A stretch of DNA of 64,000 nt from an uncultured Clostridia bacterium. GTDB taxonomy: Bacteria; Bacillota; Clostridia; Peptostreptococcales; Anaerovoracaceae. Both the position numbers and the translations under genes were made by a program. Every line of letters begins with the position of its first letter. The stretch's first letter is position 1. Below, piece by piece: positions 1 through 64,000 of the stretch. The stretch is from NCBI GenBank assembly GCA_947302715.1, contig CAMYVY010000005.1, positions 36,382 through 100,381 on the forward strand. The letters are read 5' to 3'. The notes beneath the pieces are model-generated. The model worked only from the letters and a program-made list of their open reading frames with translations, was not told the DNA's origin and did no database searches.

Positions 1-194
1 TATGACATGGCATAGCCTGCATCATTTAAATAACCAAGGCTCTCAAGTTCCTCTATCAAGGGCTCTATTTCGCCAAGAGAAAATTCCTCCTTAAGGAGTA
101 TATCGCGAAGTTCCTTTTTTGTCCTTCCTCTATGCGCGAGCTTTCTTAGAGCAATAGACCTTATATCTTTTTCTTTTTTATTTTCGGATTCCAT
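1..194 (-). CDS. recX: RecX-like regulatory protein, N-terminal part (runs off the window edge)
   Basis: Manual minus-strand translation MESENKKEKDIRSIALRKLAHRGRTKKELRDILLKEEFSLGEIEPLIEELESLGYLNDAGYAMS; resembles the first RecX helical repeat (R-S-ELR..L..LGYLND..YA). Confidence 0.6.
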   Translation of the reverse strand, partial: MESENKKEKDIRSIALRKLAHRGRTKKELRDILLKEEFSLGEIEPLIEELESLGYLNDAGYAMS

Positions 195-215
195 AATCAC
201 TCAAGTTCGCTAACT

Positions 216-776
216 CTATATGAATACTGCCTTATATTCCTTGTCGACTGCACAAATCCCAAGCTTATAGCCCTCAAGTTCTTCGATGCTCGTATTAAAA
301 ACGAAAAACTCTCTACTTTTATAATCGATGCATGTTACTTCGTTCATGCTATCATCAACAAAGCTCGGAGGATTTGAGAAAAAGCCCTTTCCGGTCATCT
401 TTCCATACGCTTCTTTTTTAGTCCAAATATCGTAAAACGCCTGCGCCTTGAATAAGTCAACATATTCCGCTTCCCTTTCGGTGAAAAAACGTTTCGCTAT
501 TTTAGTAAAGGCTACGGTCCTCTCAATCTGAATATCAAGACCGCATCTGTCCTTGGAAAACAGAGCAGCCCAATAATCGCCGCTATGAGAAACGGAGAAC
601 TCGATATCATCCACATTCAAATAAGGTCTGCCCTCGGGTTCTTCCAGAATTTTTGCCTGCTTTATTGACGCTGTGGGTATTCCTTCTTTTTCCGCAAAGT
701 CATAGGCTAAATCGAGTAGCATAAGCCTTCCGGATTTCTTTGTCTCTTTTCCTTTTTTTATGTAAAGATAATTCAT
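216..776 (-). CDS. 4'-phosphopantetheinyl transferase, Sfp/AcpT type
   Basis: FSVSHSGDYWAALFS, CGLDIQIE, FFTEREAEYV and IWTKKEAYGKMTGKGF motifs. Start placed at MNYLYIKK (776) because the upstream in-frame extension to 827 runs through a palindrome. Confidence 0.85.
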   Translation of the reverse strand: MNYLYIKKGKETKKSGRLMLLDLAYDFAEKEGIPTASIKQAKILEEPEGRPYLNVDDIEFSVSHSGDYWAALFSKDRCGLDIQIERTVAFTKIAKRFFTEREAEYVDLFKAQAFYDIWTKKEAYGKMTGKGFFSNPPSFVDDSMNEVTCIDYKSREFFVFNTSIEELEGYKLGICAVDKEYKAVFI

Positions 777-841
777 AAGAACAATTGGGACGGTTCCCCA
801 TAGGAAACCGTCCCCAATAAGATACATTTATAACTTTTCTG

Positions 842-1141
842 CTACTTTTTTTCTTCAAGTCTTTCCAAGACACGTCTGTAGCCATCTGCCCCATAAGCGA
901 TACATTTATTGATTCTGCTTATGGTTGCGGTTGATGCCTTGGTTTCCTTTTCAATTTCGCTGTAGGTTTTCTTTTGGCTGAGGAGCTTGGCTACCTGCAA
1001 TCTCTGCGATATGGCCCTGATTTCGTTTACAGTGCAGATATCCTCGAAAAACCTATAACAATCCTCCAAATCCTCAAGCGTGAGAATACCTTCAAACAGT
1101 TCATCTAATTCCGGACTTTTAAATTTCGAGTCATACGCCAT
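842..1141 (-). CDS. YerC/YecD family TrpR-related DNA-binding protein
   Basis: 99 aa; LFEGILTLEDLEDCYRFFEDICTVNEIRAISQRLQVAKLL...YSEIEKETKASTATISRINKC, typical YerC/TrpR-like HTH. Confidence 0.85.
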   Translation of the reverse strand: MAYDSKFKSPELDELFEGILTLEDLEDCYRFFEDICTVNEIRAISQRLQVAKLLSQKKTYSEIEKETKASTATISRINKCIAYGADGYRRVLERLEEKK

Positions 1142-1229
1142 CTCTTTTTCTCCTATAATGACTTAAAACACTTGTGACTTTGAGATAAGTATACCACTTT
1201 TACGCGTTAAAGTCAAACAGCAACGACTC

Positions 1230-3593
1230 CTATGACAATAGCCATCCTCTTATATCCGACACACCTGTGAATTTCTCGTATTTGTCGCCTTCGACCAAGA
1301 CCAATGTCGGAGCCTGCATGATGCCGAACTTCTTTACCAAATCCTGAGATTCGTTTGCATCCAAGACCTCATATTCGATCCCCGCTTCATCAAGCATGTT
1401 TCCTGCTATTTTGCAATTGGGACATACAGCGGTTTTGAAAAGGAGCGCCTTCCCTTCAGGAGATGCGGAAACCTCTTCCTGATCAATCGCTTCGTCCTTC
1501 TTTGGTCCGACATGAGTGAGAACAGAATGATTAATATCGTATGTCAATCTGTCCTTGTATTCCTGTGTCTTTCCGACGTTCCAATTCTGTACAGGTCTAT
1601 AGTATCCGGTAATGCGGCTATATACTTCCGCCTTCTCTCCGCAGTGAGGACATACGAACTGTTCTCCCGAGAGATAGCCGTGGTTCTTGCATACGGAATA
1701 TGTTGGCGACATCGTATAATAAGGCAGCTTGTAGTTCTCGGCAATCTTGCGCACCAAGGAAGATGCGGCCTTCCAATCAGGAAGTTTCTCGCCAAGGAAG
1801 GCATGGAATACGGTGCCTGAAGTATATAATGTCTGAAGATCATCCTGAATATCCAGCGCAGAGAAAATGTCCTCGGTATATCCCACCGGCAGATGCGATG
1901 AATTCGTATAATATGGGTCTCCATTCATATTCGCAGTGATGATATCAGAGAATTCTTCGGTATCATGCTTTGCAAATCTATAGGATGTCGATTCTGCCGG
2001 AGTTGCTTCCAAATTGTAAAGATCTCCATACTGTTCCTGGTAATCCGAAAGTCTTTCCCTCATGTGATTGAGCACATCCTGCGTGAACTTCTGCACTCTC
2101 GCATCGGTCATATCGGCGCGCAGCCATTTTGCATTCAAGCCAACCTCATTCATTCCCACCAAGCCAATTGTTGAGAAGTGATTATCAAAGTTACCGAGGT
2201 AGCGCTTTGTATAAGGATAGAGTCCCTGCTCCATAAGCTGAGTGATTACTGTTCTCTTGGTTTTCAAGCTGCGAGCAGAGATATCCATCAGTCTGTCGAG
2301 TCTCTTATAGAAATCCGCTTCATCCTCTGCAAGGTAAGCAATTCTCGGCATATTGATCGTTACAACTCCAATCGAACCCGTTGACTCTCCGGACCCGAAG
2401 AATCCACCGGATTTCTTTCTTAGTTCCCTAAGATCAAGCCTGAGTCTGCAGCACATGGATCTAACGTCGCTCGGTTCCATGTCCGAATTAATGTAATTGG
2501 AGAAATACGGCGTTCCATACTTCGCAGTCATCTCAAAGAGAAGCTTGTTGTTCTCCGTCTCGCTCCAATCGAAGTCATTGGTTATGGAATACGTTGGAAT
2601 TGGATACTGGAAGCCTCTGCCGTTTGCATCGCCCTCAATCATAATCTCGATGAAGGCCTTGTTCACCATATCCATTTCCTTCTGGCAATCTCCATATGTG
2701 AAATCTTGTTCCTTACCACCTACTATGGCCGGGAGATTCTTCATGTCGTTTGGCACGGTCCAATCCAGCGTAATGTTGGAAAATGGAGCCTGTGTGCCCC
2801 ATCTGGATGGGGTGTTCACTCCATATACGAAGGACTGAATGCACTGCTTAACTTCCTTATATGACAGATCATCCTTCTTAACGAATGGTGCCAGATAAGT
2901 ATCAAAGGACGAGAATGCCTGAGCTCCTGCCCATTCATTCTGCATTATTCCCAGGAAGTTAACCATTTGGTTGCAAAGTGTAGATAGATGGGAAGCAGGT
3001 GCGGATGTAATCTTTCCCGGAATTCCCCCAAGTCCTTCCTGAATAAGTTGCTTTAAACTCCAGCCGGCACAATAACCGGTCAGCATCGACATATCGTGAA
3101 TATGAATTTCAGTGTTTCTGTGTGCGTTCGCAATCTCCTCATCATAAACCTCACTGAGCCAATAATTGGCTGTGATTGCGCCCGAATTCGAAAGAATGAG
3201 TCCACCTACGGAATAGGTAACCGTTGAATTTTCCTTAACTCTCCAGTCGTTGATTTTGAGGTAATTGTCTACGATATCCTTGTAATTCAAAAGAGTGGAA
3301 TTGATATTACGTACCTTTTCCCTCTGCTTTCTGTAGAGAATGTACGCTTTTGCAACATCGGCATAGCCCGTTTCGGACAAGACCTTTTCAACGCTGTCTT
3401 GGATTTCCTCTACGGTAATCTTTTCGTCTTTAATTTTATCCACATAATCGGAGGTTACGTTTAGAGCGATAAGATCGATTACACTTGGATGATACTGCTT
3501 ACCCACAGCATCAAATGCTTTTGTGATTGCTGAACTGATTTTGTCGATAGAAAACTCGACAACCTTGCCGTCGCGCTTAACTACTTGGTACAT
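1230..3593 (-). CDS. nrdD: Anaerobic ribonucleoside-triphosphate reductase with C-terminal glutaredoxin/thioredoxin-like domain
   Basis: N-terminal ATP-cone (MYQVVKRDGKVVEFSIDKI), glycyl radical region RITGYYRPVQNWNVGKTQEYKDR, Zn-type CPHC; C-terminal extension KALLFKTAVCPNCKIAGNMLDEAGIEYEVLDANES...GIMQAPTLVLVEGDKYEKFTG. Confidence 0.95.
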   Translation of the reverse strand: MYQVVKRDGKVVEFSIDKISSAITKAFDAVGKQYHPSVIDLIALNVTSDYVDKIKDEKITVEEIQDSVEKVLSETGYADVAKAYILYRKQREKVRNINSTLLNYKDIVDNYLKINDWRVKENSTVTYSVGGLILSNSGAITANYWLSEVYDEEIANAHRNTEIHIHDMSMLTGYCAGWSLKQLIQEGLGGIPGKITSAPASHLSTLCNQMVNFLGIMQNEWAGAQAFSSFDTYLAPFVKKDDLSYKEVKQCIQSFVYGVNTPSRWGTQAPFSNITLDWTVPNDMKNLPAIVGGKEQDFTYGDCQKEMDMVNKAFIEIMIEGDANGRGFQYPIPTYSITNDFDWSETENNKLLFEMTAKYGTPYFSNYINSDMEPSDVRSMCCRLRLDLRELRKKSGGFFGSGESTGSIGVVTINMPRIAYLAEDEADFYKRLDRLMDISARSLKTKRTVITQLMEQGLYPYTKRYLGNFDNHFSTIGLVGMNEVGLNAKWLRADMTDARVQKFTQDVLNHMRERLSDYQEQYGDLYNLEATPAESTSYRFAKHDTEEFSDIITANMNGDPYYTNSSHLPVGYTEDIFSALDIQDDLQTLYTSGTVFHAFLGEKLPDWKAASSLVRKIAENYKLPYYTMSPTYSVCKNHGYLSGEQFVCPHCGEKAEVYSRITGYYRPVQNWNVGKTQEYKDRLTYDINHSVLTHVGPKKDEAIDQEEVSASPEGKALLFKTAVCPNCKIAGNMLDEAGIEYEVLDANESQDLVKKFGIMQAPTLVLVEGDKYEKFTGVSDIRGWLLS

Positions 3594-3653
3594 GATTACC
3601 CCTTTCCGAACTATAATTTTTGCTTAAAAAAATCGCATTTATCGCAATTATTA

Positions 3654-3682
3654 TGATAAAAAAAGGGCAGAACGCCCTTTCG
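3654..3682 (-). terminator. Intrinsic terminator-like hairpin (or attenuator) between nrdG and nrdD
   Basis: Minus strand AAGGGCGTTCTGCCCTTTTTTT: GC stem followed by a T-run. Confidence 0.75.
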
Positions 3683-3696
3683 AAGTGAGCAATATT

Positions 3697-3763
3697 ACTT
3701 TATCACTATCCCAAACCAATGTCAATATATAGTGGTAAGTATTTTTCAAAAAACTATATCTTG
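3697..3763 (-). promoter_or_regulatory. Predicted nrdD promoter with two NrdR-box-like sites
   Basis: Minus strand TTGACA-N17-TAAAGT (3725-3697). NrdR core CwAtATaTwG seen as CTATATATTG (minus, 3723-3732) and CTATATCTTG (plus, 3754-3763), centres 31 bp apart. Confidence 0.6.
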
Positions 3764-3821
3764 TGCAATTTTAAAATCTGTCTTGACATTGAAATATCAA
3801 TGTTTTGGAGCATAACAGCCC

Positions 3822-4514
3822 CTAATCGGTCCCCCTAATAAGTGCCTCCTCCACATAGTCGGACACTATATCCCGGTATCGGTTCAAATCGTCTATGCTC
3901 GGAGAAGAGAGATTATGGTTTGGAACCGTATCCCTATCTACAAAGGATTGCAGAAAGTATTTCTTGGCACCTTCTATCATATGCCCTATTCCGTGAAAGG
4001 AATTATCGTCATGGTATTCGTTTATGACCGTGGTACGAAATTCATAAGGAAGATTGGAATTAATGATGAGCGATATGCTTTCCATTATTGAATCGGTATC
4101 GAGAGCGATGAGACCTGCGGTTTCCGCATATTTCTCAGGAGAATTCTTAATGTCCATCGCGATATAATTCACAAGCTTTTGCTTAATAAGAAGCTCCAAC
4201 ATCCGAGGATGATTACCGTTGGTATCCAGCTTGACCAGGAATCCTTTATCGCGAATATTTGCGATGAAGTCGGGCAAATCCTTTCTAAGACACGGCTCAC
4301 CACCTGTTATTGCAACTCCATCAAGAAGGCCTCTCCGCTTCTTTAAGAAATCAAAGAATTCCTCGTCACTCATTCCGTGGTTGCCGCTCCACTCCACAAG
4401 CTCGAAATTATGACAAAAAGGACATCTGAAATCACACCCTCCGAGAAACACGGTGCACGCAACATGTTCCGGATAATCTAAAAGTGTCATCTTCTGAAGT
4501 CCTTGAATATTCAT
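3822..4514 (-). CDS. nrdG: Anaerobic ribonucleotide reductase activating protein (radical SAM)
   Basis: CxxxCxxC motif GGCDFRCPFCHNFELV, TGGEPCLRKDL; 230 aa. Confidence 0.9.
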   Translation of the reverse strand: MNIQGLQKMTLLDYPEHVACTVFLGGCDFRCPFCHNFELVEWSGNHGMSDEEFFDFLKKRRGLLDGVAITGGEPCLRKDLPDFIANIRDKGFLVKLDTNGNHPRMLELLIKQKLVNYIAMDIKNSPEKYAETAGLIALDTDSIMESISLIINSNLPYEFRTTVINEYHDDNSFHGIGHMIEGAKKYFLQSFVDRDTVPNHNLSSPSIDDLNRYRDIVSDYVEEALIRGTD

Positions 4515-5695
4515 CCCTTAATCGCTTTAATTGCTTCCTCCAACTGCAAATCCTCATGTCCCGAAGCAGGATTCGAAACCGTTTTGTCGGGAGTGACCCC
4601 TACGCCGTCAATCTTGGTGTCTCCATCACAAAAGAATTCGTTTGTAGTAAGATTCACTGCGCTTCCGTCATCATATACATGGGTCTCCTGAATGAGCCCT
4701 TTTCCATAAGTGGTGGTTCCCACAAGCACTCCCGCATCGGCATTTTTAATGCTTAATGCAACCATTTCGGCTGTACTTGCAGTATTCTCATTCACGAGAA
4801 CCGCTATCTTAAGATTGGTTTTAATGCTGTCCGAATTATAGTTTTCCCTCTCGCCGGCCTTGTTCACGGTATATGCAACGAGGGATTCAGGCAGGATTCT
4901 GTCCGCAACCTTCACTCCTTCATCAAAGAGTCCGCCGGGATTGTCGCGAAGGTCAATAATAACACCGTCCACATTTCCCTTTTCAAATCCGGAAATAGCC
5001 GTTTCAAATAAGCCATAGGTATCGGTTCCGAATGACCTGATCTTGATATATCCCAAATTCTCCTCACTAAGAGTGCGACTGTCCACGCTCGCACCTGTCA
5101 CATCGCCCCTTATCACGGAGAACGTCATCTCTTCCTCATCTCTAAGTATCGTTATATCAACCTTCGAACCGGGATTTCCCTTAAGCGCTTCTATCAGTTC
5201 TTCCGATGTGTCATATGTTTTTCCATCAACGCTTAGTATAAGATCCCCCTCAAGTATTCCGGCAACCGAAGCCGGTCCACCCTGAATAACTTCGGTAATC
5301 ATATAACCATCTTCACCATCTTCATCCCTGTCGATAAAAACGATTCCCGTTCCGGTAAACGTGTTGTTTAATCCCTGTTGAAGCTGCTTCAATTCCTCTG
5401 CATTCATATACCTCGAATAGGGGTCATCAAGGCTGTCAAGCATGCTTCTGTAAACCCCCTCCATCTGAAACTCTCTGTCATATTCCTTTAAATACGATTG
5501 GCTGATAAGGCTGTCAATCTCCTCTATCTTGGAAAGCGCATAGTCCTCTTCCTCAGCGACCGGAGGAGCCGCTTCCTTCTTTGTTATCTCATAACCTGAC
5601 ATCTTTATAAACAAAGCCAAACAGGCCATGGTCAAAGCCACGGCAAAGAGCATAACCGTTATTACCAAAATTGTTGTTGAGCCTTTGTTTTTCAT
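4511..5695 (-). CDS. S41 family C-terminal processing peptidase with PDZ domain
   Basis: PDZ segment (GTGIVFIDRD...GGPASVAGILEGDLILSVDGK), catalytic NTASTAEMVA and TYGKGLIQ. Start at MKNKGSTT. Confidence 0.9.
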   Translation of the reverse strand: MKNKGSTTILVITVMLFAVALTMACLALFIKMSGYEITKKEAAPPVAEEEDYALSKIEEIDSLISQSYLKEYDREFQMEGVYRSMLDSLDDPYSRYMNAEELKQLQQGLNNTFTGTGIVFIDRDEDGEDGYMITEVIQGGPASVAGILEGDLILSVDGKTYDTSEELIEALKGNPGSKVDITILRDEEEMTFSVIRGDVTGASVDSRTLSEENLGYIKIRSFGTDTYGLFETAISGFEKGNVDGVIIDLRDNPGGLFDEGVKVADRILPESLVAYTVNKAGERENYNSDSIKTNLKIAVLVNENTASTAEMVALSIKNADAGVLVGTTTYGKGLIQETHVYDDGSAVNLTTNEFFCDGDTKIDGVGVTPDKTVSNPASGHEDLQLEEAIKAIKG

Positions 5696-5706
5696 TCCGT
5701 ATTTTT

Positions 5707-7368
5707 TCAGTTTTCCCTTATGTCTTCCAAATTTAGCTGAATATATTCTCTGTCGTTCCAAGTTTGCGACTCGAGAAATCCCACCGCCTCAACATAGCTG
5801 TCATTGACGTTTTTCTCCAAAATCGCCTCGGTTCTGTCCGCATTCTTAAAGTCAAGGCATCTTATCTGTCCGCCATTATCCATGTAAGCATTTACCCTGA
5901 GGAATTGGCCTTCCTGACCCATTCTGGAACATGCGGGGTTCTTTATCTTTAAGCCTATGACGGGCCTGGGATTGTCCTTTCCAAACGGTTCAAGCTTATT
6001 CTGAAGTCGTATAAACTCGAAGTCAACATCAACTCCATCCAAAACCACCTCGGGGTTTATGCGATGGTGAAAAGCTTCTTCATTGGTATTATATAGTTCC
6101 TCGGTTTCCTTTTTCAGTGCATCTTCAAGTTCTCCGAGCTTGCTACCCTCTATCGTAAAGCCGCAGGCAGCCGCATGACCTCCGAATCTCAGGAACAAAT
6201 CACTATGCTTGTTAAGGAGAGCAAAGAGATTTACACCATCCGGGCTCCTTCCCGTTCCTTTGTACAGACCATCCTCTATAGCTGTAACTATAATCGCAGG
6301 AAGTTTATACTTATCCTTGAGTCGCCCTGCAACTATGCCTATTACACCTTCATGAGCGCTCTCAAGTTTGACAAAGACATAATGTCTGTTTTCGTCGTTA
6401 TAACCATCAAGAAGAATCTCCGAATCCTTGACGAGTTCATCCTGAACCGAGCGCCTCCTTTTGTTACACTCCATCAGTCTCTCAGCCATTTCGGCTGCTC
6501 TTTCGGGTTCCCCGGTCTGCATGAGTCTTGCTGCCAATGTGGCATCTTCCATTCGACCAGCAGCATTAATATGTGGAACTATTACAAACGAAACAAGCTT
6601 GGAATTGATTTCTCCGGGCTTAAGTCCCGTCTTTTCTATGAGTGCTTTTAGTCCAACCCTTTCAGTTATATTTAAAGCTCTCAGACCATATTTTGCAAGC
6701 GTTCTGTTTTCATCAACAAGCGGCACTATATCGCCGATGGTTCCTATTCCCACCAAGTCCAAATTTCTTGTAAGCACATGCTTTGAAAGGCCAACAGTCT
6801 CAACCAAGGCCTGAGCAAGTTTAAATGCCACACCGACTCCCGCAAGATACTTAAACGGATAATTGCAGTCGGGATGCTGAGGGTCTATTAGTAGGCAGTC
6901 AGGTATTTCATCCCTAATCGCATGATGATCAGTAATGAGTAGATCAAGTCCTATTTCCTTTGCATGCCTTGCTTCTTCGACGGATGTACAGCCGCAATCA
7001 ACGGTTATAACGAGATTCGTACCCGCAGCCTTTATTTTATCGAGAGCTGACTTATTTAGTCCATACCCCTCATCAAACCTTGATGGAATATAATAGCTAA
7101 CGTCAGCCCCCAGCTCCAAAAGGACATCTCTCAAAAGCGAAACGGAAGTGACCCCATCGGTATCGTAGTCGCCATAGATGCAGATTTTTTCACCGCTATC
7201 TATTGCAGATAATATTAAATCCACTCCTGCTTCCATATCGTGAAGCAGGAATGGATCGTAGGTTCGTTGAGGTTTGTCCGAGAGGAATTCGTTTATGTCT
7301 TCCTCACTTATAACTCCTCGCTTATTGAGAATTTCTATTATCTTCGGGTTTAGTTCCATTGGAATCAC
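5707..7368 (-). CDS. recJ: Single-stranded-DNA-specific exonuclease RecJ
   Basis: IYGDYDTDGVTS, VITVDCG, LLITDHH, GRMEDATLAARLM, GGHAAACGFTI: DHH/DHHA1 motifs. Confidence 0.93.
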   Translation of the reverse strand: MIPMELNPKIIEILNKRGVISEEDINEFLSDKPQRTYDPFLLHDMEAGVDLILSAIDSGEKICIYGDYDTDGVTSVSLLRDVLLELGADVSYYIPSRFDEGYGLNKSALDKIKAAGTNLVITVDCGCTSVEEARHAKEIGLDLLITDHHAIRDEIPDCLLIDPQHPDCNYPFKYLAGVGVAFKLAQALVETVGLSKHVLTRNLDLVGIGTIGDIVPLVDENRTLAKYGLRALNITERVGLKALIEKTGLKPGEINSKLVSFVIVPHINAAGRMEDATLAARLMQTGEPERAAEMAERLMECNKRRRSVQDELVKDSEILLDGYNDENRHYVFVKLESAHEGVIGIVAGRLKDKYKLPAIIVTAIEDGLYKGTGRSPDGVNLFALLNKHSDLFLRFGGHAAACGFTIEGSKLGELEDALKKETEELYNTNEEAFHHRINPEVVLDGVDVDFEFIRLQNKLEPFGKDNPRPVIGLKIKNPACSRMGQEGQFLRVNAYMDNGGQIRCLDFKNADRTEAILEKNVNDSYVEAVGFLESQTWNDREYIQLNLEDIREN

Positions 7369-7369
7369 A

Positions 7370-8560
7370 TCATGGTAAATAGTAAAGCGGGTCTGTCTGA
7401 ACTCCGTTTACCCTTACTTCAAAGTGGCAATGCGGTCCGGTGGACCAACCTGTCGAACCGGCATAAGCTATAAGCTGACCTTGCTCGACATATTCTCCCG
7501 GGCTAACCAGAAGCTCCGAATTGTGTCCGTAAACCGTCGAATAACCGCTGTCGTGAATCAGGACGACCGCAAGTCCATAACCTCCATACCATCCGGTAGA
7601 GCTCGATACGTATCCGGCCCTTGATGCATAAATGGGAGTATAGTACGGAACGCCGATATCGATTCCTCCGTGGTTGGTGGATCCGATTGGAACGTCATCT
7701 CTATATCCAAAATACGATGTCAAAACTCCGTAGCATGGCCAGATGAATCCGCTCTCGCTGTTATCTGCAAGATACTGATAAATCGCATCTTCCTGATTTG
7801 CGGCTGCAAGCTGTCTCATGAGCTCGGCCTGCTCCTCTGCAAGCTGTGCGGAGAGTCTCTCTCTCTCGGCTTCGTATTCATCCAATCTGGCCTGGATTTC
7901 CTCGATTATTGCCTCGACCTCAGCCTTGGCTGTTTCAGCCTCTGCCTGTTTACCTTCCATGATGCCCATTTCGTTATCCAATTCCTGCTTGGCAACTTCC
8001 ATCTCGGAAAGAATATTTTCTAAAGTCGTATGCTTTTCTTCAAGCTCCTCTAATGTCTGTTGGTCGCTGTCATAGATTCTCTGAACCAGTGAAAGGTTTG
8101 AAAGAAAATCCGAAAAGTTCTTTGAATCAAGGAGAACATCCAGCATACCTACGGAACCGCTCTTATACATATTGCGTAATCTATTACCCAGTCCGCCCTT
8201 TTGTTCGTTGATATCATAACGAATCTTGTCGATGCGGCCGTTCATCTCATCGATTTCCGTCTGCTTTGCATCTATAGTTCCCTGAAGTACGGTGATTTCC
8301 TCATTGATTCCATCAAGGACAGCCTGCTTGCTATCCAGCTCTTCCATCATCTGAGCTCGCTCTGACTTTGCTTCCTCAACCTGTTCCTCAACCTGATTGA
8401 GAGCTTCCTGGGTTGTAAGCTCGGAACCATCGTCCTCACTGCTCTCCTCGTCTGCCTTCGAATTATACGGAAAAGCGAAAATCATGGTTATCGCAAGAAT
8501 CCATATGACGCAGAATTTAAAATATTTATTGATTCCGTTCGTACACTTAATTCCTTTCAT
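7370..8560 (-). CDS. M23 murein hydrolase activator/peptidase with N-terminal coiled coil (EnvC/PcsB-like architecture)
   Basis: Signal peptide, long coiled coil, M23 motifs HGGIDIG and GPHCHFEVRVNG. Confidence 0.9.
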   Translation of the reverse strand: MKGIKCTNGINKYFKFCVIWILAITMIFAFPYNSKADEESSEDDGSELTTQEALNQVEEQVEEAKSERAQMMEELDSKQAVLDGINEEITVLQGTIDAKQTEIDEMNGRIDKIRYDINEQKGGLGNRLRNMYKSGSVGMLDVLLDSKNFSDFLSNLSLVQRIYDSDQQTLEELEEKHTTLENILSEMEVAKQELDNEMGIMEGKQAEAETAKAEVEAIIEEIQARLDEYEAERERLSAQLAEEQAELMRQLAAANQEDAIYQYLADNSESGFIWPCYGVLTSYFGYRDDVPIGSTNHGGIDIGVPYYTPIYASRAGYVSSSTGWYGGYGLAVVLIHDSGYSTVYGHNSELLVSPGEYVEQGQLIAYAGSTGWSTGPHCHFEVRVNGVQTDPLYYLP

Positions 8561-8593
8561 GTCAAACCTCTATCATCGTTTCTATCATCAAAA

Positions 8594-9484
8594 CTATTTA
8601 TCCAAATATCTTCTCATTGACACTATACTTCCGCTGGCACCGATGCTAATACCCATGGCAACAAATATGATTATCAGATTTACTGCCAGGTATGAAGCAG
8701 GAACAGGCGGAGTTCCAAGTATGGTAAGAATCTGCCTTCCTGAGAGCTTGATGGCCTCGTTATATACGAAATATGTTACACCTGCCGCGATAAGCGATGA
8801 GATAATACCTATAACGATACCCTCCACGAGGAAAGGGCCTCTTATGAACCAATTGGTCGCGCCGATATACTTCATGATTGAAATTTCTCGAGCCCTTGCC
8901 AATACAGTCAGCTTAATCGTATTTGAAACAACAACAACGGAAACCACTATCAGGAAGGCCATCAAAATCAGCGCACCTATCTGAAGGAAGTTCGATACCT
9001 TCATAAGCTTGTCGACAGTTTCCTGGAAAAAGCTGATGTCCTCAACCCCGTCCAGGGTTTCCAGATTTTTATACACGTTTTGTGACGATTCCAGAGAATC
9101 CACAGTTACAATTATGGAGTTCGGAAGCGGATTATCTCCCAGGCTTTCGAGCAGATACGCATTCTCTCCCCACCTGCTCTTCAATATGCCGAGTGCTTCC
9201 TCCTTGGACCTGTAAGCTGTTTCTTTAACACCGCCGAATGTCTCGATGGTACTCATCATTACATTGGCTTCCTGTTCAGAAACATCGTCATAGAGATATA
9301 TTTCTATCTTCTCGTAGTCGTTTTTGATAAGCTCCGTTAGAAGGTTGATGTTCACAACTATAACGAAGAATATGCCCAATATGAGCATCATGGCTGTTAT
9401 CGCAAACATCGAAGCGAGAGCCATGCCCTTGTTTCTCCAAATCTGTTGGAAGGCCTGTTTGATATTATAAAGCAGTCTACTCAT
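8594..9484 (-). CDS. ftsX: Cell division protein FtsX
   Basis: Four-TM FtsX-like permease, overlaps ftsE. Confidence 0.92.
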   Translation of the reverse strand: MSRLLYNIKQAFQQIWRNKGMALASMFAITAMMLILGIFFVIVVNINLLTELIKNDYEKIEIYLYDDVSEQEANVMMSTIETFGGVKETAYRSKEEALGILKSRWGENAYLLESLGDNPLPNSIIVTVDSLESSQNVYKNLETLDGVEDISFFQETVDKLMKVSNFLQIGALILMAFLIVVSVVVVSNTIKLTVLARAREISIMKYIGATNWFIRGPFLVEGIVIGIISSLIAAGVTYFVYNEAIKLSGRQILTILGTPPVPASYLAVNLIIIFVAMGISIGASGSIVSMRRYLDK

Positions 9485-10382
9485 CCAGGACCTCCGCTAA
9501 CTCATCATCAAAAACATCGTCTTCGGAGTGTTTTCTCCTCACCTTTATTTTCACGTTGTCCTCTTCCTCGGGAACAGGATCAAATGTCTGTCTGATTCCG
9601 GCTTCGGCCTCCTGCTTTTTTCTTCTCTGAAGAATCGCACCAAGACCGCTTTTCTTCACAGGTTCATTATAGAAATGAGCCCTCTCCTCAATGGGCAAGT
9701 TCTCCTCATATCCATAATCGCCCGCTTGATCGTCTCTCACGATATGACCTGATTCTATTGCAACAACGCGCTTATGCATTCTGTCAACTATGTCTTTAGC
9801 GTGAGTAACCATAAGCACGGTAGTTCCGGTCTCGTTTATATCCTCCAGAAGTTCCATGATTCCTGTTGCGGTTTCAGGATCAAGGTTTCCTGTGGGCTCG
9901 TCCGCTATCAGAAGTGAAGGGCCATTGATAATAGCTCTGGCAATAGCAACTCTCTGCTGTTCTCCGGCAGAAAGCTCTGTTGGATATTTGTCAGCCTGAT
10001 CTTCTATACCAACAATCTTAAGTACCTGCGGAACGCGCTGCTTTATCTTGGAGCGAGGCTCATAAACCGCCTCCATGCCAAAAGCCACGTTCTCAAAAAC
10101 GGTCTTCTTGTTAAGTAATCTAAAGTCCTGGAATACAATGCCGATTCTTCTTCTGAATCTTGGAATCTCTCGGCTGCTTAGAGTGGTGACCTCTTGACCG
10201 TCAACGACAATACTTCCGGAGTCGGCATTTATCTCCTTGAGAATCAATTTAATAAAAGTCGACTTTCCGGCGCCACTCGGTCCCACCAAGAATACAAAGT
10301 CTCCGCGATCTATGTGAATGCTCGCGTTCTCTAACCCCACATTGCTGTCATACATCTTAGTGACATTGCTAAATGTAATCAT
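9477..10382 (-). CDS. ftsE: Cell division ATP-binding protein FtsE with C-terminal extension
   Basis: Walker A GPSGAGKSTF, signature LSAGEQQRVAIARA, Walker B LLIADEPTGNLD; start at MITFSNVTKMYDSN; charged C-terminal tail. Confidence 0.93.
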   Translation of the reverse strand: MITFSNVTKMYDSNVGLENASIHIDRGDFVFLVGPSGAGKSTFIKLILKEINADSGSIVVDGQEVTTLSSREIPRFRRRIGIVFQDFRLLNKKTVFENVAFGMEAVYEPRSKIKQRVPQVLKIVGIEDQADKYPTELSAGEQQRVAIARAIINGPSLLIADEPTGNLDPETATGIMELLEDINETGTTVLMVTHAKDIVDRMHKRVVAIESGHIVRDDQAGDYGYEENLPIEERAHFYNEPVKKSGLGAILQRRKKQEAEAGIRQTFDPVPEEEDNVKIKVRRKHSEDDVFDDELAEVLDE

Positions 10383-10477
10383 TTGAATACCCCACGTTAG
10401 CAAAATTCATACTAAGATAGTATACATCTTTTATATGTATTTGTGAACCCATTATCTTAAGAAATTTTAAGAAATAA

Positions 10478-10510
10478 TAGGTGTCGATTCTGTGAAAACC
10501 GACACCTATC
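10478..10510 (-). terminator. Intrinsic terminator downstream of prolyl oligopeptidase gene
   Basis: Minus strand GATAGGTGTCGG...CGACACCTATTATTT hairpin. Confidence 0.6.
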
Positions 10511-10558
10511 TCAACAAGTTTTCTATTCGTCTAATCAAATAAATTGGATATATTAGTT

Positions 10559-12541
10559 CTAATTCTCAATTGCCTTTTCCATGAAGGCGCGCATTTCCGC
10601 AAGCGTCTGCCAGAATACCTCCCCTTGCCCCCTGTCATGTGAGCCCTTTTCGAGGACTCTCAGAAGCACAGGATTGTCGCTCTGGTTCTTTTCCTGAAGC
10701 GTCGCAGCAAAGCTCTTTCCGTGATACGGAGGCACATTATTATCGCATTCTCCCGTCTGAATATAGATCGGAGGATAAGCGGTTTCGCGAACATTGTGAA
10801 CAGGAGAATAGCTTAAGAGATATTCAAATGTTTCTTTGTCACCCATCGGATTGCCATATTCGGTTATATACATCGGACCCCTGTCATCATTCGCAAAATG
10901 AATCATATCGGTATGCGGAACAGATGCTATTACACATCCCCAGAGGTCGGGCCTCATGGTTACAAGCGCACTCATCAATAGTCCGCCGTTCGACGCTCCC
11001 GATATCGCGATTCTCTCCGGGCGGGTATAGCCATCAGCTATCACTTTTTCGGCAATCCCTATAAAATCATAATAGCAATTCTTCTTTTTAAGGCCCATGC
11101 CCTCATCGTGCCATGTGGATCCATATTCACTGCCTCCTCTTAACAGACAATGGACATAGATACCGCCCTCTCTGACCCAGGACGCAATATTCGTTTGCGT
11201 GATTCTTTCGGTTGACCAGGGAGGCATCGAAATATTATATCCGCCGTAGCCATACATCAAAGCCTTGCTGTTTCCGTCCTTCGGATCATCACGCCTTCTG
11301 ACCAAATAGTATGGAATCTCTTTTTTGTCCTCTACAGAAGGTGCAGAAAGAAGCTCAACCACAAGGTCGTCATACTCACATTTCTTGCCCTGAACAATCT
11401 TAAACTCATTTCCGTCAAAGTTGAGTATCATCGGTTCAGCCAGGAACGCGTCAAAACTAAATACCTTGGCATCCTTCGTCTTGCCCGCGAGCCCCAGAGA
11501 ACCAATGCTTTCCGGCATTTCTATATTGTCTCCGGTTTCAAGATCAAATATACGACTTGCCGCATTCTCCGAACTCTGAATAAAGATCCTGTCACCGATC
11601 TGATAACCATTTTCGAGGAAAGCCTTTTCTTCCGTATAAATGACCTCTGCATCATCAAAGCCCTTGCCCATGTCCATTGCGACAACCTGTCCATGAGGCG
11701 TTTCCTTAAATGAGATGAAATAGTGCTTGCCATTAAAAGTATCGATGTATGTGACGGGGAGCGCTTCTTCCTCGTTTAACGGAATTATCTCGCCGCTTTC
11801 TTCATCATAGGAATAGCAATAGTCGCATGAATAATCTCTCGAAAAAGCGAGGATGAGCGTCCTTCCGTCCTCCGAGATATGCAGGTTTCCGAATATCGCA
11901 TTCCCGTCAAAGGTCATTATCTCTCTGACAGCTTCACTATCGACATCATAGGCAAGAATCGCAGTTAACGACTTATCTCCTTCGATTTTAGTCGATGCAG
12001 CATAGAGAATCTTCTTGCGCTTGGACCAAAGGCCACTAAACGTCATCGGAAGTATGCCCTTGATTTCTTTTTTCGAATAATCGTAAATGACAAAGTCCGG
12101 CCTTGGAGCGTTATCTATCTGCGACATGATTCCAAGGATATTGTCATCCAGCGGACAGGCCTCAGCAACAAAGGGAGTGCGCTCGGGAAGATCGTATCTC
12201 TCGAACAAGACTTCCCTTTTATTGAAATCGGAATCAAGAGAAATAATTTTGTAATTGCCCTCATCATCCTCTGTAGCGAGATATCCATCCTTCCATGGGG
12301 AAATGTACATAGGAAGATCGGGCGTGCGCTCAGCCCGAAGCTTTTTCTTTATCTCTTCCAGCTTCGCAGCTCCAACCTCATCACTAAACCATTTGTCGGT
12401 AAAGTCGTTCTCCCTCTTAGTAAAATCCTTAACCTCCGGATCGTCCGTATTCCTGAGCCATGTATAGGGCGCCTCCAATTTATGACCAAAATAATCCTCT
12501 ACCAGGTCGGCCCTTCTAATACCGGGATATTCATATTTCAT
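10559..12541 (-). CDS. Prolyl oligopeptidase, S9A family
   Basis: GASNGG nucleophile elbow (AISGASNGGLLMSALVTMRPDLWG), GECDNNVPPYHGKSF, GSHDRGQG, beta-propeller N-terminus. Confidence 0.93.
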   Translation of the reverse strand: MKYEYPGIRRADLVEDYFGHKLEAPYTWLRNTDDPEVKDFTKRENDFTDKWFSDEVGAAKLEEIKKKLRAERTPDLPMYISPWKDGYLATEDDEGNYKIISLDSDFNKREVLFERYDLPERTPFVAEACPLDDNILGIMSQIDNAPRPDFVIYDYSKKEIKGILPMTFSGLWSKRKKILYAASTKIEGDKSLTAILAYDVDSEAVREIMTFDGNAIFGNLHISEDGRTLILAFSRDYSCDYCYSYDEESGEIIPLNEEEALPVTYIDTFNGKHYFISFKETPHGQVVAMDMGKGFDDAEVIYTEEKAFLENGYQIGDRIFIQSSENAASRIFDLETGDNIEMPESIGSLGLAGKTKDAKVFSFDAFLAEPMILNFDGNEFKIVQGKKCEYDDLVVELLSAPSVEDKKEIPYYLVRRRDDPKDGNSKALMYGYGGYNISMPPWSTERITQTNIASWVREGGIYVHCLLRGGSEYGSTWHDEGMGLKKKNCYYDFIGIAEKVIADGYTRPERIAISGASNGGLLMSALVTMRPDLWGCVIASVPHTDMIHFANDDRGPMYITEYGNPMGDKETFEYLLSYSPVHNVRETAYPPIYIQTGECDNNVPPYHGKSFAATLQEKNQSDNPVLLRVLEKGSHDRGQGEVFWQTLAEMRAFMEKAIEN

Positions 12542-12567
12542 TTTAACCTGCTCCTTTTGTTGTATGT

Positions 12568-12583
12568 GTCCCCGCGGGGACAG
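12568..12583. repeat. 16-bp perfect palindrome TGTCCCCGCGGGGACA
   Basis: Read directly; lies between the M14 gene stop and the POP gene start. Confidence 0.9.
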
Positions 12584-12599
12584 AAATAAAATGGGTGGG

Positions 12600-13982
12600 C
12601 TAATGCGTGCGCAGATAGTCGGCGATAATCATGCCGCTCTCCAATTGAACACCTACGAGGCGCTTAATGTCCACAACCGAATACTTGCTCTCTTCCTCGA
12701 CCTTCTTTGCTCCCTCCAGGAGAATCTCCTCCATCTCGGGAATGATTTTTTCGAGGAGCTCTGCTTCAGGTGTCCCTTTGCGTTTTTCGAGTTCATATTT
12801 CGCTCCGCGAATTGCAGCACTCCAGGATAGGAGTCTATAGAACTTAGTGATAACCCTATTATCAAATTCCTCGGAAACCTTGCATGGATTCTCGTGCTCC
12901 TTGTTTTGTTTGGCAAAATTGACCTCGGTTATATAATTGGCCTCTCTCTTATCCAGGGATCTACCGATGATCTTTACAAAATCATTATCCGGCCCGCACA
13001 TGTCTCTAAATTGATCGAAATAATATGCGAGCTTATCCTGGTCCTCCTTCATTTCCTCAAGGCCCTTTAAAACAGCGTCTCTCCTCGGGAAGTCGAGTTC
13101 GGTCTCATCCTGAATGAGTGGCGAGAAGAAATACGGAAGTTCCGCAACCAAACAGAATGTTCCATATTTGCTAGCGTATGAATCGGAGCTATCTCCTGCA
13201 AACATCATCTCTGCAGGATCCCCTTCTCCGTACTTTTCCATAAAATCATATTCATCCTTCATTCCAAGCATCTTGTAAATCGCCTTCGAGAATTCCGGAA
13301 TGAATGGCGCCTCAGGCTCTCCAAGATGAAGCGGTACATTTTGTTTTTCAGAAGCGGCATATAGCTTTGGATATACCTCCGGAATGTCTTTGGAGATATA
13401 CCAGTAAGAACCGCCAAAACCTGCATTATGAAGCGAATACATAAATGTGGGCTTAGTCTCGTCAATTATATCCATGAGTATCTTTGTTTCCGCAATAGGA
13501 GTATCCCATTTGTAATTCTTGTATTCAAAGGGGAATGTCCATTCGGCCTGTTCATTCCCAACAGGTCTATACCAGCCCTTGATGTAATTGTACAAAGTGA
13601 ACGGGCCTTTGAACCATCCCTCATTCAATTTGGTTCCGTCGACATCGATGCATTTGATGATATACCAGGTATAGTCAAATTCTTTTCTGAACTCCTCGTT
13701 TTCACAAAGATATCTCGTAAAGTATTCAAGCATCATGCAACCCATCGGTTCATTTGGATGCGGTGATCCAAACATAAATGCATTCTTTGATCCTTCTCCG
13801 ATCTTCATGCAATAAATAGGATGTCCCTTGGTAGATTTTCCGGCTTCCCATATCGAAACAATATCAGGATAATCTTCTGCCAGTTTCTTTGAACTGGCAT
13901 CCATCTCGTCCACAGTCAGGAAAACCTTGTAGTCCGGGATATTATTAATCAGATGATCAAAATTCATAATAGCTCTCCTCAT
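12600..13982 (-). CDS. M14 family zinc carboxypeptidase
   Basis: HPNEP Zn motif (GSPHPNEPMGCMML), SLHNAG His, AELPYF Glu. Confidence 0.85.
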   Translation of the reverse strand: MRRAIMNFDHLINNIPDYKVFLTVDEMDASSKKLAEDYPDIVSIWEAGKSTKGHPIYCMKIGEGSKNAFMFGSPHPNEPMGCMMLEYFTRYLCENEEFRKEFDYTWYIIKCIDVDGTKLNEGWFKGPFTLYNYIKGWYRPVGNEQAEWTFPFEYKNYKWDTPIAETKILMDIIDETKPTFMYSLHNAGFGGSYWYISKDIPEVYPKLYAASEKQNVPLHLGEPEAPFIPEFSKAIYKMLGMKDEYDFMEKYGEGDPAEMMFAGDSSDSYASKYGTFCLVAELPYFFSPLIQDETELDFPRRDAVLKGLEEMKEDQDKLAYYFDQFRDMCGPDNDFVKIIGRSLDKREANYITEVNFAKQNKEHENPCKVSEEFDNRVITKFYRLLSWSAAIRGAKYELEKRKGTPEAELLEKIIPEMEEILLEGAKKVEEESKYSVVDIKRLVGVQLESGMIIADYLRTH

Positions 13983-14004
13983 ACAGCAAAAACTGGTCTT
14001 CTCA

Positions 14005-14036
14005 TAAAAGGGCTGCCGAAATAATCGGAAGCCCCT
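14005..14036 (-). terminator. Intrinsic terminator downstream of oppA
   Basis: Minus strand GGGGCTTCCGATTATTTCGGCAGCCCTTTT. Confidence 0.7.
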
Positions 14037-14057
14037 TAGGTTAATTAAGCGTTGGAA

Positions 14058-15710
14058 TTAATGCTCGTCTAGCCATACATCGGTCATTTCGCTGAAGCCT
14101 ACGTGTTCCATGGAACCGCCCTCTGCTTCGCTTACATAGTTGTTACCCTTGATGTAGTTCTTGAACGGCTGATAGTCGGCATAGTTAACAACCAGGATCA
14201 TCGGAATATCCTTTCTCAGATGTGTCTGGATTTCCTTGATGTATCCGTCTCTCTCTTCGTCTGTAGCTGCTGCAACTGCCTTCTTGGCAAGCTCATCAAC
14301 CTCAGGGTTCGAGTACTGAGCGATGTTGGTGCTTCCGTCTGTAGTCCAACGGCGTGTAGTACCGAGTACGTCCGGTCCCTGGAATCCGCCGAGAGCTGTG
14401 ATTTCGAAATTGTAGTTATCCATTACCTGTTCAGACCAGATATTGAAATCAAGAACGTCCAATGTGACCTTGATTCCCATCTTCTCCATATGGTCTGCGA
14501 TAACCTTGCAGAAATCATCAAATCCGCTCATTACTGTGAATGTTGTTTCGAAATAGTAACCATCGGCATTCTTGGTGTAGCCGGCCTGCTCCAGGAGTTC
14601 CTGAGCCTTGGCTACATCGTAGTCAGCCTGCTTGGCTTCATCGTTAACAGCTGTTTCGAAGTTATCCGGAATGAAGTGATCATTTGCTGGCTTATATCCG
14701 CCGGTTGCCTTGGTCGAAACATCCTGACGATCAACACCGTACATAATAGCTTCACGTACCAATGGATCTGCAAATGGACCTTCCTTTATGTTGAAGGTTA
14801 TATACCATGGAGATGGCCATACCTGTTCAACAGTATAGTAATTGTCCGTATCTGCGATTATTCCATCCAGGTCTGTTGCCGGGATGTAGGAAGCAGGCAT
14901 TTCGTCCACTTCGCCATTCAGCCATGCCTGGTACATTGTGCTTGGGTCAGAGATTACTGTATAGATAACTCTATCCAGATATGCTGTGTGCTCACCCCAA
15001 TAATTGTCGTCTCTTACGATCTGAACATCGGTACCTTTGTTCCACTGATCAAATTTGAAAGGTCCGCATGTTACAGGATTGTTTGAGAAATCATCGTTTG
15101 TCATCCAGTCGGTTCCCTCGAGTACATGCTTAGGAAGGACGAATGTTCCGTACCAGGATACGTTGGATAGGAATGAACCATCAGGATCTGTCATCTTGAA
15201 TACGACGGTATGATCATCCGGTGCTTCAATGCTATCTACAAACTGGAATACGGATGCAAATGCATATTGCTTGTCGATGATTTCGTTGAATGTGTAGAGT
15301 ACGTCTTCTGATGTTACAGGCTCACCATCAGTCCACACTGCATTGTCTCTCAGGTGGAATGTATAGGTGAGAGCATCATCGCTCAGTTCATATGATGTGG
15401 CAAGATCCGGAACGGCCTGGAATGCATTGTTCAGCTTGTAAAGACGCGGGAACAAGTTCTGAACGATTGCATAGTTAAAGTCGTCGGAAATTGCATCCGG
15501 GTTAAGTGTTGCCGGTTCACCGTCTGATGGGCTGATATATGTTCCGCCGATTATCGGACCACCGTCACCACCTTCACTTCCGCCGCTCGCTTCTCCGGAG
15601 CTGGAGCTTCCACTCGAGCTTCCGCCGGAGCTGCCACCACTATTGCCTCCGCAGGCAGCCAAGGTAGCAACCATCAGAACGCACAGAAGTATTGCTAAAA
15701 ACTTTTTCAT
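14058..15710 (-). CDS. Peptide ABC transporter substrate-binding lipoprotein (SBP family 5)
   Basis: Lipobox LAACGG, Ser/Gly-rich linker, SBP_bac_5 motifs (LATSYELSDDALTYTFHLRDNAVWTDGEPVTSEDV). Confidence 0.93.
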   Translation of the reverse strand: MKKFLAILLCVLMVATLAACGGNSGGSSGGSSSGSSSSGEASGGSEGGDGGPIIGGTYISPSDGEPATLNPDAISDDFNYAIVQNLFPRLYKLNNAFQAVPDLATSYELSDDALTYTFHLRDNAVWTDGEPVTSEDVLYTFNEIIDKQYAFASVFQFVDSIEAPDDHTVVFKMTDPDGSFLSNVSWYGTFVLPKHVLEGTDWMTNDDFSNNPVTCGPFKFDQWNKGTDVQIVRDDNYWGEHTAYLDRVIYTVISDPSTMYQAWLNGEVDEMPASYIPATDLDGIIADTDNYYTVEQVWPSPWYITFNIKEGPFADPLVREAIMYGVDRQDVSTKATGGYKPANDHFIPDNFETAVNDEAKQADYDVAKAQELLEQAGYTKNADGYYFETTFTVMSGFDDFCKVIADHMEKMGIKVTLDVLDFNIWSEQVMDNYNFEITALGGFQGPDVLGTTRRWTTDGSTNIAQYSNPEVDELAKKAVAAATDEERDGYIKEIQTHLRKDIPMILVVNYADYQPFKNYIKGNNYVSEAEGGSMEHVGFSEMTDVWLDEH

Positions 15711-15845
15711 GACTCTTCCTCCTTGAAATAACTTTCTAACTCTTCTTCTACTTAATAAGACTGACTAATTCCATTTATCCTAACTATCTACACTATCTTT
15801 GTCATAGAGTACATAGATTAGTAACTCGTATTACGATTTCGCTTG

Positions 15846-16841
15846 CTATTCTTCATAGAGATAGCAGGAAACACTTCTTCCGTCTCCCAGGCTCTTCATC
15901 TCCGGATATGATGCCCTGCATTTATCAGTAGCATACTGGCATCTTGGAGCAAAATAGCATCCGGGGCCTGTATTTATCGGAGTTGGCGGTTCGCCCTCCA
16001 GGCGGATCGCTTCCTTCTTTACCCTGGGATCTACATCAGGCGAATTGGAAATCAGCGCCTGGGTATATGGATGCTTCGGGTCATGAAGGACCGTGTCCGT
16101 ATCCCCTATTTCAACGATTCTGCCGAGGTACATGACCGCGACTCTATCCGATATGTATCTGGTCGTAGCAATATCGTGCGATATAAATACCATCGAACTC
16201 TCGTGCTGCCTTGCGAGCTTGGTAAGCATATTTATGATATCTGCTCGGACGCTGACATCCAGCATCGATACGGGTTCATCTGCAACCAGGAATTTCGGAT
16301 TGAGCAGCATACTCCTTAGTATCGATATTCTTTGGAGCTGGCCACCTGATAATTCGAATGGATATCTATCAAGATAATCCTCTGCAGGTATCAAGCCGGC
16401 TTCCTCCAAAATGTCCTTGCATATTTTGAGCTGCTCATCCTGTCCGTTCCCTATATTGTGAAGCTTGACGGCACTAAGCAGAATCTTTCGGATAGTATAT
16501 CTCGGATCAAATGTATCAAACGGGTTCTGAAATACTATCTGGCATATCCTTCTGAAGGAAAGAGCGTCCTTCTTTATAAGGTCCCCCGCCGGTTCCCCGT
16601 TGAAATACACATCGCCCGACGTCGGTTCCTCGAGCCTCGTAAGAAGCCTGCCAAGAGTCGATTTGCCGCAGCCGGACTCACCGATTACACCGATGATCTC
16701 GCCTTCCCTTAAAGTAAAGCTTACGTCGTCCACCGCTTTTACGGTCTGCCTTCCCTCGTTCTTTTGAATATAGTATTTAACCAGGTTCTCTACTCTGAGG
16801 AATTCTTTTTTCTCGTTTGTATTGTTAAGTTCCGACATCAT
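15846..16841 (-). CDS. Oligopeptide ABC transporter ATP-binding protein (OppF-like)
   Basis: GESGCGKSTLGR, LSGGQLQRISILR, DEPVSMLDVS, Opp C-terminal CYFAPRCQYATDKC. Confidence 0.92.
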   Translation of the reverse strand: MMSELNNTNEKKEFLRVENLVKYYIQKNEGRQTVKAVDDVSFTLREGEIIGVIGESGCGKSTLGRLLTRLEEPTSGDVYFNGEPAGDLIKKDALSFRRICQIVFQNPFDTFDPRYTIRKILLSAVKLHNIGNGQDEQLKICKDILEEAGLIPAEDYLDRYPFELSGGQLQRISILRSMLLNPKFLVADEPVSMLDVSVRADIINMLTKLARQHESSMVFISHDIATTRYISDRVAVMYLGRIVEIGDTDTVLHDPKHPYTQALISNSPDVDPRVKKEAIRLEGEPPTPINTGPGCYFAPRCQYATDKCRASYPEMKSLGDGRSVSCYLYEE

Positions 16842-17806
16842 GCCTCACCCCCTTCCACCAGGAAGCAGGATACAAGCCAGTCCGGGCCCTTCTCGTATAA
16901 TTTCGGTATTTCATTCCTGCATCTCTCGGTTGCATGAGGGCATCTATCGGCAAAGACGCATCCCGTCGGCATAATAGACATATCCGGAAGGTTACCTTCT
17001 ATTCCCCTTAGATTAGTCTTCTCTCCGGTGAATGACGGGAAGGATTGCATCAGGCCCTGGGTGTATGGATGCTGCGGATCTACCAGAACATCCTCTACCT
17101 TACCCTGCTCCATGATGCGTCCCGCATACATTACAACTACCTTCTTGCATGTGGAGGACACTACACTCATATCGTGAGTAATCATGATTCTGGCAACTTT
17201 GATGCTCTTTTCGAGCTCCATGATTTCATTCAGAATCTGTGTCTGTGTCACCACATCCAGAGCAGTTGTCGCCTCGTCCATGATGAGAAGCTTCGGTTCA
17301 AATATCAAAGCCAGCGCAATCGATACACGTTGCATCATACCGCCCGAAAGCTCGTGAGGATACGAATTATATACTCTGTCCGCCAGGTTCACTATATTGA
17401 GCAAGTCCATTATCCTCTTTTTGATAACTGCCTTGTCCTCATTCGGATAGTGAACCATATAAATGTCTTCCATCTGTGCGCCGATCTTGTGCACAGGACT
17501 AAGGGCATTCATGGACTTTTGGAATACAACCGAGACTTCCTTCCAGCGAACATCTCTTAGTCCCTTTTCATCCAGAGCTAAAAGATCTTTGCCATTTAAA
17601 AATGCCTGTCCGTTTATTTCCGTAATATTTTCGGGAAGCAATCTGAGTATTCCCATGGCGAGTGTACTCTTGCCAGATCCCGATTCACCAACTATTCCGA
17701 TCGACTCCTGTTCCTCGACATTAAGCGAAACATCCTGAACAGCATATACCGTCTTTAGTGGCGTATGATAGTTGATATTAATGTTTTTTAATTCAAGTAA
17801 ACTCAT
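16838..17806 (-). CDS. Oligopeptide ABC transporter ATP-binding protein (OppD-like)
   Basis: GESGSGKSTLAM, LSGGMMQRVSIALAL, DEATTALDV, CVFADRCPHATERC. Confidence 0.92.
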   Translation of the reverse strand: MSLLELKNININYHTPLKTVYAVQDVSLNVEEQESIGIVGESGSGKSTLAMGILRLLPENITEINGQAFLNGKDLLALDEKGLRDVRWKEVSVVFQKSMNALSPVHKIGAQMEDIYMVHYPNEDKAVIKKRIMDLLNIVNLADRVYNSYPHELSGGMMQRVSIALALIFEPKLLIMDEATTALDVVTQTQILNEIMELEKSIKVARIMITHDMSVVSSTCKKVVVMYAGRIMEQGKVEDVLVDPQHPYTQGLMQSFPSFTGEKTNLRGIEGNLPDMSIMPTGCVFADRCPHATERCRNEIPKLYEKGPDWLVSCFLVEGGEA

Positions 17807-17815
17807 ATGACCACC

Positions 17816-18670
17816 TTATTTCTTTGCATCCATCTTTGGTGACAGAACGCGGTTCAAGCCTTCACCAATCAGGAAGAACGTCAGAACAGTAATAATCGTC
17901 ATAATTCCCGGGAAGGTGCTTATCCACCATGCCTTGGGCAGATAGCCTTTTCCGGCAGTAATAATCTGGCCCCAGCTGATTACATTGGGGTCTCCCAGAC
18001 CGAGGAAGGATAGACCCGCCTCTGTCAAAATCGCGCCTGAAATATTCATTGTGGTATTAGCGATAATCGGGAAAATACCATTCGGAATAACATGCTTTAT
18101 GAGTATCGAGCCGCTGCTCTCACCCATGGCTATGGAGCTCTTGATGAATGTCCTCTCTTTGATGGCCTTGGCCTGGGCGCGCATGAGACGCGCATTACCA
18201 ACCCACGAGGTTAAGCCTATTACAATCATGACGTTCAGCATCGAAGAGCCAAACGTTGCAATGATTAGAAGTATCAGGAAGAACGTCGGGAGCATCAGGA
18301 AGATGTTCATGATTTCACTGAAAATCTGATCGATGACCCCCCCGTAGTAGCCTGCGATTCCACCAAAGATAACTCCTATCACAGCTGAAATCATGGCTGC
18401 AATGAATCCTATCTTTAGAGATGTTGACGTTCCGTAGAGAATCTGAGAAAAGACATCGTGTCCCAGATTGTCAGTACCCAGAGGATACTTGGCACAGGGG
18501 CCCATCAGAAGATCGTCATTTAAGACCTTGGGACTATATGGTGCAACCAGCGGCCCAAAGATCGCAATGATTAGGAGTATCACCAGAAGGGATAATCCTA
18601 TCTTTAATTGAATATTATTTTTGACAGTAAACCAAACCTTTTGGAAGGTGCTCATTCTTTTCTTATCCAT
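17816..18670 (-). CDS. Oligopeptide ABC transporter permease (OppC-like)
   Basis: LGTDNLGHDVFSQILYGTSTSLKIG and EAGLSFLGLGDPNVISWGQII; start at MDKKRMSTFQ. Confidence 0.92.
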   Translation of the reverse strand: MDKKRMSTFQKVWFTVKNNIQLKIGLSLLVILLIIAIFGPLVAPYSPKVLNDDLLMGPCAKYPLGTDNLGHDVFSQILYGTSTSLKIGFIAAMISAVIGVIFGGIAGYYGGVIDQIFSEIMNIFLMLPTFFLILLIIATFGSSMLNVMIVIGLTSWVGNARLMRAQAKAIKERTFIKSSIAMGESSGSILIKHVIPNGIFPIIANTTMNISGAILTEAGLSFLGLGDPNVISWGQIITAGKGYLPKAWWISTFPGIMTIITVLTFFLIGEGLNRVLSPKMDAKK

Positions 18671-18680
18671 GACGCACCCC

Positions 18681-19646
18681 CTATTCCACTCTAATCCTTG
18701 GATCAATCCAAGCATAGACAACGTCCACGACGACCATCATCACGGCAACCGATGTAGATAAGAGAAGATAGATTGCGGATAGAGTCGGATAGTCGCGCTT
18801 CGTTATCGAGTCGAGCATGAGCCTGCCCATTCCCGGCCAAGCAAATATGATCTCTATCATAGCGACACCGGTAATCATATAGGCCAAGGTTATACCAAAG
18901 ACCGTAACCGTCGGAATGATAGCATTTCTCATAACATATTTATTGAAGATCTTTCTTTCACTCATGCCTGTGGCTCTGAGCGTCATTATGAAATCTTCGG
19001 ACATCGTCTGGAGCACGCTGGACCTTGCTATTCGGAAATAATATGGTATGTCGATTAGCACCAGCGTTGTAACAGGCAAAAACATATGCTTCCCTACATC
19101 CAAGATATGAGCAAAGCCCGTGTAATTCCCCCTTAGACTGTACATTCCCGAAGTCGGGAACCACTTTAGAATTGATGCAAAGACAAGTATCATCATGAGT
19201 CCAAGCCAAAAGCTTGGAGTCGAGTCGAAGAAATAGGAAATACCACAGAGAAAGGTGTCAATTTTGCTACCCTTCTTTCTGGCAGCAAAGATACCAAGGA
19301 GCGTTCCTATTATTAAACCAAGTATCGCTCCCGTAAGCGCAATCATAAGCGTCGGCGCAACTCTTGAGATGATGAGGTCAGAAACCTTGGACGTCGATAC
19401 ATACGAATAACCAAAGTCTCCACTAAGAAGCTGTTTGACATAAAGCCAGAACTGCTCAAGAATAGGCTTATTTAAACCATACTTCTCCTGAAGAGCTGCT
19501 ATCGTCGCAGGATTAGGATTATCTTTTCCGGCGAGTAGTCTGGTTGGGTCCCCCGGAGCTAACCTTATAATGGTAAAGTTGAACAGTACCGAGAACATAA
19601 CCACCAGTATTCCCGTAACTGTTCGTTTCAAAATAAATCGCTTCAT
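18681..19646 (-). CDS. Oligopeptide ABC transporter permease (OppB-like)
   Basis: MKRFILKRTVTGILVVMFSVLFNFTIIRLAPGDP...; FAWPGMGRLMLDSITKRDYPT. Confidence 0.92.
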   Translation of the reverse strand: MKRFILKRTVTGILVVMFSVLFNFTIIRLAPGDPTRLLAGKDNPNPATIAALQEKYGLNKPILEQFWLYVKQLLSGDFGYSYVSTSKVSDLIISRVAPTLMIALTGAILGLIIGTLLGIFAARKKGSKIDTFLCGISYFFDSTPSFWLGLMMILVFASILKWFPTSGMYSLRGNYTGFAHILDVGKHMFLPVTTLVLIDIPYYFRIARSSVLQTMSEDFIMTLRATGMSERKIFNKYVMRNAIIPTVTVFGITLAYMITGVAMIEIIFAWPGMGRLMLDSITKRDYPTLSAIYLLLSTSVAVMMVVVDVVYAWIDPRIRVE

Positions 19647-19790
19647 GTCATGCACGTCTCCTAAACAGCCCAATTTGAACTGGCAAATATACAATTATAC
19701 TTGTATAATAACATAATAAATCTGTATTTTCAATTTAACTATTTTTCTCTTTAGTGTATTAAATCACACTACTTAAAAAAGGAGAGTGTT

Positions 19791-21050
19791 ATGCTAATCA
19801 AAAATGGCAGAGTCCACGATGGCCTTGGAAAGGTCAAGCATGTGGACATCAGAGTAAAAGATGGAATCATCCAGGAGATGGAGAAAGGACTAAGTCCAAA
19901 AGCAAAGGAAGAAGTCTTTGATGCAAAGGGAATGGAAATTTTCCCCGGTTTTATTCACACACTATCCAGTTGGGGTGTCAACGGAAGCTGGTCGGAAATC
20001 AGACCCTCGTCACAGGACAATGACGAAAAGAGCGATCCAATCACACCGGAGCTCGATGCATTCTATGCATTTAACGGAAGAGCGATAACTGCACAGCAAC
20101 TCGGTGCCTTCGGTATAACGAGCGTCGGAGTCGAACCGTCCGACAACAATCTATTCGGCGGTCAAATCGCAGCATTCACGGTTGACGGTCTGAATCCGTA
20201 TACGATGTGCCTGCGTCGCGGTATAGGAATGAAAGCCTCCGTCAGAACCGACATGAAAAAGGTTTACGGAGCTCGCCAAATCGCACCGCAGACCAGGATG
20301 TGGATCTTCGGAACATTCGAGGAGCAGCTAAGAAAGGCATCCGAATATCTCGAAAAGGAAGCCGCTTCCGAAAAAGCGAAGGCAGATAGCGAGAAGAAGT
20401 CAGCAGAAGCAAAGGCTACTGATTCAAAGTCAGAAGAATCAAAGGACGCGCCCCCTGCCCCTGAATTCAAGAGAGATGCCAAGCTAGAAGCCATCGGAAA
20501 GGTTATAACCGGCGAACTTCCCCTATTCATTTCTTGCGATTCATTTCTTGCGATAGAGAGAGTCAGAGAGATAACCAAGAAGTATCCGAAGATCAAACTG
20601 ATCCTGGTGAATGGCTATGGTCTAACCGGAAACGAGCAGTGGATAGTTAGAGGAAAGATTCCGGTCGTCGTAAAGACCGGAGGTGACCTGATGGATGAGG
20701 AACCAAAGGGACTCGACTTTAACTCCATCGCAAAACTGAATGAAAAAGGTGCCTTGATTGCTCTAAGCGGAACTATGGGCTTTCTTGCCAGCAGAGAGGA
20801 TATGCTCTGGAATGGTGCAGAGATGATGCGTGTAATGCACGACGCTGATAAGGTTCTCCCTATGATAACATCAAACCCGGCCAAAATCCTCGGAATCGAC
20901 GACATCACCGGTTCGCTTGAGGTGGGAAAACGTGCAGATATAGTAATATGGTCCAAGAATCCTCTGGAAACATGGAAGGCCCACATCGTTAGAACATATA
21001 TGGGCGGCGAAACAATCTATAAGGAAGGAGATGAGATGAAATGTATGTAA
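19791..21050 (+). CDS. Amidohydrolase-fold protein lacking the HxH metal motif
   Basis: MLIKNGRVHDGLGKVKHVDIRVKDGII...KGMEIFPGFIHTLSSWGVNGSW; C-terminal TSNPAKILGIDDITGSLEVGKRADIVIW; clear paralogue of the next ORF. Confidence 0.85.
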   Translation: MLIKNGRVHDGLGKVKHVDIRVKDGIIQEMEKGLSPKAKEEVFDAKGMEIFPGFIHTLSSWGVNGSWSEIRPSSQDNDEKSDPITPELDAFYAFNGRAITAQQLGAFGITSVGVEPSDNNLFGGQIAAFTVDGLNPYTMCLRRGIGMKASVRTDMKKVYGARQIAPQTRMWIFGTFEEQLRKASEYLEKEAASEKAKADSEKKSAEAKATDSKSEESKDAPPAPEFKRDAKLEAIGKVITGELPLFISCDSFLAIERVREITKKYPKIKLILVNGYGLTGNEQWIVRGKIPVVVKTGGDLMDEEPKGLDFNSIAKLNEKGALIALSGTMGFLASREDMLWNGAEMMRVMHDADKVLPMITSNPAKILGIDDITGSLEVGKRADIVIWSKNPLETWKAHIVRTYMGGETIYKEGDEMKCM

Positions 21051-22183
21051 TTAAGAATGCGACTGTATATACGATGGGAAAAGCCGGCACGATCAAACAG
21101 GACATCCGTCTCGAAAATGGAAAAATCACCGAGATAGGAAATAATCTAAGAGCAAAGTCCGGCGAGAAAACGATCAACGCCAAGGGAAAAGTGGTTACGC
21201 CAGGCTTTGTTGATGCACATAGCCATCTCGGCGGATTCGAGGTAAACGGCGCCGGCGAAGATCTGAACGAGATGACAAATCCCCTAACCCCTGAACTCGA
21301 TGCGTATTATGGAATCAATCCCGACAGCATAGACTTCAAGGGAGCCATAGAGCAAGGAATTACCGCCTCCTGCCTGGTTCCTGGCTCCGCGAATATCGTT
21401 GGCGGTCTCGGAATAGTGATGAAGTCTGCGGGAAAAGATAGAGTGATTAAACGCGCAGCAGTTCTAAAAGGTGCCATGGGTATTAATCCGAAGGGTGTCT
21501 ATTCACAAATGAACAGAGCTCCTATGACGAGAATGGCAATCGCAAATATGCATCGCGATTACTTACGTCGCGTCAAGGAATACATGGAGAAAAAGGAAGC
21601 CGCCAACGGCGACAAAGAAAAGATGCCACCCTTTGATCTTGGACTCGAACACGGAATCCCTGTCATAAACAAAGAGATTGCATACAAGGTACACAGTTAT
21701 ATGCATGACAGCATGACTGTTTTGGAGCTTGCAAAGGAGTTCGATATAATGATTACCCTGGATCATGCACTTGGTGCCAGCGACTACCTGGAAGAGCTCA
21801 CGGATAAGCATGTTAAAGGAATAATCTACGGACCAACAGCAGAGCCTATCTTCCCTGGCGAAGGTGGCAAGCTCGATTACGAGGCATGCATCGAGCTCGA
21901 CAAACGCGGCGTCAAGGTCGCCTGCATGACAGATGGCCCCGTTACACCAAAGAACATGCTACTCTACGAAATCGGAGAATGCGTCAGGCGTGGAATGAAC
22001 CCAACCAGAGCCCTCGCCATGATTACATCCAATTCAGCAAAGATCGTCGACGTCTTTGATAGAGTAGGTTCGATCGAGGTCGGAAAGGATGCAGACATCT
22101 TAATCTGGTCCGACATGCCGGCAGTAGCGACCGACGCAGTACTTGAGACAGTTATTCTCGGCGGAGAGATAGTCAAGAATTAA
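21041..22183 (+). CDS. Amidohydrolase (imidazolonepropionase/dihydroorotase-like fold), HxH intact
   Basis: VVTPGFVDAHSHLGGFEVNGAGEDLNEMTNPLTPELDAYYGINPDS...ITLDHALG...CMTDGPV...GSIEVGKDADILIW. Confidence 0.88.
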   Translation: MYVIKNATVYTMGKAGTIKQDIRLENGKITEIGNNLRAKSGEKTINAKGKVVTPGFVDAHSHLGGFEVNGAGEDLNEMTNPLTPELDAYYGINPDSIDFKGAIEQGITASCLVPGSANIVGGLGIVMKSAGKDRVIKRAAVLKGAMGINPKGVYSQMNRAPMTRMAIANMHRDYLRRVKEYMEKKEAANGDKEKMPPFDLGLEHGIPVINKEIAYKVHSYMHDSMTVLELAKEFDIMITLDHALGASDYLEELTDKHVKGIIYGPTAEPIFPGEGGKLDYEACIELDKRGVKVACMTDGPVTPKNMLLYEIGECVRRGMNPTRALAMITSNSAKIVDVFDRVGSIEVGKDADILIWSDMPAVATDAVLETVILGGEIVKN

Positions 22184-22220
22184 GCACGTTATAACTACTG
22201 AGCTAATTAAGGAATTAATC

Positions 22221-22250
22221 AAAGAGGCGACCATCAAGGTCGCCTCTTTT
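22221..22250. terminator. Bidirectional intrinsic terminator
   Basis: AAAGAGGCGACCATCAAGGTCGCCTCTTTT between convergent genes. Confidence 0.85.
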
Positions 22251-22280
22251 GCTATCTTTGATAAATATATTCCGGACTTT

Positions 22281-23210
22281 TTAATAGACCTGCTTTACGG
22301 CCTGAACAATTGCTCCAGTGTCCATACCGTATTTTGTTTTTAGTTCATCCGGCTTTCCTGATTCACCAAATGTGTCATGCTGACCAATCATGGCAATCTT
22401 GACCGGACATTCTCTGCTGACAAGCTCAGCTACTGCGCCACCGAGTCCGCCTATAATCGAATGCTCTTCGCATGTTACGATTCTGCCTGTTTCTTTAGCT
22501 GCAGTCAAAATCAACTCTTCGTCGAGCGGCTTAATAGTATGGATGTCAATTACTCTGGCATCGATGCCTTCCTCCTGCAGGACGAGCGCTGCCTCCATCG
22601 CTTCCGAAACCATGATTCCGGTTGCTATAATCGCAACATCCTTACCCGGTCTAAGGAGCTTTCCTTTTCCGAGTTCTATTTCATCCTGCTCGGTATAAAA
22701 TTCAGGGACAGAGGCTCTGCCAAGTCTAACATATGCGGGGCCATCCATCGCGACAACCTGTCTAATTAATTTCTCAGCACTCACTCCATCTGACGGATTG
22801 ACGACAGTCATTCCCGGAATCGTTCTCATAAGCGCGATGTCTTCGAAGGTCTGGTGGCTCGCACCGTCCTCTCCGACGGTGATTCCTGCATGAGTTGCGC
22901 AAATCTTGACATTGGCTCCCGTATATCCGATCGAATTTCTGATTATCTCGAATGCACGTCCTGCGGCAAACATTGCAAATGTTGATGCACAGACCACCTT
23001 GCCCGAAAGCGCGAGTCCCGCTGCCATTCCATAAAGATTCTGTTCGGCGATTCCCGCATTAAAGAATCTGTCCGGATAGGCTTTGGCAAATTCACCGCTC
23101 TTCGTCGATCCCGAAAGATCAGCATCCATAACGATTAAATTGGGATTCTCTTCGCCTAGCTCAACCAAAACTTTTCCGTAGGCTTCTCTGGTTGCTCTCT
23201 TGATATCCAT
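22281..23210 (-). CDS. Transketolase, C-terminal subunit
   Basis: TREAYGKVLVELGEENPNLIVMDADLSGSTKSGEFAKAYPDRFFNAGIAEQNLYGMAAGLA. Confidence 0.92.
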   Translation of the reverse strand: MDIKRATREAYGKVLVELGEENPNLIVMDADLSGSTKSGEFAKAYPDRFFNAGIAEQNLYGMAAGLALSGKVVCASTFAMFAAGRAFEIIRNSIGYTGANVKICATHAGITVGEDGASHQTFEDIALMRTIPGMTVVNPSDGVSAEKLIRQVVAMDGPAYVRLGRASVPEFYTEQDEIELGKGKLLRPGKDVAIIATGIMVSEAMEAALVLQEEGIDARVIDIHTIKPLDEELILTAAKETGRIVTCEEHSIIGGLGGAVAELVSRECPVKIAMIGQHDTFGESGKPDELKTKYGMDTGAIVQAVKQVY

Positions 23211-24046
23211 TACCACTCACCTCCCAATTCCTTAACTGCCTTCTTTGCCTGCTCTTCATTCGGCGCCTTGCCATGCCAGCCGGCCTGATTCTCCATGAAC
23301 GAGACGCCCTTTCCCTTAACCGTCTTCGCAATTATTGCCGACGGTTTTCCCGTTTCTTCCGATGCCTTTCTCGCATCGTCCAAAGCCTTGAATATTTCTT
23401 CGAAATTATGCCCGTCTATAACAAAGACATTCCATCCGAAGGCCTTGAATTTCTCGTCAATGGGTTTTACCGTCATAACATCGTCGTTCGCACCGTCTAT
23501 CTGCAAACCGTTCCAGTCGACAATCGCGCACATATTCGAAAGGTTATAGTGAGATGCAGCCATGGCAGCTTCCCAAACAAGCCCTTCCTGCAGTTCGCCA
23601 TCACCAAGTATGACATATATTCTACCCGGGTTATTGTCGATTTTGTTGGCAAGTGCCATTCCGACTGATGCTGATATACCCTGCCCCAGCGATCCTGTCG
23701 ACATTTCAATTCCCGGTACCTTAGACATATTGGGATGCCCCTGGAATTTGCTCTCGAGTTTTCTGAGGCTCATGATATCCTCAACAGGAAAATACCCTCT
23801 CTCCGCGAGCGCAGCATACTGAACCGGAGCTGCGTGTCCCTTTGATAGAATCAGCTTGTCGCGTCCCTCCATCCTCGGATTATCGGGATCGACATTCATC
23901 TCTCCAAAATAGAGCGCAGTTACCAAGTCCGCACTGGAAAGACTTCCGCCCGGATGACCGGAACCGGCTGAGAAAACGGCTTTGATTACATCTACGCGTA
24001 TCTTTGCCGCCATGTCTTTGTAATAGTTTAAATCCTTGTTATCCAT
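23210..24046 (-). CDS. Transketolase, N-terminal subunit
   Basis: SGHPGGSLSSADLVTALYF, LSKGHAAPVQYAALAERGYF, GDGELQEGLVWEAAM. Confidence 0.92.
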   Translation of the reverse strand: MDNKDLNYYKDMAAKIRVDVIKAVFSAGSGHPGGSLSSADLVTALYFGEMNVDPDNPRMEGRDKLILSKGHAAPVQYAALAERGYFPVEDIMSLRKLESKFQGHPNMSKVPGIEMSTGSLGQGISASVGMALANKIDNNPGRIYVILGDGELQEGLVWEAAMAASHYNLSNMCAIVDWNGLQIDGANDDVMTVKPIDEKFKAFGWNVFVIDGHNFEEIFKALDDARKASEETGKPSAIIAKTVKGKGVSFMENQAGWHGKAPNEEQAKKAVKELGGEW

Positions 24047-24061
24047 ATTTCCTCCAGTCTG

Positions 24062-25468
24062 CTAAAGTCCAAGGAATATCTTGGCCATCAAGAAATATAT
24101 CGAAAGTGCAACAGCGTCCGAGATAGATGAAATTGCAGGATTGGCGATTAAGGCAGGGTCGGCTCCCAGCTTCTTCACTATGAGCGGAATCATACTGCCG
24201 AGCATCTTCGCAAATACTACGATGCATATCATAGCGCTGCAAACCGTTAATGCCACCATCACTCCATCACCGTCAAAGAACAGTATGCGGAAGAAATTCA
24301 GAACGCTTAGCAGAACACCTATGATAGCTCCAACTCTTACTTCCTTCCAAAGAATCCTCGGAAAGTCCTCGGGTTCAACCTCATTTGTAGCCAAGCCACG
24401 AATGATGAGTGTCGCTGCCTGCGACCCCGTATTACCACCTGTTCCCATTAGCATCGGCATATACGATACCAAACTAATAACCTGTGAAAGCGCACCTTCA
24501 AAAGAACTGATTATCATTCCGGTGAATATGTATGCCACCATCAGTATCACGAGCCATGGGAGACGGTTTAGGACGTGCTGCTTTACCGGAACATCCAGGT
24601 AGTCTCTGTCCTTATCATCAAAGTCGATGATACCGCCCATACGCTCGATATCTTCGGTCGTTTCTTCTTCAATGATATCGAGGATATCGTCGAATGTGAT
24701 GATACCGACAAGTCGGAATTCGTTATCCACAACCGGAATTGCAAGAAAGCCGTATTTGGTAAAGTCCTGAGCAACATCTTCCTGGTCCGTATAAACATTT
24801 TCGCTGACGAATTCAGTACGCATTATTTCATTTATGCGTACATCATCCTCACTTGTTACTATGGTAGAAAGAGATACGATACCGATAAGCTTGCGTCCCA
24901 TATCCTTGACGTAGCAAGTGTATATGGTTTCCGCATCAATACTTTCTTTCTTGATATGATCCAGTGCCTGCCTTACGGTCCAGTCCTTTTCAAGACTGAT
25001 ATAGTCCGGAGTCATAAGCGTTCCCGCGCAGTTGTCGGGATAATTGAGGAAGGTGTTTATAAGCTTCCTCTCTGTCTTTGGAGTCTTCTCCAAAATCTTG
25101 CTCACGACATTCGCCGGTAGTTCTTCCAAAACGTCGATTTTATCGTCGAAGTCCAGTTCATGGATTATGTATTCGATTTCCTTGTCGTTAATAATCTCGA
25201 CAATTTTGTTTCTGTCTGCTGTTGGAAGCTCGGCAAAAACTTCTACCGAAACATCCTTTGGGAGCATTCGGAACAAAATGACGGTATTCTGAATACTGGC
25301 TTCCTCTGTCACATCCTCCAAAAGATCTGCGATATCTACAGAATTGAACTTAAGGAGTTCGTCTCTGGCAGCAAAGTATTTTTTTTCTTCAAGAAGTACC
25401 AGAATTTTTTCCAGGCCTTCTTCCACGATTATATCCCTATCTACTACGGGATAATTCATATCAGCCAT
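24062..25468 (-). CDS. mgtE: Magnesium transporter MgtE
   Basis: MgtE N domain, paired CBS domains, TM domain GTGGNTGSQAATLIIRGLATNE. Confidence 0.93.
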   Translation of the reverse strand: MADMNYPVVDRDIIVEEGLEKILVLLEEKKYFAARDELLKFNSVDIADLLEDVTEEASIQNTVILFRMLPKDVSVEVFAELPTADRNKIVEIINDKEIEYIIHELDFDDKIDVLEELPANVVSKILEKTPKTERKLINTFLNYPDNCAGTLMTPDYISLEKDWTVRQALDHIKKESIDAETIYTCYVKDMGRKLIGIVSLSTIVTSEDDVRINEIMRTEFVSENVYTDQEDVAQDFTKYGFLAIPVVDNEFRLVGIITFDDILDIIEEETTEDIERMGGIIDFDDKDRDYLDVPVKQHVLNRLPWLVILMVAYIFTGMIISSFEGALSQVISLVSYMPMLMGTGGNTGSQAATLIIRGLATNEVEPEDFPRILWKEVRVGAIIGVLLSVLNFFRILFFDGDGVMVALTVCSAMICIVVFAKMLGSMIPLIVKKLGADPALIANPAISSISDAVALSIYFLMAKIFLGL

Positions 25469-25784
25469 GAGCAACCTCCTTTCCAACGTTCAAAACCATT
25501 TTTTACTGTCTTCTCTACAAAAAACATCTACGATATTTGTGAGTAGAGCATAGTTATAATAAGTATATCGCCTATGCATAAATATGTCAAAATATTTATT
25601 GTCTGAATATTCCGTAATCCTTGATTTTTTGGGATTTTTTGCGGGTTGACTATCTTCTCCACCAGTGTTAAACTTGCCTTGGACTTCTTTGTTTTGGAGC
25701 CCATAAATTATTAATTTCACTGAGCTGTTTTTTGTATTATTCATCAAAAAACATCAATCAATCTTTTGTGAGGAAGGAAACGCT

Positions 25785-27128
25785 ATGGGAAAGTTAGTTC
25801 AAAAGTACATTGACATTGCAAAGGAAAAGAATCCGAATGAACCGGAATTCCTGCAAACTGTTGAAGAGGTTCTTACATCCATCGAACCTGTTCTTGAGAA
25901 GCACCCGGAATACATCAAGGCGGGGCTTGTTGAAAGACTCATCGAGCCTGAACGCGGTGTTCAGTTCAGAGTACCATGGGTTGATGACAAGGGTAATGTT
26001 CAGGTAAACCGCGGTTACAGATTCCAGTTCAACAGCGCACTTGGACCATACAAGGGCGGAATCAGATTCGCACCGAACGTATATCCAGGAATCCTCAAGT
26101 TCCTCGGATTTGAGCAAATCTTCAAGAACAGCCTTACAGGTCTTCCAATCGGCGGCGGCAAAGGCGGAGCTGACTTTGATCCCAATGGAAAATCTGACGC
26201 AGAAATCATGAGATTCTGCCAGTCATTTGTAACAGAGCTTTATAGACATATCGGTCCGGATACAGATGTTCCTGCCGGCGACCTCGGTGTTGGCGGTCGT
26301 GAGATCGGTTACATGATGGGTCAGTACAAGAGACTTGCTAACCGCTATGATGGAACATGGACCGGAAAAGGAACCGCTAACGGCGGTCTTGCAGGAAGAA
26401 ACGAAGCTACAGGATTCGGTATCGTATTCTATGCAAGAGAAATGCTGAAATACTTCGGCGAAGAAATGGAAGGAAAGACTGTTGCCCTCTCCGGATTCGG
26501 AAACGTAACATGGGGAACAGCAACCAAGCTTAACGAGCTCGGAGCAAAGGTAATCACAATCTCCGGACCGGACGGATACATCCTCGACAAGGACGGAATC
26601 AGCGGCAAGAAGGTTGACTACCTGGTAGAGCTCAGAAATTCCGGAAAGAATATCTGCGCACCTTATGCAAAGAAATTCAAGAGCGCTAAGTTCTTCCCGG
26701 GAAAGAAGCCATGGGAAGTTAAGGCTGACCTCTACATCCCCTGCGCTACACAGAATGAAATCCAGATCAAGGATGCCAAGACCATGGTCAAGAACGGTGC
26801 CAAGTATCTCTGCGAAGGTTCCAACATGCCTACCACAAACGAGGCAATTGCATACCTTCAGGAGCATGGCGTAAAGGTTGGACCATCAAAGGCTGCAAAT
26901 GCCGGCGGCGTATCCTGCTCCTGCCTCGAGATGAGCCAGAATGCTGAGCACATCATCTTCTCCAAGGAAGATGTCTACAGACAGCTTGAAGGAATCATGG
27001 TAAATATCTTTAAGCTCTGTGTTGATGCTTGCGAGCGCTACAACCTTGGCGACAACCTGATTGCAGGTGCCAATATCGCAGGATTCGAGCGCGTTGCAGA
27101 AGCAATGATGCTCCAGGGTATTGTATAA
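25785..27128 (+). CDS. gdhA: NAD(P)-specific glutamate dehydrogenase
   Basis: GGIRFAPNVYPGILKFLGFEQIFKNSLTGLPIGGGKGGADFDP; canonical GDH I. Confidence 0.95.
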   Translation: MGKLVQKYIDIAKEKNPNEPEFLQTVEEVLTSIEPVLEKHPEYIKAGLVERLIEPERGVQFRVPWVDDKGNVQVNRGYRFQFNSALGPYKGGIRFAPNVYPGILKFLGFEQIFKNSLTGLPIGGGKGGADFDPNGKSDAEIMRFCQSFVTELYRHIGPDTDVPAGDLGVGGREIGYMMGQYKRLANRYDGTWTGKGTANGGLAGRNEATGFGIVFYAREMLKYFGEEMEGKTVALSGFGNVTWGTATKLNELGAKVITISGPDGYILDKDGISGKKVDYLVELRNSGKNICAPYAKKFKSAKFFPGKKPWEVKADLYIPCATQNEIQIKDAKTMVKNGAKYLCEGSNMPTTNEAIAYLQEHGVKVGPSKAANAGGVSCSCLEMSQNAEHIIFSKEDVYRQLEGIMVNIFKLCVDACERYNLGDNLIAGANIAGFERVAEAMMLQGIV

Positions 27129-27140
27129 TAATTATTCAAA

Positions 27141-27383
27141 TTCTCGACGAGCGAAAGTCACCATGCTAAGGCATGGTATAACTGAACGTTTCCGCAGAGA
27201 TTTAAAACAATAACACAAAAACAAGAGAAGGATTTTCCGTTAAGATGTGGGGATGTCTGAACCCGAAGGGTGAGTTCCCCACATTAGGAAAATCCGTCTT
27301 TTGTTTTTGTATGTTATTGCAAATCTCGAGGACCTAGTGAAGGTATATCATGCCTTAGCATGGTGACTTTCGCTCGTCGAGAA
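27141..27383. repeat. 243-bp full-length fold-back (imperfect palindrome) with perfect 35-bp terminal inverted repeat
   Basis: Left arm TTCTCGACGAGCGAAAGTCACCATGCTAAGGCATG (27141-27175) is the exact reverse complement of 27349-27383; inner arms also pair (AGAGATTT..CAATAAC..ACAAAAACAAGAGA.GGATTTTCC with GGAAAATCC..CTTTTGTTTTTGT..GTTATTG..AAATCTCG; then ATGTGGGGA/TCCCCACAT). Confidence 0.95.
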
Positions 27384-27398
27384 AATATAAATCAAAAC

Positions 27399-28775
27399 TT
27401 ATAGATCCAGGTGAATATATCCTATGAAGGTTGGCCAACTTGTGTAGACTGACCATACTGCAGTAGTTCTGTACCCATCTCCCCACCATCCACCATGGAC
27501 GGCCTGGCCACCTCCTATATAGATGGCAACATGAGTATCATAGATGCAGATGTCTCCCGGCTCGGGATTCGACGTCCAGCTTCCGAGTGATGTATATCCC
27601 ATCGGTCCGCTATGGAAATTGATTCCTGCAGCAGCAAGAGAATTAGAGACCAGGCTGGTGCAGTCTTGATCGATTCCAAGTTGTGCATAGGCGGCATCAA
27701 CGATAGCTTGCTTGGTGCCGGAATAGCTTACTTCTTCCTCGGAATATGATTCGGTAATATCTCCGTCACTCGATTCCTCCGTATAACTCTCGGTATCGGA
27801 CTCGGTTACGGACGTCTCTTCAAGTTCTTCGCTTGATGATTCATCTTCCGCAGATGATATTCCTCGCATGATAACCTGCGTAACAGGTTCTTTCTTTGTG
27901 ACAGGAGATGTTTCTTCCTGTAGCTTTACAACACCGTTCACCTTGACTGTTCTAACGGTTACGGTCTTTATTCCATTCTCTCCTTCGGTTAGAACGACTT
28001 CCTCACCTTCGGCCAAGTCCTCAGAGTCCTCGTATTCCGTCTCAAACTCTATCTCAACATCTTCCTTTGATTCGGTAATTACCCTAACCTCGACATCTGC
28101 CTTTCCTTCCAGAAGCACAAGCTTGTCACCGGGGTGTATGTTTTCGATATCCAATCCGGGATTTGTAGAAACCAGTGTATCGATATCGACATCGTGTTCG
28201 TACGCTATGTCCCAAAGCGTATCCCCTTCTTTTATAACATACTCTACCGATTTTTCGTTTCCTCTTAGGAGCTTTTCGGCAACGGCGACACCATCCTTGG
28301 TTACCTCCGGAAGTGCATCCCCTTTCTTATACTGCTTTTCGCTTACGGTCATTGCAGGCTCGATAGAAACGGATGCAGATTCGTCGTCATTATATTTTTT
28401 TACTATGTACTGGATAATATCCTTTGCATCCTGCTCGGTAGTCATAAGGGCGACCGGCTTTCCTCCCAAGCTGACTTCCCAAAATGTGGTGTCGCTCTCA
28501 AGGACTTCGGTCTTGGTTCCTACGTTTTGAGCACCGTCACCTGATGCAGTTCCCCTTACTCCTACTGCAGTAGCTGCAAGCTTTGACGAATCTGTATCGG
28601 CAAACAATGATGAAAGTCCGGATGCACAGAGCATAATCACAAGAAGAAGAGAAAGCGCAGCTATCGCCTTCATTCTCCCTGTAGTCTTTGACGGTGATTC
28701 TCCCCTATCAAATTTCATATTGTATCCTTTTTCAGACCTGTTTCTTTTTTCTCTAATCTCTCTGTATTTGCTCAT
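27399..28775 (-). CDS. Cell-wall protein with LysM, G5 and C-terminal NlpC/P60-like domains
   Basis: YVIKEGDTLWDIAYEHDVDIDTLVSTNPGLDIENIHPGDKLVL (LysM); VEIEFETEYEDSEDLAEGEEVVLTEGENGIKTVTVRTVKVNGVV (G5); AYAQLGIDQDCTSLVSNSLAAAGINF...GDICIYDTHVAIYIGGGQAVHGG. Confidence 0.85.
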   Translation of the reverse strand: MSKYREIREKRNRSEKGYNMKFDRGESPSKTTGRMKAIAALSLLLVIMLCASGLSSLFADTDSSKLAATAVGVRGTASGDGAQNVGTKTEVLESDTTFWEVSLGGKPVALMTTEQDAKDIIQYIVKKYNDDESASVSIEPAMTVSEKQYKKGDALPEVTKDGVAVAEKLLRGNEKSVEYVIKEGDTLWDIAYEHDVDIDTLVSTNPGLDIENIHPGDKLVLLEGKADVEVRVITESKEDVEIEFETEYEDSEDLAEGEEVVLTEGENGIKTVTVRTVKVNGVVKLQEETSPVTKKEPVTQVIMRGISSAEDESSSEELEETSVTESDTESYTEESSDGDITESYSEEEVSYSGTKQAIVDAAYAQLGIDQDCTSLVSNSLAAAGINFHSGPMGYTSLGSWTSNPEPGDICIYDTHVAIYIGGGQAVHGGWWGDGYRTTAVWSVYTSWPTFIGYIHLDL

Positions 28776-28844
28776 AACCCTATCCCTATTTTGGTACAAC
28801 TGCTATACAATCTTAAGAATCTTAAGATTTGTATCTGCTCGGCA

Positions 28845-31800
28845 TTATACCAAAAAACCATGACCAATATCAAGCAAATACAGGTAAACTTCACAAACTC
28901 TCCCCAATCCGGATTTCTCCAATGCCTCTTTGTAGAGGTCGAGTTGACCCGAATAATCCCGCCTTAGGCGGTTTTCCTCATCTTCCAAAGGAATGGTTCT
29001 GTCTATCCAATTGCTCTTGTAATCCAAGAGGACTATTTCCCCATTTTCCTTGAAATAGCAGTCTATAATTCCTTGAACCAGTATATCGTTTCCTTCTCTA
29101 TTGGTCCTTAGCGTAAAGGGCCGCTCCTTTTCAAGAAGCCCCAAGGCATCCGCACGTATGCATCTCTTTCCGATATCACTTAGGAAGAAGTCCTTTATCT
29201 TCTCAATCTCAATTTCTTTAAGCTCTTCCTCCTTGATGTGTCCTGACTCAACAAGGGCAAGAACGTCACCCCTTAGTTTACGCTCCAATCCCTCATTATC
29301 AATTAAACCACCAATTGAACCATCAGCTAAATCCGAGTCATTGGATGATGCATTTACACCTTCGCCGACAAAAATGCCATATGATGCGAAATCGAGCCTC
29401 TCCAAAATCCTATGATAGATCGTTCCTCTTTCCGCAGCAGTAAGTCGTTTCCCCGTCCCCTTGTTTTGGGGGACCCTGCCGGGACTGAAGGCAAATTCTT
29501 CATCATCAAGAGCGCCCTTGTTGAGTTCGCTAACGGAGTATTTAGACTTAATTCCTCTTAGAGCTTCGTATGGATACTTATAATTAAGCTGCGAAAGGAT
29601 TTCCTCTCTAAGCGAAGCATTTTCATAGGCTTCATCCAAAGCGGATTGCGAATCTTGTTCGACAGTCGATTTAGGTGAAGTCATCGGCATCTCAATTAAT
29701 TCATAATCCACCGACGGCGCAAGCATACCTAAAAATCTCGAATAATCAAAGAGTCCCAATTCCGCCTTCGTTCTAAACTTGTCATCATCACGCCTGGCCA
29801 CCAGGAAGAGCTTATCCCTCGCCCTCGTAAGCGCTACGTAGAGTACTCTTATTTCTTCCTCAAGCTCCTCCCTCGCAATCCTACTCTCTATGAGATGTTG
29901 AATCAAGGTTTTCTTGGACCAATGCTCATCCCTGTTATGATAACTAAGGCCAACGCCAATGTCCTTGTGCATGGAAAATGACAAATTGCCCGATTTTCTG
30001 AAAGCACTGCCCAATCCGCTAACGATAACCATCGGAAACTCCAAGCCCTTGCTTTTATGGATTGTCATTATAGCAACGCCCTTTTCCGAGCCGGAGGATT
30101 CTCTGCTTTCCGCGACCTTGACCTTCCCTTTCTTTATCGCTTCGACATATTTCAGGAAGTCATAGAAATTATCCTTTCCACTCATGTCGCAAAGGAACCT
30201 GAGATTACTCTGCCTTTGACTGCCGTCAGGAAGTGCTCCCATTATCGCATAATAGCCGCTGTCAACCATGACCGTCCACAGAAAATTCGGAAGGGTCATG
30301 GTTCTGCTCATTTCGCGCCAAACCATTATCTTGCTATATGCATTTAGGCACTTATTCCTTAATTGAGCATCACAGAGACCGGTCCCGTTTCCATCATTTT
30401 TATCTTCTCCATCACTGCCATTTTCGTTATTCTTTTCGTTATCGTTATCATCGGAAATTACTCCCGCGCACTTTAGGAAAGCCTCTGCAAAGGTTCCATC
30501 CTTATGGGCGATTCTGATTAGTGCCAAATCCGAATTCGAGAATCCAAATATCTCTGAATGCAGAGCCCCTATCAAAGAGACATCCTGTCTGATATTATTT
30601 ATAACCTTGAGCAAATCCAGGAAGCCCGAGATTTCCATGGTGTCAAAATACCCTTCGCCGCCCCTTACATGTGATTCAATGCCGTATGATCTAAGAACAT
30701 CTTGATAAACGGCTTGTGAATTCTCTACACTTCTTCTCAGTATGACGATATCATCAAGCGTAAGCGGCCTCACTTCTTTGGGTTCCCTCTTGGTATCAAA
30801 AAATGGCTTTCCAAGGTTGTCGAGTATTAGCCTTGCAACATAATGCGCTTCCTGCTGAAGTTCTGAAAGATTTTCTTCATCCCCCTTATTTTCATCATCC
30901 GTCACATCAGCATCATCCGTGCTTTCATCAAGAGGAATTACAACCTTAAGCTTAGGTGCTTCCAGATAAACTGCCATGTCATCTTCAATATGAGTCCCGC
31001 AATTCAGTCTGGCATCCTCATCGTATCCGGACATGATAGGTTCAAACACTTTGTTGACATAATCAAGTATCGGTTCCTTGCTTCTGTGATTCTCGTTTAA
31101 ATCAATAACAACGGAATCCGCCTCTGATCCCGACTTATAAAGCTCGTATTTGTTTTGGAATATGGAAGGCTCCGCAAGTCTAAATCTGTAGATGCTCTGC
31201 TTTATATCACCAACCATAAATAGATTGTTTTCTCTTTTGATGCGGTTAATTATGGCCTCCTGCATCAGATTGGTATCCTGGTACTCATCAACAAAAATAT
31301 GGTTGATACCTGCTCTATAGAACTCGGCTATGCTGTCGTCCTCCAAGAGCATCAAAGTATAATGCTCTATATCATTAAAGTCGATTACCTTTTCCTCGTC
31401 CTTTAACGCTCTGTAAAACGAATCAAAACTCGAAACCAGTCTAAGGAGAGTTCTCAGATATGGGGAAGTTTTAATTGCAATAGAAAGAGACTCATCCATA
31501 TCCGAAGCCAGGTAATCATCTCGGATTTCCTTTAATCGCTTCTTCGCATCATCGCGCAGTTCCTTGACCGCATCCTTGATGATATCGTACGATTCCTTTT
31601 CCTCTTTCTTCGCTCTTAGCGATACGGATATAGATGCAAGTTTTTCATCTATCCCGGAAAAGACTTCTCTATAGTTTTCTTTCTTATCGGATGCCATAAA
31701 TTCATCCAGGGAAAGCAACGCATCTCTTAGAGGGTTTATCTCTCCTGCCCTGAGAGTATCACCCATATCCTGAAGGCCGGATTCATCAAGCATCAAAGCC

Positions 31801-32570
31801 GTCTTATTAAAGAGTTCCAATGCCTCGCTAAGCCCCTCTTTAGCCTCCACGGATACCAAGGAAAGAACTTTCTCTTTGAGATTAGCATCACTTAGAAGAT
31901 TTTCGGTCTCATCAATCTTGTTGTTCATCCATTCATAGGAATGCGGCATTGCAACAAGATTCCGGTGAGCGTTCTTGATAAGATCCCTTATGCGATCGTT
32001 GTTTCTGTCCCCGCTATATGAATCCATAAAGAGAATAAAATCCTCATTTGGACTATCAAATTCTGTTTCCAAGAGACTATCCAAAGCCTGCTCTTTTAGT
32101 ATCTCTCCTTCGGTTTCATCCAAAATGGAGAATCCGGGTTCTATGTCTATTTTGTAGAAAAATCTTCGAATAACCGAAAGACCAAACGAATGGAACGTGG
32201 AGATATTAGCACTCTCCAAATCGACAAGCTGCTTTTTAAGATATCGTATCTTCGCTGATAAGTTTTTATGTGAAGAGTCCTTCGAACCTATATTAGAATC
32301 CTCTAAATAAGAATCCCCTGAAAAGAGCAAATTCGAATAAGCCTCCAATTCACTGTTCAGTGAGGTGCGGAGGCGCTCCTTCATTTCGGCTGCGGCCGCA
32401 TTTGTAAAGGTAACAACAAGAAAGCTGCGGATGGGTATCTCCTCCTCCACAACCATTTTACGAATGCGCTCCACCAGGACCGACGTTTTGCCGGACCCCG
32501 CCGCAGCAGCAACCAGAATATTTTTGCCGCGAAGATTAATGGCCTGTTCTTGTTCCTTTGTCCATTTCAT
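28845..32570 (-). CDS. addA: ATP-dependent helicase/nuclease subunit A (AddA)
   Basis: MKWTKEQEQAINLRGKNILVAAAAGSGKTSVLVERI, IFVDEYQDTNLMQE, MTIHKSKGLEFPMVIV, C-terminal nuclease VLLDYKSN. Acidic low-complexity inserts. Confidence 0.93.
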   Translation of the reverse strand: MKWTKEQEQAINLRGKNILVAAAAGSGKTSVLVERIRKMVVEEEIPIRSFLVVTFTNAAAAEMKERLRTSLNSELEAYSNLLFSGDSYLEDSNIGSKDSSHKNLSAKIRYLKKQLVDLESANISTFHSFGLSVIRRFFYKIDIEPGFSILDETEGEILKEQALDSLLETEFDSPNEDFILFMDSYSGDRNNDRIRDLIKNAHRNLVAMPHSYEWMNNKIDETENLLSDANLKEKVLSLVSVEAKEGLSEALELFNKTALMLDESGLQDMGDTLRAGEINPLRDALLSLDEFMASDKKENYREVFSGIDEKLASISVSLRAKKEEKESYDIIKDAVKELRDDAKKRLKEIRDDYLASDMDESLSIAIKTSPYLRTLLRLVSSFDSFYRALKDEEKVIDFNDIEHYTLMLLEDDSIAEFYRAGINHIFVDEYQDTNLMQEAIINRIKRENNLFMVGDIKQSIYRFRLAEPSIFQNKYELYKSGSEADSVVIDLNENHRSKEPILDYVNKVFEPIMSGYDEDARLNCGTHIEDDMAVYLEAPKLKVVIPLDESTDDADVTDDENKGDEENLSELQQEAHYVARLILDNLGKPFFDTKREPKEVRPLTLDDIVILRRSVENSQAVYQDVLRSYGIESHVRGGEGYFDTMEISGFLDLLKVINNIRQDVSLIGALHSEIFGFSNSDLALIRIAHKDGTFAEAFLKCAGVISDDNDNEKNNENGSDGEDKNDGNGTGLCDAQLRNKCLNAYSKIMVWREMSRTMTLPNFLWTVMVDSGYYAIMGALPDGSQRQSNLRFLCDMSGKDNFYDFLKYVEAIKKGKVKVAESRESSGSEKGVAIMTIHKSKGLEFPMVIVSGLGSAFRKSGNLSFSMHKDIGVGLSYHNRDEHWSKKTLIQHLIESRIAREELEEEIRVLYVALTRARDKLFLVARRDDDKFRTKAELGLFDYSRFLGMLAPSVDYELIEMPMTSPKSTVEQDSQSALDEAYENASLREEILSQLNYKYPYEALRGIKSKYSVSELNKGALDDEEFAFSPGRVPQNKGTGKRLTAAERGTIYHRILERLDFASYGIFVGEGVNASSNDSDLADGSIGGLIDNEGLERKLRGDVLALVESGHIKEEELKEIEIEKIKDFFLSDIGKRCIRADALGLLEKERPFTLRTNREGNDILVQGIIDCYFKENGEIVLLDYKSNWIDRTIPLEDEENRLRRDYSGQLDLYKEALEKSGLGRVCEVYLYLLDIGHGFLV

Positions 32571-32710
32571 ACCAAAGATTATATCAAAATTAAACCTTGG
32601 TGGCACGTGTATTTTTTAGCCCATCTTGGTGTATAATAAATGATAAGAGCAGTCTAAGAATAAATAATCAAGACTGAAATGATGTACTTCGAAAGGAGCA
32701 AACCAAAGTG

Positions 32711-34366
32711 ATGATAAATAATCGTCCAACCATGTTGATGATACTCGACGGATTCGGAGTGAGCGAAAGATATGAAGGAAATGCAATAGCTCAAGCAAAC
32801 ACCCCGAACTTCGATGCCCTCTTTTCAAAATATCCCGGAACTACCCTTGATGCCTGCGGAATGGCAGTTGGCCTTCCCGATGGTCAGATGGGTAATTCCG
32901 AAGTCGGTCACCTCAATATCGGAGCAGGCAGAGTGATATATCAGGAACTTACCCATATTACAAAGGAAATTGAAGAAGGAAAGTTCTTTGAGAATGCCGC
33001 TCTCATCTCCGCAATGGAGCATGTTACCAATGCGAAGAAGAACTGCGATAATGAGACGCCCTCGCTCCATCTGCTCGGTCTTCTTTCAGATGGCGGTGTC
33101 CACAGTCATATCGATCATCTAAAGGCCCTCATAAAAATGGCGAAGGACTATGGAATTGAAAATGTATATGTCCACGCATTCTTGGACGGACGAGATGTTC
33201 CTCCTCGCTGCGCGAAGACATATATCGATGAGCTTGAATCGTATATGGCTGAAGTCGGTGTCGGAAAGATAGTCATGATTTCCGGCCGTTATTATGCCAT
33301 GGACAGAGATAAGCGTTGGGATAGAGTCCAACTTGCCTACGATGCCATGACTCTAAGGGAAGGACGCCGCGCGACATCGGCATCAGAAGCAATCGACGTT
33401 GCTTATGCGAATGACGAAAATGATGAGTTCGTAATTCCCACATGTATCGGCGAGATACTGATGCCGAATTGCGAAGGAAGTAGCGCAAGTGAACTGCATA
33501 CATCCAATAATAATCCCGCGAAGTTTGAAGATATGAAATATGCAGTCCGGGACGGCGATGCAATGATCATGTTCAACTTCCGCCCGGATAGAGCAAGAGA
33601 AATAACCAGAGCCTTCGTGGATTCGACCTTTGATGTTCCAACGGAAAATGGCGGCTTCGGCGGTTTTGATAGAAGAAAGAAACTGGATGGACTTTGCTAT
33701 ATCTGCATGTGCCAGTATGACGCGAGCATGCCGAATGTAGCTGTTGCATATCCGCCGGAGACTCCCAAGAATACGTTTGGCGAATACATCTCAAATCTCG
33801 GGATGACCCAACTAAGAATCGCTGAGACGGAAAAATATGCGCACGTCACCTTCTTCTTCAACGGACAAGTCGAAGAGCCATATCCGGGTGAGGACCGAAT
33901 CCTGGTACCATCGCCTAAGGTCGCCACCTACGACCTTCAACCTGAAATGAGCGCATATGAGGTTACGGACAAAGTCATAGAAGCAATAGACTCTGATAAA
34001 TACGATTTCATCATTTTGAATTTCGCCAATTCCGATATGGTGGGACATACCGGAGTCATGGAGGCCGCGATCAAGGCTGTCGAAGCGCTTGATACCTGCG
34101 TCCAGAGAATTGTGGATAAGATTCTGGAAAAGGACGGTCAGCTACTCCTTACCGCGGACCACGGGAATTCGGATGAAATGATTGACGAAGACGGAAATGT
34201 GGTAACAAGCCATTCTCTGAATCCGGTTCCGCTTTATCATATTGCGAATTCGCCTCGCGAGCTCGCTTCCGGCGGCAGGCTATCCGACATCATGCCTACG
34301 CTGCTGACCTTGGCCGGAGTTCCGGTTCCGGAAGAAATGACCGGCAGGTGTTTGATTATCGAATAG
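32711..34366 (+). CDS. gpmI: 2,3-bisphosphoglycerate-independent phosphoglycerate mutase
   Basis: NRPTMLMILDGFGVSERYEGNAIAQANTPNFD, GNSEVGHLNIGAGRVIYQELTHI, LTADHGNSDEM. Confidence 0.95.
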   Translation: MINNRPTMLMILDGFGVSERYEGNAIAQANTPNFDALFSKYPGTTLDACGMAVGLPDGQMGNSEVGHLNIGAGRVIYQELTHITKEIEEGKFFENAALISAMEHVTNAKKNCDNETPSLHLLGLLSDGGVHSHIDHLKALIKMAKDYGIENVYVHAFLDGRDVPPRCAKTYIDELESYMAEVGVGKIVMISGRYYAMDRDKRWDRVQLAYDAMTLREGRRATSASEAIDVAYANDENDEFVIPTCIGEILMPNCEGSSASELHTSNNNPAKFEDMKYAVRDGDAMIMFNFRPDRAREITRAFVDSTFDVPTENGGFGGFDRRKKLDGLCYICMCQYDASMPNVAVAYPPETPKNTFGEYISNLGMTQLRIAETEKYAHVTFFFNGQVEEPYPGEDRILVPSPKVATYDLQPEMSAYEVTDKVIEAIDSDKYDFIILNFANSDMVGHTGVMEAAIKAVEALDTCVQRIVDKILEKDGQLLLTADHGNSDEMIDEDGNVVTSHSLNPVPLYHIANSPRELASGGRLSDIMPTLLTLAGVPVPEEMTGRCLIIE

Positions 34367-34443
34367 ATGATTGGACGGCAAGTGTTTGATTATCGAATAA
34401 ACCAATGACCTAACGATGCTCGATGAACCAACGGAGATAGCAT

Positions 34444-35694
34444 ATGAACATTAATCCGAAAGAAGAAGCAAAGAAGGTATTCCCTGAGGCCTGTGAAATT
34501 AGGCATCATATTCATTCGTATCCCGAGCTGGGAGAAGAAGAAGTAAAAACTTCGGAATACGTAATGTCGAAGTTCAGGGAATATGGAATTGTTTTTACTG
34601 ATGATGTCCCGGGATACGGCATTGTCGCCCAAATTGGAAATGGTGAAAAAGCTATCGCCTTCAGGGCAGAGCTCGATGCCCTTCCTGTCTGCGAAGAGAC
34701 ACTTGAATTCATGCATGAGCGAACCGGATCATTAGAAAATGAGCTGGCAGAATTTGATTCCTGGGAATCCAAAAATCCCGGCATCATGCACGCCTGCGGA
34801 CACGATGTTCATATGGCAATTCTTCTTGCTGCAGGAAAAGTATTAAAGGAACACGAGGACGAAATCAGCGACGCAGGTTATTCAGTCAAGCTTTTCTTCC
34901 AGCCGGCTGAAGAAACCATCGGTGGCGCCGACAGAATGGTAAAAGCGGGATTCATGGATAATCCGCATGTCGAAAGAGTCTTTGCTCTACATGTATCACC
35001 CGACTATCCTCTCGGAATGATTTCTCTCAAGAACGGTGCGATGAACGCCGGCGTACAGGACTTTGATATTATTGTTAAAGGTAAATCCGCCCACGGAGCA
35101 CATCCCGAAGGCGGAGTTGATTCAATAGTTGTGGCAAGTTCCATAGTTTTGGCACTTCAGACAATATCCAGCAGAGCGAATTCGCCGACCACCCCTATCG
35201 TTGTTACAATAGGCGCAATCCACGGTGGCGAAACCCACAATATTCTTGCCGGCGAAGTCAAACTTACCGGAACCCTTCGCACACTCACGGATGAACTCCG
35301 GGACGAGAACAAAGCTCGCATCGAACAGATAGCGAGTATGACAGCTGCTGCTTATGGTGCGGAAGTCGAAATCAACTGGTATGATACTGTCTTCCCTGCC
35401 CTAATTAATGCACCCGATTCAGCCGACATAGTTCGAAGATGCATGACTGATCTTTACGGTTCCGATAAAATTCACGAGATGGACGAATCCAGCATGGGCG
35501 GTGACGACTTTGCATTCTTCAGCCAAGTCGCGCCCGGCACCCTCTTTGATATTGGTACCGCAACTTCCGGCACGCTTCCCGGTGAATCCAATTACTACGG
35601 ACTCCACAGCGAACACTACCTGCCGACGGACGACGTCATGGAAATCGGAATCGCAATGGAACTCGCAATCGTAAGCAAATGCATGGAAGATTAG
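34444..35694 (+). CDS. M20 family amidohydrolase/peptidase (N-acyl-amino-acid amidohydrolase-like)
   Basis: RHHIHSYPELGEEE, MHACGHDVHMAILLAAGKVL, FFQPAEETIGGADRMVKAG, GKSAHGAHPEGGVD, SMGGDDFAFF. Confidence 0.93.
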   Translation: MNINPKEEAKKVFPEACEIRHHIHSYPELGEEEVKTSEYVMSKFREYGIVFTDDVPGYGIVAQIGNGEKAIAFRAELDALPVCEETLEFMHERTGSLENELAEFDSWESKNPGIMHACGHDVHMAILLAAGKVLKEHEDEISDAGYSVKLFFQPAEETIGGADRMVKAGFMDNPHVERVFALHVSPDYPLGMISLKNGAMNAGVQDFDIIVKGKSAHGAHPEGGVDSIVVASSIVLALQTISSRANSPTTPIVVTIGAIHGGETHNILAGEVKLTGTLRTLTDELRDENKARIEQIASMTAAAYGAEVEINWYDTVFPALINAPDSADIVRRCMTDLYGSDKIHEMDESSMGGDDFAFFSQVAPGTLFDIGTATSGTLPGESNYYGLHSEHYLPTDDVMEIGIAMELAIVSKCMED

Positions 35695-35749
35695 CCAAAA
35701 TCCCGGAGCAGATTTCTCGGAGTATCTGCATCAATAATTAAGAATCGAA

Positions 35750-35823
35750 TCACCATTCAAAGTGTTGGTAGTCCACCGGGTTGGCCCAATCTCCTTAAAT
35801 ACTGAAACCATAGGGTATAAAGC
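35750..35823 (-). pseudogene. Remnant of the 3' end of an M15 peptidase paralogue (copy of the end of the 36281-37264 gene)
   Basis: Minus translation FIPYGFSI*GDWANPVDYQHFEW* aligns with FASYGFTWGGDWSNPVDYQHFEW* of the intact gene, with an in-frame stop. Confidence 0.75.
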
Positions 35824-35849
35824 CGGCAGCACCTTTTCCTTATTTTTTT

Positions 35850-36103
35850 CGGAGTATCAGCATCAAAAATCAAAAATACTCCGGAGCGAAAGACCGAAAA
35901 ATCAAAAATACTCCGAAATTTATCATCATCCGGAATTTTTTCGGAGTATCAGCATCAAAAATCAAAAATACTCCGGAGCGAAAGACCAAAAAATCAAAAA
36001 TACTCCGAAATTTATCATCATCCGGAATTTTTTCGGAGTATCAGCATCAAAAATCAAAAATACTCCGGAGCGAAAGACCAAAAAATCAAAAATACTCCGA
36101 AAA
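35850..36103. repeat. 92-bp tandem repeat array 1 (two full copies plus a 66-bp partial)
   Basis: CGGAGTATCAGCATCAAAAATCAAAAATACTCCGGAGCGAAAGACC(A/G)AAAAATCAAAAATACTCCGAAATTTATCATCATCCGGAATTTTTT starting at 35850, 35942 and 36034; degenerate partial copy at 35718. Confidence 0.95.
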
Positions 36104-36123
36104 AATAATGCTTGCCATAGCGA

Positions 36124-36160
36124 TCAAAAAAGCCGCCAAAGCTACGGACTAATGGCGGCG
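36124..36160 (-). terminator. Intrinsic terminator downstream of the M15 peptidase gene
   Basis: Minus strand GCCGCCATTAGTCCGTAGCTTTGGCGGCTTTTTT. Confidence 0.75.
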
Positions 36161-36280
36161 ACCAAAACTATGTCGAGTCAGTCGTAATAAACGATCTCCT
36201 TTCGGTACCATGGATAGATTAAACCATATCAGTCACAACTTAACAACCAAAACCTTCCTTTTTAAGACATCTACTTGCAA

Positions 36281-37264
36281 TCACCATTCAAAATGCTGGT
36301 AGTCAACGGGATTGGACCAGTCTCCGCCCCAGGTAAACCCATAAGACGCGAATGTCGACTCACATATATCGCCTTTTAGAATCATGTGTGCCATTCCTGA
36401 GGTTCTATCAAGATAGTCGTAGTCCCAATCATATAGGTCTTGATAGCTTCCGTCGGAACCGATTACATAGTAGGGATTTTGTTTGGGGTTTACGTCAATC
36501 GCATAGCCATAGGCATGATTGGAAAGATGCGTACCTCCACTTATAACTCTATAGCAAAACGCCGATGTATTGTTTGCAGCAATCGACGCATCGTCTGATG
36601 GTGTCCCATCACCTGTCCAAAAATCATCTATTAGCCTAATCGATTCAATCTCATATTCATTATCAAACAGAGTTTTAAAAATGGAAAGAACCGAATCTGC
36701 GATATTTGCATTTACTATCATTTCACCCAATCTGATTTGATGGGAATAATCGTAATGAAGGATTCTTAGATATCGTAGATCGCTAAGTCCGACATACGGA
36801 TTGTCTTGATAGGACCGTCCGTAGATTCTATCAAAAGTCTTGTCGCCTGTTTCTATCGTATAGCTTTGAAAATAATCCGATGTATCAGCAATGGTGTTTG
36901 GATCGATAACACTTTCAGGCTCAATATCATATATATTCATTTCCTTATCCTTATCTGACGTTCCGGTCTCCTCACCATCATCTTTATTTGTTGTACCATT
37001 CTCTTTATTGCTATTATCCTCGCTGCCCTCCTTATCTTCTTTGGTATCTTGAGTTAATAATTCCTGATTGTCATCTTCTGTGTTTTCATGCGAAAATCCG
37101 TCTACACCTCCGACGTTTTCCGCATTCTTCTCTTCATCAGCACCCATGCTACTCTCACCCTGGTTATTGGAAGTTCCGGCCATTGCCGTTATAGCGATAA
37201 TTAGCAAAAGAACAAGCAAGGCGCACAATATGATTATTCTTTTTGAAATTGAATTCTTTTTCAT
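36281..37264 (-). CDS. M15 family (CwlK/VanY-like) peptidoglycan peptidase with signal/TM segment and acidic linker
   Basis: GGTHLSNHAYGYAIDVNPKQNPYY and DYQHFEW Zn-peptidase motifs; N-terminal TM. Confidence 0.85.
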   Translation of the reverse strand: MKKNSISKRIIILCALLVLLLIIAITAMAGTSNNQGESSMGADEEKNAENVGGVDGFSHENTEDDNQELLTQDTKEDKEGSEDNSNKENGTTNKDDGEETGTSDKDKEMNIYDIEPESVIDPNTIADTSDYFQSYTIETGDKTFDRIYGRSYQDNPYVGLSDLRYLRILHYDYSHQIRLGEMIVNANIADSVLSIFKTLFDNEYEIESIRLIDDFWTGDGTPSDDASIAANNTSAFCYRVISGGTHLSNHAYGYAIDVNPKQNPYYVIGSDGSYQDLYDWDYDYLDRTSGMAHMILKGDICESTFASYGFTWGGDWSNPVDYQHFEW

Positions 37265-37320
37265 ATATCAATGTATTCTAAAGCCTCTTTGAATGATTAG
37301 TCAAGTGCGGTTATTATCCC

Positions 37321-37352
37321 TTGACATCACTTGTTTTAATGTGTTATAAAAT
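37321..37352 (+). promoter_or_regulatory. Predicted sigma-70 type promoter
   Basis: TTGACA (37321) - N18 - TATAAA (37345). Confidence 0.7.
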
Positions 37353-37357
37353 AACGT

Positions 37358-37490
37358 GCAAAGGGAGTAGCCGGCATTGGTTGAAGCAATCGATTAATCA
37401 AATGCTTGCACTGTCGTCAATACGATTCATCCATGCGAAAAAATGCATTGGATAATCCGGCAATGTGACTATGTGGCGAGACTTTGTTGC
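37358..37490 (+). ncRNA. yybP-ykoY-like manganese riboswitch
   Basis: GCAAAGGGAGTAGCCGG ... GTCGTCAATACG ... ATCCGGCAATG ... GTGGCGAGACTTTGTTGC; conserved yybP-ykoY segments in order with closing GCAAAG/CTTTGTTGC pairing, directly after a promoter and before a transporter gene. Confidence 0.82.
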
Positions 37491-37613
37491 AAGATTCCGT
37501 TGCGACAAGGTCTTTTTATTTATGACCTGTTCAAATCTATGATTTGGCTCGCAGGTCATAAAAAGCAGTTGCCAAGTTGCCCTTTGATTATTGATTTAAA
37601 TGGAGATTCACCA

Positions 37614-38972
37614 ATGAGTTTAACCATATTCGCAGGAATACTATTTGTAATCACATACATCCTGATGTTCGCCTTCCAGAAGATAAGGCCCTACGTTGCC
37701 CTGGCATCTGCAGCCATCTTCGTTTTAGTCGGAAGCATGGGAATCTTTCCGGAATTCAGCTACACCCTTATTGATGCCCTAAAACAAATAGACTGGAATG
37801 TGCTAATGATGATTGCGGGAACAATGGGTACCGTATATCTGTTCATAGAGTCTGACATGCCAAAACTCATGAGCGACATTCTCGTTTCCAAACTCCACAG
37901 CGTCAAATGGCTGATCGTAGTTTTATCGCTCTTCGCGGGAATAATCTCAGCCTTCGTCGATAATGTCGCGACGGTTCTCATGGTTGCACCGGTTGCGATA
38001 GCCCTCTGCAAACAGCTTAAAATATCACCGGTTCCCGCAATAATATGTATTGCAATCTCTTCGAATTTACAGGGCGCTGCCACCCTTGTTGGAGATACCA
38101 CATCCATACTTTTAGCAAAAGCCGCGAACCTTGACTTCATGGATTTTTTCTTCGTGGAGGGTCGTCCGGGAATGTTCTGGGTTACCGAATGCGGAGCAGT
38201 AGTAAGCGCAATAATTATTCTCTTTAAAATGCGAAAGGAAACTGCCTCCGTTTATCTAAATCAGCGAACAAAGGTAGAGGACATGGTCCCATCTGCCCTT
38301 CTCCTTTTGACGGTAATCACACTGATTGCAACATCATTTATTCCGTATAAGTCAAATGCAGCACCGGGGCAGTTCTACAAGCCCGACATCACAAACGGAC
38401 TCATCTGCATCTTCTACTTTGCGATTGGAATAATCCGCGCCACCATCAAAACAAAAAGCACGGATACTCTTAAATCCGCACTTAAGGAAATCGATTATTA
38501 TACGCTTGCGCTACTCGCCGGTCTCTTCGTTGTAATCGGCGGAATAACGGAAGCTGGCATCATAGAAATAATCGGTGATGCAATCGCCGGAGTAAGCGGT
38601 GACGGAAGCAGAGCATCCATATTCCTCGTCTATTCCATAATAGTATGGATGTCCGTACTTGCATCCGCATTCATCGATAATATCCCCTATACAGCTACCA
38701 TGCTTCCCGTTGTAGCGATTGTAAGCGAGGAGCTTTCAGCAGCGGGTGGAATCGACATTCACCCGAACCTCATGTATTTCGGTCTGCTTGTAGGAGCGAC
38801 ACTTGGAGGAAATATCACACCGATAGGTGCAAGTGCAAACATCACGGGGCTCGGCCTTCTAAGAAAAGAAGGGCACCAGGTAGGAACAAGGGAATTCATG
38901 TCCTACTCAGTACCCTTCACCTTATCTGCCGTTATTACTGGATATCTCCTGGTTTGGTTTATCTGGATGTAG
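37614..38972 (+). CDS. Ion transporter superfamily permease (ArsB/NhaD/SLC13-like)
   Basis: MSLTIFAGILFVITYILMFAFQKIRPYVALASAAIFVLVG..., FVDNVATVLMVAPVAIAL, FIDNIPYTATMLPVVAIV, GATLGGNITPIGASANITGLG repeats. RBS GGAG upstream of 37614. Confidence 0.88.
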   Translation: MSLTIFAGILFVITYILMFAFQKIRPYVALASAAIFVLVGSMGIFPEFSYTLIDALKQIDWNVLMMIAGTMGTVYLFIESDMPKLMSDILVSKLHSVKWLIVVLSLFAGIISAFVDNVATVLMVAPVAIALCKQLKISPVPAIICIAISSNLQGAATLVGDTTSILLAKAANLDFMDFFFVEGRPGMFWVTECGAVVSAIIILFKMRKETASVYLNQRTKVEDMVPSALLLLTVITLIATSFIPYKSNAAPGQFYKPDITNGLICIFYFAIGIIRATIKTKSTDTLKSALKEIDYYTLALLAGLFVVIGGITEAGIIEIIGDAIAGVSGDGSRASIFLVYSIIVWMSVLASAFIDNIPYTATMLPVVAIVSEELSAAGGIDIHPNLMYFGLLVGATLGGNITPIGASANITGLGLLRKEGHQVGTREFMSYSVPFTLSAVITGYLLVWFIWM

Positions 38973-38974
38973 TT

Positions 38975-40174
38975 TCACCGGTTTTCTCCCATGGCGATAC
39001 CCGCGCGGATTCCCGTCGTCCATGCATTTTGGAGGTTAAAACCTCCGCACATAAAATCTTGATCCAATACTTCACCTGCAAGGTATAATCCGGGGACAAT
39101 CAGCGACTCCCCGGTTTTTTTATTTATCTCGGAAAGCGGAACTCCGCCCCTCGTTACCTGTGCCATATCCCAGCCTCGGAAACTCTTCGGATGTATTTTA
39201 TATGCCTTAAGATTCTCTATTAAGGCGTCCGGATTACTTTTGATTCGCTTCGCCAGGGGCGCCTTAACAAGGGAACATATATCAGCCTTTTCTTCCATCA
39301 AAGTCTTCAGCATCTCTTCCTTGAAATCGGGAATAAAATCGATTTCGATTTCGTATTTCGAGAAATCCCTTCCCTCAATAAAGCGGGTCAAATTAAAAAT
39401 GCAGATTCCTGATACACCGTAATCTGTAAATTGTATTTCGCCATTCTCACTGAAGATGATATCCGATTGATGCCTAAGTGACACCTTGGCTTTCTGCCTG
39501 ATTCCTGCAATATCGGTAAAATCCTCTTCCGTTTCAACCCCTGTAAGGACCGGAATTAGCGGTGTTACACTATGCCCGAGCGCCTTTGCAAATCTGTATC
39601 CATCGCCTGTCGTCCCGAGCTTTGGTTTTGACTTTCCGCCGGTGGATATCAAAACCTTCTTTGCAAAGAATGTGATATCGTCATCCTCTTGGATTCCTCT
39701 TAGTAGGCCATCCTTTATAGCTTCCTCTTTTGCCCAATAAGCCTTGGGTTTATTGAAGGTTGTAAGAATGCTAAACTTATAGCCTTCGCTTGATGTATCC
39801 GAATCGTTCAAGCTTACCGACGTTACTTCTCTTCTGGTAAGAAGCTCGACGCCTCGGTCCAAGCACGCCCTTTTCAAGATGGAAACGACATCTCTTCCAT
39901 CCTCCGAATATGGATAAACTCTTCCCTCTTGGTCAATGCGAGTAAATAGTCCAAGGGACGAAAAGAAGGCCGAGGTCTTCGGCCATTCAGGGCTTTCTAT
40001 ATTGGAAAGGTTGCAGCGACCATTGCCTGCCGCAGCAACCTTGTGCCCAACATCAGGGAGCTTTTCCAGTACCGCTATAGTAGCGGAGCTCTCCGCATCT
40101 GCGGCTTTGATGGCAGAAGCGAGGCCGGAGGCTCCCCCTCCTATTATGCATATGTCAACTAATACTTCTTTCAT
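38975..40174 (-). CDS. HI0933/YhiN-like flavoprotein (NAD(P)/FAD-dependent oxidoreductase)
   Basis: DICIIGGGASGLASAIKAA, VGHKVAAAGNGRCNLSN, YLAGEVLDQDFMCGGFNLQNAWTTGIRAG. Confidence 0.9.
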   Translation of the reverse strand: MKEVLVDICIIGGGASGLASAIKAADAESSATIAVLEKLPDVGHKVAAAGNGRCNLSNIESPEWPKTSAFFSSLGLFTRIDQEGRVYPYSEDGRDVVSILKRACLDRGVELLTRREVTSVSLNDSDTSSEGYKFSILTTFNKPKAYWAKEEAIKDGLLRGIQEDDDITFFAKKVLISTGGKSKPKLGTTGDGYRFAKALGHSVTPLIPVLTGVETEEDFTDIAGIRQKAKVSLRHQSDIIFSENGEIQFTDYGVSGICIFNLTRFIEGRDFSKYEIEIDFIPDFKEEMLKTLMEEKADICSLVKAPLAKRIKSNPDALIENLKAYKIHPKSFRGWDMAQVTRGGVPLSEINKKTGESLIVPGLYLAGEVLDQDFMCGGFNLQNAWTTGIRAGIAMGENR

Positions 40175-41032
40175 CTATACCAACAAATTATATGCTTCCC
40201 AATACTTATCGATGGTCTTTTGAATGATCTCATCCGGAAGGTCGTAATCGCTGTCCGGATTTGCCTTAAGCCAGTCGCGCACAAACTGCTTGTCGAAGCT
40301 CGGCTGGGATTTTCCCGGCTCATATCCTTCAAGCGGCCAGAACCTGGAGCTGTCCGGCGTCAGCATTTCATCGCCGATTACAACATCACCGTTTTCATCT
40401 ACCCCAAATTCAAATTTCGTATCGGCTATTATTATTCCTCTTGATAGAGCATGCTCCGCGCATTTTTTATATAACTCGATTGTATAGTCCCTTACCTTGG
40501 TTGCATACTCTTCGCCGCGCCCCGGGAATTCCTTTTCTATGACCTCTATGCTGCGCTCAAATGAAATGTTCTCGTCATGGTCTCCGATTTCAGCCTTGGT
40601 GCTTGGAGTATAAATGGGTTCGGGAAGCCTGTCGGACTCGATTAACCCCTCCGGAAGTTTGATTCCACAAACTTCTCCTGTTTTTTGATAGCTTGCCCAA
40701 CCGCTTCCTGTAATGTATCCGCGAACAATGCATTCTACGGGGAGCATGGTTAGCTTCTTGCACATCATACTTCTGCCTTCGAATTTCTCAGTTTGAAAGA
40801 ATTCGGGCATGTCCTTTACATCTGTTGATATCACATGGTTGGGAACCACATCCGATGTGAAGTCAAACCAGAATTTCGACATCTGGGTAAGAACCTTGCC
40901 CTTACCCGGAACAAGATTTTTTAGAATCACATCAAAGGCCGAGATTCTATCCGTGGCAACCATAATCAGGCTGTCACCGATATCATAAATCTCACGAACT
41001 TTTCCTTCTTTTACGGGCGTAAATTCTTTCAT
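40175..41032 (-). CDS. purC: Phosphoribosylaminoimidazole-succinocarboxamide synthase
   Basis: [58 protein letters not shown]. Confidence 0.95.
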
Positions 41033-41063
41033 CTGTCGTTCATTCCTTTCTTTAATCAACAAT

Positions 41064-42335
41064 CTATCCACGAATCTGTCCATCACCATAGATGATGTAT
41101 TTATAGCTCGTTAGGGCGAGGAGCCCCATGGGTCCTCTTGCGTGAAGCTTCTGGGTGCTTATTCCGATCTCACCTCCGAAGCCGAATTCAAAACCGTCGG
41201 TGAATCTGGTGGAGGCATTCACATAGACCGCCGCGGCATCGATTCTATCCAAGAATTTCTGAGCATTCTCATAATCCCTTGTTACTATTGTCTCAGAATG
41301 TCCTGTATTATATGTGTTGATATGCTCAACCGCTGCATCAAAGTCATCAACAACCTTGATGGAAATCTTAGCATCCAGATACTCTTCTCCCCAATCTCCT
41401 TCGCATGCTCCTATATATACCGCTTCATCCATGTCATGAACAGCGGCTTTTACTATAGGAATAGAATATTCATCACATCTCATTTCAACATCGTGCTCCG
41501 CAAGCATTTTGGCTATTGGCGGAAGTGCCTCATTCAAAATATTTTTGTGAATGACCAGCGACTCGCATGCATTGCATACGCTCATTCTTTGTGTCTTTGC
41601 ATTCTCTATGATTTTTACTGCCATGTTTATATCCGCGCTTTCATCAACAAAGACATGGCAGTTCCCCACCCCTGTTTCTATCACGGGTACCGTGCTGTTT
41701 TTTACCACTGTTTGGATGAGTCCTGCTCCACCTCTTGGAATCAGCACATCGATATATTCGTTTAACCTCATGAATTCCGTTGCTGTTTCGTGGGATGTAT
41801 CTTCGATAAGCTGAACGGCGTCCTCTGCTATATCACATGATGCTATCGCCCTCTTTAGGATATTTACGATTGCGATGTTGGAATTTATGGCATCACTTCC
41901 CCCTTTAAGTATCACCGCATTTCCCGTCTTAAAGCAAAGACCAAAAGCATCCGTCGTGACGTTTGGACGTGCTTCATAGATAATTCCTATGACGCCCATC
42001 GGCACACGTTTTTGCCCAATCTGAAGTCCATTGGGTCTCTTGGTCATGGATATGACCTCACCGACCGGATCCGGAAGCGACGCGATTTGTCTTAGACCAA
42101 GCGCCATGTCCTCCAAACGACTCTCTGTGAGAAGAAGCCTATCCAGCATATGCTCGGGCATATCCTTTGACCTTCCCAATGAAACATCCTTTTTGTTCTC
42201 CGCCAAAATAAACGATGCACCATCAAGAATCGCATCCGCACATGCATTAAGTACGCGATTCTTGTCATTGGTACCCATAACCCCGAGTTCCCTCGAGGCA
42301 CTCTTCGCTTTCTTTCCTATCTCATTTAGATTCAT
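41064..42335 (-). CDS. proA: Gamma-glutamyl phosphate reductase
   Basis: [66 protein letters not shown]. Confidence 0.95.
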
Positions 42336-43266
42336 ACCTACGCACTCTTTCTTTTGCAATGAATAGTGTCCCTATTTGCTCACCATTAGTTATATGGTGA
42401 ATCACATGGAAATCCTCACCGCTTGCTATGATCATGTCAATCCCTGAACCTGTAGCAATTCTCGCCGCAGAAAGTTTTGTTGCCATACCTCCCGTTCCGG
42501 CATTGGTTCCCGTTGTACTCTTTCCCATTGCCATTATCTGATCATCCAGATTGGTTACAACGCTTATGAATTCCGCATCCTCATCGGTATGAGGATCCGC
42601 AGTATAGAGACCGTCTATATCTGAAAGGAGTATCAAAAGATCCGCTTCAACCAAATTTGCAACTACAGCAGACAATGTATCGTTATCGCCAAATACGGCA
42701 AGGGATTCAATCTCAGAAGTTGCAACCGTATCATTTTCATTAACAATAGGTATCACACCAAGCTTCAAGAGTTCTTCGAACGTCTTCTTCGCATTATGAG
42801 AAGCCTCCTCACTGAGAAAATTATCCTTTGTAATTAAGACCTGTCCGCATGTCTGGTTGTATTCGGCGAATAATTTTTGATAAATCATCATGAGACGCGC
42901 CTGCCCAACTGCAGCGCAAGCCTGTTTCTCTTCGATTCTGTCAGGCCTATGGTCTACACCAAGAGCTGTCCTTCCAACCATTATAGCACCGGAAGTAACC
43001 AGTACAACTTCCTTACCGCTATTCCTCAAGTCTGTAAGTTCCCGAACCAGAATCTCGAGCTTTATAAGGTCCAGTTTCCCACTCTCCTGATGTGTAAGCG
43101 AAGAGGAACCAACCTTGACAACTATTCGCTTTTTATCCTTAAAATCGCGAAGCGGCTCGACAGACATCCCTCTCTGCTCCCCAGAATGCTCGGCCCCTCC
43201 AAATCTCTCACGTACATCCTTTATAATCTTATCGCCAACAGCTTTTTTCAATTTATTATCCAACAT
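42322..43266 (-). CDS. proB: Glutamate 5-kinase (no obvious C-terminal PUA domain)
   Basis: [53 protein letters not shown]. Confidence 0.93.
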
Positions 43267-43284
43267 CTTTTCTCCAACAGCCTC

Positions 43285-43440
43285 TCCAATTTATTATTTA
43301 TTATCTATTATTTATTATCTATTATTTATTATCTATTATCTATTATCTATTTTCTATTTTCTATTATCTATTTTCTATTATCTATATGTCTATTATCCAT
43401 TATCTATATGTCTATTATCCATTATCTATATGTCTATTAT
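43285..43440. repeat. AT-rich compound micro/minisatellite (TATTATCTAT-type 9-10-mers then about 3 x TCTATATGTCTATTATCCATTA)
   Basis: Direct reading. Confidence 0.9.
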
Positions 43441-43628
43441 TGCAGATGTTAATCTCCAGCTAAATATCGCCATAGAACAATCAATGGTAAAAAATACTAT
43501 CATACTTTTTAAAATAGCTATACATCCTCATTATACACAAACGCAATGCATCGTCAATGGATTGCGACCATAGCTACTCGGCACTCATCTATCATTGCAT
43601 TAATTGCGTAAGATAGTACATAAACGTA

Positions 43629-44053
43629 TTTCGTAGTATTTTTGTTTTTTTGACGTTTCGCTCCGGAGTATTTTTGATTTTTGATGCAAATACTCCGAAA
43701 TTCTGGCTCGACTTGCAGAATTTCGTAGTTTTTTTGTATTTATGGCGTTTCGCTCCGGAGTATTTTTGATTTTTGATGCAAATACTCCAAAATTCTGGCT
43801 CGACTTGCAGAATTTCGTAGTATTTTTGTATTTTTGGCGTTTCGCTCCGGAGTATTTTTGATTTTTGATGCAAATACTCCAAAATTCTGGCCTGACTTGC
43901 AGAATTTCGTAGTATTTTTGTTTTTTTGGCGTTTCGCTCCGGAGTATTTTTGATTTTTGATGCAAATACTCCGAAATTCTGGCTCGACTTGCAGAATTTC
44001 GTAGTATTTTTGTTTTTTTGGCGTTTCACTCCGGAGTATTTTTGATTTTTTGA
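43629..44053. repeat. 92-bp tandem repeat array 2 (about 4.6 copies, inverted relative to array 1)
   Basis: TTTCGTAGTATTTTTG... copies starting at 43629, 43721, 43813, 43905 and 43997 (all exactly 92 bp apart). Reverse-complement unit CGGAGTATTTGCATCAAAAATCAAAAATACTCCGGAGCGAAACGCCAAAAAAACAAAAATACTACGAAATTCTGCAAGTCGAGCCAGAATTT. Confidence 0.96.
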
Positions 44054-44264
44054 AAAGATACACAGAAAAAATCTATATTTTAGAAATAATCGTAGATTTG
44101 GGCAGGACATAAAAACAGTGCGACAGTGTTGAGGGGGAAAGAACTGCCGCACCTGCTACCTGTATGTATACCATCCCCTCAGGAACAATACCATACGCCA
44201 GTATTCTACAATATTGGTTGTTACTATTGTGTTCCAAGGTTTTTCAATGCCTCGGAGCTTTTTT

Positions 44265-44297
44265 GATTAAAGGGACGGCTCATAAATGAACCGCCCC
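44265..44297 (-). terminator. Possible terminator hairpin after the flavodiiron protein gene
   Basis: Minus strand GGGGCGGTTCATTTATGAGCCGTCCCTTTAAT. Confidence 0.5.
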
Positions 44298-44325
44298 TCA
44301 CCCTAAATAAACTATCTCGCCAATT

Positions 44326-45567
44326 TTATTCTGCAGCCTTTACGTCTGTAGATACGTCCTTCATGGAGTCGATAATGGCATCAGCAAGAGCTTCGAGTTC
44401 GGAAGCCTTGTCGGCCTGAAGTGTGGATGCCAATGACAATCTCTCGTTAAGGATCGTCATATCCTTCATGTTCTCATTGATGAATTTCTCGATGAGGTCG
44501 CCGGACTTGCATGCCCATGTGCCATTTTCGATTATAGCGCATGTTCTATTCTGCATGTTCAGCATCCTCATTTCATCAAGGAAGTCATGCATAACAGGAT
44601 AGATGTTCAGGTTATATGTAACCGATGCAAATACTATATGCGAATATTTGAATGCATCAGCTATCAAGTATGACACGTGCGTATTTGATACATCGCGAAC
44701 GTGGACATTGGTGAATCCCTTCTCGCAAATCTTTGATGCAAGGCACTGTGCCGCATTCTCGGTTCCACCGTACATCGAAGCATATACGATGAGTACGCCC
44801 TTTTCCTCAGGAGTATATGTGGACCAATGATTGTACTTATCGATGAAATACATGAAGTCATTTCTCCAAATGAGTCCGTGAAGAGGACAGATGTATTTGA
44901 TCTTGTCGAGCACTCTTGCAGCCTTGCCAAGGAGCAACTGTACGTGCGGTCCGTACTTTCCTACGATGTTTACGAGATATCTTCTCGCTTCATCGATCCA
45001 GTCTCTGTCATAGTTCACATCATCGTTCCAGAGCTTACCATCAAGAGCGATAAAGGAGCCGAATGCGTCTGCAGAGAACAGGACTCCATTTGTAAGGTCC
45101 AGAGTTACCATTGCTTCAGGCCAGTGAACCATCGGCGCAAACACGAATGTCAATGTATGTGTGCCGATTTGCAGCGTATCGCCTTCCTGAACCTGAATCT
45201 GCTGATGGCTGTCCACCTTGTAGCCGAACTGACGCATCATCATGAATGCCTTTTCCGTTGCAACAACCTTGCATTCAGGATAACGAACAAAGAGTTCGTA
45301 CATGGAGGAGCAGTGGTCCGGTTCCAGGTGATTACAGATAAAGTAATCAAGCTTTCTGCCATTAAGCATGTATTCTATATTATCTAAATACTCCCTTGTG
45401 ATGGACCAGTCAACACCGTCAAATACCGCTGTTTCCTCATCCAACAAAATGTATGAGTTATAAGATACTCCGTACGGAATCGGGTGAATATTTTCAAACA
45501 GATGTGTTCTGTGGTCGTTAGCACCGATCCAATATAGATTGTCTACGACTTGTCTTACGCAATGCAT
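44326..45567 (-). CDS. fprA: A-type flavoprotein / flavodiiron protein (FprA family)
   Basis: FICNHLEPDHCSSMYELF diiron ligands, C-terminal flavodoxin VLIVYASMYGGTENAAQ. Confidence 0.92.
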   Translation of the reverse strand: MHCVRQVVDNLYWIGANDHRTHLFENIHPIPYGVSYNSYILLDEETAVFDGVDWSITREYLDNIEYMLNGRKLDYFICNHLEPDHCSSMYELFVRYPECKVVATEKAFMMMRQFGYKVDSHQQIQVQEGDTLQIGTHTLTFVFAPMVHWPEAMVTLDLTNGVLFSADAFGSFIALDGKLWNDDVNYDRDWIDEARRYLVNIVGKYGPHVQLLLGKAARVLDKIKYICPLHGLIWRNDFMYFIDKYNHWSTYTPEEKGVLIVYASMYGGTENAAQCLASKICEKGFTNVHVRDVSNTHVSYLIADAFKYSHIVFASVTYNLNIYPVMHDFLDEMRMLNMQNRTCAIIENGTWACKSGDLIEKFINENMKDMTILNERLSLASTLQADKASELEALADAIIDSMKDVSTDVKAAE

Positions 45568-45615
45568 AATTATCTCCCTTCTATTTACCATTTATTACAG
45601 TCCGCTTAACGTCGA

Positions 45616-47544
45616 TTACAGTCCGCGAATTGTTCTTACTATGAAGTTTGCCTTAGGCTCTGCGCATTCCGGGCATACCCAATCCTCAGGCAGATCCTTG
45701 AACAAGGTTCCTGCTGCGATTTCGGCTTCCTCGTCGCCCAGATCCGGGTTGTATTCGTAAGCACAGCCATTGCAGACAAAGATGTCTCCAATCGGTGTTG
45801 GCTTCGGCGGAAGCGGTCTCTTCATCTTGACCATTGGTGGAGCTTCCTTCTTCTTGCCGGTTCCGAGTGCTTCTGTAAGAAGCGGCAGAATTTCATTTAC
45901 ATCTCCAACGATTCCGTAGTCGCAATTCTTAAAGATTGGGGCATTGCCGTTCTTGTTGATTGCAACGATTGTGGAGGCGTCCTTTATTCCCTTGAGGTGC
46001 TGTTTTGCTCCTGAGATACCGCAAGCGATATAGAGGTTTCCGCGGAATTTCTGACCGGACATACCAACATATCTATTGAGAGGTACATACTGAAGCGTCT
46101 CAGCAACCGGTCTTGATGAACCGATGGCTGCACCGGCTGCCTGTGCCAGGTTTTCGATTAACTTCATATTCTTCTGGTCGCCGATACCCTTACCAGCGGA
46201 TACAACTCGCTCTGCCTCTGCAATCGGTGTATCTGCCGGGATTCCGACTGTGAAGTCATATCCATCAGCCTTTAATGCTGCAACAAGTTCGTTGACCTTA
46301 TCCTTGGCATCGCCTTCCCTAAAGATTCTGCCCTTTCTGATTCCTGTTACAGGAGCTGCCTTCTTGGCCACACTTCTGGATGCACCTGCAGTCTTGTTTC
46401 CAATCTTTCCAAGTAGGTGCGATGCGATTACCACTCTCTGAATCTCGTTTGTTCCTTCATAGATTGTAGTAATCTTGGCATCTCTGTAGGAGCGTTCTAC
46501 ATCCATTCCCTTTAAGAAGCCGGAGCCACCGAAGATTTGGAGTGCGTCGTTACAGATTTCAAGAGCTCTGTCGGATGCATACATCTTCGCCATCGCAGCT
46601 TCCATGCCATAGGACTCATGTGCTTCTTTGAGCTCAGCCGCGGAGTAAACAAGGAATCTTGCTGCTCTTAGTTTAGTTGCCATGTCGGCGAGTTTGAAGC
46701 TGATGCCCTGGTTTACGCCGATCGGCTGACCAAACTGTTCTCTTTCCTTTGCTTCCTGGAGTGCATTTTCGTATGCGCCCTGAGCAATACCGAGAGCCTG
46801 TGCTGCGATTCCGATACGACCGCCATCAAGAGTTGCCATTGCAATCTTGAATCCTTCACCTTCCTTGCCAAGGAGGTTTTCCTTTGGAACCTTGACATCG
46901 TTAAAGATGAGTTCTGCAGTTGTGGATGAGCGGATACCGAGCTTATCATAGTGATCGCCGAATTCAAATCCCTTCCAGCCCTTCTCTACTATGAATGCAC
47001 TGATTCCGCGAGTGCCGATGTCCGGTGTAGTTACTGCGAATACTACGTATGTATCTGCTTTTGGTGCGTTTGTGATGAAAATCTTGCCGCCGTTCAAGAG
47101 GTAATGGTCACCCTTGTCGACCGCTGTAGTCTCGGTTCCACCTGCATCGGAACCAGCGTTTTCTTCTGTAAGACCAAAGGCACCAATCTTTTCGCCCTTG
47201 GCCAGAGGTACAAGGTATTTCTTCTTCTGTTCCTCAGTACCAAACTGGAAGATTGGGAATGAACCCAGGGATACGTGGGCGGAAAGTATAACGCCTGTAC
47301 CACCGTCTACTCTTGCCAGTTCTTCAACTGCAATGGCATAGCTTAAGATATCCATTTCGGCACCACCGTATTTCTTTGGATACGGAATACCCATGAATCC
47401 CAGCTTTCCCATCTCCTTGACCGCTTCATCGGGGAATTCGTTTTTCTGATCCAGCATGAATGCGATAGGCTTTACTTCCTTTTCCGCAAATGCTCTGACC
47501 TTTGCTCTAAATTCCTCATGAGCCTCTGTAGTCTTGAAAAGCAT
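45616..47544 (-). CDS. Triple-domain fusion: acyl-CoA dehydrogenase - EtfA FAD-binding domain - rubredoxin
   Basis: ACAD (GAFGLTEENAGSDAGGTETTAV, IYEGTNEIQRVVIASHLLG); EtfA (SRPVAETLQYVPLNRYVGMSGQKFRGNLYIACGISGAKQHLKGIKDASTIVAINKNGNAPIFKNCDYGIVGD); rubredoxin (VCNGCAYEYNPDLGD...LFKDLPEDWVCPECAEPKANF). Confidence 0.95.
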   Translation of the reverse strand: MLFKTTEAHEEFRAKVRAFAEKEVKPIAFMLDQKNEFPDEAVKEMGKLGFMGIPYPKKYGGAEMDILSYAIAVEELARVDGGTGVILSAHVSLGSFPIFQFGTEEQKKKYLVPLAKGEKIGAFGLTEENAGSDAGGTETTAVDKGDHYLLNGGKIFITNAPKADTYVVFAVTTPDIGTRGISAFIVEKGWKGFEFGDHYDKLGIRSSTTAELIFNDVKVPKENLLGKEGEGFKIAMATLDGGRIGIAAQALGIAQGAYENALQEAKEREQFGQPIGVNQGISFKLADMATKLRAARFLVYSAAELKEAHESYGMEAAMAKMYASDRALEICNDALQIFGGSGFLKGMDVERSYRDAKITTIYEGTNEIQRVVIASHLLGKIGNKTAGASRSVAKKAAPVTGIRKGRIFREGDAKDKVNELVAALKADGYDFTVGIPADTPIAEAERVVSAGKGIGDQKNMKLIENLAQAAGAAIGSSRPVAETLQYVPLNRYVGMSGQKFRGNLYIACGISGAKQHLKGIKDASTIVAINKNGNAPIFKNCDYGIVGDVNEILPLLTEALGTGKKKEAPPMVKMKRPLPPKPTPIGDIFVCNGCAYEYNPDLGDEEAEIAAGTLFKDLPEDWVCPECAEPKANFIVRTIRGL

Positions 47545-47736
47545 CTTATCTACCTCCTACATTTCATCAAAATAGTTTACGCTTTTTTATTTCCCATTCC
47601 CTCTTTAAAAGTTCTAAATATATGGACGTTTATTATGGACTTTTATTATTGACCTTTCCAATTTGCAAAACGCCTCCGGCTATCCGGATACTTTCCCCTT
47701 ATGATAGTAGTTTACAAAATTTTCGGAAAAAAATTA

Positions 47737-47786
47737 GTGGCATTTGCAACTTTTGTGTGGTAATTGCAACTAATTTATGCTATAAT
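47737..47786 (+). promoter_or_regulatory. Candidate operator: two direct repeats GTGGyAwTTGCAACTwwT 20 bp apart, upstream of a TATAAT
   Basis: GTGGCATTTGCAACTTTT (47737) and GTGGTAATTGCAACTAAT (47757), then TATAAT (47781). Confidence 0.55.
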
Positions 47787-47888
47787 AAGAAAAATCAAGG
47801 TCATAGTGTTACTTTTTTAATAACGGAAAAGCAACATTCTGACCTTGAAAAGCCCACTAACGATTTGAAAAATAATTGAGGAAAACCA

Positions 47889-48539
47889 ATGCAAAAGAGA
47901 AGAGTATTGGATGACATATCCAGAGAATCAAGATCGCTCATGCTGCCATGCTTTGAACCCTGGTGGAAGGATTATGCCACAGGGGAAACTATAATGACTT
48001 ATGATGCAGGTGTGCCTAAAAATATCGCTGTTTTGGAAAAAGGAGAAGCAAAGCTTCAAATCCTAAACGAGAGCGGCGACATGTTTCTGCTTGAGCATAT
48101 TCGGCAGGACGATCTCTTCGGAGAGCTATTCTCATTGCCCTTGGAATCATTCGAATATGTCGTAACCGCCGAAACTCCCTGCAGGGTGATGTTCGTCGGG
48201 TACGAACACATAATCAAGCCCTGCGAAAATCTATGTACGCACCACAGCCAGCTCATAAGTAATCTTTTTATGATGGCCGCACAGAAATCGCAGGAGCTTT
48301 CTCTTCACATCTCTCTTATGCATCAAAACACGATTCGCCAAAAACTCATGGCATATCTTAATTACATAGCTTCATCTCAAGGAACCCGCACCGACGGCAG
48401 CTTTGATATTCCCATTTCTTTGGCGGAGCTTGCGGATTATCTCAGCATAGATCGCTCCGCTATGATGCGAGAAATCAAATCAATGAAAAACGACGGTCTC
48501 ATCTCAGGAAACCGTCGCGAATTCATAATCTTGCAGTAA
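47889..48539 (+). CDS. Crp/Fnr family transcriptional regulator
   Basis: cNMP-type beta-roll (AVLEKGEAKLQILNESGDMFLLEHIRQDDLFGELF) plus C-terminal HTH SLAELADYLSIDRSAMMREIKSMKNDGLI. Confidence 0.88.
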   Translation: MQKRRVLDDISRESRSLMLPCFEPWWKDYATGETIMTYDAGVPKNIAVLEKGEAKLQILNESGDMFLLEHIRQDDLFGELFSLPLESFEYVVTAETPCRVMFVGYEHIIKPCENLCTHHSQLISNLFMMAAQKSQELSLHISLMHQNTIRQKLMAYLNYIASSQGTRTDGSFDIPISLAELADYLSIDRSAMMREIKSMKNDGLISGNRREFIILQ

Positions 48540-48551
48540 GCGTGGCGCCGC

Positions 48552-49196
48552 TCACAGCATCTCGCTTTCTTCACTATTAATATTGTTGTCTTCACCTTCG
48601 GTAGAAATCTCATCCAGGCTTACCTGCATGTCCGGGGCGAAGTCTTCTTCCCTGTCTGCTCGATCCATGGCGAGAACGTCTTCGATATCATCTATCTCAG
48701 GAAGTTCCTTTAAGCTCGTAAATCCGAACTGCTGGAGGAAGGTCTTCGTTGTTCCATATAGAATGGGACGTCCGATTCCCGATGAGCGACCTTGCTCCTC
48801 AACAAGTTCCTTCTTCATCAGACCCTCAATAACTCTGTCGCACTTTATTCCTCGAATTGAATCAATCTCCGACTTTGTAACTGGCTGCTTATAAGCAACA
48901 ATGGCGAGGACTTCCAGCGCGGCCTGAGAAAGGCGCCTGGTTTTTACCGGTGTACAGAGCTTTTCGATTTGATCGGCATACTCCGGTCTTGTTGCGAACT
49001 GAAAGCCGTTATTAATCTGACGAATCATGAGGCCTCGACCCTCTTGGTCGTATTCCTTCTGTAATTCCAAAAAACATTCCTTCGCCTCCTGGTTTGTAAC
49101 CTCGCAAGCCTCGGCGGCATCCTTGATGTCGAGGGGCTCTCCCCAGATATACATGAGTGCTTCCAGCACGGATTTTGTTCTCTTCTTGTTATACAT
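48552..49196 (-). CDS. scpB: Segregation and condensation protein B
   Basis: LEALMYIWGEPLDIKDAAEA...RLSQAALEVLAIVAYKQPVTKSEIDSIRGIKCDRVIEGLMKKELVEEQGRSSGIGRPILYGTTKTFLQQFGF. Confidence 0.95.
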   Translation of the reverse strand: MYNKKRTKSVLEALMYIWGEPLDIKDAAEACEVTNQEAKECFLELQKEYDQEGRGLMIRQINNGFQFATRPEYADQIEKLCTPVKTRRLSQAALEVLAIVAYKQPVTKSEIDSIRGIKCDRVIEGLMKKELVEEQGRSSGIGRPILYGTTKTFLQQFGFTSLKELPEIDDIEDVLAMDRADREEDFAPDMQVSLDEISTEGEDNNINSEESEML

Positions 49197-50097
49197 TTGG
49201 TTCTCTCTTTATCTCATAAATCTTGATGTTGTCGTCATTTCTGCCGATATCTCGCTCGTCTTCCTCTCTGATCGGTCTGTACCTGCTCGGCTCCAGAGTA
49301 TTCGGATTGCCGGAATTAATCGTTCCGTCATCAGGGTCGTCGGCAATCGGCGCAGCTTTATATGGTTTTACGAAAATCTCTCCATAGGTTGTACTCTGCG
49401 TCGCATCGAGGAGCTTGTCCTTCATCATCTGAAGTATGGAAGAGAAAGTTACGATGACATCATATTTGTCTTTCTTGTTCACAATCAATTCGCGAAACGA
49501 AAGCTTCCTGAGTCCGTGAACAAGGGCGTCCTTGAGCTTGCTTCCGATGAACTTAATTCTGCTTTCGATTGTCGCTTTTTCTCTTTCAACCCTTTGATAG
49601 TGCGCCCTCACCTCGGCCATCCTTCGCTCCTTCTGAAGGAATAATTCGAAGGCATTTACAAACTGTTCGACTGAGAGCGACAGAAATTCATCCGGATTTT
49701 CCTGATATACGGAAATGTCCTCCTGAGGCTTTGCATAGATTCTCGCATTGATATCCCAACGCTGCGAGAGATCCTCCGAAGCCTCCTTGAACTTTTTGTA
49801 TTCCAGTATACGTTCAACGAGTTCGCTTCTCGGATCGATATAAGGTTCATCGCCCGGCTCAACCTGCATGCGCGGAAGAATCATTCTTGATTTTATATCT
49901 ATCAAGGTCGCCGCAAGGACCATGAATTCAGAAGCCACGGCAAAGTCCATCTGCTGCATTTCTTGAATGTACGCCAAATACTGCTCCGTAATCTCGGAGA
50001 TCTTGATGTCGTATATGCTCATTTTGGCGTTTTCGATTAGGTAGACCAGAAGATCAAACGGTCCCTCGAATTGCTGCAGCTTGACTTTATAACTCAT
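49189..50097 (-). CDS. scpA: Segregation and condensation protein A
   Basis: YKVKLQQFEGPFDLLVYLIENAKMSIYDIKISEITEQYLAYI; C-terminal VTFSSILQMMKD. Confidence 0.95.
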   Translation of the reverse strand: MSYKVKLQQFEGPFDLLVYLIENAKMSIYDIKISEITEQYLAYIQEMQQMDFAVASEFMVLAATLIDIKSRMILPRMQVEPGDEPYIDPRSELVERILEYKKFKEASEDLSQRWDINARIYAKPQEDISVYQENPDEFLSLSVEQFVNAFELFLQKERRMAEVRAHYQRVEREKATIESRIKFIGSKLKDALVHGLRKLSFRELIVNKKDKYDVIVTFSSILQMMKDKLLDATQSTTYGEIFVKPYKAAPIADDPDDGTINSGNPNTLEPSRYRPIREEDERDIGRNDDNIKIYEIKREPNV

Positions 50098-50117
50098 TAT
50101 TCGTCTCTATATCTAAT

Positions 50118-51257
50118 TCAAAACTCATCCAAATTTTCTACATCAAAATCTATGTGCTCCATTTGCGGCTCCCCTCGGACTATCGCCTCAAGGTTGATGT
50201 CATAGGGCGGTCTCACTATCCCCTTCTCCGTAATAACAGCGGTAATGTATTTCGCGGGAGTCACATCAAAAGAAGGATTGAATATCTTCACATCTTCAGG
50301 AGCCATTGGCTCGCTGTACCACATCGAGCGCACTTCTTCTTCATCGCGAACTTCAATCTCGATGTCCTCTCCGCTCTCGGTATTAAGATCAATCGTCGAC
50401 GTCGGAACAAACATGTAAAAAGGTATGTCGTATTCCCTTGCAAGTACGGCAAGCGCCGATGTTCCAATCTTGTTTGCGCCATCGCCATTTCTTGTCATTC
50501 TGTCACAGCCGACAACCACCGCATCTATCAAGCCCTGCTTCATAACGGTATTCGCCATATTGTCGCAAATCAGGGTTACATCTATCCCGGCACGATTCAG
50601 TTCCCAGGCAGTAAGCCTTGCTCCCTGAAGAAGCGGTCTGGTCTCATCGGCGTACACATGAAAATCGTATCCGCGTTCACTTCCGAGATAAATGGGCGCA
50701 AGGCAGGTTCCGTATTTTGAAGTTGCAAGCGTCCCCGCATTGCAGTGCGTAAGTATTCCCATCTCTCTTCCAAGGAGGGATAAACCGTATTCGCCCATAG
50801 CGTAGCATGCATCCACATCCTCTTGATGGATTCTGGTAGCCTCTTCGAGCAAAGCCTCCGCCGCTGATTTTATGGATGTCGCATGTGAGTTTTTAAATGC
50901 CATCTGTACCCTGTCGAGCGCCCAGGACAAATTAACAGCCGTTGGTCTTGCGCTCCTCAGGTAGTCGCATACGTTTCTGAGTACATTTCCAAAAGTCACA
51001 AGGTCCTCATGCACATAGCCGGAAGACGGCATGCTCATGAGTTCTTTTCTCATTGAAACATAGGCACCATAAGCTGCTGCCACTCCTATGGCAGGAGCTC
51101 CTCTAACCTGCAAATTCTTTATGGCATCAAAAACTTCTTCCTTGGTGCTAAGCTCTATGTATGTCTCTTCTCGAGGAAGAAGTGTCTGGTCTAAAATATA
51201 TAGTTTTCCGCTTATAAAATGAAGCGGTGCGAGTTCCAACTGTCCCATAAATATCAC
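50118..51257 (-). CDS. mtnA: S-methyl-5-thioribose-1-phosphate isomerase
   Basis: RGAPAIGVAAAYG, ILTHCNAGTLATSKYGT, VVGCDRMTRNGDGANKIGTSALAVLA, NPSFDVTPAKYITAVITEKG. Confidence 0.92.
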   Translation of the reverse strand: MIFMGQLELAPLHFISGKLYILDQTLLPREETYIELSTKEEVFDAIKNLQVRGAPAIGVAAAYGAYVSMRKELMSMPSSGYVHEDLVTFGNVLRNVCDYLRSARPTAVNLSWALDRVQMAFKNSHATSIKSAAEALLEEATRIHQEDVDACYAMGEYGLSLLGREMGILTHCNAGTLATSKYGTCLAPIYLGSERGYDFHVYADETRPLLQGARLTAWELNRAGIDVTLICDNMANTVMKQGLIDAVVVGCDRMTRNGDGANKIGTSALAVLAREYDIPFYMFVPTSTIDLNTESGEDIEIEVRDEEEVRSMWYSEPMAPEDVKIFNPSFDVTPAKYITAVITEKGIVRPPYDINLEAIVRGEPQMEHIDFDVENLDEF

Positions 51258-51284
51258 ATAAAGAGCGGATTTAGGTCTTATCCG

Positions 51285-52379
51285 TTATTGGCTGAAATTC
51301 CCAGGAGTCAAGTCCTCGGATAGTCTTAATCCCGAAGCTTTTTGATCTTTAAGTTCAAAGGTAGAGCCTTCCATCTTGTAAGCAATCTTTCCATTAATGA
51401 TGGTGACTTCAGGCTTAACCTGATCAAGTTCTTCAACGGGGATTCTTGATAAATCTCTATCGAGTATAAGGAAGGTTGCACTGTTACCGACTTTCAGCGT
51501 CCCGGCACCGTATAGTCCGGCATATTCAGCAGCCAACTTTGTATAGCCAATTACCATCGAATCGAGTCCATAAAATGGCTCTTCATCGGAATTGTTCCCT
51601 GCTGCGTTTTCATTCGCCTTCTCTATTTCCTCAATCAAATCCTCCTTGATGGATGAAAAAGGAACAAAGTCTCCGTCCCCTCTGTGGACTCTGGCGCATG
51701 GTACATCAAGATCCTCAAGCCAGCTGTCCTCTCTCATAAGGAGTTGTAGCATCGTTATGGAAGGATCATCATCGGAGATTTTGACGGAAAGCTGCAAGGA
51801 ATTCTTCTTGCAATAATCAAGCGCTTCCTTATACATCTCCTCTGTGGTATATTGTTCTCCCTTCAAGGATATCCCGGCAACATGAACCTTGCGGCTTCTT
51901 ATCATTCTCTGTTTGTCTGAAAGCACTTCAGGATTTGCCTTGATGAATTCCCAAGGATAATAGATTGAAAGCATCTGAGGGAATTCCTTGACTTTGATAT
52001 AGTTTTCATCCGCGCCTTCCGGTTCATGGCTCATGTCGTTTGGATTCAAATAGCCATAGAACATATCCTTGCCCCAGTATTCACCGGAAGCTGCAAGGCC
52101 CGTGATTCCGAGTTTTGCGAGTTCCTCTCCGTCAAAGAGGCCACTCCTTATATCCGCATCGACAAATCCGGGTATCACGGTGCGTCCTTTTAAATCGATA
52201 ACCTCGAACTCGGAAATTCTGGGATCATATAGTCCGGTGAGTCCAAGGTTTTCCATTAGTCCTTGAGTTGTACCTACATAATCGATTGCACCAAGAGATA
52301 CGGACATGGCCTCAGCATAAGGCATCTCCTCATTGCTGGTAAAAATCATTCCATTCACGTACAGAGTTTTAAAGATCAT
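51285..52379 (-). CDS. Degenerate YtcJ-like amidohydrolase-fold protein lacking HxH
   Basis: VNGMIFTSNEEMPYAEAMSVSLGAIDYVGT...GRTVIPGFVDADIRSGLF; C-terminal YTKLAAEYAGLYGAGTLKVGNSATFLILDRDLSRIPVEEL. Confidence 0.75.
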   Translation of the reverse strand: MIFKTLYVNGMIFTSNEEMPYAEAMSVSLGAIDYVGTTQGLMENLGLTGLYDPRISEFEVIDLKGRTVIPGFVDADIRSGLFDGEELAKLGITGLAASGEYWGKDMFYGYLNPNDMSHEPEGADENYIKVKEFPQMLSIYYPWEFIKANPEVLSDKQRMIRSRKVHVAGISLKGEQYTTEEMYKEALDYCKKNSLQLSVKISDDDPSITMLQLLMREDSWLEDLDVPCARVHRGDGDFVPFSSIKEDLIEEIEKANENAAGNNSDEEPFYGLDSMVIGYTKLAAEYAGLYGAGTLKVGNSATFLILDRDLSRIPVEELDQVKPEVTIINGKIAYKMEGSTFELKDQKASGLRLSEDLTPGNFSQ

Positions 52380-52399
52380 CGCGCTCCTCCGCTTAATAA

Positions 52400-52984
52400 T
52401 TATTTAAATACGTACGCTGCGTTCCTTTGAAGAACGGTGCCCAAAAATGTTCCCAGTATCCCGCACGATATGACTTCACCTATTCCCACAGTGAGCATCA
52501 TGAATGGAATCGGAAGTGGTGAACCATACGCATATCTCAAAACAAAAGGTACGATAACCGCATTTGCGACAATCGGTGGAATGGTCGCAAGTACAATCGG
52601 GCTTATGCCATTTGTTTTTTTGATAATCTCTTCTTCAATGGCCTCCGCTTGTTCAAATGGGTCGCTAACTGTTCTTTGCATCTTTCCGCTGCGGTCTCTT
52701 CCTCTAAAGCCTTGCCCTATGATATAGGTGCCAATTGCTCCAAGAAGTGTCGCCAGGCTTCCGAATATTATATCCGGAAGAACCGCTCCACCAAGAGAAT
52801 TCCCTATAAGGCATCCTATAAAGAGCCCCGGAATTGCAGCCGGTGTAAAAAATGGTAGTATGGTAAAGGCTTCAGAAATTCTGAATTGCACTTCACCAAA
52901 GGCTATGGGTGACAACGCTACGGTTACCACAACATAGCAGGCCGCTATCAAAGCAGCATGTGTCAGATAATCTTGTTTTTTCAT
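52400..52984 (-). CDS. queT: QueT family queuosine-precursor transporter
   Basis: ALIAACYVVVTVALSPIAFGEVQFRISEAFTILPFFTPAAIPGLFIGCLIGNSLGG. Confidence 0.9.
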   Translation of the reverse strand: MKKQDYLTHAALIAACYVVVTVALSPIAFGEVQFRISEAFTILPFFTPAAIPGLFIGCLIGNSLGGAVLPDIIFGSLATLLGAIGTYIIGQGFRGRDRSGKMQRTVSDPFEQAEAIEEEIIKKTNGISPIVLATIPPIVANAVIVPFVLRYAYGSPLPIPFMMLTVGIGEVISCGILGTFLGTVLQRNAAYVFK

Positions 52985-53110
52985 TCTTAACTCCTTTAAC
53001 TTACCCTAGTTTTTTTGATTTGCATTAATATGCAGGCGGAGGATGGTTTCGAACTCCACCATATATGCCAATCGCACATACATAGTTATTTTATCACAAT
53101 AATACAAAAA

Positions 53111-53147
53111 ACAAAAGAGCCGAAATCCATTGAAATTTCAGCTCTCT
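53111..53147 (-). terminator. Intrinsic terminator downstream of feoAB
   Basis: Minus strand GAGAGCTGAAATTTCAATGGATTTCGGCTCTTTTGTTTTTT. Confidence 0.75.
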
Positions 53148-53165
53148 AATATAACAATACTAACG

Positions 53166-55511
53166 CTAAAGGCCTATTGCGATAAGAATAAATCTGAATA
53201 TAAACGCCACTACCCAAGCCACGGCGCAGGTCCATATCACGACACCTACAGCCCACTTTGCCCCCAGCTCCCTCTTTATTGCGGCGATAGCGGCAACGCA
53301 AGGCGTATATAAAAGGCTAAAGACGAGAAGCGTCCCGGCCGCCAAAGGAGAGACAACCGATGTCACTCCTCCTGCGGAGCTAAATAGTATCTCCATCGTT
53401 GAGACGACACTTTCCTTGGCCATGAATCCCGTGATGAGCGATGTGCAGATTCTCCAGTCTCCCAGGCCAAGCGGTTTAAAAATGGGAACCATGAGCCCGG
53501 ACACCTTGGCCAAAATGCTGTTTTCCGTATCCTCGACCAAGCTTAGGTGACTATCAAAGCTCTTTAGGAACCAGACTATAATCGTTGCTACCAGGATTAC
53601 GGAAAAAGCTCTCTGTAGAAAGTCCTTTGCTTTTTCCCAAAGAAGCCTGACCACGTTCTTTGTACTTGGCATTCTGTAATTGGGAAGTTCCATAACAAAA
53701 GGAACCGCCTCCCCCTTAAACATCGTCCTGTTATAGAACAAGGCGACCAATATGCCTACGATTATTCCAAGGAAATACAGGCCTGACATTATGAATGCCT
53801 GATTGTTTTTAAAAAAAGCATTTACGAAAAAGCCATATATCGGAAGCTTTGCGGAACAGCTCATGAACGGTGTAAGAAGAATCGTCATTCGTCTGTCCCT
53901 TTCGCTCGGAAGCGTCCTTGTTGCCATCACGGCGGGAACCGTGCATCCAAAGCCAATAAGCATCGGGACTATGCTTCTACCAGATAGTCCGATTTTCCTG
54001 AGAAGCTTGTCCATAAAGAATGCTACTCGAGCAATGTAACCGCTGTCCTCCATAAGTGAAAGAAAGAGAAACAGGACGACAATGATCGGAATGAAGCTAA
54101 GTACACTTCCAAGGCCTTCGAATATACCATCGATCACGAGTCCGTGGATAACCTCATTTACCCCGGCGTCGGTCATCAAAGCATCAACCTTGTCCGTAAG
54201 CATTCCTATCCCTATCTCCAAAAGCTCCTGAAGATAAGCCCCTATTACATTGAACGTCAGATAAAACACGGATATCATGATGAGCACGAAAAGCGGAATA
54301 GCAGTGTATTTCCCCGTGAGAACTTGGTCGAGTCTTCTGCTCCTCGCCCGTTCTTTGCTTTCCTTTGGTTTTCGCACCACCTCGCTACATACCCTTTCTA
54401 TGAACGAGAAACGCATGTCGGCAATTGCAGCGCTCCTATCCAGGCCACGCTCGTTTTCCATCTGAATGGTTAAATGTTCAAGTGTCTCTCGCTCGTTTTG
54501 ATCGAGGCCGAGCTTTCCAATTATGAGTTCATCCCCTTCAATTGCTTTGTCCGCCGCAAATCGAATGGGAATTCCTGAACTCTTCGCATGGTCCTCTATT
54601 AGGTGCAAGACCGAATGAATGCATCTATGAACAGCACCGCCATGATCGCTCTCATCGCAGAAATCCTGCCTCATCGGCTTTTCCTGATAATAAGCAACAT
54701 GAATCGCATGTCTTATTAGTTCATCGACGCCCTGATTCTTGGCTGCGGAAATTGGAACTACCGGCGTACCGAGCATAGCTTCCATGGCATTTATATCGAT
54801 TGAACCTCCATTACCCGTTAGTTCGTCCATCATATTGACCGCCACAACAACAGGAATATTCATTTCCAGGAGCTGCATAGTGAGATAAAGATTTCTCTCG
54901 ATATTGGTAGCGTCAACGATGTTGATAATAGCCTTCGGTTTTTCATCAAGAACAAAATTCCTGGAGAGCACCTCTTCGCTGCTATAAGGTGACATTGAAT
55001 AAATACCGGGTAAATCCGTAATCCTCGTATTGGGATAACCCTTAATAACCCCTTCTTTTCTGTCTACCGTAACACCCGGGAAATTCCCCACATGCTGATT
55101 TGAACCCGTAAGCTGATTAAAAAGAGTAGTCTTTCCGCTGTTCTGATTTCCGAGTAGGCCAAAGGTCAGAATCTCATCATTCGGGAGAGGATTCTCCGAA
55201 TCCTTGTCGTGGTATTTCCCCGCTTCTCCAAATCCGGGATGATCCTTTTCCCTACCGGTTTCGGGTTTGTCTACATAAGAGGATGCCAGAATTCTGTCAA
55301 CCTCGATATTTGCTGCGTCCGCGAGTCTCAGCGTAAGCTCATATCCATGGATGCGAATCTCCATCGGGTCGCCCATGGGTGCAAATTTTTCAACAAAAAC
55401 ATGGACACCGGGTATGACCCCCATGTCCAAGATGTGCTGCCTTAATGCCCCCTCGCCACCGACTGCACGAATAATACCTTCCTGCCCGATGGCAAGTTCA
55501 TTTAGTCTCAT
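53166..55511 (-). CDS. feoB: Ferrous iron transporter, FeoA-FeoB fusion
   Basis: N-terminal FeoA-like (LNELAIGQEGIIRAVGGEGALRQHILDMGVIPGVHVFVEKFAPMGDPMEIRIHGYELTLR), then G domain GNQNSGKTTLFNQLTGSNQHVGNFPGVTVD and FeoB TM domain. Confidence 0.95.
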   Translation of the reverse strand: MRLNELAIGQEGIIRAVGGEGALRQHILDMGVIPGVHVFVEKFAPMGDPMEIRIHGYELTLRLADAANIEVDRILASSYVDKPETGREKDHPGFGEAGKYHDKDSENPLPNDEILTFGLLGNQNSGKTTLFNQLTGSNQHVGNFPGVTVDRKEGVIKGYPNTRITDLPGIYSMSPYSSEEVLSRNFVLDEKPKAIINIVDATNIERNLYLTMQLLEMNIPVVVAVNMMDELTGNGGSIDINAMEAMLGTPVVPISAAKNQGVDELIRHAIHVAYYQEKPMRQDFCDESDHGGAVHRCIHSVLHLIEDHAKSSGIPIRFAADKAIEGDELIIGKLGLDQNERETLEHLTIQMENERGLDRSAAIADMRFSFIERVCSEVVRKPKESKERARSRRLDQVLTGKYTAIPLFVLIMISVFYLTFNVIGAYLQELLEIGIGMLTDKVDALMTDAGVNEVIHGLVIDGIFEGLGSVLSFIPIIVVLFLFLSLMEDSGYIARVAFFMDKLLRKIGLSGRSIVPMLIGFGCTVPAVMATRTLPSERDRRMTILLTPFMSCSAKLPIYGFFVNAFFKNNQAFIMSGLYFLGIIVGILVALFYNRTMFKGEAVPFVMELPNYRMPSTKNVVRLLWEKAKDFLQRAFSVILVATIIVWFLKSFDSHLSLVEDTENSILAKVSGLMVPIFKPLGLGDWRICTSLITGFMAKESVVSTMEILFSSAGGVTSVVSPLAAGTLLVFSLLYTPCVAAIAAIKRELGAKWAVGVVIWTCAVAWVVAFIFRFILIAIGL

Positions 55512-55589
55512 TATTTAGTTTCCCCTAAATTTAAAAGACTGGTTGTCAATCTTTCATAGAATATCATTTTGCGTAGGTATTATATCACA

Positions 55590-56051
55590 TTACCCAAAGT
55601 ATTTGAACAAAACAAACATAAGGAGAATTAGGCCCCCGAGTCCGATTGCGTAGGCGCCTCCAATGAAAAGCGCGGCCTTCAGGCTCCCTAATATCGCCCA
55701 CTTGGTTTCCTCGCCGGTGAGTTCAGGTCCCGAGGCATAGTTTCCATCTCCGGAGTAGCCTCCTGAACTGGGATATGCTCCGGGCATATGGACGGCTCTG
55801 CCCAGCGGATCTATATTCGAAGACAGATTCCCCTTTTCGGCTGCGTCGCTTAGCCTATTCTGATTTCGGATGCGTTCGGGAAGGAATATGCTGCTCTTTC
55901 TCACCAGGCTCATGTCGGCAACGACCATCTCGTCCTCATCCATTTCCTCAGCGAAAATAGGGTCTGAATTATCGATCGGACCTTGCTCATTTTGGTGCCT
56001 TTGTTTTTGTTCCGTCTGTATTTCCGGAAAGCTTTGTTTTTGTTCACTCAT
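55590..56051 (-). CDS. Small hypothetical membrane protein (acidic/Gln-rich N-terminus, C-terminal TM segment)
   Basis: 153 aa, C-terminal AALFIGGAYAIGLGGLILLMFVLFKYFG; no family recognised. Confidence 0.6.
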   Translation of the reverse strand: MSEQKQSFPEIQTEQKQRHQNEQGPIDNSDPIFAEEMDEDEMVVADMSLVRKSSIFLPERIRNQNRLSDAAEKGNLSSNIDPLGRAVHMPGAYPSSGGYSGDGNYASGPELTGEETKWAILGSLKAALFIGGAYAIGLGGLILLMFVLFKYFG

Positions 56052-56185
56052 ATTGGAATTATAACATAGTTTTGGCCTAAATCTATATTATTTCTATAGC
56101 GTATCCACCAGATTTCTGTTATTATTTATCTATGAGTGAAGACAAGAAAACACATATTAATAGAGATAGATTATAGAAAGTGTGT

Positions 56186-56965
56186 ATGGAAGATAAAAAA
56201 ACAGTATGGCTTTACCGAGTAATCCGTTCTTTGGTAAAGTTCTTCACTCCTGAGTTCAAAATAGAAGGAAGCCACAATCTGCCTGATGAGGCCTGTGTAA
56301 TCGTAGGGAATCATAGCCAGATGTATGGTCCTATTGCATCCGAACTATATACGCCCGGAAAGCATTACATATGGTGCGCTGGCGAGATGATGCACAAGGA
56401 CGAAGTTGCAGATTATGCATTCCAGGATTTTTGGTCAAATAAGCCGCGGTCAAGCCGCTGTTTTTTTCGTATTCTGAGTCACTTGATTGCACCACTTTCT
56501 GAACTCATCTTTACCAATGCCCACACGATTCCCGTCTACCATGACAATCGTGCAATTGCAGCCTTCAAGGAGTCCATCGCTCTGCTTCGCGATGGAAATC
56601 ATGTGGTGGTATTTCCGGAGCAACACATTCCATACAACAATATCGTCTACGAGTTCCAAGAGCACTTTGTGGATTTGGCGCGTTTGTATTTCAGGAAGAC
56701 CAAGGAGACGCTTTCCTTTGTTCCTATGTACCTGGCACCTCGCCTAAAGACTATTTATTATGGCGCGCCGATAGTATTTCGTCCGGACTCGCCTATCGAC
56801 GAGGAGCGCAAGCGAATAAGCCAGGCGCTGATGGATGCGATTACGAGCATCGCAACTTCCCTGCCGGAGCATACGGTGGTTCCATATCAGAATATGCCGA
56901 AGAAGGACTATCCAAAGAACATACCGCTTACTGTCTATACTGCCGAGGGAGCGGAGATACAGTAA
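56186..56965 (+). CDS. PlsC/LPLAT-like acyltransferase family protein with atypical motif (NHSQMYG)
   Basis: EACVIVGNHSQMYGPIASELY, TIPVYHDNRAIAAFKESIALLRDGNHVVVFPEQ; overall LPLAT-like order of motifs. Confidence 0.7.
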   Translation: MEDKKTVWLYRVIRSLVKFFTPEFKIEGSHNLPDEACVIVGNHSQMYGPIASELYTPGKHYIWCAGEMMHKDEVADYAFQDFWSNKPRSSRCFFRILSHLIAPLSELIFTNAHTIPVYHDNRAIAAFKESIALLRDGNHVVVFPEQHIPYNNIVYEFQEHFVDLARLYFRKTKETLSFVPMYLAPRLKTIYYGAPIVFRPDSPIDEERKRISQALMDAITSIATSLPEHTVVPYQNMPKKDYPKNIPLTVYTAEGAEIQ

Positions 56966-56972
56966 TATATAG

Positions 56973-57024
56973 CAGTATTTAAGAACAGTATTTAAGAGCA
57001 GTATTTTAGAGCAATATTCAAGAG
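56973..57024 (+). repeat. 13-bp tandem repeat (CAGTATTTAAGAG), 4 copies
   Basis: Copies starting at 56973, 56986, 56999 and 57012. Confidence 0.85.
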
Positions 57025-57059
57025 TAATCGTCAAGATCAAGAGTTAGGAGTAATACAGA

Positions 57060-57923
57060 ATGGGAAGAAAATGGGGAGATAGAAAGGACGGGACGAAGCT
57101 GCGCAATATCGATTCCATGCACACGATTATGCCTCTGATGTATCCCAATCGTTGCGATAACGAGGCATTTATCGCCGAGCGAATCGATATCACAAACATC
57201 AATTCGTATCTGAAAAAAAAGAATTCAGATAATCCCGAATACCCGTATAATCTCTTTCAGGTGATATTGACGTCGCTTCTAAAGGTCATAACGCTTAGGC
57301 CCAAGATGAATCGCTTTATCGCCAACCAGACGATGTACCAAAGGAACGAAGTCTCTGCGGCGTTCACCGTGAAGAAGATCTTCTCCGACGATGGCGGTGA
57401 GGCACTTGCCTTCATACATTCAAAACCCGAGGATAACATAGATTCAATACACGACGAGATATTTCGCCAGGTATCCCTTTGTCGAAGCGATCAAAAGGAT
57501 CAATCTACCGCCAGCATGGACATGATACAAAAATTGCCGGGTCCGATTCTTAAATTCGTAGGCTGGGCGGCACGCGGGCTCGATCGCCGTGGCAAAATGC
57601 CTCAATCGATCATCGCGACTGATCCGTACTATGCCTCGGTGGTCATTACTAATCTCGGTTCTATCAAGCTCCATTCGGGATATCATCATCTGACCAATTG
57701 GGGAACGAACAGCGTATTCTGCGCCATCGGCGAAGTAAAAAAACGCAGATTTGACAATGAGGATGGCACGTTCGAAATGTGCGACAGCGTCGACCTGGGA
57801 CTCACCATCGACGAGCGAATCGCCGACGGCTATTATTATTCAAAGACGATTAAGCTCCTGAAACATATTCTGGAGAATCCGGACCTGCTTGACGGGCCTA
57901 TAAGTGAAAAGGTGGTATATTGA
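57060..57923 (+). CDS. 2-oxoacid dehydrogenase acyltransferase / CAT-like fold protein without lipoyl domain
   Basis: LRNIDSMHTIMPLMYPNRCDNEAFIAERIDITNINSYLKKKN...VVITNLGSIKLHSGYHHLTNWGTNSVFCAIGEVKKR...VDLGLTIDERIADGYYYSKTIKLL. Confidence 0.78.
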   Translation: MGRKWGDRKDGTKLRNIDSMHTIMPLMYPNRCDNEAFIAERIDITNINSYLKKKNSDNPEYPYNLFQVILTSLLKVITLRPKMNRFIANQTMYQRNEVSAAFTVKKIFSDDGGEALAFIHSKPEDNIDSIHDEIFRQVSLCRSDQKDQSTASMDMIQKLPGPILKFVGWAARGLDRRGKMPQSIIATDPYYASVVITNLGSIKLHSGYHHLTNWGTNSVFCAIGEVKKRRFDNEDGTFEMCDSVDLGLTIDERIADGYYYSKTIKLLKHILENPDLLDGPISEKVVY

Positions 57924-57924
57924 C

Positions 57925-59703
57925 ATGAATGAAAGTACAGTAAAAATGCCTTGGGCTAAGCATGTTGGCGATGTCCCATTGCATCTTGATTATTTTGAAG
58001 GTTCCATGTTCGACAAGGTGGTTCAGGTTGCTCAAAAGTATCCCCGAAATATCGCCTTTGACTTCATGGGGAAATCCACCACTTACAGAGAACTCGTATC
58101 ACAGACGGAAAAATGCGCCAAGGCCCTAAGGACCATCGGCGTGCGCGAGGGCGACAAGGTCACTATTGCCATGCCAAACTGTCCTCAGGCAATATATATG
58201 TTTTATGCGATTAATCTTATAGGTGGAATCGCCAACATGATTCATCCACTCTCTGCCGAGAAAGAAATTGAATTCTACTTGAACGAGAGTGAATCTGTAA
58301 CCGCGATTACTCTGGATCAGTTCTATAATAAGTTTGAATCCGTCCGAGAGAACACCAAAGTGGTTAATATAATAATCGCGTCCATCAAGGATGCTCTCTC
58401 CAAGCCTATCAAGGCTGGATACATGCTTACGGAAGGACTTAAAATTCAAAGAATCCCAAAGGACGCTCCCGTAATACGCTGGAAGGAATTCATCAAGTTA
58501 TCCGAGCATTGTTTCTATAAGTATAAGGTAGAACGTCAGTCGGATGATCCCGCAGTTATTCTTTATTCAGGCGGCACCACCGGGACCACTAAGGGCATTG
58601 TCCTTACCAACAAAAATTTCAATGCCCTTTCCCAACAGATTGTTGCATCCAATCCCATGTTCCGTCCCGGCGACAAAATGCTCTCAGCAATGCCTTTGTT
58701 CCATGGCTTCGGCTTGGGTGTATGTATCCATTCAATGCTGGCGGAGGGTGGTCGTTGCATACTGGTACCTCGTTTCACTGCCGAAAGCTATGCCAAACTC
58801 ATCACGAAATACAGCTGCAATTTCATAGCGGGTGTACCTACGCTATACGAGGCGCTTCTGCGACTACCGAGTATGGATGGAGCAAATCTTAGTTCTCTAA
58901 AGGGTGTCTTCTCCGGCGGTGACAGTTTATCGATAGAGCTGAAGAAGAAGCTCGACCGCTTCCTCTATGATCATCATGCGGTAATCCAGGTGCGCGAAGG
59001 TTATGGAACAACGGAAACGGTAACCGCATGCTGTTTGACTCCACCGAATAGATTCAAGGAAGGAAGCATCGGTGTTCCCTTCCCCGATACCTATATCAAA
59101 ATCGTACGCCCGGATACCGACGAGGAACTCCCCTATGGCGAAGAAGGTGAGATTTTGCTCGCAGGGCCTACAGTCATGAAGGAATACTTGGATAATCCCG
59201 AAGAGACCGAACAGGTTCTTAGGAAGCATGCCGATGGTTTGACCTGGGTGTATACCGGAGATCTTGGCTCGATGGATAACGAGGGGTTTGTATACTTCAA
59301 GGGACGCGCCAAGAGGATGATTGTCTCATCCGGATATAATATCTATCCTGCTCAAATCGAGAATATCCTGGATTCGCACGACAAGGTACAGATGAGCTGC
59401 GTAATCGGTGTTCCGGATTCATATAGAATGCAAAAGGTAAAGGCCTTCGTAAAACTGGCGGCAAACGTTCCTGCAAATGAATCGACCAGACAAGAGCTCC
59501 TTTCGTTCTGCAGCAAGCACATCGCAAAGTATGCTATGCCATACGACATCGAGTTCAGGGACGATCTCCCGAAGACACTCGTCGGAAAGGTAGCCTATCG
59601 CATGCTGGAGGAAGAGGAACTAGCAAAACTGAATGCTGCCGAAACATCAGACGTGGATGTTCCAGATGTTGCAGATATCGAAAAGGCAAATCCCGAAGAA
59701 TAA
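57925..59703 (+). CDS. AMP-binding acyl-CoA synthetase/ligase
   Basis: PAVILYSGGTTGTTKGIVLTNKNFNAL, EGYGTTETVTACC, YTGDLGSMDNEGFVYFKGRAKRMIVSSGYNIYPAQIE. Start at MNESTVKMPW. Confidence 0.93.
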   Translation: MNESTVKMPWAKHVGDVPLHLDYFEGSMFDKVVQVAQKYPRNIAFDFMGKSTTYRELVSQTEKCAKALRTIGVREGDKVTIAMPNCPQAIYMFYAINLIGGIANMIHPLSAEKEIEFYLNESESVTAITLDQFYNKFESVRENTKVVNIIIASIKDALSKPIKAGYMLTEGLKIQRIPKDAPVIRWKEFIKLSEHCFYKYKVERQSDDPAVILYSGGTTGTTKGIVLTNKNFNALSQQIVASNPMFRPGDKMLSAMPLFHGFGLGVCIHSMLAEGGRCILVPRFTAESYAKLITKYSCNFIAGVPTLYEALLRLPSMDGANLSSLKGVFSGGDSLSIELKKKLDRFLYDHHAVIQVREGYGTTETVTACCLTPPNRFKEGSIGVPFPDTYIKIVRPDTDEELPYGEEGEILLAGPTVMKEYLDNPEETEQVLRKHADGLTWVYTGDLGSMDNEGFVYFKGRAKRMIVSSGYNIYPAQIENILDSHDKVQMSCVIGVPDSYRMQKVKAFVKLAANVPANESTRQELLSFCSKHIAKYAMPYDIEFRDDLPKTLVGKVAYRMLEEEELAKLNAAETSDVDVPDVADIEKANPEE

Positions 59704-59763
59704 TCTATTATCGAAGAATGATTTATTTAGATTGAGAAATAGATTAATCAAAGTAACCTATAA

Positions 59764-59796
59764 AAGAGGAGATTCAATTGAATCTCCTCTTTCTAT
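59764..59796. terminator. Bidirectional intrinsic terminator
   Basis: AAGAGGAGATTCAATTGAATCTCCTCTTTCT between convergent genes. Confidence 0.85.
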
Positions 59797-59866
59797 TATG
59801 ACATTTTGATTGCCTTATTGATTGTTATTTTGACTTCCTTTTCGAATCCCTTTTTTGTTTCTTTGT

Positions 59867-60994
59867 TTATGCAGTAGCCTCGGCTTCCTTGGTTGCTTCA
59901 ACTTCGCTAGCAATTTCGGGAGTTTCTGTTGCTGCCTTTGCTGCATCTACTACGCCCTTCATGTCGTCGTAGAGATGGCATACAACAAAGTGTCCAGGTT
60001 CTACTTCCTTTTGTTCCGGAGCAACTTCCTTGCAGATGTCCATGCAACGCGAGCAGCGCGTATGGAATTTGCATCCCGATGGCGGATTCGCCGGAGATGG
60101 AATCGTTCCTTCCAGAACAATTCTGTTCATCTTGGCTGTCGGATCAGGAATAGGAATTGCCGAGAACAAAGCCTCCGTATATGGATGAAGAGGATTATCA
60201 AAGATATCGTCCGTCTCACCGTATTCCACCAGTCCACCAAGATACATAACACCGACGGAGTCGGAGATATGCTCTACGACGGAGAGGTCATGCGAGATGA
60301 AGAGATATGTCAGCTCGCGGCTCTCCTGAAGCTCGTTCAAGAGGTTGATGATCTGTGCCTGAATGGATACGTCGAGCGCAGATACAGGCTCGTCGCATAC
60401 AACGAATTCGGGTTCCAGCGCCAGCGCACGAGCTATGCATATACGCTGTCTTTGACCGCCGGAGAATTCGTGCGGATAACGATCCTTTTGGAAGGACTGT
60501 AGTCCGCAGTCGTCCATTACCTTATCGATATAGGCGTTGTATTCATTTGCAGGAACCAGCTTGTGCTCACGCACGGCTTCTCCGATTATCTCTCCAACCG
60601 GCATTCTCGGCTGGAGCGAAGAGAACGGATCCTGGAATATGATCTGCATCTCTGTACGCTTGTGCTTCATCTCCGCGCTCGTAAAGTCGTAGACTTCTTG
60701 TCCGTTAAAGAGAACCTGTCCTGCGGTCTTTTCTCCTGCAAGTCGAAGAATTGTACGACCTGTGGTTGTTTTGCCGCAGCCGGATTCGCCTACGAGTCCC
60801 ATTGTGGTTCCGCGCTTGATATTGAATGTAACTCCATCGACTGCTCTGACATAACCCTGGATTCTGCTGATCAATCCACCCTTGATCGGGAAGTATTTCT
60901 TCAGGTTGTTAACCATCAGAATATACTGAGGATCATATGTAACCGGAGTATAAGAGGTATCTATCATAATGTTTGGATTTGTATTTTCGGCCAT
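59867..60994 (-). CDS. Oligopeptide ABC transporter ATP-binding protein (OppF-like), system 2
   Basis: GESGCGKTTTGRTILRL, FSGGQRQRICIARALAL, DEPVSALDVSIQ, GCKFHTRCSRCMDIC. Confidence 0.93.
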   Translation of the reverse strand: MAENTNPNIMIDTSYTPVTYDPQYILMVNNLKKYFPIKGGLISRIQGYVRAVDGVTFNIKRGTTMGLVGESGCGKTTTGRTILRLAGEKTAGQVLFNGQEVYDFTSAEMKHKRTEMQIIFQDPFSSLQPRMPVGEIIGEAVREHKLVPANEYNAYIDKVMDDCGLQSFQKDRYPHEFSGGQRQRICIARALALEPEFVVCDEPVSALDVSIQAQIINLLNELQESRELTYLFISHDLSVVEHISDSVGVMYLGGLVEYGETDDIFDNPLHPYTEALFSAIPIPDPTAKMNRIVLEGTIPSPANPPSGCKFHTRCSRCMDICKEVAPEQKEVEPGHFVVCHLYDDMKGVVDAAKAATETPEIASEVEATKEAEATA

Positions 60995-62301
60995 TACTTA
61001 CCACCTCCTACTTCGGGTCCTTTAGTTGCGTCAAAAGCGTCAGAAGCGACCTTTACAGCGGCATCTTCAGCTTTGATTACTTCGTCGTAAGTGCCTACCC
61101 CACCCGTTTTGGCAGCCTCCATAATCTGAGCTGCATCGATTTTTCTCGGTGGAACTTCCATATCACCTTGGCCATAGTATTTGTAGCAAGAAACCATGTG
61201 CGTATCTGAGAGTTTGATCATGCATGGATATTCACCATCGCATTCCGGAAGTCTCATTTCGCAGCGATCTCTGAAATAACAATAGTCAGGCATATTGATA
61301 GGATTTGGAACCTTGCCCGGGATGGAATAAAGGGACTCTACCCTCTTTCCTACTACCGGCTTTGATGCCATGAGTCCAATCGTGTATGGATGACATGGGT
61401 GAGCAAAGATTTCCTCTGCCGTACCCTTTTCTATAATTCTTCCGGCATACATTACAACTACGTAGTCCGCCATCTCAGCAATAACTCCGAGGTCGTGCGT
61501 GATGAACATGATGGAAGAATTGATCTTGTCCTTCAGGTTTCTGAGAAGGTCCAGGATCTGAGCCTGAATGGTTACGTCAAGCGCAGTCGTCGGTTCGTCT
61601 GCGATGATCAGTCTCGGATTGCAGGAAAGCGCCATAGCGATCATTACACGCTGACGCATACCGCCGGATAGTTCATGCGGATACATCTTGTATACGCCCT
61701 CGGAATTGGCGATTCCTACGAGTTCGAGCATCTCGATGGTTCTTGCCTTGACCTGTGCATCGGTCTTGCTCTCCTCATCGTGAAGCTTGATAACTTCGTC
61801 AATCTGGTCTCCGATTTTGAAGACCGGATTAAGTGCAGTCATAGGTTCCTGGAATATCATCGATACCATGTTACCACGGATTGTCTGCATGACAGTATCA
61901 GGTGCCTTTGTGACGTCGTATGCCTTATCTCCCATATTGAGGCGAATGGCTCCGCCTACGGTCTGGCCCTGCGGTCTCTGCAGGAGTCTCATGAGGGAGA
62001 GGCTGGTTACGGACTTTCCGCAACCTGACTCGCCTACAACTCCCACGGTCTTTCCGATTGGAACATCAAAGGATACACCGTCGACCGCCTTTGATATACC
62101 TACGTCAGTAAAGAAGTAAGTTCTCAGGTCATCAAACTCGACTGCGTTATTCGGATCCTTCATCGTCGTCAAATACTCCGACTCGGGAACATTCCTTCTC
62201 TTGTGTCTCTTTTCGTATTCGTTGGTTATTTTTCTGTTTTCCTTGGAGATCGCGCGGGATTCCTTAGCAGACAAATAACCATCTTTTCTAGCCTTTGCCA
62301 T
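60994..62301 (-). CDS. Oligopeptide ABC transporter ATP-binding protein (OppD-like), system 2
   Basis: GESGCGKSVTSLSLMRLL, LSGGMRQRVMIAMALS, DEPTTALDVTIQ, CYFRDRCEMRLPEC. Confidence 0.93.
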   Translation of the reverse strand: MAKARKDGYLSAKESRAISKENRKITNEYEKRHKRRNVPESEYLTTMKDPNNAVEFDDLRTYFFTDVGISKAVDGVSFDVPIGKTVGVVGESGCGKSVTSLSLMRLLQRPQGQTVGGAIRLNMGDKAYDVTKAPDTVMQTIRGNMVSMIFQEPMTALNPVFKIGDQIDEVIKLHDEESKTDAQVKARTIEMLELVGIANSEGVYKMYPHELSGGMRQRVMIAMALSCNPRLIIADEPTTALDVTIQAQILDLLRNLKDKINSSIMFITHDLGVIAEMADYVVVMYAGRIIEKGTAEEIFAHPCHPYTIGLMASKPVVGKRVESLYSIPGKVPNPINMPDYCYFRDRCEMRLPECDGEYPCMIKLSDTHMVSCYKYYGQGDMEVPPRKIDAAQIMEAAKTGGVGTYDEVIKAEDAAVKVASDAFDATKGPEVGGGK

Positions 62302-62312
62302 ATGAATCCCTC

Positions 62313-63968
62313 CTATCTCTTCATTCTCGGGTCGAATGCGTCTCTGAGACCATCGCCCACCAAGTTATATGCAAGTACCGTTAGAAGAATTAGCATTCCG
62401 GGCGGTATCCAGCACCACCAATAGTTAACGAATACATAGATTTCGTTTATAGAGCTTATGATATTGCCCCAGGATGCAAATGGGAACTTAACTCCGAGTC
62501 CCAGGAACGAAAGAGTTGACTCTGTCAGAATAACTCCGCCTACACCCATGGTTACAGATACGATTATCTGCGGCATGACGTTAGGTACCAAGTGCTGAAG
62601 TATTCTTCTTCTGACGCTGAGACCCGTGGCCTCGGTTGCAGCCATATATTCCTGTTCTCTTAGTGACAGTATTTGACCTCTGATCATATATGCCATTCCT
62701 GCCCATCCAAGGAATCCGAGAATAAGCATCAGGTACATCATACGTTTGGTAGGATCTACGTGCATCGTATCCATAGCAGCACCGAGCATAATGAGAAGCG
62801 GTGTCGAAGGTACGCAGAAGAATATTTCGCAAAGTCTCATGACAAGCATGTCGATCCAACCGCCGAAATAACCTGCGATACCACCCATGATGATACCGAG
62901 GATCATGGCAATCAACTCTACGACGAATCCGATAATGAGCGAGATTCTGCCACCATACATAAGTCTGGTCAGCATGTCCATTCCGTACTTATCGGTACCG
63001 AGCCAGTGCTCACTGCTTGGCGGAGCATAGGTATCAAATACTCTGGTATCCTTTAGCTGGTTGATGTTCCATGAATTTGTTCTCGGATCGAATTCGATAA
63101 AGTATTCGTATTCAACTCCATCCTCTCCGGTGAAGTGGAATGCTTCTTCTCCGGCCTCGATGGATTCAACCAATTCTTCCTGCCACTCTCTGGTTAGGAA
63201 CTGGTCGGACATGAGAGGACGAACAACATATTTGTTCATGAATGCTATCGGAGTTGATCCATCGGAGATAGTACCATCACTATCTACGGTGTATGTTTTT
63301 CCATCGATTGCAAAGCTTGTAGCCTTCGTTACATAAGCCTTGAATGCTTCATTCTCGAAGTCGAATCCCATGTTTCCATCGGCCTTGACGTAGTTCATGA
63401 TATCCATGTGAGCATTTCCTATTACCTGCCCATCCTTGGAACATGTGTAATAGTCATCGCTTACCTTTTCCATGGTGAACTTGTCTCCACGGTATTCAAA
63501 TTCGGTTTTGTTTGTGGAGATTGCAAGGAACATCTGGGCCTGAACACCGGATGTAAATGCCGGATCCTTGGTGTCGAATCTCAGCTCGGTATTCTCGGTT
63601 ACTGCGGCATAGACCTTGTTCTGTTTATCATATCTATAGAATACCTGCGCCTCTCCATATGGAGTAAGAGCTCCTCCTATAAACGAGAAGATAAACATGA
63701 TGATGAGAATTATAAGGCCGGCTACAGCAACTCTGTTTCTAAGGAATCTCTGAAGAACCAGTCGTCCCGGTGACAGCACCTTAACACGGCGGTCATCCGA
63801 AAGATCATATTGTTCATTCTCAGTCGGTGTTTCTATGTTCGCCTTTGCTTCCTTTGCTGAATGAACCTGGGATCCTGCTTCAAATGCTCCTCCAGGTGTA
63901 AATCCAGCCTTATCCTGTCCTGTATTATATGGTTCCAAGGGAGAGTTGTTTTTCATTTCTTCACTCAT
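62313..63968 (-). CDS. Oligopeptide ABC transporter permease (OppC-like) with large extracytoplasmic insertion after TM1, system 2
   Basis: SEHWLGTDKYGMDMLTRLMYGGRISLIIGF, ESTLSFLGLGVKFPFASWGNIISS; about 200 aa inserted between TM1 and the conserved domain. Confidence 0.9.
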   Translation of the reverse strand: MSEEMKNNSPLEPYNTGQDKAGFTPGGAFEAGSQVHSAKEAKANIETPTENEQYDLSDDRRVKVLSPGRLVLQRFLRNRVAVAGLIILIIMFIFSFIGGALTPYGEAQVFYRYDKQNKVYAAVTENTELRFDTKDPAFTSGVQAQMFLAISTNKTEFEYRGDKFTMEKVSDDYYTCSKDGQVIGNAHMDIMNYVKADGNMGFDFENEAFKAYVTKATSFAIDGKTYTVDSDGTISDGSTPIAFMNKYVVRPLMSDQFLTREWQEELVESIEAGEEAFHFTGEDGVEYEYFIEFDPRTNSWNINQLKDTRVFDTYAPPSSEHWLGTDKYGMDMLTRLMYGGRISLIIGFVVELIAMILGIIMGGIAGYFGGWIDMLVMRLCEIFFCVPSTPLLIMLGAAMDTMHVDPTKRMMYLMLILGFLGWAGMAYMIRGQILSLREQEYMAATEATGLSVRRRILQHLVPNVMPQIIVSVTMGVGGVILTESTLSFLGLGVKFPFASWGNIISSINEIYVFVNYWWCWIPPGMLILLTVLAYNLVGDGLRDAFDPRMKR

Positions 63969-64000
63969 GACTGTACCTCCCTTCTACGAGAACCTTACAC

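Follow-up and report, generated by a model that had tools for sequence, protein, structure and literature searches.

The window, a 64,000-nucleotide stretch of DNA from an uncultured Clostridia bacterium, contains three co-directional plus-strand genes with minus-strand neighbors on both sides. The first open reading frame (56180..56965, 261 aa counted from a GTG codon) encodes a PlsC-like acyltransferase of the LPLAT type (Pfam accession PF01553), whose likely start is the ATG at 56186, where the initial annotation had also placed it. The second (57060..57923, 287 aa, likely start ATG 57060) encodes a CAT-like protein with the acyltransferase fold of the E2 enzymes (Pfam accession PF00198). 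The third (57904..59703) encodes an AMP-forming acyl-CoA ligase containing the AMP-binding (PF00501, 277 bits) and AMP-binding_C (PF13193) domains; its likely start is ATG 57925, just past the stop codon of the CAT-like gene and preceded by AAAAGGTGG. The best NCBIfam matches of the ligase were of the long-chain type. Additionally, the gap between the PlsC-like and CAT-like genes was found to hold a plus-strand array of a 13-bp repeat (56971..57024), with 4.2 copies of AGCAGTATTTAAG at 85% match.

The open reading frame coordinates and Pfam matches agreed with the initial annotation, which had described these genes as a PlsC-like protein, a CAT-like protein lacking a lipoyl domain, and an AMP-dependent acyl-CoA ligase with intact motifs. 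The ligase motifs YSGGTTGTTKG, YGTTE, GRAKRMIVSSG, and KTLVGKVAY were indeed intact, and the unusual motifs pointed out in the two transferase-like proteins, NHSQMYG and FPEQ in the former and DERIADG in the latter, were recovered in the translations. The neighborhood and its motifs are not due to chance, as they recur across dozens of genomes.

Distribution of the cassette genes among related loci

A scan of 84,980 genomes yielded 385 related stretches; the best 80, with 61-80% identity, were retained. These 80 loci came exclusively from Clostridia-type metagenome-assembled genomes or isolates, and the gut and rumen were the main sources. Among the best 80 loci, the ligase gene adjoined the CAT-like gene in 54 and a PlsC-like gene was present in 42, so that the conserved multi-gene lipid or acyl cassette suspected in the initial annotation was found to recur in dozens of genomes. 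The gap between the CAT-like and ligase genes was at most 84 bp in 53 of 55 cases, including the window. While the three genes listed in the initial annotation stood, a fourth member had been missed: a PAP2-type protein was encoded in 42 of the best 80 loci, and in 41 of these together with the PlsC-like protein. The commonest complete order was PlsC, PAP2, CAT, and ligase (15 of the best 80 loci). The PAP2-type protein conserved the motifs LRP, PSLH, and KQHSxxD, corresponding to the RP, PSxH, and HxxxD-type signatures, and its match to PF01569 was below the cut-off of that model.

Fusions were observed between successive members of this series. The PlsC-like and PAP2-type proteins were fused in one open reading frame in three loci (L022, L080, and L097), and in a fourth (L103) the PAP2-type and CAT-like proteins shared a single 503-aa frame immediately after the PlsC-like gene. 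Because both successive pairs, PlsC-PAP2 and PAP2-CAT, occur as fusions, the proteins are argued to act in one pathway, and by analogy the fused pairs would match successive steps of a Kennedy pathway. Owing to the fused frames, the PlsC-like and PAP2-type families were merged during clustering and were told apart by motif. Some loci were flanked by genes for VTT-domain, diacylglycerol-kinase, or CdsA-like proteins, and UppP-like genes were also present near some loci. Long minus-strand open reading frames that recurred over the cassette genes (clusters c3, c4, and c5) were rejected as antisense frames, by coordinates only.

In the window, the 13-bp repeat array occupies the exact place of the PAP2 gene in most relatives. 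No PAP2 remnant was detected in the gap between the PlsC-like and CAT-like genes, and no PAP2 protein of the cassette subfamily was found anywhere in the window's genome (91% complete), which encodes an unrelated PAP2 protein. As the nearest relatives of the window's PlsC-like protein (L024 and L038) both carry PAP2, the simplest reading is that PAP2 was lost in the window's lineage.

The CAT-like and ligase genes occurred alone in 28 of the best 80 loci. Of the corresponding genomes, for which completeness is unknown, 14 contained some PAP2 match elsewhere and 14 contained none. Hence, the PlsC-PAP2 portion is dispensable, while the CAT-like and ligase genes are the stable core of the cassette. 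These two genes were also adjacent in more distant relatives (L004-L010, L104, and L105). In Fusibacillus kribbianus, both genes were broken (L023:5184-5870): the PlsC-like gene was without its N-terminal half and the PAP2 gene showed large deletions and a frame change, with intact CAT-like and ligase genes beside them. In the tree of the CAT-like protein, loci with and without PlsC-PAP2 were intermingled in both halves.

Active sites of the two transferase-like proteins

The PlsC-like protein matched PF01553 with 26.2 bits against a cut-off of 23. Its NHSQMYG motif (residues 44-50) reads NHx4G where the family usually has NHx4D, and its FPEQ motif (residues 145-148) takes the place of the usual FPEG. 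Across 38 homologues, both His45, at the HX4D histidine position (codon 56312..56314, plus strand), and Glu147 of FPE (codon 56618..56620, plus strand) were invariant. The HX4D aspartate was absent from all 38 sequences, being replaced by Gly in 36 and by Ala in two. Additionally, the residue following FPE was variable among these homologues, and the family has lost GTRS, the portion of LPLAT motif III that binds phosphate.

An AlphaFold2 model of the PlsC-like protein (pLDDT 90, pTM 0.87) retrieved the Thermotoga maritima PlsC (5kym, E 5e-5, TM about 0.44) and PatA (5f2z) as its top Foldseek matches. The PatA residue H126 forms its pair with E200, and the HX4D aspartate of PatA has a structural role; the acidic partner in PatA, HtrB, and MsbB was located in block 3 (PMC4792965). 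Glu147 is proposed to act in a relay with His45, by analogy with E200 and H126, where the equivalence of Glu147 and E200 is our own reading of the motifs. Given that His45 and Glu147 are invariant and that PatA relies on an equivalent pair, the PlsC-like protein is probably active. With the loss of GTRS, its acceptor may be a molecule other than lysophosphatidate.

The CAT-like protein matched PF00198 (2-oxoacid_dh) above the cut-off with 32.9 bits, covering only the C-terminal portion of the model. A Pfam search of its 287 residues detected no lipoyl domain and no match to PF03007 (WS/DGAT). A single-sequence phmmer search with this protein returned only chance antibody matches, and profiles were used instead. 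The DERIADG motif (residues 251-257; 57810..57830, plus strand) includes Asp251, Glu252 at the position of the E2 histidine, Asp256, and Gly257, while the loop YHHLTNWGT contains the pair His209-His210 (codons 57684..57689, plus strand).

Conservation was assessed in an alignment of 117 CAT-like sequences, which combined the best 80 loci with more distant relatives from a whole-genome search and counted the window copies three times. Position 252 was Glu in 111 and Asp in six of these sequences, and the Glu of DERxxDG, whose conservation the initial annotation had proposed to test, is a fixed trait of the family. Asp251, Ser201, His209, His210, Gly215, Gly224, Gly257, and Tyr259 never varied among the 117, and Asp256 differed in one. 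The site aligned with Thr323 of E2o was Thr, Ser, or Ala, with Thr or Ser in 101 of the 117.

The window's genome also encodes a CAT-like paralogue (L002:901-2361; C22:5933-6769) that has a hydrophobic N-terminal half and the motif DEGICDG. With this paralogue and the acidic residue throughout the alignment, the replacement of the E2 histidine is, as judged from the sequences, an old and fixed family trait rather than a local decay. The paralogue adjoins a threonine-aldolase-like gene (named by eye) and is found in most genomes of the same genus. Among other CAT-like genes, those of L106, L107, and L108 occurred in tandem pairs with a DDRxADG motif, which has Asp at the histidine position. A distant match (L014:1525-2334), located beside a ligase gene of 33% identity, contained four stop codons within the aligned stretch, for which decay or frame errors are possible causes.

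The AlphaFold2 monomer of the CAT-like protein (pLDDT 85, pTM 0.86) retrieved E2 cores first in Foldseek (7q5r, E 5.9e-15; also 3mae and 1b5s). Residues 208-214, which form the loop of the histidine pair, had a pLDDT below 50. As E2 active sites sit between trimer subunits (PMC5986005), this loop is not placeable by a monomer model, and His209 and His210 may complete the active site. In the Escherichia coli E2o, the substitutions Asp374Ala and His375Ala each retained about 2% of activity, while His375Trp retained about 60%, and an acid-base role of the histidine was doubted by the authors (PMC5986005). Since E2o tolerates some changes of His375 and Asp374 matters about as much, the loss of the histidine would not by itself mean that the CAT-like protein is inactive. 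With the remaining E2 frame kept and His209-His210 gained in the CAT-like protein, and His45 and Glu147 kept in the PlsC-like protein, both look like active enzymes rather than scaffolds.

Genomic context and comparison with known systems

A conventional E2 was not found in the window's genome, while PlsY (PF02660) was present; the cassette thus belongs to no dehydrogenase complex and is not the sole lipid route. In a set of 61 related genomes that included the window's own, a full-strength match to the window's PlsC-like protein was found in the window's genome only, and a close match to the CAT-like protein was found in just one other member of the genus. Together with the presence of PlsY, this distribution indicates that the cassette is accessory. 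PF03007 was not found in the window's genome by a search without a positive control, so that an absence of WS/DGAT was not demonstrated. The PF02660 search also revealed an apparent tandem PlsY fusion, with two matches in one 506-aa frame (C1:76026-77453).

The cassette proteins resemble members of several known systems. The CAT-like protein shares with E2 enzymes (PF00198) the fold, the C-terminal D-x-R-x-x-D-G motif, and the common Thr or Ser at the Thr323 site. In contrast to them, it has no lipoyl or subunit-binding domain, carries Glu or Asp in place of His, contains an invariant inserted HH loop, and is linked to ligase, PlsC, and PAP2 genes rather than to E1 and E3. Similarly, the PlsC-like protein has the LPLAT fold (PF01553), the NH and FPE motifs, and the His-Glu pair of PatA, whereas it differs from PlsC and PatA in consistently lacking the HX4D aspartate and GTRS after FPE. 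The order of PlsC, phosphatase, and a third acyl transfer within the CAT superfamily possibly recalls a Kennedy pathway with WS/DGAT; however, WS/DGAT has the motif HHxxxDG, while the cassette encodes an E2-type single-domain protein with DERxxDG. The co-occurrence of a PlsC-like protein with an AMP-forming ligase is shared with the Aas-type acyltransferase and acyl-ACP synthetase (PRK08633), although the cassette genes are separate and have E2-fold and PAP2 partners, and the NCBIfam model was matched far below its cut-off.

Proposed function and alternatives

The best explanation, which we hold with little more than even confidence, is a cassette of active enzymes for acyl-CoA-dependent lipid acylation. 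From the observed gene set, fusions, folds, and invariant residues, we infer the reactions, their direction, the acceptor, and the product as follows. The ligase would convert a free fatty acid into acyl-CoA, and the PlsC-like enzyme would acylate a lysophosphatidate-like acceptor with His45 and Glu147 as its relay in place of HX4D. Where relatives have the PAP2-type membrane phosphatase, it would then strip the phosphate from this product. The E2-fold protein probably forms a trimer whose active sites lie at the subunit interfaces and include Asp251, Glu252, Asp256, and at least one of His209 and His210; it would move an acyl group from acyl-CoA to a hydroxyl of the resulting lipid. The cassette would thus carry out acyl-CoA-dependent glycerolipid acylation, possibly, in the most specific version, as a Kennedy-like series of PlsC, PAP2, and a third acyltransferase, and with diacylglycerol as the acceptor, the route would end in triacylglycerol. 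Active lipid O-acylation in general is modestly favored, whereas triacylglycerol as the specific product is rather unlikely.

The fusions and the PAP2 partner provide the strongest support for lipid acylation, and the VTT-domain, diacylglycerol-kinase, and CdsA-like genes beside some loci also speak for it. Against it, the window's own copy has no PAP2, and E2 enzymes normally pass acyl groups between thiols and not to alcohols. Its main weakness is that the CAT-ligase pair persists without PlsC-PAP2, which leaves a role in thiol transfer or salvage. The pair would in that case make acyl-CoA and move the acyl group to a thiol, such as that of the acyl carrier protein, with PlsC-PAP2 as an optional user. 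Such a fatty-acid salvage is consistent with the known thiol-to-thiol chemistry of the E2 fold (PMC5986005), with the CAT-ligase pair being the most stable unit in both the best 80 loci and the more distant relatives, and with its survival beside the broken genes of F. kribbianus. It was nevertheless considered improbable, as the PAP2-CAT fusion argues for a lipid as the substrate, the E2 histidine is substituted in all CAT-like sequences, and no acyl carrier protein gene was recognized as a recurring neighbor of the loci.

A comparably low probability was given to an active lipid acyltransferase set that uses a glycolipid, a lipoteichoic acid precursor, or a polyprenyl carrier instead of diacylglycerol. 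The loss of GTRS from the PlsC-like family, the structural match to PatA, which acylates a sugar lipid, and the UppP-like and VTT genes near some loci, some of which handle undecaprenyl phosphate, all argue for such an acceptor, but among the neighboring families that were identified, no glycosyltransferase or wall-polymer gene recurred next to the cassette. The substitution of the canonical HX4D and HxxxDG residues had led the initial annotation to consider a non-catalytic scaffold, a role that could fall to one or both of the transferase-like proteins. A parallel from pyruvate dehydrogenase complexes is protein X, the E3-binding protein, which has an E2 fold without the catalytic histidine; protein X, however, belongs to a dehydrogenase complex that is absent from the window's genome, where no partner E2 was found either. 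The scaffold reading is highly improbable, since the substitution in the CAT-like protein is always acidic, other catalytic residues of the E2 frame are kept, and an invariant histidine pair is gained, while the PlsC-like protein retains a relay with a precedent in PatA.

A search of the open-licence literature found no paper on the gene set, consistent with the initial annotation of an undescribed system, although this does not prove that no description exists; on clostridial triacylglycerol, it returned general or mammalian work only. No NCBIfam model named the cassette subfamilies. The cassette is conserved in gut and rumen Clostridia and apparently undescribed, and its most likely role is to activate fatty acids and join them to membrane-type lipids. 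For lipid synthesis, Clostridia normally draw on acyl-phosphate and acyl carrier protein. If the proposed lipid acylation is true, gut and rumen Clostridia would own a dedicated acyl-CoA route that captures free fatty acids, and the CAT-like protein would be a clear example from nature in which the E2/CAT fold uses an acidic residue for its hallmark histidine. A more doubtful proposal is that storage or detoxification lipids, for example triacylglycerol, are produced in anaerobic gut Clostridia through an acyl-CoA-dependent Kennedy-like pathway, with an E2-fold protein bearing a Glu and a relocated histidine pair as the last enzyme. Lipid droplets were observed in gut bacteria in situ, and two actinobacterial isolates were shown to contain triacylglycerol (PMC10019568); with a clostridial enzyme set, lipid storage by gut bacteria would become testable.

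Elsewhere in the window, an amidohydrolase-like protein (PF07969) is encoded on the minus strand (51285-52379), flanked by MtnA-like and QueT genes. Inspection by eye showed PGFVDADIRSG in place of the metal-binding HxH usual for the family, and the protein may be inactive.
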